DNA of 26,493 bases from a virus: positions 1-26,493 of IMG/VR virus record IMGVR_UViG_3300021077_000123; one strand, 5' to 3'. A program made the translations under genes and the position numbers. The notes below the pieces were generated by a model. The model worked only from the letters and a program-made list of their open reading frames with translations. It did not search any database and had not been told where the DNA came from. Positions 1-26,493 of the stretch are shown here, piece by piece (positions within the stretch are counted from its first letter, which is position 1; the number at the start of each line of letters is the position of its first letter).

Positions 1-437
1 GTAATTGTTGGGTCTCTGATAACGCTCGGGTCTTTGATAATGCTTGGGTCTTTGGGGATGCTTGGGTCTTTGATAATGCTCGGGTCTATGGGAAAGCTAT
101 TGTCGATGGAACGACTTTAATGCACAAAGGCTATCGTGATGGCACAGAGCCAGAAGAAATTCTAAAGAAATACGAAACTACAAAAACCAGTCAGACCAAT
201 ACTTTAACTGGAGGACCGGGAAGCGGAACGAAGTCGGGAGTTACAGTTCCATCTCCCAAGAAAGAGGGTGATCGAAACCTTCTTTTGGAAATAACGAACA
301 ACGAACTAAACACATTGAAGGACCAGTTAGCAAATGCTATGGCTGAAATCAATGAGCTTAATGACAAGCTAGGCCAAGCTAGAGAAGAAAGCTCTTGGCT
401 TTATGCAATATATGTAACTCCTTTCCTTTCTTTATAA
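1..437 (+). CDS. Hexapeptide-repeat beta-helix protein, C-terminal part
   Basis: The frame is open at the left edge and its first complete codon is at position 3. From 9 to about 98 it encodes back-to-back hexapeptides (WVSDNA, RVFDNA, WVFGDA, WVFDNA, RVYGKA). This [WR]V[FY]xxA pattern is typical of left-handed beta-helix phage proteins of unknown function. After the helix come a polar Gly/Ser/Thr linker, then a likely coiled coil (LLLEITNNELNTLKDQLANA and following), then a short hydrophobic C-terminus ending VTPFLSL. A start at the internal ATG at 120 would cut off the repeats, so the gene almost certainly begins outside the window. The next gene starts 9 bp downstream. The repeat class is clear; the role is unknown. 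Confidence 0.8.
   Translation, partial: NCWVSDNARVFDNAWVFGDAWVFDNARVYGKAIVDGTTLMHKGYRDGTEPEEILKKYETTKTSQTNTLTGGPGSGTKSGVTVPSPKKEGDRNLLLEITNNELNTLKDQLANAMAEINELNDKLGQAREESSWLYAIYVTPFLSL
9..98 (+). repeat. Five tandem 18-bp coding repeats
   Basis: Five consecutive 18-bp units at 9-26, 27-44, 45-62, 63-80 and 81-98 follow the pattern (t/c)gggtc followed by tNtgNNNatgct-like bases. Each encodes one hexapeptide rung of the beta-helix. The strong nucleotide identity suggests recent slippage-type expansion. More units may lie upstream of the window. Confidence 0.8.
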
Positions 438-445
438 GGTAACCC

Positions 446-1069
446 ATGATCCCAAATATTGTTTCAGCTGTAAAGAATATTGACTGGAAGGCTTTCTTAA
501 AAGGCCCTTTGTTTGTTGTTATCATTGGGGGGCTGTGTTTTATAGCAGGAAGAAGTACATCTCCTGAAAAGATCAAAACGGTACAGGTTGATAAAGTTGT
601 AGAGGTGCATCACGAACAAACCCAAGTAGCTCAACAAATAAATATTGACGAATTGCTTAAAAAGGTTCAAGATAAGACACGGTTTGTTGACAGAGATGTT
701 ATTAAAATAGTTACAACAAAACCAGACGGAACTAGAATTGAAACCGAGACAGACAAATCACACATTGACTCTACGCAACACACAACTGTTAATAGTGAAA
801 CCAAAGCATCTGAAGTGTCAGAAATTAAACAGCTTTTAGACTCATATAAACAAGAAGATCACTCGAAAACAACGATTGTCAGTAATTCTAATAAATGGAA
901 AATTGGTGGTTTAGGTGGGTATGGTAAAAATTCTTCTGGTTTGATTACAGGCGTTCCTGGTTTAATTGTTGGAGCCTTTGTAGAGAAAAGGGTCTTTTGG
1001 GGGTTAAGCGGTGGTGTTTGGGCTAGTTCTCAGCCAGGGATAGGCCTACAGTTTTCTTATTCATTTTAA
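446..1069 (+). CDS. Membrane-anchored protein with coiled-coil and beta-rich tail
   Basis: 207 aa, not assigned to a named family. The ATG is preceded by AAGG at good spacing. Residues 1-19 are amphipathic with Lys, and about 20-37 (GPLFVVIIGGLCFIAG) form one membrane segment. Residues 45-145 are charged and probably helical or coiled coil. The last 50 residues are Gly-rich alternating beta (WKIGGLGGYG through GLQFSYSF), and the terminal aromatic F resembles the end of an outer-membrane strand. The layout (inner-membrane anchor, periplasmic linker, envelope-facing C-terminus) resembles envelope-spanning lysis or superinfection proteins, but no lipobox or spanin signature is seen. It is followed 8 bp later by the HAD gene, so the two are probably co-transcribed. 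Confidence 0.75.
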   Translation: MIPNIVSAVKNIDWKAFLKGPLFVVIIGGLCFIAGRSTSPEKIKTVQVDKVVEVHHEQTQVAQQINIDELLKKVQDKTRFVDRDVIKIVTTKPDGTRIETETDKSHIDSTQHTTVNSETKASEVSEIKQLLDSYKQEDHSKTTIVSNSNKWKIGGLGGYGKNSSGLITGVPGLIVGAFVEKRVFWGLSGGVWASSQPGIGLQFSYSF

Positions 1070-1077
1070 GGAGTTAT

Positions 1078-1530
1078 GTGTCAAAGATAAGATTTGTAGA
1101 TCTGGATAGAACATTGGCCCATTTTGAAGAGTGGTCAAGTCCAACGACAATCGGAGAACCTGTTCCTGCAATGGCAGCCAAGGTAAGGCAGTGGTTATCT
1201 AATGGAAATAAGATAGTAATTTTTACCGCCAGAGTAAGCCCTAAGAGTAGATATACAAAACCAGAAGAATGCGAAGCTGCTAAAAAAGCTATTGAAGAAT
1301 GGTGTATTAAACATTTTGGAGTTAGATTCGAAGTTACTTGCGAAAAAGAGTTTTTAGATGTAATATATGATGACAGGGCTGTTCACATTTGCGTTAATGA
1401 AGGGATAACTTTTGAAGAAAAACTCTTGACAAATATTTTAAAAATGAGAGAATTGTCTTGCAGTGATTTTTACACTTTAAACGCTGTAGTAGATTCGTTA
1501 AAAAGAGTTGTTAAAAGTCAGAATGAGTGA
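1078..1530 (+). CDS. HAD-superfamily phosphatase
   Basis: 150 aa with a GTG start, chosen because AAGGAG lies 4 nt upstream; the ATG at 1076 in another frame hits a stop after four codons. HAD motif I is DLDRT at residues 8-12 (nucleophile D8, acid/base D10). Motif II is the Thr of IFTAR (T50). The acidic motif IV is YDDRA (D98, D99). Phages commonly carry such short HAD hydrolases, often called 5'-nucleotidase or phosphatase-like. The sequence does not show whether the substrate is a nucleotide or a nucleic-acid 3'-phosphate. Its closeness to an RNA ligase makes an end-healing role possible but unproven. Confidence 0.85.
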   Translation: MSKIRFVDLDRTLAHFEEWSSPTTIGEPVPAMAAKVRQWLSNGNKIVIFTARVSPKSRYTKPEECEAAKKAIEEWCIKHFGVRFEVTCEKEFLDVIYDDRAVHICVNEGITFEEKLLTNILKMRELSCSDFYTLNAVVDSLKRVVKSQNE

Positions 1531-1555
1531 TAGTATAACAAATTGGCTTCGTAGC

Positions 1556-1726
1556 TCAATAGGACAGAGCTATTATCTTCGACTTATTTTTGTTGTACCT
1601 TTGTTTGTCGTATTCTGACTTTGTTTCTTTGCTGGCTAGACTTTCGGCCGCTATCTTTTCTTTGTTTTTATCACGCCATCGTTTGTTAGCTGCCCTGTGC
1701 CGTTCTTTGCCAACCTCATCTAGCAT
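1556..1726 (-). CDS. Small basic protein, divergent from metallophosphoesterase gene
   Basis: 56 aa, ATG at 1726 read leftward, TGA at 1556-1558. It is rich in Lys, Arg and Glu, with a pattern (KRWRDKNKEKIAAE and later YDKQRYNKNK) like the basic helical segment before HNH or GIY-YIG nuclease domains in phages. No nuclease motif is present, so it may be a remnant or a stand-alone DNA-binding peptide. It fills an otherwise empty 248-bp gap. Its start lies 6 nt from the divergent promoter box at 1733-1748, the same geometry as at the M15 peptidase gene, which supports it as real. Confidence 0.5.
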   Translation of the reverse strand: MLDEVGKERHRAANKRWRDKNKEKIAAESLASKETKSEYDKQRYNKNKSKIIALSY

Positions 1727-1742
1727 GTAGCGAAGATTGTTG

Positions 1743-1771
1743 TTGACAAGAGTACCATACGGTGATACATT
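1743..1771 (+). promoter_or_regulatory. Sigma70-like promoter, leaderless type
   Basis: TTGACA (1743-1748), 17-bp spacer, TACATT (1766-1771), then 7 nt to the ATG at 1779. Transcription would start at or next to the start codon. The upstream AAGATT (1733-1738) is the shared divergent box. Confidence 0.65.
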
Positions 1772-1778
1772 AACCAGG

Positions 1779-2528
1779 ATGAGGGTTTGTTTGCTTTCTG
1801 ATTTGCATCTAGATCACCACCAAGATGGTGGCGCGTCATTTCTTAAAGATCTTATTATCCCTGATTGCGATTTAACCGTAATTGCTGGAGACTTATCACA
1901 AGCTAACCATTGGCGCTGGAAGCAGAACGTCAAAGAAATATGCGATAAATCAAAGCAGGTCCTTTACGCAATGGGCAATCATGAGTATTACGGTGCGTCA
2001 ATCACTGAAACAGACTGTCGTGCCCACAACCTACCCAATGAATTCAAAAACCTGACAGTAGCCTCTAGGGCGAAGGTTTTAACACAAAAAGATATACCTG
2101 CCCTTGGCGACTTGAATTTGTTAGTAGGAACACTTTGGTTTCAAGACGCTTGTGATCAAGAACACTACAAGAATTTGCTGAATGATTTCGCCTTAATTGA
2201 GGATTTGGAGCCTGAGATTTACAGAAGGAACGATAGGTTTAAGTGTCTTCTCTATGGAATTAAGGACGAGCCCTGCATTGTTGTATCGCATCATCTTCCA
2301 AGTTATAGTTGTGTCAATCCAAGGTTTGCTGGAAGCGCTATTAACAGGTTTTTTGTGGGAGGTATCGACGACAAGGATATAGAAAATAGTTCGATCAGTC
2401 TGTGGGTTTGTGGGCATGGGCATGATGCGTTAGATTTTAAAATCGGGAAGACCAGAGTCATTTCTAATCCCGCAGGGTATTTAAACGAAATGCCTGCTTA
2501 TTATGAACCAAAAGCAATTGACATCTAG
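1779..2528 (+). CDS. Calcineurin-like metallophosphoesterase
   Basis: 249 aa. All metal-binding motifs of the family are present in order: DLH (SDLHLD near the N-terminus), GDL (AGDLS), GNHE (MGNHEYY), SHH (VVSHHLPS) and GHGH (CGHGHD). Such enzymes use two metal ions to hydrolyse phosphomono- or diesters; the substrate here is not evident. The frame is open back to a TTG at 1737, but that start would place the promoter -35 and -10 inside the coding region. The ATG at 1779 is therefore chosen, and it begins MRVCLLSDLHLD as usual for the family. The gene ends inside the promoter of the RNA ligase. Confidence 0.88.
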   Translation: MRVCLLSDLHLDHHQDGGASFLKDLIIPDCDLTVIAGDLSQANHWRWKQNVKEICDKSKQVLYAMGNHEYYGASITETDCRAHNLPNEFKNLTVASRAKVLTQKDIPALGDLNLLVGTLWFQDACDQEHYKNLLNDFALIEDLEPEIYRRNDRFKCLLYGIKDEPCIVVSHHLPSYSCVNPRFAGSAINRFFVGGIDDKDIENSSISLWVCGHGHDALDFKIGKTRVISNPAGYLNEMPAYYEPKAIDI

Positions 2529-2545
2529 CTAATGTGTAGTACAGT
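2518..2545 (+). promoter_or_regulatory. Sigma70-like promoter, leaderless type
   Basis: TTGACA (2518-2523, overlapping the last codons of the upstream gene), 16-bp spacer, TACAGT (2540-2545), then 6 nt to the ATG at 2552. No Shine-Dalgarno sequence is seen. Confidence 0.6.
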
Positions 2546-2551
2546 GTTTTT

Positions 2552-3649
2552 ATGCAACCAGAGCTAAAGGTACAAAAGTTTTTGCGCATGACTCCAAATG
2601 GTATCGAGGAGTTGAAAAATAGGTTTGCTATTGATGCAAAAAGACATTCTGAATATCCTAACCTAGTCCTTTTAAAATATTCTCAAATTGAGTCAAACTT
2701 TGCCGAGCCTATTGTACAAGAATGTCGAGGTGTCGTACTTGACGAATTGAATGATTGGCGAGTTGTTTGTTGGTCGTTTAGAAAGTTTCACAACCTAAGC
2801 GAGTCTTTAGCCGCTAAAATTGATTGGTCTACAGCTGAGGTCCAAGAGAAAAAAGATGGATCTTTGTGCCAGCTCTTTCACTATGGTAACAAATGGAACG
2901 TTGCGACATCGGGTACTCCAGACGCTTCAGGTCAAGTTAATGATTTTGGAAAGACGTTTAAAGAGCTTTTTTGGGAAACATGGAATAAATACGGGACAGA
3001 CACTGACTATTTAAATTCTAATTTTTGCTACTCTTTTGAACTTACGGGTCCTTTTAATCGAGTTGTAGTCGATAATAAAGAAAATGAGCTTACTGCCATT
3101 GGATGTAGAGACCTTAGAAATCTACAGGAGTTCCATTTAGACTACAGCCCCATACAGGCTATTGGCGTCCCTAGGAGGTTCCCTTTAGCTTCTGTAGAAG
3201 ACTGTGTTAAAGCGGCTGAGGCACTGAACCCTATGAGTCAGGAAGGGTTTGTTGTCGTAGACGCTAAATTTAATAGGATTAAAATCAAGTCACCTGCTTA
3301 CGTTATGTTGCACCATGCTAAGGACTCGCTGTCAAAGAAACGTAAGTGCGAAATCGTGCGTAAAGGTGAGTTTGAGGAATTTAAAACAGCCATTGACAGT
3401 CTTCCTGAGTTAAAGAAGATTTTTGAAGAGGTATATGAGGCGCATAGAAACACAGTCGTTTGTTGTGACACTAAGTTTGTTGAAATTAGATACATAGAAA
3501 ACCAAAGGGACTTTGCTGTAGAAGCAAACAAGACAAAGTATGCCTCTATCTTGTTTCAAATGCGAAAGAACAATTGCTCAGCCGCTCAAGCATTATCCTC
3601 CCCTAAAATGTCCATCGATCACTATATGACTTTGGTAGGAGTGAAATGA
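2552..3649 (+). CDS. RNA ligase, T4 Rnl1-like
   Basis: 365 aa, close to T4 Rnl1 (374 aa). It is a covalent nucleotidyltransferase that seals 5'-PO4/3'-OH RNA ends through a lysyl-AMP intermediate. Motif I is KKDGSL with nucleophile K100. The upstream CRG (R59) matches the Rnl1 conserved Arg. Motif III-like FELTGPFNR carries E163. Motif IV is EGFVV (E231). Motif V is KIKSP (K244, K246). These positions match T4 Rnl1 closely. Rnl1 in T4 repairs tRNA cut by anticodon nucleases. No fused or adjacent 5' kinase is visible; the HAD phosphatase and metallophosphoesterase lie just upstream. A short ORF overlaps its stop codon. Confidence 0.93.
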   Translation: MQPELKVQKFLRMTPNGIEELKNRFAIDAKRHSEYPNLVLLKYSQIESNFAEPIVQECRGVVLDELNDWRVVCWSFRKFHNLSESLAAKIDWSTAEVQEKKDGSLCQLFHYGNKWNVATSGTPDASGQVNDFGKTFKELFWETWNKYGTDTDYLNSNFCYSFELTGPFNRVVVDNKENELTAIGCRDLRNLQEFHLDYSPIQAIGVPRRFPLASVEDCVKAAEALNPMSQEGFVVVDAKFNRIKIKSPAYVMLHHAKDSLSKKRKCEIVRKGEFEEFKTAIDSLPELKKIFEEVYEAHRNTVVCCDTKFVEIRYIENQRDFAVEANKTKYASILFQMRKNNCSAAQALSSPKMSIDHYMTLVGVK

Positions 3650-3735
3650 AACCCTTTAGTGTTATAACTTGGAAAACGATTTTACTTAATGATATTCGTA
3701 ACTTACAATTTGTTTTAAAGAAGTTTGCGAATTAG
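3646..3735 (+). CDS. 29-aa ORF coupled to RNA ligase
   Basis: The ATG at 3646 overlaps the RNA ligase TGA (ATGA arrangement), a common sign of translational coupling. It encodes a 29-residue basic/hydrophobic peptide beginning MKPFSVITWK and ending KKFAN, and stops just before the next promoter. No family is recognised and chance is possible at this length. Confidence 0.35.
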   Translation: MKPFSVITWKTILLNDIRNLQFVLKKFAN

Positions 3736-3736
3736 G

Positions 3737-3765
3737 TTGACGAATATTCTAAAGAAAGGTATTGT
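3737..3765 (+). promoter_or_regulatory. Sigma70-like promoter, leaderless type
   Basis: TTGACG (3737-3742), 17-bp spacer, TATTGT (3760-3765), then 6 nt to the ATG at 3772. It would drive the Prs-NadV pair. The AAAGAAAGG inside the spacer is too far from the ATG to act as a ribosome-binding site. Confidence 0.6.
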
Positions 3766-3771
3766 TTAGCT

Positions 3772-4626
3772 ATGGATTACGCAAGAATTTTGGCTTATAT
3801 GAGTGACGGCAGAGTTGTTGAAATCAAGGATAGCATTTATCCTGACAACGTACCTATTGTGCCCCATAATATTAACCTTGAAGGTGAGGCAAGTATTAAG
3901 TCTATTTTAGTTAGGCCCTTGACGATGACAGACTTGCTAGCTGCATTGTTTTTTGTAGACGCTTGGGTTTGGAGGGGTGGTAATATTCCAGAGCTTGTCC
4001 TTCCGTTTGTTCCAGGAGCTAGGCAAGATCGCATGAATGACGCAGGTGACTATTTGTTTACAGCTAAGTCTGTAGCAAACATGATCAACCAAAGAAACTT
4101 TCCAAGGGTTACTATTTTAGACCCACACTCAGAAGTTATTGCCGGGCTTATTAATAATTGTAAGGTGGTTCACAGTAATTGTCTTGTACGTACTTCTGGA
4201 TATTTTTACGGGTCTGACTATGATGCTGTAATTTCCCCTGACGCTGGAGCAGAAAAACGGGCCGGTAAGTTCGCCTGGAATATGGGGCTTCCCCTAGTTC
4301 ACGCCTGGAAGTCTAGAAGTGTTAAAGACGGTAGTATTAGCGGTTTTGGGTATGAAAATGTACTTAAATGCGGAGACAAGGTCCTAATCGTAGATGACAT
4401 TTGTGACGGCGGAGGGACTTTCCTTGGGTTAAAAGAAGAGTTGTCGAAACAGAGTATAATGGCAGATTTGTTTGTAACGCATAGTATCTTTAGTAAGGGC
4501 GTTAAAGAGTTGACAAGTAAGTTTAACCGAGTATATACTACCGATTCAATTATTAACCGACCTGATTCAATTTCAGGTGTAACAGTTATTGAAGTTTGTG
4601 AAAAGCTAATGAAAGGAACGTACTAA
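3772..4626 (+). CDS. prs: Ribose-phosphate pyrophosphokinase homologue (Prs or Adps)
   Basis: 284 aa, shorter than cellular Prs (about 315). Visible family elements are the ATP-side loop PGARQDRM (residues 81-88), DPHS (117-120), SPDAGAEKRA (155-164), a catalytic-loop equivalent WKSRSVKDGS with Lys and Arg in the expected places, and the PRPP-binding loop VLIVDDICDGGGTF (204-217). Classical Prs makes PRPP from ribose-5-phosphate and ATP. Phage homologues next to a NAMPT homologue can instead be Adps, which pyrophosphorylates ADP-ribose in the NARP1 NAD+ reconstitution pathway. Sequence alone cannot separate the two. The stop codon overlaps the next ATG (TAATG), so the two proteins are coupled. 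Confidence 0.9.
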   Translation: MDYARILAYMSDGRVVEIKDSIYPDNVPIVPHNINLEGEASIKSILVRPLTMTDLLAALFFVDAWVWRGGNIPELVLPFVPGARQDRMNDAGDYLFTAKSVANMINQRNFPRVTILDPHSEVIAGLINNCKVVHSNCLVRTSGYFYGSDYDAVISPDAGAEKRAGKFAWNMGLPLVHAWKSRSVKDGSISGFGYENVLKCGDKVLIVDDICDGGGTFLGLKEELSKQSIMADLFVTHSIFSKGVKELTSKFNRVYTTDSIINRPDSISGVTVIEVCEKLMKGTY

Positions 4627-6101
4627 TGAATCTTGCTCAAGAAGGACTAAGGACAAGCACTCGAATCGATGGATATAAATTTGACCACAGGCGTCAATAT
4701 CCTACATGTACGGAATTTGTATACAGCAACTGGACGCCACGTATGTCTCGTATTGAAGGACAAAATGAAGTAGTTTTCTTTGGGCTTCAGTATTTTCTTA
4801 AGAAGTACATGATGGCTGAATGGAAGAAGTTTTTTGACGCGCCAGTGGATGAGGTTTGCCTAAAGTACCTTAATCGAGTTAATGGATATTTAGGCCCAAA
4901 TCAAATTGGAACAGACCACATTCGCGCATTGCACAATCTAGGGTATCTTCCTCTTAAGTTTAGGGCAGTCAAAGAAGGATCCAAGGTTCCTCTTAGGGTT
5001 CCTATGCTTACGGTAGAAAATACTGATCCAAATTTTGCTTGGTTGGTTAACTACTTTGAAACCATTATGTCCGCTATTTTGTGGTTGCCCTGTACTTCAG
5101 CAACTTCGGCTTCTAGGATGCGGAAACTGTTGAATGAAAAGGCTGCTTCTACAGGTAGTCCTGCCGATTTTGTTTGTTGGCAAGGCCATGATTTTAGTTT
5201 TAGAGGGATGGCGGGTCTAGAGGCAGCTGAAATGTCTGGAGCAGCGCACTTGTTGTACTTCACGGGGACAGACACTGTTCCGGCCCTAGATCTTATTGAT
5301 GAGTATTATACGCCACCTGAGGGGTATTTTGTGGGAGGGTCTGTTGCGGCTACAGAGCATAGCGTTATGTGTGCTGGTGGGGAGCTGTCTGAACTAGAGA
5401 CCTTCGACCGCCTTTTAACGCTATACCCCAATGGGGTTGTGAGCGTTGTGTCAGATACTTGGGACTTGTGGAAGGTGCTGACCCAAATTATTCCAACCCT
5501 TACGGACAAAATTATGGCTAGGAATGGCAAGTTGGTTATTCGTCCAGATAGCGGAGATCCTGTAAAGATTATCTGCGGAGATTTCGATGCTCCTGTAAAC
5601 AGTCCTGCTTATAAAGGCGTTGTGGAATGCCTCTGGAATGTATTTGGTGGCACTGTGACCTCTACCGGACATAGGTTACTTGACCAGCACATTGGATGCA
5701 TCTACGGAGATTCTATTACGTTTGAACGAGCTGAAGCTATTTGTAATAATTTAGCTAAAAAGGGGTTTGCTTCAGGGAATGTTGTTTTTGGAATTGGATC
5801 GTTCACTTATCAATATGTGACGCGAGACACTTTTGGGTTTGCTATGAAGGCAACTTGGGTTCAAATCAACGGTAAAGGAATGGATATCTTCAAGAAGCCC
5901 GTAACTGACAATGGAATGAAAAACAGCGCAAAAGGAAGATTGGCTGTAATTCCTAACGCAGAAGGCAAGTTAGAGCTGATTAGTCAGGCTACTCCAGATC
6001 AGGAAGAAGATAGTATCCTGAAACCTGTCTGGGTGGATGGTAAGTTCGTTTTTGAGGAAGACTTTAAAACGATTCGTGAACGAGCATTGGGGGACCTGTA
6101 A
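4626..6101 (+). CDS. nadV: Nicotinamide phosphoribosyltransferase homologue (NadV or Namat)
   Basis: 491 aa, the usual NAMPT/NadV length. Key family motifs are present: HDFSFRG (188-194, equivalent to the HDFGYRG segment of human NAMPT with the nicotinamide-contacting Asp), GTDT (214-217), EHS (244-246, catalytic His region), IRPDSG (305-310, ribose-binding Asp), IYGDS and the GIGSF/TRDTFGFAMK segments. NadV joins nicotinamide to PRPP giving NMN. In NARP1 the homologue Namat joins nicotinamide to ADPR-pyrophosphate giving NAD+ directly. No NMN adenylyltransferase is visible in this window, which fits the one-step NARP1 reading. AAAGGA lies upstream of the ATG and the start overlaps the prs stop. 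Confidence 0.93.
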   Translation: MNLAQEGLRTSTRIDGYKFDHRRQYPTCTEFVYSNWTPRMSRIEGQNEVVFFGLQYFLKKYMMAEWKKFFDAPVDEVCLKYLNRVNGYLGPNQIGTDHIRALHNLGYLPLKFRAVKEGSKVPLRVPMLTVENTDPNFAWLVNYFETIMSAILWLPCTSATSASRMRKLLNEKAASTGSPADFVCWQGHDFSFRGMAGLEAAEMSGAAHLLYFTGTDTVPALDLIDEYYTPPEGYFVGGSVAATEHSVMCAGGELSELETFDRLLTLYPNGVVSVVSDTWDLWKVLTQIIPTLTDKIMARNGKLVIRPDSGDPVKIICGDFDAPVNSPAYKGVVECLWNVFGGTVTSTGHRLLDQHIGCIYGDSITFERAEAICNNLAKKGFASGNVVFGIGSFTYQYVTRDTFGFAMKATWVQINGKGMDIFKKPVTDNGMKNSAKGRLAVIPNAEGKLELISQATPDQEEDSILKPVWVDGKFVFEEDFKTIRERALGDL

Positions 6102-6102
6102 A

Positions 6103-6470
6103 ATGGAAAAACAAGAGATTGTAGAAAAATGTGCGGAAGCGGCTCATGAAATGAACCGTCTGTTTTGTGAGGCACATGGAGATTTTTCACAAGATAATTG
6201 GGTAATGCGCCTGCTTGGCAAAGAGAGTCGGCAATTCGTGAAGTAAACATTGCCTTGTCTGGAGCAACACCCCACGATCAACACGAAGCTTGGTGCAAAG
6301 ACAAGTTTGGAAATGGCTGGAAGTTTGGTCTAGTAAAAGATCCAGACAAGAAAGAACACCCCTGTTTGGTAAGTTACAACGATTTGCCTAAGTCTCAGAA
6401 GCTTAAGGACTATTTGTTCATTACAACGGTCACTTGTATGGCAGCTGTTTTAAGAGAAACTATTCCGTAA
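6103..6470 (+). CDS. RyR-domain protein, reading frame broken by one base
   Basis: The ATG at 6103 (GGGGGA upstream) opens a frame that reads MEKQEIVEKCAEAAHEMNRL and on to SQDNW, then runs out of the family pattern and stops at 6246. The remainder of the domain continues in the -1 frame from 6201 to 6470: GNAPAWQRESA, HDQHEAWCKDKFGNGW, DPDKKEHPCLVSYNDLP and KDYLF are classic RyR-repeat features. Joining 6103-6201 to 6201-6470 gives 122 aa, a normal size for phage RyR proteins. One missing G in the GGG run at 6200-6202 explains it. Possible causes are mutation, a sequencing or assembly error, or recoding. It lies directly behind the NAD+ genes and converges with the M15 gene, overlapping it by 11 bp. 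Confidence 0.8.
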
Positions 6471-7032
6471 CAGTTTCCGTACATACAAAATTTGGATCTG
6501 CGCAAGTAGTTACTGGATCAGGGATAGTTTTATCGGCTACTCCTGATTTGTATGCCTCTAAACTGATACGATGTTCCCAATGCCAAGGTTCGACGCAATA
6601 CGGCGTAAAACCAAATCTCCAGGCATTTTCAACCAGCCATTTAAACAAAGGCGTTTGTTTTTGTTTTTCTATAGTAGCTGAAACGGGCTCTAGGCCACCA
6701 CATCCTATATCAACGGTTAATCCGGTTTCGTGCGGTGAGTCAAACCCTAAATATAAACGTCCTTTAGCAACACTCCCATATTTTTCTACTAGGACTTGTT
6801 CATATTGCTCTCTAGAAACCCATCTGTGAGGTCGCCAACCAGAAGCAATTAGCAAAGGAAAGCCCAGGTCTTTATAGACTGCGTTAGACATTACATTAAA
6901 GGAATTAGCCGCTACAACGTGTAATCTTTGTTGTTGGTGTCCTGGCGTTGTAGGGACGTTGACTAGTAATGGTGAATTTCCTGGCAAAACACCAAATTCG
7001 GCAACGGTTACTCTGTTCTCTTTATAGCTCAT
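6460..7032 (-). CDS. M15-family peptidase, probable endolysin
   Basis: 190 aa. Zinc ligands of the VanY/D-Ala-D-Ala carboxypeptidase (M15) fold are visible: SPHETGLTVD (residues 99-108; H101 and D108) and EPWHWEH (148-154; catalytic E148, ligand H151). SGWRPH near residues 64-69 matches the conserved SGYRs element. Such phage enzymes cleave peptidoglycan peptides during lysis. No signal peptide or membrane segment is seen, so export would need a holin; two small membrane ORFs lie nearby. It is leftward inside a rightward block and its ATG is 6 nt from the divergent box at 7039-7054. Confidence 0.9.
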   Translation of the reverse strand: MSYKENRVTVAEFGVLPGNSPLLVNVPTTPGHQQQRLHVVAANSFNVMSNAVYKDLGFPLLIASGWRPHRWVSREQYEQVLVEKYGSVAKGRLYLGFDSPHETGLTVDIGCGGLEPVSATIEKQKQTPLFKWLVENAWRFGFTPYCVEPWHWEHRISLEAYKSGVADKTIPDPVTTCADPNFVCTETVTE

Positions 7033-7048
7033 GTTTTGAAGATTACTG

Positions 7049-7077
7049 TTGACTTTAGTTTTTAGCTAAGGTATTGT
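7049..7077 (+). promoter_or_regulatory. Sigma70-like promoter with SD leader
   Basis: TTGACT (7049-7054), 17-bp spacer, TATTGT (7072-7077). The ATG at 7095 is 17 nt further and is preceded by AGGAG, so this transcript has a very short leader holding the ribosome-binding site. AAGATT at 7039-7044 is the shared divergent box. Confidence 0.6.
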
Positions 7078-7094
7078 TGTGTTTAGGAGTAAAA

Positions 7095-7274
7095 ATGAAA
7101 AACGATGATTTAAGTCTAGAGGAACAAGAACAGCTAAATATTTGGAACGAATCGATTGTAATGCCACTGAGCGACACAATTGATACTTTTGACGTTCCGT
7201 TTATTAAAGAGTTTGACATACCGTATTCATCAGGTAGTAGCAGTCGTCTAGCCAACTGGGGAACACGTGATTAG
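7095..7274 (+). CDS. Small acidic hypothetical protein
   Basis: 59 aa starting MKNDDLSLEEQEQL. The ATG at 7095 is chosen because TAGGAG lies 5 nt upstream and an earlier TTG at 7074 would fall inside the promoter -10. The protein is acidic, has no membrane segment and ends in a Ser/Gly-rich tail (YSSGSSSRLANW). No family is recognised. It is the first gene of a run of overlapping small ORFs leading to the exonuclease. Confidence 0.6.
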   Translation: MKNDDLSLEEQEQLNIWNESIVMPLSDTIDTFDVPFIKEFDIPYSSGSSSRLANWGTRD

Positions 7275-7479
7275 TCTTCTAGGAATCTACATTTTTGGGT
7301 TTTTAGTGTTTAATTTTGCTAACATTTTAGGAGCGATCATTTATAGGGGCTCTTATGAAAGGTTGGAACTTAAGCGGGTATTTGCAGCAAATACCTTACT
7401 CTCTTTTGTTTGGCCAGTGATGTTGCTTACGACATTTATCTGGCCTCAAGGGAGGGTCTATTATGTCGAAAGCTCCTAA
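7267..7479 (+). CDS. Small two-helix membrane protein
   Basis: 70 aa with a GTG start at 7267, overlapping the previous gene by 8 bp. There are two hydrophobic segments, about residues 2-25 (ISLLGIYIFGFLVFNFANIL) and 40-59 (AANTLLSFVWPVMLLTTFIW), joined by a basic loop (YERLELKR). The size and topology would suit a holin or inner-membrane effector, and the M15 peptidase gene is nearby on the other strand. No holin family signature is recognised. Confidence 0.6.
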   Translation: MISLLGIYIFGFLVFNFANILGAIIYRGSYERLELKRVFAANTLLSFVWPVMLLTTFIWPQGRVYYVESS

Positions 7480-7867
7480 AATCTTGCGTTATGACTGGTC
7501 TGAATTGACTGGTTTAATAGAGCTTGAATCAAACGAACTTGAAGAGCTGCGCCTTATGTTTAGGAATCTTTTGACAAGTTCTCCAAACCAACATAGGAGT
7601 ATCTTACAGCATTTTTTTGAAGGGCAGGCAACGTATCTACTGCTTAAGCCTACGTCTGATTTAGCAGTCTCTTTGTATCGGCTGTTGGAACAATATAATC
7701 TCATGTACCTGTCTGAGGTCGTAGCTATCAGAGCAAAAGCAATTAATTTTTCATTTGATTTAGACATGTCTTTCGGTCAGTTTATACAATTGGTCGAAAG
7801 TTCTTTTGTTTTTAGACAACGTCCTATTCCAGTTGTTTCTGGCCTTAGACCAATGATTAACCTATGA
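7463..7867 (+). CDS. Hypothetical protein
   Basis: 134 aa starting MSKAPKILRYDWSELTGL. GGGAGG lies 7 nt before the ATG at 7463, which is 17 bp inside the previous gene. It is predicted soluble and mostly helical (ELESNELEELRLMFRNLLTS and following), with no recognised motif. Its TGA overlaps the ATG of the next small ORF. Confidence 0.65.
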   Translation: MSKAPKILRYDWSELTGLIELESNELEELRLMFRNLLTSSPNQHRSILQHFFEGQATYLLLKPTSDLAVSLYRLLEQYNLMYLSEVVAIRAKAINFSFDLDMSFGQFIQLVESSFVFRQRPIPVVSGLRPMINL

Positions 7868-7998
7868 GACGCAAACAAAATATAATCATGCTGTTAATAT
7901 TTCTCACACTTTGCTTTATTTATGGTATTCAAAAATACTCAGAATTGAAAGGCAGACAACCTTACAAAACACTAAACGACGGTGGAATCAATGAGTAA
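7864..7998 (+). CDS. 44-aa single-pass membrane peptide
   Basis: The ATG at 7864 overlaps the stop of the previous gene (ATGA) and the stop overlaps the exonuclease start by 8 bp. The peptide is MRRKQN, then a hydrophobic segment at about residues 7-21 (IIMLLIFLTLCFIYG), then a polar tail. The tight overlaps on both sides and the N-terminal positive cluster followed by a membrane segment suggest it is translated. It could be a lysis accessory or a membrane peptide of unknown role. Confidence 0.5.
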   Translation: MRRKQNIIMLLIFLTLCFIYGIQKYSELKGRQPYKTLNDGGINE

Positions 7999-8875
7999 AA
8001 CTAGACTTATCGTTGATAATAGCCATCTCATTTACAGAGCAGCCTATGCCAATCCATCTTTGACAACTTCCAAAGGAAAGTTTAGTGGACATGTTTTTGG
8101 AAGTGTGGCAAGTCTTTTAGCTATTTTACGCAATGAGCTAAAAGATCAAGAAGTTGAGATGGTTTTTTGCTACGATGGGTCAAGAAGCAAAGATTATAGA
8201 AGGGAGATCTTACCTGGATATAAAGCAAATAGAGAGGTTAGAGAATTTAACCCAGTTCCTGAAGCAAATGAAGTTTTAAGGCTATGGCCAGGGATTCAGA
8301 TTTTAGAAGAAACAAAAGAGGGAGATGACGCAATAGCCTATGCGGTCAGAAAGCTTAAAGGGAATCCTTGCGTCATTTTAAGTAGCGACCGAGATTTGTG
8401 GGCACTTCTTCAATTTCCAAACTGTAGGGTATATTCGCCTAATTTGAAGCGATTTGTAGAACGATCAGATATGTATGAGCCCTATCATATTACAGCTAAC
8501 CCAGAACGTATTTATCTTGCTAAAGCCCTATTTGGAGATGCTAGTGATGGAATTAAGGGTATAGAAAGATTAATCAAGAAGCAAGTTGAGCCCATTTTAA
8601 ACGCTGAGGGAGTTATAACGCCAGCAGACTTTTATTTAAAGCTGGGAGATGTGCAACCAGATTTTTTAAGTAATAAAAGTTGGACTAAGCTTAAAGAAAG
8701 CAAAGACAAAGTGTTCAGGAATTATCAAGTCATTCTGCCTCAACTTGATTTTGCTAAAGAATCAATTGTAAAAGTAACTGGTAGCTTTGACGCTTTAAAG
8801 CAAAAACTTGTTGAATATGAGTGTTTTAGCTTGTTGGAGCAGCTTTCTTCAATAGGAAACCACTCCTTAGTCTAA
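7991..8875 (+). CDS. 5'-3' exonuclease, FEN/PIN-like
   Basis: 294 aa from the ATG at 7991, preceded by GGTGGA; the GTG at 7982 is less likely. It resembles the DNA polymerase I 5'-nuclease domain and phage T5 D15-type flap nucleases. Acidic metal ligands are seen in order: IVDNSHLIYRA (D9), CYDGSRSKDYR with the arch motif PGYKANR (D62 and following), KEGDDA (E110, D112, D113), SSDRDL (D133, D135) and GDASDGIKG (D183, D186). The role is removal of RNA primers or flaps during phage DNA replication, or host DNA degradation. It ends 2 bp from the convergent fibre gene; no terminator hairpin is evident between them. Confidence 0.92.
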   Translation: MSKTRLIVDNSHLIYRAAYANPSLTTSKGKFSGHVFGSVASLLAILRNELKDQEVEMVFCYDGSRSKDYRREILPGYKANREVREFNPVPEANEVLRLWPGIQILEETKEGDDAIAYAVRKLKGNPCVILSSDRDLWALLQFPNCRVYSPNLKRFVERSDMYEPYHITANPERIYLAKALFGDASDGIKGIERLIKKQVEPILNAEGVITPADFYLKLGDVQPDFLSNKSWTKLKESKDKVFRNYQVILPQLDFAKESIVKVTGSFDALKQKLVEYECFSLLEQLSSIGNHSLV

Positions 8876-8877
8876 CG

Positions 8878-11223
8878 CTATGCAGTAACTGCTTTTATAA
8901 GAAGGAATTTTAAGGGAGTTGCTTCAGTAATTGAGGCATTTGACACGTTTCTAATCGTGATTGTTGATGAGCCTGCGCCACATACAGTTGAAAATGCCCA
9001 AGCCCCTCCATTTGTTGCCGAAGTATGTTGTACTAATAGATAGTCCGTTGCCGCAATAAATGAATTTGTCAACGTAAATGTAACGATAGCGTCAGCTGCT
9101 TGTGCGGCAGAAAACATAGTAATTGTTCCGCACAGCTTGTTGATAGTAACAGTGTCCGTTCTTGCGGTAGATTGAGAGCCGGTCCCACCTGCCCCTGTAG
9201 CATACCCAATACCGCCTCCGCTGGAAGTAATAGCACCCGCTCCTGTAAGGGCAACCCCTGTTCCCAGTGTTAAGGCCGTGTCTGAGACCGTAGCTCTTAA
9301 GTTAGCCGCAAGAGTTCCACCTGTATGTAATTTAAGCACCTTAGCGGCAGTTGCAGTCCCAACAGTAAGGTCCCCGCCGTTAGAGTAAACGTACCCAGCT
9401 AGCGCACCGCCAATTGTATAATTGCTATCGCTATATGCGGACGAATTTATTCCAAGGTCGATATAGTTTATAGTGTCCGAACCAGTATCGGCTGTAGCAA
9501 CGAGGTCTGTAGATGCCGAAGTTCCGTTTGATAAATTTTGAATGTTCTCTTGAAACATGGTAGTCAAAGTGTCATAAGACTGGTATGCCAAGTTTGACAG
9601 GCTGGCGGGAGTACCAGTGCCTGATCTAGTCACAACCCCTGTAAATGTAGGGGATGCTACTGGAGGGATTGTAGAGCTAACGCTGGGAAACGTTATTGTT
9701 GTTCCGTCTGTGCCAGCAAGCGTTAAGGTGTTGCTTGTTTTAAGGACCTTCCCCGATACAGTATTCGTTCCGATATAAGCTGTAGCCCATGTTCCAGCCG
9801 CTGTAGCAATAGTTAAACAGGTAAACGTAACGCTAGTAGAAGCCCCTAAAATAAGTAGGGTGGCCGCTCCGTTTGTCTGTACTGTAACTAGCCCCGTAGA
9901 AGTGTTAAAAATAGTAAATGTTTGCCCTACAAGTAAAGTTGTAGCCGCCGGGAGCACGCATGTTTGTGCAGAAGCCCCAGTAAAGATAGTTGTTTCAGGG
10001 CTAGTTGCGGTCAGAGTTGTTGTTCCAGCCGCTGTAGCAATAGACTGTACCGTCAACACTAGTCCGTTAGCGGAAACGTATCCGGGTAGCACCAAACCAC
10101 TGTCATTTATGGTTGCTCTTTTATTTGCCGCTAATGTCCCACCTGTATAAACCGAAACTGTTTTAGTAGCTGTACCAGTAATAATACCCAGATTACCGCC
10201 CTGCGCTAGTAAATAAGAATCGTCGGCTCCTCCACTTGTATACCCTGCGTCATTATATCCAGAGCTGTTAATGCCCATGTCGATAAAATTCGCAGTGTTA
10301 GATCCATTGTCTGCTGTAGCACAAACGTCTGAACTAGAAGATCCATTGGCCGAGAGGTTTTGAATATTGTTTTGGAGAGTTGCTCCGACTACTGTGTCAT
10401 ATGCCTCAAAAGAATTTCCTGGAAGAGTCGCCGGTGTTCCAATCCCAGATCTGGTAATCGTCCCAGTAAATGTAGGAGAAGCCGAAGGAGGAATAGTGGC
10501 ACTAACGCTGGGAAACGTCATAGTTGTACCGTCTGTGCCAGCAAGCGTAAGGTTATTGTTAACGGTAAGCTCTTTGCCACTTACAGCGAGTGTTCCAAGA
10601 TAGTCATTTTCCCATGTCCCAGCAGCTGTTGCAACTGTCAAGCATGTAGTAATGAGCCCCGCCCCTGAAGATATGACCCATAGAGTTGACAGATCGTTTG
10701 TTTGTATTGTTACCAAACCTGTAGAATTATTGTCAAATTCAAATTTCCATCCAGGCGATAGCGTTCTAGCGTCAGGCAATACAACTGTTTGCGCCAAAGT
10801 TCCAGTAAAAACGGTCTGTTGCGGACTAACGCTAGTCAATAGAGTCGTTCCAGCAGCCGTAGCCACTGTTTGTGTGCTCATAATAGTTGTAGCAGAAACA
10901 GTAACCGCGCTGGCCGAATCTGTTTGTGCTAATTGAGCTGGTAAATAAAGAGTTCCGGTGTTATAGTTAGCAAAATCAAAGGGCACTCCAAAAGCGTTAG
11001 ATCCACCATGGGTAGTTAATTGTAATTGGATAACTCCAGGAGAAGTTACATTGGTTACAATAACCTCTTGGCTTGTAGGGGTAGCTGTAGAAAGATACAC
11101 GGTCCCTGTCATACCAGTGTAGATGTCTGACAAACTAGAATTGATGTTAGCTGTTATGGTTAGCTGCCCAAAAGAAACAGCTTTGATTGAAAATGATTGA
11201 TTATTTAGTTGAATGCTTGGCAT
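8878..11223 (-). CDS. Tail fibre protein with internal duplication
   Basis: 781 aa, rich in Thr, Ser, Gly and Ala. AGAAAGG lies upstream of the ATG. The N-terminal 120 residues are probably the attachment part. Two tandem units of 275 residues follow, each with ATAAGTT...SP.TT.FTG, VLP..., STGLVT.QTN, ATAAGTW, TLAGTDGTT.TFPSVS, SPTFTG..TRSG.GTPA, NIQNLS, GINSS.Y and TGGTLAAN.RA. The C-terminal about 100 residues (VTINKLCGTITM, FTLTNSFIAATDYLLV, PLKFLLIKAVTA) match the end domain common to many phage tail fibres and phage-like structural proteins. It is the last gene of the leftward structural run and the likely distal fibre. Confidence 0.8.
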   Translation of the reverse strand: MPSIQLNNQSFSIKAVSFGQLTITANINSSLSDIYTGMTGTVYLSTATPTSQEVIVTNVTSPGVIQLQLTTHGGSNAFGVPFDFANYNTGTLYLPAQLAQTDSASAVTVSATTIMSTQTVATAAGTTLLTSVSPQQTVFTGTLAQTVVLPDARTLSPGWKFEFDNNSTGLVTIQTNDLSTLWVISSGAGLITTCLTVATAAGTWENDYLGTLAVSGKELTVNNNLTLAGTDGTTMTFPSVSATIPPSASPTFTGTITRSGIGTPATLPGNSFEAYDTVVGATLQNNIQNLSANGSSSSDVCATADNGSNTANFIDMGINSSGYNDAGYTSGGADDSYLLAQGGNLGIITGTATKTVSVYTGGTLAANKRATINDSGLVLPGYVSANGLVLTVQSIATAAGTTTLTATSPETTIFTGASAQTCVLPAATTLLVGQTFTIFNTSTGLVTVQTNGAATLLILGASTSVTFTCLTIATAAGTWATAYIGTNTVSGKVLKTSNTLTLAGTDGTTITFPSVSSTIPPVASPTFTGVVTRSGTGTPASLSNLAYQSYDTLTTMFQENIQNLSNGTSASTDLVATADTGSDTINYIDLGINSSAYSDSNYTIGGALAGYVYSNGGDLTVGTATAAKVLKLHTGGTLAANLRATVSDTALTLGTGVALTGAGAITSSGGGIGYATGAGGTGSQSTARTDTVTINKLCGTITMFSAAQAADAIVTFTLTNSFIAATDYLLVQHTSATNGGAWAFSTVCGAGSSTITIRNVSNASITEATPLKFLLIKAVTA
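9290..10870 (-). repeat. 825-bp tandem duplication inside fibre gene
   Basis: Two copies at about 9290-10045 and 10115-10870. Three separate landmarks give the same offset of 825 bp: CTAACGCTGGGAAACGT at 9677 and 10502, GTTCCAGC at 10022 and 10847, and GTNCCAGC at 9791 and 10616. 825 bp is exactly 275 codons, so the frame is kept. The copies differ at many third positions, so the duplication is not very recent. Confidence 0.8.
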
Positions 11224-11234
11224 GAATACCTTTC

Positions 11235-12368
11235 TTAAGAACCGCTAACAGTACCTTTTGAGTGATAGTTTGTGAGAGCCTGTTTATACATAGCTTCAGT
11301 TACAACTCCGGTGAAGGCGTTACTTTCCCCAGGATCTCCTGAAAAAGAAGCCATTAGTTGATCGCTAAAGATAATAACGGTACCGTTGTATCCATCATTA
11401 CCACTCACTCCGTTGTGAGACGTTGCTGTTCCGCCCTCTACATGAATTTCGCTTCCGGCTCCAGGGGTAAACGTTAATTCATTTGTGACCAATATTACAA
11501 CACCTCCACCGCCACCTCCACCGCCACCTGTTGACCCTTGGCCCTTGGCGAAAATAGATCCACCGTTCATGACGATCTTGTTCGCCGCTACATAGATTAC
11601 TCCCCCTCCAGCACCACCACCACCCTCGGCAAATGCTCCGATGTCTCCGCATCCCCCACCCCCAGCTCCACCACAAACAGGAGTTAAAACGTATCCTGGA
11701 AGACTAGATCCTATCCAACTTGTGGCCGGACTAGTTCCTGTAAAAGAAACTGTATTTAGTGCAAACAAACCAGGGTTTACCCAAGCTGAAGCCTGATCGC
11801 ATACTGAGGGTTGAAAATAGCTGTTCATCGGTTCCAAACTTGACGGTGTCCCTCCAGCACCTCCGGGATGGCTACCATGGGTTGCGGCACCCCCTCCGGC
11901 TCCACCAAACCAAATTGGAGGAATGGGATAATCATTAGTGTTTGGGGTTCCTTTACTTCCAGCCGACAAAGAAGCTGGGCCTCCGCTTCCACTTCCCCCT
12001 AGGCTTCCTGTAAAGCTAAATCCGACCGTTCCTCCAGATGACGGGTTGTACTGTCCTCCCGTAAGTTCTGTAGCGTCACAGGAAATAGATCCACCTGAAT
12101 TTAAAGTTAATGTGTCATAACAAAGCACTTTGTAACAATTTTTTGTGGATGTACTGTAGATTTTAAGAGGGGCCGAAATGGTTAAATTTGAAACCCTTAA
12201 ATCGTTACCTAGGGAAGATGGAGCGGAAAGGATCTGGTCGTTCGGATGTTCGTTACTAATCCCTCCAAACAATAATTTGGAGGTGTAAAACCCATTTCCT
12301 ATAAATCCTGGTGTTGGCATAGTTCCTTTAATATTCTGGGCTTGTAGCGATTGCTGTGTAAGACCCAT
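11235..12368 (-). CDS. Glycine-rich adhesin-like tail protein
   Basis: 377 aa. After about 120 ordinary residues it has several glycine blocks: FGGAGGGAATHGSHPGGAGG, CGGAGGGGCGDIGAFAEG, GGGGAGGG and a run of nine G. These are interspersed with beta-strand segments (VIYVAANKIVMNGG, VVILVTNELTFT). Such poly-Gly blocks recall the PGII sandwich tips of T-even gp38 adhesins, but similar repeats occur in other Gly-rich surface proteins. The ATG lies 41 bp inside the upstream gene. The likely role is receptor contact or fibre tip; this is an inference. Confidence 0.65.
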   Translation of the reverse strand: MGLTQQSLQAQNIKGTMPTPGFIGNGFYTSKLLFGGISNEHPNDQILSAPSSLGNDLRVSNLTISAPLKIYSTSTKNCYKVLCYDTLTLNSGGSISCDATELTGGQYNPSSGGTVGFSFTGSLGGSGSGGPASLSAGSKGTPNTNDYPIPPIWFGGAGGGAATHGSHPGGAGGTPSSLEPMNSYFQPSVCDQASAWVNPGLFALNTVSFTGTSPATSWIGSSLPGYVLTPVCGGAGGGGCGDIGAFAEGGGGAGGGVIYVAANKIVMNGGSIFAKGQGSTGGGGGGGGGVVILVTNELTFTPGAGSEIHVEGGTATSHNGVSGNDGYNGTVIIFSDQLMASFSGDPGESNAFTGVVTEAMYKQALTNYHSKGTVSGS

Positions 12369-14436
12369 CGAACCACATAATACACATTTGATCTGAGTTT
12401 TTAGCTAAAGAAGAGATGGGGTTAAATGTAAACCCAATACTGCCATCTAACAAAATAGAAGATCCTTTTTTAGGGGCGTTTAAGATGTAATTTGTATTAC
12501 TATAGACCGTGCCTTGAAGTATATGTACGGCTGATCCATCAAAAAGATCGTACCCTAAATTGAGGGTATTTGCTCCAGTAAGACCGCCGCAATCAGTTGT
12601 TCTTGTCATTACCATTGCTACGTTTGGAGATGTAGTTCCTAGAATAGTTATTGAATAAACGCCATTGTACAAACACCCCGAAGCGTTAACTAAGACTCTG
12701 TCCCCTAAAGTTAAGTTGGATACTGAATCTATTGGGTATGGGCCAGTGGCAGTTCTTGTTAGAGTTTTAGCTGAGTCGTTATAAGTCCAGTCGGTTCCAA
12801 AGTGATCTAATAGGAATTGACAATCATCTTTGTAAGTAATTGTCTTTTTTGTAAAGTATTTGACACCTGAAGTCGGAGCTAGTGGCAAAACTGTAATGGG
12901 AACCAAAGACCAGGAATTAGTGCCCTCAAATTTACAAGCAGCATTAAGGTCTAGATGGGTGGCGTTTAAAGCGGAACTGCCACTGTTTGTTCTTGTCGAT
13001 AGGTGAGCAATTGTGTTATCTCCACCCCCAGAAACAACTGTTCCGTGTTGCCCAGTTGTCACGACTAAAACATTATTGTCTCCAGCAGATGCCCCTCTAC
13101 CTATTAAGATGTCACTTGCCGAGGTTAAAGTATGAGCGGCCCCTCTGTCTAAGTTGTGGCTTATTCCAGAACAAGTTGCTGTCCCGTAAGCTGTGCTAAC
13201 GTCGGTATTTAATCCAACGGCAATTGGATTGGGACTACCAGTTGCGTCAATACTTATTTTAGTAACGCCAGTATGAGAAGTAGTAGCTAAAACGAAATTT
13301 GTTCCAATAGGGTAAGGTTGACCATTTACGTAATAATTAGAACCAATTCTAGAAGCAATTATCCAACGAGCACCAGGCCTTAAACTGCCTCCAAGGGTGC
13401 TTAGATTACCTTTTTGAGCAGTAACAATTCCAGAAGTAGTCCTGTCTATATCTGCATAAATACATTCGCCAGAGACAAGGTCAGTTAGTCCAGCAACTGA
13501 AGTTAGTTGATCTGCAATTGTTAAAGTAAACGTAGGTGAATTGTCAAATGAAAAAGAAAGACCTTGCCAGTGTAAATGATTCGGCGTCCCTGTTATAATT
13601 TCAAAAGACTCACCTGTACTATTAAAGACAGTCGTCCCAGTGTGAAAATGGACATTTCTGTCAGCAGCTAAAGAAAACCAGTATTGACCACCACCTAATT
13701 CATGTAGGCGTGTCATAACTGCATTCATCCAAGACTTTAGGCTAGTTAAAGATTTATCTCCAGCAATTGCATTAGTTGAAGATTCAAGTCTACCCCCTGG
13801 CCAGCCATAAACAGAGATATCGTTGTTGTAGGATCCTCCTGGATTAAGTCTACCCAAGAGGCTTCTAGCATCTTTAAAAGCTGTTACTCTGTTTTGAGCG
13901 TCAGTAGTTACAATAGCTATAGGGGCAACGGATCTATTGTAACTAAAGTCTGTTTTTGTTATAATGAATTTGTAATCTAGGGTTCTTCTTAGAGGAACCT
14001 TGATAGGAGATTCGGTGTTTTGTGAAGGATCTAAAAATTGTACAACATCGGCTGTAGATGAATCGGCAGATCGAATCAAGTCAATTCCAATAAAATTTAC
14101 ACTATTGGGTTGACAAGACCCTTGCATTCTAGAACTAAGATTTGGATCTAAAACTTCAATGGGTCTGTTTGAAGGTACAGCAAAGACAGATCCAGATTCG
14201 CTAGCTAAGGGGTGTAAAAGCCTAGATCCTGCTGTTTTAATTGAAATTTTAGTGGCTTCGGTGACTCCTAGATCAATACTAAGGACTTCAAAACCTTTTA
14301 CAATATAAGAAGCATCACCAACAAGAGAATAAGCTAGTGCGTCAAAGTCGTATCGAACACCTGACTCGACAAGACGCAGATGTGGAATGTCGAGCCTCTG
14401 TTGTCCTAGTGCATTAAGCTCCGCGTTAACAGCCAT
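12328..14436 (-). CDS. Tail/baseplate structural protein
   Basis: 702 aa starting MAVNAELNALGQQRLDIPHL; AGG lies upstream of the ATG. There is no recognised enzyme motif. It is beta-rich with many small domains. The N-terminal 200 residues look like a virion attachment part, and the middle contains an Ig- or beta-helix-like segment (NVLVVTTGQHGTVVSGGGDN). It lies between a tube-like gene and the Gly-rich adhesin, so it is probably a baseplate wedge, proximal fibre or appendage subunit. The last 41 bp overlap the start of the next gene, an unusually long overlap for this cluster. Confidence 0.65.
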   Translation of the reverse strand: MAVNAELNALGQQRLDIPHLRLVESGVRYDFDALAYSLVGDASYIVKGFEVLSIDLGVTEATKISIKTAGSRLLHPLASESGSVFAVPSNRPIEVLDPNLSSRMQGSCQPNSVNFIGIDLIRSADSSTADVVQFLDPSQNTESPIKVPLRRTLDYKFIITKTDFSYNRSVAPIAIVTTDAQNRVTAFKDARSLLGRLNPGGSYNNDISVYGWPGGRLESSTNAIAGDKSLTSLKSWMNAVMTRLHELGGGQYWFSLAADRNVHFHTGTTVFNSTGESFEIITGTPNHLHWQGLSFSFDNSPTFTLTIADQLTSVAGLTDLVSGECIYADIDRTTSGIVTAQKGNLSTLGGSLRPGARWIIASRIGSNYYVNGQPYPIGTNFVLATTSHTGVTKISIDATGSPNPIAVGLNTDVSTAYGTATCSGISHNLDRGAAHTLTSASDILIGRGASAGDNNVLVVTTGQHGTVVSGGGDNTIAHLSTRTNSGSSALNATHLDLNAACKFEGTNSWSLVPITVLPLAPTSGVKYFTKKTITYKDDCQFLLDHFGTDWTYNDSAKTLTRTATGPYPIDSVSNLTLGDRVLVNASGCLYNGVYSITILGTTSPNVAMVMTRTTDCGGLTGANTLNLGYDLFDGSAVHILQGTVYSNTNYILNAPKKGSSILLDGSIGFTFNPISSLAKNSDQMCIMWFDGSYTAIATSPEY

Positions 14437-14489
14437 AAAAAATACCTAGCGTCAGCGTAAAAATATATTGTCCTGACTCGTACATAGGG

Positions 14490-14918
14490 TTAAGATTGCT
14501 GTTCGGTTTCATTTGAATAACCAAACCCGCTCCAAGAAATAGTGCCAAGAACAAATGATTTGGGTACTATTGTCCAGCTTTGTGACGTAACGCAAAATTT
14601 ATCAACTTGAAGTATAACGCTGTCAGTTGAACGATCCAATACCATTAATGACGCAAACTTTTCTCTAGTAAGCGAATTCCAGGTAGCTAAAAGGCCGGCA
14701 GCTTCAGGTCCCCCATCGGTATGAAGTTTATAAATTTGTAAGCTACCATGAACGGAAAGAGAGGTTGGGGCGAATTCGATAGGTTCAAGTAGGTCTATTC
14801 CTCTAATTTCTTTTCTAGGGGAGGCTATGTCGTACGACAATCCACATGTGCGCGCAAGTGGGACAGAATTCAAGTAAGCGACGCAGTGAGCCGAAGTTAA
14901 AATATTCGAAATCGCCAT
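14490..14918 (-). CDS. Tail-tube-like structural protein
   Basis: 142 aa. The pattern resembles the tail tube / Hcp-like fold (XkdM and similar): an N-terminal turn (AYLNSVPLARTCGLSYDI), KEIRGIDLLEPIEFAP, a strand SLSVHGSLQIYKL with DGGPEAAGL, DRSTDSVILQVDKFCVTSQS, then a closing strand LGTISWSGFGYSNE. The length fits tail tube or tube-initiator proteins (about 140-160 aa). The assignment is by pattern only; a baseplate hub protein of the same fold is an alternative. Its ATG is 7 nt from the divergent box at 14926-14941. Confidence 0.6.
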   Translation of the reverse strand: MAISNILTSAHCVAYLNSVPLARTCGLSYDIASPRKEIRGIDLLEPIEFAPTSLSVHGSLQIYKLHTDGGPEAAGLLATWNSLTREKFASLMVLDRSTDSVILQVDKFCVTSQSWTIVPKSFVLGTISWSGFGYSNETEQQS

Positions 14919-14935
14919 TTATTTAAAGATTGCTA

Positions 14936-14963
14936 TTGACAAAACATCTAAAACTGATAAAGT
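14936..14963 (+). promoter_or_regulatory. Sigma70-like promoter, leaderless type
   Basis: TTGACA (14936-14941), 16-bp spacer, TAAAGT (14958-14963), then 7 nt to the ATG at 14971. AAGATT at 14926-14931 is the shared divergent box. Confidence 0.62.
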
Positions 14964-14970
14964 ACAAACC

Positions 14971-15363
14971 ATGAAACACGCATATGAAAATGCAAAAGGA
15001 CAAACTATTACAGAAGTTCTACCTAATGGGCGATTCCTTAAGGCAGGGGAAAGGTTAGAAAAGGGAGACTGGCGATTGTGGGCTGATTCAAAGCACAATA
15101 CTGTTTTCTCTAGGTTTTGTTGGTGGGGGCAGACGGGGGAAGAAGTAGGAGCGGTCGATTTAAATCGATTCTACAGACCAACCAAACCTAAGTACCGAAT
15201 TCTTAAGTCTAATGAAATTATCCGAAAAGAAGATCAGCTTTACAACCCAAATACTAGAGGCTGGTCTAACGCAGGGGGTATGTCTTATGGGCAAACGGTT
15301 AGAGAAAGACTTTTTGCTGGTTCACTCTTTTCTAGAATCCGTCGCCCTGTTAAAACTAAGTAG
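14971..15363 (+). CDS. Small rightward insert gene in structural cluster, hypothetical
   Basis: 130 aa, basic, and the only rightward gene between 8876 and 26208. It has its own promoter and its 3' end overlaps the convergent neighbour by 8 bp. It holds two related segments: RFLKAGERLEKGDWRLW (about 21-37) and YRILKSNEIIRKEDQLYNP (about 76-94). This 'yRiL..gE.i.kgDe.y' motif recurs in small phage proteins of unknown function. The tail is strongly basic (SRIRRPVKTK). The position and separate promoter are those of a moron-type accessory gene, expressed apart from the structural genes. Confidence 0.7.
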   Translation: MKHAYENAKGQTITEVLPNGRFLKAGERLEKGDWRLWADSKHNTVFSRFCWWGQTGEEVGAVDLNRFYRPTKPKYRILKSNEIIRKEDQLYNPNTRGWSNAGGMSYGQTVRERLFAGSLFSRIRRPVKTK

Positions 15364-16150
15364 TTGTTCTAAGCTCTTCTAGTTCACTATCTAAATCGTC
15401 ACTACCAAAAACTTCAACAATATCAGACAGCTTGTAGCTGTTTGCAGTTGGATAGCCTTCATTTCCCAACCCTCTATCACCAGGGAATCTTGTGTTTATT
15501 TGAAGCTCTATGCCTGCTGCACTAATTTTGTTTAACAAGTCTATAGTAGCGGTACGGGCTGAATTTGATGCAGTCAACCAAAAAGAGCCAATAGGCGATT
15601 TAGGTTCATAAGCTGCCCTTTGGTACAGTATGTTAACAGAGCTTCCTATATTTAAACTAAAGGGGAATTTAAAGCCAGGGTCTATCATTAAAGTAGAGTC
15701 ATCTATGTTACCTAAACAACGTACAGGCCCCGTACATTCGTCGTAACCGTATTGGAATAGCAAATACCCAGAGTTTATTAAACTAGCTCCAGAGCTTACA
15801 AGAATTGTATTGTAGTTAGCCCCCTTCTTGATTTCTTGAGCTAAAGAAAGGTTGGTTCCGCTGATTGCGTATGGTTGAGTTAAGTCAAAGCTAAATGGAC
15901 CAACAATATCGATTGGAGAGCTTGTCACTGCTTTAGCTAATGTAAATCTTACGTTGGAATTGTCTAGATAGATATCTGACCAACGAACATTTGTATTAGT
16001 ATAACCCCCCAATGATGCGGAACTTAAAGAAAGAGCATCATTATTTTCGTCATAACTATCAATTCTCCATTCTGCATTAAGTCCATCATACCGGCTGTAT
16101 TCGGGTACGTTAACGCGTATTTGGTTCCACCAAGATCCAGTTATTGACAT
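15356..16150 (-). CDS. Structural protein, unknown type
   Basis: 264 aa from the ATG at 16150 (MSITGSWWNQIRVNVPEYSR). The frame is open back to 16228, but that stretch lies inside the upstream gene and reads like non-coding shadow. The ATG at 16150 comes 4 nt after the upstream stop, so translation is probably coupled. The protein is beta-rich and ends in an acidic tail (DDLDSELEELRTTT). No family is recognised. Its context between the Kelch protein and the tube-like protein suggests a baseplate or tail component. Confidence 0.7.
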   Translation of the reverse strand: MSITGSWWNQIRVNVPEYSRYDGLNAEWRIDSYDENNDALSLSSASLGGYTNTNVRWSDIYLDNSNVRFTLAKAVTSSPIDIVGPFSFDLTQPYAISGTNLSLAQEIKKGANYNTILVSSGASLINSGYLLFQYGYDECTGPVRCLGNIDDSTLMIDPGFKFPFSLNIGSSVNILYQRAAYEPKSPIGSFWLTASNSARTATIDLLNKISAAGIELQINTRFPGDRGLGNEGYPTANSYKLSDIVEVFGSDDLDSELEELRTTT

Positions 16151-16154
16151 AGTT

Positions 16155-17831
16155 TTATGACGGAGGTTCAGAAAGAAGATTGATGTTAGGGGTAAACGCG
16201 TTATTGTAAGTGTCTGACCACATTCCACCTATCAAAGCCAAAAAACTAAAGCTCATGTTGATAGGGGTAGCCCCCATAAGAGGTTGGGTTAGGGTGTATC
16301 TGGAAATGTGCCATTGCATTGTTTTTATATCTAGATATTCAATAGACGCTGAGTGATATCCACCATAGACATAAACTTTATTTGTTCCGGCAACGTATGA
16401 ACAAACACAATAGCTATGTGCGTTATTCATACCGTTAATCGGAGTCCAAAGTCCTGTAGCTGGATCGAAAATTTCACAGCTATTTAATTCGTAGGGGTAT
16501 TCATATTGTGTAGCGTCGTAACTAGAGATTGGGTAATTGGGACTATATCCAATACCTCCACAGACCAAAACTCTACCGTCAGGTAGTTTAGTCATACCAA
16601 AGGCGTATCTACCAACTGACATACTTCCTGTAGGACTGAAAATTGTAGTAGGAACTTGTCCAACCCCAGTACACGTAACGTCAATAATTTCACATTTATT
16701 TATTGGAGTAGATGTTGGGTAAGCCTGAGGGCCTGTTTGTCCAACGTCTTTAAAAGCTCCCGTTTTTCCACCAACAATTAAAGCATAGCTTCCTGGGGTT
16801 CCTAGATAGTTATTTACAATAGCTGTTTGATGATCCCGGCGTGCTGTAATAAGAGGTTGGGTAGTTGCAGTCCAAGACGATGTGTAAGGACTAAAGAAAA
16901 AAGCACTGTTTTTTGAGGATGTTAGGTCAGAATTTAACCCACCTGTCATTAGAATTACATTAGAGGTTGGTATAGAAATTGCCGAAGACTTTACCATAGC
17001 TTCAGGGCATGAGGTTGAGCTTCTAACAACACCGCTTGGGCTTAATATATAGGTGGATGTGCTACCAGTAGTCCAAGTGTCTAGCCCTCCCGTAAAAAGC
17101 AATTGATCTGAATACAGGTCAGATTCTATAACGCAACATGTAGGGAATAGTCTAGCCGCAACTGCAAAATTTGTGCAAACTAAAGATAAACTGTCATTTG
17201 TATCGTCGTGCGTTAGCGTTAAAACATCAGCGCTTGCCTTAGGAGAAAACACCCCAAACCCAGAATTCCCCCCAATAAGCCATCCATGTTGTGTGTCTTT
17301 TGAGTTAGTTTTTCCCGCATAGAATTGTCCATAAACACCAATAGGTGGCTTAAAACTTGATGCATCTGTAGGATCTCTGTTGGCTACTAATTGTCCAATA
17401 TCGCTGTCTTTTGTTGCAAGAGGGTTCCCGTTATTTGTAGATCCATCTATTAAAATATAACTACCAACTAAATCTTGAAATATCGGAGGTGCAGAAGGAT
17501 TACCATCAGAAGTAATAGAAAGAGAAGACGCAGCATAAATAGTTGCTTTCCGAGGAGTCACATTACCATCTTGATCGGGATATCCTTGAGATAACTCAGT
17601 AATTTGAGGAATCAGAAGGTGGGTTGTTTTAGTTGGTTCGAAATAAAAAGGATGCCTTAAGTATGCTGCGTATCCATTAGACCTTTGAACAGCAACACTT
17701 GTGGCAGGAATAGATACTTTAGCTTTGCCATCAATTTGAATAACAGATGCCCACAAAATATTATCGTGGACCCGTTTTGTTGTAGGTCTCCAAAAGCAAA
17801 GATCTTTACTGTAAACTTGATTTATATTCAT
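16155..17831 (-). CDS. Kelch-repeat tail protein
   Basis: 558 aa from the ATG at 17831 (MNINQVYSKDLCFWRP); a TTG further up at 17891 lies inside the previous gene and is less likely. Residues of about 245-535 contain six Kelch double-glycine turns (LLFTGG, VILMTGG, ALIVGG, VLVCGG, VYVYGG, LALIGG) with the typical downstream pattern, for example ELNSCEIFDPATGLWTPING. This predicts a six- or seven-bladed beta-propeller. The N-terminal 240 residues are probably a virion attachment region. Kelch propellers bind glycans or proteins, so host-surface contact is plausible. It is related to the Kelch part of the giant protein two genes upstream. Confidence 0.8.
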   Translation of the reverse strand: MNINQVYSKDLCFWRPTTKRVHDNILWASVIQIDGKAKVSIPATSVAVQRSNGYAAYLRHPFYFEPTKTTHLLIPQITELSQGYPDQDGNVTPRKATIYAASSLSITSDGNPSAPPIFQDLVGSYILIDGSTNNGNPLATKDSDIGQLVANRDPTDASSFKPPIGVYGQFYAGKTNSKDTQHGWLIGGNSGFGVFSPKASADVLTLTHDDTNDSLSLVCTNFAVAARLFPTCCVIESDLYSDQLLFTGGLDTWTTGSTSTYILSPSGVVRSSTSCPEAMVKSSAISIPTSNVILMTGGLNSDLTSSKNSAFFFSPYTSSWTATTQPLITARRDHQTAIVNNYLGTPGSYALIVGGKTGAFKDVGQTGPQAYPTSTPINKCEIIDVTCTGVGQVPTTIFSPTGSMSVGRYAFGMTKLPDGRVLVCGGIGYSPNYPISSYDATQYEYPYELNSCEIFDPATGLWTPINGMNNAHSYCVCSYVAGTNKVYVYGGYHSASIEYLDIKTMQWHISRYTLTQPLMGATPINMSFSFLALIGGMWSDTYNNAFTPNINLLSEPPS

Positions 17832-17881
17832 TTTTAATCTTTTACGGTCCAGCCAAAGCAACGTTAATCCAAAAAGTAGAA

Positions 17882-19174
17882 TCAACTGCAAGTGCTAGAT
17901 TGGTCCATATAGTTAGATTGTATCTCAAACCAAATATCCAATGAAGGAGAATATGAATAATTTACATTGGTTATAGCAAAGCTTCCTTGTAGCTCTGAAG
18001 GAAAGTTAGCTCCAATTATTGTAATATAGTCACCTACATGTAGTTTTGATATGTCTACGGCAGTGTTAGGCTTGAAACGAACGGTTCCTGTTGAAGGATT
18101 TGTGATTGTCCAGGTTATAGCAAGTAGTGAAAGGGAGTTTGTAAATCGCTGAATGACTTGTGAATCGAAATGAAGGCAAGGTTGAAGAGTGCCTCCTAGA
18201 CCAGTAACACTAGACCTTATCCCCTTGGTTTTGCTGTAAATTCTTATTTTTTTCTGACTAATCGTGGCAAATGCGTCTACGTTGTTTTTGTCAAAGGCAA
18301 AGTTAAGAGCTGCCACCAACTCTAACGCAGTGACTCTGAGGGGGTTACTGTAGTCCGCCCAGTTAACAACAAAATGAAAGCTTTTAGATTGATCAAACAA
18401 GATATCAAGGTTCGCTTTATCAAAAAGCTGAAAGGGTTCTTCTAGATCACTTTCAAAAAAGCCATGAACCGAATCCACTCCATACATTATTTCTAGAACA
18501 GAAAGTAAGGCGTCGTTTGTTAGTTTGGAATTTATAGTTGTTACAGCAAGTTTTCTAAAATCAGTGTCTGAAATACCTAGTTTTGTTGGCTTTTGTACCC
18601 CTCGATCTCCAGCAATGGTTGTCAGATAGTTATCGCTAGCAGTAGAGATCGAATATTGGTCTAAGGCCAGTCTAGCTTGGTTTTCTATGATAGAGTCTCC
18701 AGCTGCTATTCCAGCTAAGATCCCAGCAAAAACCTTTTTGTTTCTAAATTCTTTTGGAATAAAGCTAGAAACGTCGTTTTGAACAATGTTTGATCCAAAT
18801 TCTCCTTGTAGAGATTTGTCGGTTAAATCAAAGACTATTTCAGTATTCGATGGGAGGGATAGATTGTCCGAGTCTGCTGAGAAGATAGAGTTAGGTGGGC
18901 CAGACAAAAAGAAAATGGTCCACTGGCCAATGGAAAGAGGAGCGCTCAAATAAAGACGCACTGAATTAGTGGAGTTATTGTACTGCGCTAGATTAACCGT
19001 AATTTGGGAAGGCCCTGTTATAGAATAATTACTTGCTCTTGTCCCGTTAGTAATTCCTCTTGTGAAATTTATAATAATTGTGCTGTCGTCTAATAGTTCG
19101 ATTGACGAAACAAGAAAGGCATTCCCAATTGTAGGGGCTCCGTTACTGTTAGCTGTATCTAGAATCGATAACAT
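17882..19174 (-). CDS. Tail/baseplate protein downstream of gpJ-like gene
   Basis: 430 aa. The ATG overlaps the stop of the baseplate-J gene (TAATG) and AGGA lies upstream, so the two are coupled. Residues 20-100 look like an Ig-like or SbsA-type domain (VSSIELLDDSTIIINFTRGI). The middle (KEFRNKKVFAGILAGIAAGD to FRKLAVTTINSKLTNDAL) is helical, and the C-terminal part is beta. In many contractile phages the gene after gpJ encodes gpI or another wedge protein; this order suggests the same place in the baseplate, but no clear gpI signature was recognised. Confidence 0.7.
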   Translation of the reverse strand: MLSILDTANSNGAPTIGNAFLVSSIELLDDSTIIINFTRGITNGTRASNYSITGPSQITVNLAQYNNSTNSVRLYLSAPLSIGQWTIFFLSGPPNSIFSADSDNLSLPSNTEIVFDLTDKSLQGEFGSNIVQNDVSSFIPKEFRNKKVFAGILAGIAAGDSIIENQARLALDQYSISTASDNYLTTIAGDRGVQKPTKLGISDTDFRKLAVTTINSKLTNDALLSVLEIMYGVDSVHGFFESDLEEPFQLFDKANLDILFDQSKSFHFVVNWADYSNPLRVTALELVAALNFAFDKNNVDAFATISQKKIRIYSKTKGIRSSVTGLGGTLQPCLHFDSQVIQRFTNSLSLLAITWTITNPSTGTVRFKPNTAVDISKLHVGDYITIIGANFPSELQGSFAITNVNYSYSPSLDIWFEIQSNYMDQSSTCS

Positions 19175-22100
19175 TAAGTTCCTACAACTAGGACGTGGAT
19201 ATCGTTTTCAAAATCAACAACCATTGCTTTTTCTTGTCCTCTAACTGGAATTTGATCTTTAACTGAGCTGTATTCAGGGGATATAACGCTGACCGCTACA
19301 ACTCCATTAACCCCTTGGACAGCAGAAATAATGTCAGAAATTGCTATCGGAACTCCAATTTCACTTGCGTTTATAACACCTGACGCAGCGGATTTTATAG
19401 CTCCTATTGTGTCTATATTGGGGGTGTTGCTTTGTAGTCTGACTTGCAGTGTTAGTTTAATTTGCTTTATTGTAGGACCTTGAATTAATACAGAAGCCCC
19501 CTCTGAAACGTACCCGCTGTAATTGTCGGGATCTGCGCTGTCTCCATAAATGACCCGCTTTACTTCTGCAATTAACCCAGAGTTATAACGATATGCGTCC
19601 GTACCGTTTTTTACAGAATTTGGAAAATCAAGTTTATCTAAAGCTTTTACAATTGTTCCAGCCGATTCATTCCAAAGAGGCAAGTTTCCGCTATCGTCAA
19701 TAAGAAGATCTACATTATCAGAGTTTGATGCGTTAGGAGAAATCGTTATTAACTTCTTAACGCCATGAGTTGGGGCTTTTTCAACAATTCCAATATCTTT
19801 GCTTAGAGTAGGAACATTACCAGAAAAAGAGGTAGTCTTGTTTTTGTCTAGAGATACTGTTATTGTAGTGTCAGTATAAAATTTTCCAACATCTACAATT
19901 GTCCAAGACCCTTTGTTTTTTTCTCCAAACATGTCAGTGTTAATAACTAAACTGTCCCCAACAACAGGAGATTCATCGCTAAGAACTATCAACTCAGCCC
20001 CAGCGGTTTCGTCTACTGAATTTAAGTTATCGATCCAAATTGTGTAGATTGCTTCAGTTTGACTGAAGCGAAGGATTTTAAACACCCCACAGTTTGTAGG
20101 GGATATAGAATCATACATGTGTCTTATAGATAACCAATTCCCAGCGACTAGTTTAGACAAATTAGCATAAGAGTATTGACAAACCGACTTAGGAATGTTT
20201 ATCGTAGTGTATCTTCCGATTTTTTCTACATTAAATACAGCTTCATTGTTCAGCGAAGCGTTTTGTAGGTTTAGTTTGCTGTATGGCGTTGATGAAAAAG
20301 TAAAAACGCCACTGCTATTAATAGACAAAACGCTGTTGTTGTTCCCCCAAATAGGGCTTGCCTCGTTTGTGATTTTAGGGCAGACACTCGTGTTGTTTAA
20401 TTCAATCCAAGAATTGCCACAAAACCCTTCGCTTTCAGCTTTTGTTGTTGTTAAAACCATTCCTAACAAAGGAGAGTTTGCGTGTATAGGGGTCGACACG
20501 GCGTTTCCAATAACAGAAGCGGTCTTTAGGTTAGCTGACCCTCCTTGCACAAACACAGACCCTGCCTTACCAGGAGTGTTTGTTTGAATTTGTACCTTTG
20601 TTCCATTTTCACTTGAGCTAACGTCTGCGACGGACCAAAGGCCAGTAATAGCTGGGGTATTAAGCCATTGAACAACGGAATCGGTTAGTTGAGGAGCTAG
20701 GTAAAAAATTTCGTTAGTAAAGTCAGAGTTGGTAGCTAAAGTAGAAGAAACAGGAAGCTTCAAATCAAAAGTTGTAGGTAATGTTGTATTTGCCGGAGAA
20801 TTTGTGGCTTTGACATAATTGACACCATCTGAAAAAAGGCTTCTTGCGTCATAGCTATTTTGTGCGTCCCAATCTGCTATAGTAAGGCTTCCTAACCCAG
20901 TTCCCGTTATAGTAGCCGATACAGGGCTATTGGGATCTGAGTTTACAACAGAGGCCAGGCTAGAGGCTGTTGTAGTGGCTAAAGCAAATATTTGTAAATC
21001 GCTTTGTTTGTCTAAAAGTGTCCAAACAACAGTAGACGCAGTAGTTAGGTCTGGATTTAATTGATAGCATTCAATTAGTTGGCGATTGGCGTCAATTGAA
21101 GCAATTCTCATCGTGCTTGCGTTAATTAATCTAGACGGCAAAGAAGATCCTGCTGAGCCAGGCATTATAATTTTTACAAGATCGCCAACAGCCACTTCAT
21201 CATCAAACCTCGCCTTTTGATTTGGGTCTGTACTAATGGTTCCTGGATTTGCCACTGCGTTCCAAATTGTTCCATCGTTCAAAGCGTTATTGTCTAACAG
21301 GTAACTCTCTATTGTGATGCGCCAACTAGTTGGGGATGTTTTTGAGATAGCTTTGATTTTAAACTGACCGTTTTGCAGGCTCAAAGAAGTAGGAGACGCC
21401 CCCTCATACCAAAGAACATCTCCTGCGTTCAGACCAGGATCGTCAAGTGTAGAGGGGAACTCAATGTCTAGGTATGTCTCCCCGTTGGTTACAGGACGGC
21501 TTCCTTGCGTTACTGTAAACCCGGTAAAGATATAAGTTGACCAAACTTTAGTCGTTGCTCCAGTAGCCGATACTTTGCAAACACCAAGTCTAGTGTTAGC
21601 GCTTATGTTTCTGTTTTTACGTAGTGCTCCCGATCCAACGTTTACGTCTATGGTTGCTCTAGGGGATCCTCTGTAGAAACTATCCTGGTTGTCTCCCATA
21701 GAAACCGAAACAGGTTGATTAGGAGAGGTTGGATAGACATAACGAATTGCTGCACTGTTTCCTTCTTCTCCAAACCTGTAATATCTCCAAAGGATACGCT
21801 TGGTTGTGTCAGAAGCGTCAGTTAAAACCCTCGCTCTAGAAATAATCGCGAAGTCGTTAAAATTGTAGTCTATACCGAAGGCACTGGAAATTGTTTTATT
21901 GGAGTTGTCAGCGTCTTTTAGAGAAAGAGGGCTTTGATAAGTCCCATTGGTACCCAATTTGCGGGCCATAGGGATTACAAAAGCCTTAGTGTTATTGTCC
22001 CCATCAACACTTACGTTTAAAGTGTCTGTAACAGAAAACTTAAAAGGACTCGCAATGTAGACAGGATTGCTTACAATCACAGGGACTTCACTTCTAAGTG

Positions 22101-25100
22101 ATATTTTGTTGCTTAAGGAATAATTTTCAAAATCACTGGCGATATTAGTCTGAGTAGAAGAAAGATTCCCAATAACTCCCCTAATTCCCTTACAATTGCC
22201 AAACACGTTGTTGATTAAAAATGTCGAGTTTGTCCCCCCTACAGGATTACTTCTAAGCCCAACAACTGTACCGTTTGGCGGAACAGGTTCTGGGTTGTAA
22301 AAAGATCCCTGAGTTTCGCTATACATTGGGGTGTCAAGGATCTGGGGAAGAGCGTCTGATGACGCTTTTGTTTTTGCTCCAACAGTTCTTAACTGAAGCC
22401 CTAAAGGAGTCCCAATACCACTTCCAGAATTTACACTGGCATATTGAGAACGCTGGCTTATGACAATGTTGTTTGGAGAGAATGAAGGTAAAGCTACATC
22501 CTGATCTACTAATAAAAGGGAACCTTCGCTTGATAGGGTTGACAAACGAATTTTTGTGGTTTGAAATGGATTAGCTATGATGTCTTCCCCCCCAAGATTC
22601 AGTACAGGAACTAAGGAGTTTGCTGTATATAGAAACCCTGAATTTGAAGGAACTGAAACAGTGCTTATTGGATATTTACTTCGAACAGCTTTAAGTCTGC
22701 CATTAGCTAAAACAGTAGACGAAAAATTAGGTACAGGGTGCAGTCTGTTAGTTCCACTACAATCCACTAAATCTGTATTAGCAATTCCTGAAAAACTACT
22801 CGAAAAAGAGTCGTTTGAAATTGCCCCACCAAAAGAAGCAATGGTATCGGCTCCGGTTATTGCCACAGGACAGCTAGCCTCTTTGCTGCCTAATACGTTC
22901 AATATATATGGAGGTCCACCATTTACGGTAGCCCAAAGGTCAGTGCTTGGAGTATAAAAATAATCAGAAACTGGATATGAATTGCTACCTGTGTTGATGT
23001 TAATGCCACCAGCCACAATTTTGTTTGAGGTGGCAGATACAACTAAGTCTGTTTGAACAAATTCCGCAGACCAAGACGGATGGTCGTGAACAATGGATTT
23101 TTCTGTTCCCCAGGTGTTTGGGCCTAGCGTTAATACTTGGTAGGTTCCAGTGCTTATAGAGTCAGTTTTTGAGTTATCTAAATTAAGTCTGGTTGCGTTA
23201 CCGGCAGCAACTAAAACAGTACCATTAGTAGCAAGTCCAAAAAAGGCTCTTGGAGTTGCTAGACTGGCCCCTGGCATAGATGACCATGAATGGAAAGTGT
23301 CCGAATATAATTCAGCGCTGCTAACCATTATCGCCGGATTTGCAATAGTTGATATTCCACCAAAAACCATGATTCCGCCAGTAGTTTTAACTGCTCTATG
23401 TCCATATCTTGGGGTGGACATTAAAACAGACGGGCTGCTTTGATACAGGTTGCCAGGAGGGTTGTATTGAATACTAGTATTTAGTGCGCCGCTTCCTAGA
23501 GTTGTTGAAGAGCAGCCTCCAGCAATTAACACCATCCCGTTGTCTAGCAAGGTGGCCGTATGATGAACTCTAGGTTGAGGAGTAGAGTTACTGTCGCTAA
23601 TTGGTAAAGGCGGTCCACTTGTAAAAGTGTTTAGAGTTGGATCATAAAGCTCTGTAGTAGCTGTAGGACTTCCGCTACTATCAAATCCTCCTGCAATAAA
23701 AACCTTACCACTGTTTAATAAAGTAGCTGTATGGTAAGCTCTAGGGGTGATCATGTTGGGCAACTGTGTCCACGATCCATCAACAGGGTTGTATTTTTGG
23801 CAATCCCCTGTGACGTTCCTACCCTTTAACACACCTGGTAATCCGATTCCAGGCTGAATAGATGTACAGCCACCTATTACGATTACGCTAGAGGAACTTG
23901 TAGAAGTTGCTGTATGTCCAATACGAGTAGCGGTGTCAGCGTCTTTTTCGATGACAAAAGATTCTCCTTGATTTTCGTTTCTATAAATTCCTTCCCAATT
24001 TGAAGGAAAGGCAGGATCTGTTAATAACAGCCAATCGCCTTGTTTCAATCCCGGAATAGACATAGAGGTATTATTAGCGTCCTGGATTTCAAACGAGTTA
24101 GAAACGGCAGATGAACCGTTAGGCAGGAGGCTTGAGTGGTAAGTCCCCTTGTTAAAGATACCTGTTGGGATTATAGTTGCCTCCGGATCATCTACACAAA
24201 TATAGTAAGTAGAGTCTGAATCAAGAGAGATTGGGGTAGTACCCATATCAGTTTCGACAAAAGCTTCGGCCCATTGAGTTCCTAGGGACAGTCTGTCAAA
24301 TTGTGATAGTGGAAAATTTAAAGCGATGGATCCAACAGATCTGTCAATTTGGTAATCATTAGAAATTCCTGTACTTGTACCAGCGTTAAACACTCCTTTT
24401 GTTACTAAAGAGCCCCCTGAAATAGAAACGGAAGCGGAATCGGATTTTCCTTTGTTTGAAGTAAGAATTACTTGATCATTTTGAGGGGTTGCTGTAATAC
24501 CTGGCAGGCTATTAGTTAGAACATCGCTCCAAATTTGAGGAGTGGCGTTGCTTAGTATGGAATGTCCTAAAGCCTGGAAGTCAGCGTCTGTAATTGTGTA
24601 GGTAAAACTTCCGGTATTATCTGTTTCTAGCACAATTGTTTCGGATGTAAACAAAGGCTTCCAAAGAGAAAACTGATTAGAAATGATTTGAGCTAAGCTA
24701 CCGTCTTTAGAAAGCAGTTTGTCGTTTAGATACAAGGATGATGTATAGACTGGAGTTGTGCTTAATCCGCAAATGATAGCAACGTCTGTTTCAGGGTTTG
24801 GTCCCAAGACGACTTGGATGTCATCGTTGTTTTCTGACTTGCTAAAAATAGCAAAAGAACTTCCAGACTGGGTTGTTCTTGCTTGAAATAGACAGTCTGG
24901 GTCAGAGTTTATAGAGGAAATCATGTCAAACGCCGAAACAGACGTATCTGTGTTTTGATCAAAATAATGAGTGGAACTAACCCCACCAATAGTTAGTGTT
25001 AATTCTGCTCCATCAGGGATAGACCAAGGAGCAAAGTTACTGGCTTCTACGAAAGCTTGGGCAATCGGAGAGAATGTAGTTAAAAAGTCTGTTTCTCCTC

Positions 25101-26157
25101 CGGTAGCTGAGTCGATTACGTTTTCAAGACCAATTCCGTTTGATTTTTCTTCATATCCATTCCCATCGTCAATATAAAGAACAGTTGGTTTGTTTTTCCT
25201 GCGAACAACATTTGCAGAAAGAACAGAAGAAGCTTCGTCAGCTGCGGAAATGTCAACAATAGCATTTTTAATAGCCGCAGATGTTCCTCTTTGTTTGTTG
25301 GAACGGTTTTGACGAATTCGGTCTCTGTAGCTATTATCAGTCTCTATATCTCTACCAAAGCTGGTATTTTGTGGGTTTGTTACTTGAGCGGTGGAAAAGG
25401 GAGGAGAGTTACCAAATGAGGTTATATTGTTAGCTGGTAAATTTCCTGAGATACCGTCTACGCTGCAAATAATAGAAACTGAGTTGACTTCACTTTCTCC
25501 ATCAGGAATAGTTGCGTATTTAGTTGTATAGAAAGTAACGGGAGAGGTAGACGCTCCTTGAGGGGTAGAGACGATTTGCCCAACCTGAATTGGTCTTTCT
25601 CCTCCTTGCGCAAGAATTACCTCTTCCCCTTGGTTGTGAAATTTGGTTGTTGAGGTGGCCTGTAGCGTCCAAAAAGAGTTTGAGTCTGTTTTTGAGGAAT
25701 ATGAAATAGGGCCTTCATAATTTGAAGTCCCTCTGCCTAAGTAAATCTGTCCACTTGTAGGAGCAGCGTCAAACGTATTTCCTTTAGAGATATATAACGT
25801 TACAGATCCAACTATAGGAGCTGGCTTGCCATGGTATAGGATAGAGCCTGTCTTTTGAAACGCCGTATCATTTATAGTAACAAGCCCCTGAGCAGCTCTT
25901 TTTTGTCTCCGTTTTACGTTTTCATCGTTTCCGATCCGATCAAGCGTTAGTCCTTCTGCGCTATCTAGATCTTTAGACAAAAGCGAAGTGAAAATGTCGG
26001 CAGAGATTTTAGCGTCAGTTTGGCTCGCTGCTTCAAAAATTGTAAGTAGCTGTCCCCCAGGAATAAATCGCTTGACCCCTAACCTAGCACGCGCTGCATT
26101 AAGTTGAGTCCCTAAAATAGCCTGGTAAGATAAAGGCGTTGGAGTCGATTTTGCCAT
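19174..26157 (-). CDS. Giant baseplate-J protein with inserted Kelch propeller
   Basis: 2327 aa from the ATG at 26157 (MAKSTPTPLSYQ); an in-frame ATG at 26181 would translate the -35 box of the divergent promoter and is disfavoured by comparison with the 14918 gene. Residues of about 70-310 match the baseplate-J/gp47 core: EGLTLDRIGND, a GNLPANNIT-type segment and the RDIETDNSYRDRIRQ motif. The last 140 residues (about 2190-2327; AEVKRVIYGD, LQVRLQSN, IGVPIAISDIISAVQGVNGV) match the J C-terminal domain. Between them is a roughly 1900-residue insertion. At about 740-1120 it has seven Kelch turns (VIVIGG, VFIAGG, VLIAGG, IMVFGG, VLVAAG, KIVAGG, IASFGG). The role is baseplate wedge plus probable receptor or glycan contact. 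Confidence 0.87.
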   Translation of the reverse strand: MAKSTPTPLSYQAILGTQLNAARARLGVKRFIPGGQLLTIFEAASQTDAKISADIFTSLLSKDLDSAEGLTLDRIGNDENVKRRQKRAAQGLVTINDTAFQKTGSILYHGKPAPIVGSVTLYISKGNTFDAAPTSGQIYLGRGTSNYEGPISYSSKTDSNSFWTLQATSTTKFHNQGEEVILAQGGERPIQVGQIVSTPQGASTSPVTFYTTKYATIPDGESEVNSVSIICSVDGISGNLPANNITSFGNSPPFSTAQVTNPQNTSFGRDIETDNSYRDRIRQNRSNKQRGTSAAIKNAIVDISAADEASSVLSANVVRRKNKPTVLYIDDGNGYEEKSNGIGLENVIDSATGGETDFLTTFSPIAQAFVEASNFAPWSIPDGAELTLTIGGVSSTHYFDQNTDTSVSAFDMISSINSDPDCLFQARTTQSGSSFAIFSKSENNDDIQVVLGPNPETDVAIICGLSTTPVYTSSLYLNDKLLSKDGSLAQIISNQFSLWKPLFTSETIVLETDNTGSFTYTITDADFQALGHSILSNATPQIWSDVLTNSLPGITATPQNDQVILTSNKGKSDSASVSISGGSLVTKGVFNAGTSTGISNDYQIDRSVGSIALNFPLSQFDRLSLGTQWAEAFVETDMGTTPISLDSDSTYYICVDDPEATIIPTGIFNKGTYHSSLLPNGSSAVSNSFEIQDANNTSMSIPGLKQGDWLLLTDPAFPSNWEGIYRNENQGESFVIEKDADTATRIGHTATSTSSSSVIVIGGCTSIQPGIGLPGVLKGRNVTGDCQKYNPVDGSWTQLPNMITPRAYHTATLLNSGKVFIAGGFDSSGSPTATTELYDPTLNTFTSGPPLPISDSNSTPQPRVHHTATLLDNGMVLIAGGCSSTTLGSGALNTSIQYNPPGNLYQSSPSVLMSTPRYGHRAVKTTGGIMVFGGISTIANPAIMVSSAELYSDTFHSWSSMPGASLATPRAFFGLATNGTVLVAAGNATRLNLDNSKTDSISTGTYQVLTLGPNTWGTEKSIVHDHPSWSAEFVQTDLVVSATSNKIVAGGININTGSNSYPVSDYFYTPSTDLWATVNGGPPYILNVLGSKEASCPVAITGADTIASFGGAISNDSFSSSFSGIANTDLVDCSGTNRLHPVPNFSSTVLANGRLKAVRSKYPISTVSVPSNSGFLYTANSLVPVLNLGGEDIIANPFQTTKIRLSTLSSEGSLLLVDQDVALPSFSPNNIVISQRSQYASVNSGSGIGTPLGLQLRTVGAKTKASSDALPQILDTPMYSETQGSFYNPEPVPPNGTVVGLRSNPVGGTNSTFLINNVFGNCKGIRGVIGNLSSTQTNIASDFENYSLSNKISLRSEVPVIVSNPVYIASPFKFSVTDTLNVSVDGDNNTKAFVIPMARKLGTNGTYQSPLSLKDADNSNKTISSAFGIDYNFNDFAIISRARVLTDASDTTKRILWRYYRFGEEGNSAAIRYVYPTSPNQPVSVSMGDNQDSFYRGSPRATIDVNVGSGALRKNRNISANTRLGVCKVSATGATTKVWSTYIFTGFTVTQGSRPVTNGETYLDIEFPSTLDDPGLNAGDVLWYEGASPTSLSLQNGQFKIKAISKTSPTSWRITIESYLLDNNALNDGTIWNAVANPGTISTDPNQKARFDDEVAVGDLVKIIMPGSAGSSLPSRLINASTMRIASIDANRQLIECYQLNPDLTTASTVVWTLLDKQSDLQIFALATTTASSLASVVNSDPNSPVSATITGTGLGSLTIADWDAQNSYDARSLFSDGVNYVKATNSPANTTLPTTFDLKLPVSSTLATNSDFTNEIFYLAPQLTDSVVQWLNTPAITGLWSVADVSSSENGTKVQIQTNTPGKAGSVFVQGGSANLKTASVIGNAVSTPIHANSPLLGMVLTTTKAESEGFCGNSWIELNNTSVCPKITNEASPIWGNNNSVLSINSSGVFTFSSTPYSKLNLQNASLNNEAVFNVEKIGRYTTINIPKSVCQYSYANLSKLVAGNWLSIRHMYDSISPTNCGVFKILRFSQTEAIYTIWIDNLNSVDETAGAELIVLSDESPVVGDSLVINTDMFGEKNKGSWTIVDVGKFYTDTTITVSLDKNKTTSFSGNVPTLSKDIGIVEKAPTHGVKKLITISPNASNSDNVDLLIDDSGNLPLWNESAGTIVKALDKLDFPNSVKNGTDAYRYNSGLIAEVKRVIYGDSADPDNYSGYVSEGASVLIQGPTIKQIKLTLQVRLQSNTPNIDTIGAIKSAASGVINASEIGVPIAISDIISAVQGVNGVVAVSVISPEYSSVKDQIPVRGQEKAMVVDFENDIHVLVVGT

Positions 26158-26174
26158 CTTTTTAAAGATTGTTG

Positions 26175-26202
26175 TTGACATGTCGCTGATTTTATAGATA
26201 AT
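26175..26202 (+). promoter_or_regulatory. Sigma70-like promoter, leaderless type
   Basis: TTGACA (26175-26180), 16-bp spacer, GATAAT (26197-26202), then 6 nt to the ATG at 26209. AAGATT at 26165-26170 is the shared divergent box. Confidence 0.6.
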
Positions 26203-26208
26203 TAGAAC

Positions 26209-26403
26209 ATGTATCTTTCTACTATTAAAGCCAAATACACCACAGAGTGTTCAAAATGCGGACTTAAGATCTATAAAGGATGTCTAGCTTTTTGGAACCC
26301 AGAAAACAAAAGGATTTATCATGTGTTTTGCTGTCCAATTAAGCCAACAGAATACCGCTATACGTCAGATAAAAAAGTAAAACATCCGGTTGACACTATT
26401 TAA
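26209..26403 (+). CDS. Small zinc-finger-like protein
   Basis: 64 aa (MYLSTIKAKYTTECSKCGLK and following). A CxxC knuckle (C14, C17) followed by a KG turn, aromatic residues and HVFCC (H38, C41, C42) gives a CxxC...HxxC zinc-binding arrangement found in many small phage proteins. The function is unknown; nucleic-acid or protein binding is possible. It is divergent from the giant baseplate gene and has its own promoter, with no Shine-Dalgarno sequence. The last codons (VDTI) overlap the -35 box of the next promoter. Confidence 0.72.
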   Translation: MYLSTIKAKYTTECSKCGLKIYKGCLAFWNPENKRIYHVFCCPIKPTEYRYTSDKKVKHPVDTI

Positions 26404-26417
26404 AAACAAAGTATAAT
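26390..26417 (+). promoter_or_regulatory. Consensus sigma70 promoter
   Basis: TTGACA (26390-26395), 16-bp spacer, perfect TATAAT (26412-26417), then 12 nt to the ATG at 26430. The leader would be about 5 nt and lacks a Shine-Dalgarno sequence. Confidence 0.7.
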
Positions 26418-26429
26418 AGAAACTCTAAA

Positions 26430-26493
26430 ATGCAAAAGTACAAATTCACAAAAGAAACCCTACAATTTTTTGGCCGCACCTTACACCGAATTG
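26430..26493 (+). CDS. N-terminus of beta-helix-type phage protein, cut by window end
   Basis: 21 codons are visible: MQKYKFTKETLQFFGRTLHR and I. From memory of phage proteins, KYKFTxET...GxTLHRI is the usual N-terminus of proteins that continue into left-handed beta-helix hexapeptides (GNAWVYGDA-like). The fragment at the very start of this window has exactly that C-terminal repeat type, so the two are probably relatives. The rest lies outside the window. Confidence 0.6.
   Translation, partial: MQKYKFTKETLQFFGRTLHRI

Follow-up and report, generated by a model that had tools for sequence, protein, structure and literature searches.

An Adps-Namat gene pair of the NARP1 type, followed by an RyR-domain gene, in an uncultured phage lineage

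Two genes whose products are homologs of PRPP synthetase (Prs) and NAMPT lie side by side in the window, a fragment of 26,493 bases from a virus record (Table 1). They overlap by one base in the string TAATG at 4624-4628, where the stop codon TAA of the first gene occupies 4624-4626 and the ATG of the second occupies 4626-4628. In profile searches the upstream product matches Prs families (phrog_619, E 1.6e-58), with a score against TIGR01251 (E 1.4e-24, 86.5 bits) below the cut-off of 113, while the downstream product matches NAMPT/NadV families (phrog_448, E 2.8e-188) and scores 553 bits against NF006629, above the cut-off of 405. A chance origin of the open reading frames is excluded for both genes. 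The initial annotation of this DNA, which had described overlapping Prs and NAMPT homologs joined at TAATG, is borne out by the coordinates and the family matches. It had ended the locus with these two genes; both stand, but its 3' end was incomplete, for an RyR-domain gene starts at 6103. A promoter scan returned 19 promoter-like sites where shuffled sequences would give 9.7, and no terminator-like site was found in the same scan.

Table 1. Genes and diagnostic sequence features of the locus, in window coordinates.
Feature	Position	Strand	Remarks
adps-like gene, 284 aa	3772..4626	+	predicted ADP-ribose pyrophosphate synthetase: ADPR + ATP -> ADPR-PP + AMP
Flexible catalytic loop KSRSVKDG	4309..4332	+	Adps-type K-x-R-x4-G-x-[ILV], vs KRR-type
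PRPP-loop DDICDGGGTF	4393..4422	+	classical Prs has DD[MIL]xDTxGT[LI]
namat gene, 491 aa	4626..6101	+	predicted nicotinamide ADP-ribose transferase: ADPR-PP + nicotinamide -> NAD+ + PPi
Selectivity-clamp loop Arg42	4749..4751	+	by alignment, equals Arg40 of SPbetaL1 Namat, which stacks on adenine
Selectivity-clamp helix signature GSFTYQYVTRD	5796..5828	+	fits published Namat consensus
RyR-domain gene, N-terminal part	6103..6246	+	ATG one base past Namat stop; then out of frame
RyR-domain gene, C-terminal part	6198..6470	+	another frame; PF02026 match

The best solved relatives of the downstream protein are 9W5X/9W5W (517 bits, vs about 226 for human NAMPT), which represent Namat of Bacillus phage SPbetaL1 bound to nicotinamide and NAD+ (PMC12774641). 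In SPbetaL1 Namat, the adenine of ADPR-PP is recognised by a selectivity clamp, which consists of loop Arg40 and a helix with the signature GS-X-Phi-X-Phi-X-Phi-TRD (PMC12774641). Both elements have counterparts in the window protein. The initial annotation had noted the main motifs, which are present, but it overlooked this published signature. Nineteen of the 20 NAD+ contacts of SPbetaL1 Namat are identical in the window, and the single exception, A362S, is common to the window protein and Namat of Mycobacterium phage DyoEdafos. Residues D15, Y17, F190, R193, D216, A242, R306 and D308, which contact nicotinamide and the ribose-phosphate, are likewise identical to those of SPbetaL1 Namat. Across the collected homologs, GS[FY] was read in 169 of 174 rows; it is absent from four clamp-less phage NAMPT controls and unreadable in one further row (L058).

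Trees against characterised proteins, which the initial annotation had proposed as a check, agree with the clamp residues on the NAMPT side. The window protein falls in a 23-row clade with DyoEdafos Namat (support 100/99*), and all Namat sequences are split from the four clamp-less NAMPTs (100/100*). Compared with its sibling in a related 49 kb contig (L003), the gene has a dN/dS of 0.09, indicating purifying selection. Judged by residues and tree placement, the protein is a Namat and not an ordinary NAMPT. As a side observation, NF006629 is an NCBIfam equivalog model for nicotinate phosphoribosyltransferase that accepts the window Namat well above its cut-off; automatic annotation will therefore misname Namat proteins.

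The AlphaFold2 model of the upstream protein (mean pLDDT 85.8) has a fold that matches PRPP synthetases. K180, R182, D208 and D209 are invariant, so that the catalytic Lys-x-Arg loop and the PRPP-loop aspartates are present. Of the 143 Prs-like proteins encoded at the collected loci, 129 have the form of the flexible loop given in Table 1, as against 0 of 9 classical Prs, and the PRPP-loop of the window protein is identical to that of DyoEdafos Adps. We considered DGGGT, in place of DTxGT, as a stand-alone marker of Adps and dropped it, since a classical Prs from a Phenylobacterium MAG (L193) has the PRPP-loop DDMIDGGGTL. In the sequences compared, the Phe that follows DGGGT and the K-x-R-x4-G loop discriminate Adps better than the Gly does. 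Three other Adps proteins, either tested ones or proxies, measure 272, 286 and 293 aa, vs 315 for E. coli Prs, and the window protein at 284 aa is of normal length for an Adps. The two weaker arguments raised at the outset, a short Prs and an altered loop compatible with a changed substrate, thus hold as well.

In the Prs tree the window protein and DyoEdafos Adps share a clade of 23 rows (100/94*), the other members of which are encoded by genes beside Namat in other phages, and the AU test rejects a grouping of the window protein with classical Prs (p-AU 4.7e-7). Adps as a whole is not one well-supported clade. Adps of SPbetaL1 and of a Felixounavirus, the latter a stand-in for the tested phage Bas63, lie outside the window clade, where the node is weak (72/70), and the substrate of the window protein is therefore read mainly from DyoEdafos and from its Namat partner. 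With that basis, we infer that the Prs-like protein is an Adps that would act on ADP-ribose.

General family names of both genes would suggest a more familiar pathway. In classical salvage of the NARP2-like or NadV type, the product of the Prs-like enzyme is PRPP and that of the NAMPT-like enzyme is NMN, from which a host or phage NMN adenylyltransferase makes NAD+; in keeping with it, SPbetaL1 Namat retains some PRPP/NMN activity in vitro (PMC12774641). Against it stand the full set of clamp residues, the placement with Namat and away from clamp-less NAMPTs, and the rejected grouping with classical Prs. The NMN ADENYLYLTRANSFERASE search, in which PF01467 was sought across whole records, also speaks against it. 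PF01467 was found in 0 of 25 clamp-bearing records, these being the window (a 26 kb fragment of its genome), the 49 kb sibling, relatives of up to 169 kb, SPbetaL1, DyoEdafos, ICP1 and others, and in all 4 clamp-less NAMPT phages. This pattern fits NARP1, not NARP2, and agrees with the earlier remark that no NMN adenylyltransferase was visible. Roseobacter phage DSS3P8, CcrKarma and Vibrio phage XZ1 show the contrasting arrangement: their NAMPT shares its catalytic core with the window Namat but is without the adenine clamp, having Gly at the Phe position and Lys, Asp or Gln at the Tyr position; an NMN adenylyltransferase-family gene is present in the genome, and no Prs-like gene was found near NAMPT. 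The combination of clamp-less NAMPT and NMN adenylyltransferase that marks NARP2 or NadV-type systems was not found in the window. On trees, clamp residues and the PF01467 search together we reject classical Prs/NadV or NARP2, and we regard classical salvage as highly improbable here.

Adjacency of adps and namat, the arrangement by which NARP1 is recognized, is found in the window, as it is in characterized systems. NARP1 of SPbetaL1 (OQ921341; PMC12774641) also has the pair in one operon; its Namat is about 51% identical to that of the window, with the clamp Arg, Phe, Tyr, Thr and Asp identical, while its Adps is about 30% identical and has the PRPP-loop DDLSSFGGTF. ICP1, a Vibrio phage, carries a similar PRS/NAPRT-annotated pair, NrsAB (PMC11559045), with the Namat signature GSYTYQYVTRD, although its clade differs from that of the window. 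NrsAB raises NAD+ and defeats the SIR2-HerA defence (Nezha), at a cost to fitness where the defence is missing (PMC11559045). DyoEdafos (MN234187; PMC13232231) provides the closest parallel: its Adps and its Namat each share a starred clade with their window counterparts, and the two enzymes have been shown to reconstitute NAD+ from ADPR in vitro (preprint PMC13232231).

Gene order varies among the loci collected. In viral contigs L022, L024, L025, L034, L039, L040, L065 and L070, Namat comes first and the Adps-like gene follows it, the reverse of the window order. Many bacterial genome contigs, mostly from Bacteroidota, encode a Namat with the clamp signature (L107-L185) and, in most cases, an Adps-like gene no more than 5 kb away, often not adjacent.

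The locus is very probably a tailed-phage NARP1 operon that rebuilds NAD+ against NADase defence, much as the initial annotation had suggested; trees, the clamp motif, adenine contacts and the absence of an NMN adenylyltransferase from the window and 24 other NARP1-type records all favour it. The sequence itself shows which genes are present and to which families they belong, the residues of the clamp and of catalysis, the tree placement with a reconstituted NARP1 and the PF01467 result; we infer the enzymatic activities of Adps and Namat, and their anti-defence role, by analogy. A host defence NADase would split NAD+ into ADP-ribose and nicotinamide. Adps would then transfer pyrophosphate from ATP onto the terminal ribose of ADP-ribose, and Namat would join the resulting ADPR-PP to nicotinamide, so that NAD+ is restored in two steps with no need for NMN adenylyltransferase. 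Phage replication could thereby continue despite NAD+ depletion.

The same chemistry could mainly balance NAD+ and ADP-ribose for phage metabolism or RNA repair rather than counter a NADase. An RNA ligase gene directly upstream would suit such a use, as would the RNA-repair genes that several phages carry close to NARP1 and the occurrence of NARP1 on bacterial chromosomes (PMC12774641). SPbetaL1 NARP1 and the homologous NrsAB of ICP1, however, overcome NADase defences, the ICP1 genes are costly in the absence of the defence, and the RyR gene attached to the window operon belongs to an anti-Thoeris family. We consider a mainly metabolic or RNA-repair use unlikely, and favour the anti-NADase role.

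RNA-repair genes are seen around NARP1 in the window (2552-3649), in L003 (L003:2268-3158) and in L002, L100 and L189. The gene directly upstream of Adps encodes a T4 Rnl1-like ligase in the window and in L004/L005, and the sibling L003 has an extra Rnl2-like ligase that the window lacks. Polynucleotide kinase lies beside NARP1 in DyoEdafos and Constella, and Rnl1 lies upstream of Prs in PaP1. A metallophosphoesterase gene near NARP1 (window 1737-2528) is common to L003 and L005 and was not found in the stretch of L004 examined. Elsewhere, on the minus strand, the window encodes a baseplate-J-like protein of 2335 aa whose central section contains kelch beta-propeller repeats (19174-26181), an unusual tail-gene fusion, and a second kelch ORF lies near it (16155-17891).

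Directly behind Namat, the RyR-domain gene of the window is split across frames at 6198-6246. Its N-terminal part has H15, N18, R19, C22, D27, Q30 and W33, which are invariant in a phage RyR clade, and its C-terminal part matches the Pfam RyR model (E 7.9e-12, 45.7 bits, cut-off 27.4). The sibling L003 has the gene intact at the same place, encoding 122 aa (L003:7478-7846), and the model of that protein (mean pLDDT 95.2) matches human RyR3 Repeat12 with Z 10.2 over 120 residues, rmsd 3.0.

Proteins of this kind have been studied in DyoEdafos, where gp78 (RyDEP), an RyR-domain protein encoded inside the NARP1 operon, converts 2'cADPR and 3'cADPR to ADPR by hydrolysis (preprint PMC13232231), and Adps and Namat turn the released ADPR into NAD+ (preprint PMC13232231). 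DyoEdafos and the window alike group an RyR-domain protein with Adps and Namat in a single compact operon, but the order is Adps-RyDEP-Namat in the former and Adps-Namat-RyR in the latter. In alignments, RyDEP H75, W78, H100 and D117 have counterparts in the C-terminal part of the window gene (HEAW, KEHP and LKD), so that the active-site H, W, H and D are kept. The window-lineage protein shares only 24% identity with RyDEP, which sits on an extremely long branch of the RyR tree, and is 49-53% identical to several members of a common phage RyR clade. Unlike RyDEP, it belongs to that common clade, with the N-terminal motif HExNRxxC...GDxSQ, and is frame-broken in the window. Its family, whose members were lately found to bind or cleave immune signals derived from NAD, is the anti-Thoeris family of RyDEP. 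Eight other RyR homologs have been tested, of which none cleaved cADPR despite conserved residues and six bound it (preprint PMC13232231); sequence therefore does not decide between cleavage and binding, and the RyR tree, with its long RyDEP branch, did not help to tell glycosidase from sponge. An intact RyR protein would most likely bind Thoeris cADPR signals.

Comparison with relatives bears on the history of this junction. The Namat of L003 is 98% identical to that of the window and its adps gene differs by 1 nt over 852 nt, and most DNA flanking the RyR gene is 97-100% identical. In the C-terminal part of the RyR gene, by contrast, 14% of bases differ, with a dN/dS of 0.14; this stretch has therefore probably been recombined, under purifying selection. 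Within the 97-100% identical DNA, patches only 80-91% identical to the sibling occur at 6200-6400, in the RyR gene, and at 5600-5800, and probably represent mosaic recombination at counter-defence genes. The frame break in the window is either a recent mutation or an assembly artefact. L004, a syntenic relative with an 82% identical Namat, has a VanY gene directly after the Namat stop and no RyR gene at the junction, so the RyR gene was probably gained in the lineage of the window and L003. Its acquisition seems recent and separate, and resembles the case of DyoEdafos, whose close relative ChutneyChips is without RyDEP (PMC13232231).

RyR is not a general part of NARP1. Three of 54 records besides the window carry an RyR gene, and it adjoins NARP1 only in the sibling and DyoEdafos; no RyR gene was found in the SPbetaL1 record or in the ICP1 record searched. 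We therefore rejected RyR as a general component: within the flanks examined, it adjoins NARP1 only in DyoEdafos and the window lineage. Apart from the sibling, no other viral contig was found with the RyR junction sequence. Two viral contigs, G031 and G068 (L224 and L231), contain both RyR and NARP1, far apart in the genome. This rarity, together with the broken frame and the 15 of 17 RyR-bearing records that have no NAMPT-family gene, would suit an incidental neighbour, a decaying passenger unrelated to NARP1. The RyR start codon follows the Namat stop directly, at a junction that is empty in L004, which argues for attachment instead, as do the same pairing in DyoEdafos, the low dN/dS between the window and L003 alleles and the intact sibling copy. 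The passenger reading thus strikes us as doubtful, though worth keeping in mind; we favour a gene added downstream of NARP1 in the window lineage, whose product would bind or cleave Thoeris 2'/3'cADPR, as RyDEP suggests. If it cleaves cADPR, the ADPR produced could feed Adps. A bolder and rather unlikely extension is that a three-step operon has been built a second time, independently of DyoEdafos, in which an RyR protein from another clade, encoded behind Namat, cleaves 2'/3'cADPR rather than just binding it and supplies ADPR to Adps and Namat.

NARP1 was already known, as was its pairing with RyDEP, reported for a single mycobacteriophage; new here is an uncultured phage lineage with NARP1, strongly supported by residues and trees, with a different gene order and an RyR gene from a different clade. 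The clamp signature, the Adps loop and the absence of NMN adenylyltransferase offer a practical means of distinguishing NARP1, at the sequence level, from ordinary NAD salvage. Finding RyR beside NARP1 in another phage supports a functional link between the destruction or sequestration of cADPR and the rebuilding of NAD+, for which the intact RyR protein of the sibling offers test material. Were the independent three-step operon real, recurrent joining of signal destruction to NAD+ rebuilding would be a general phage strategy.
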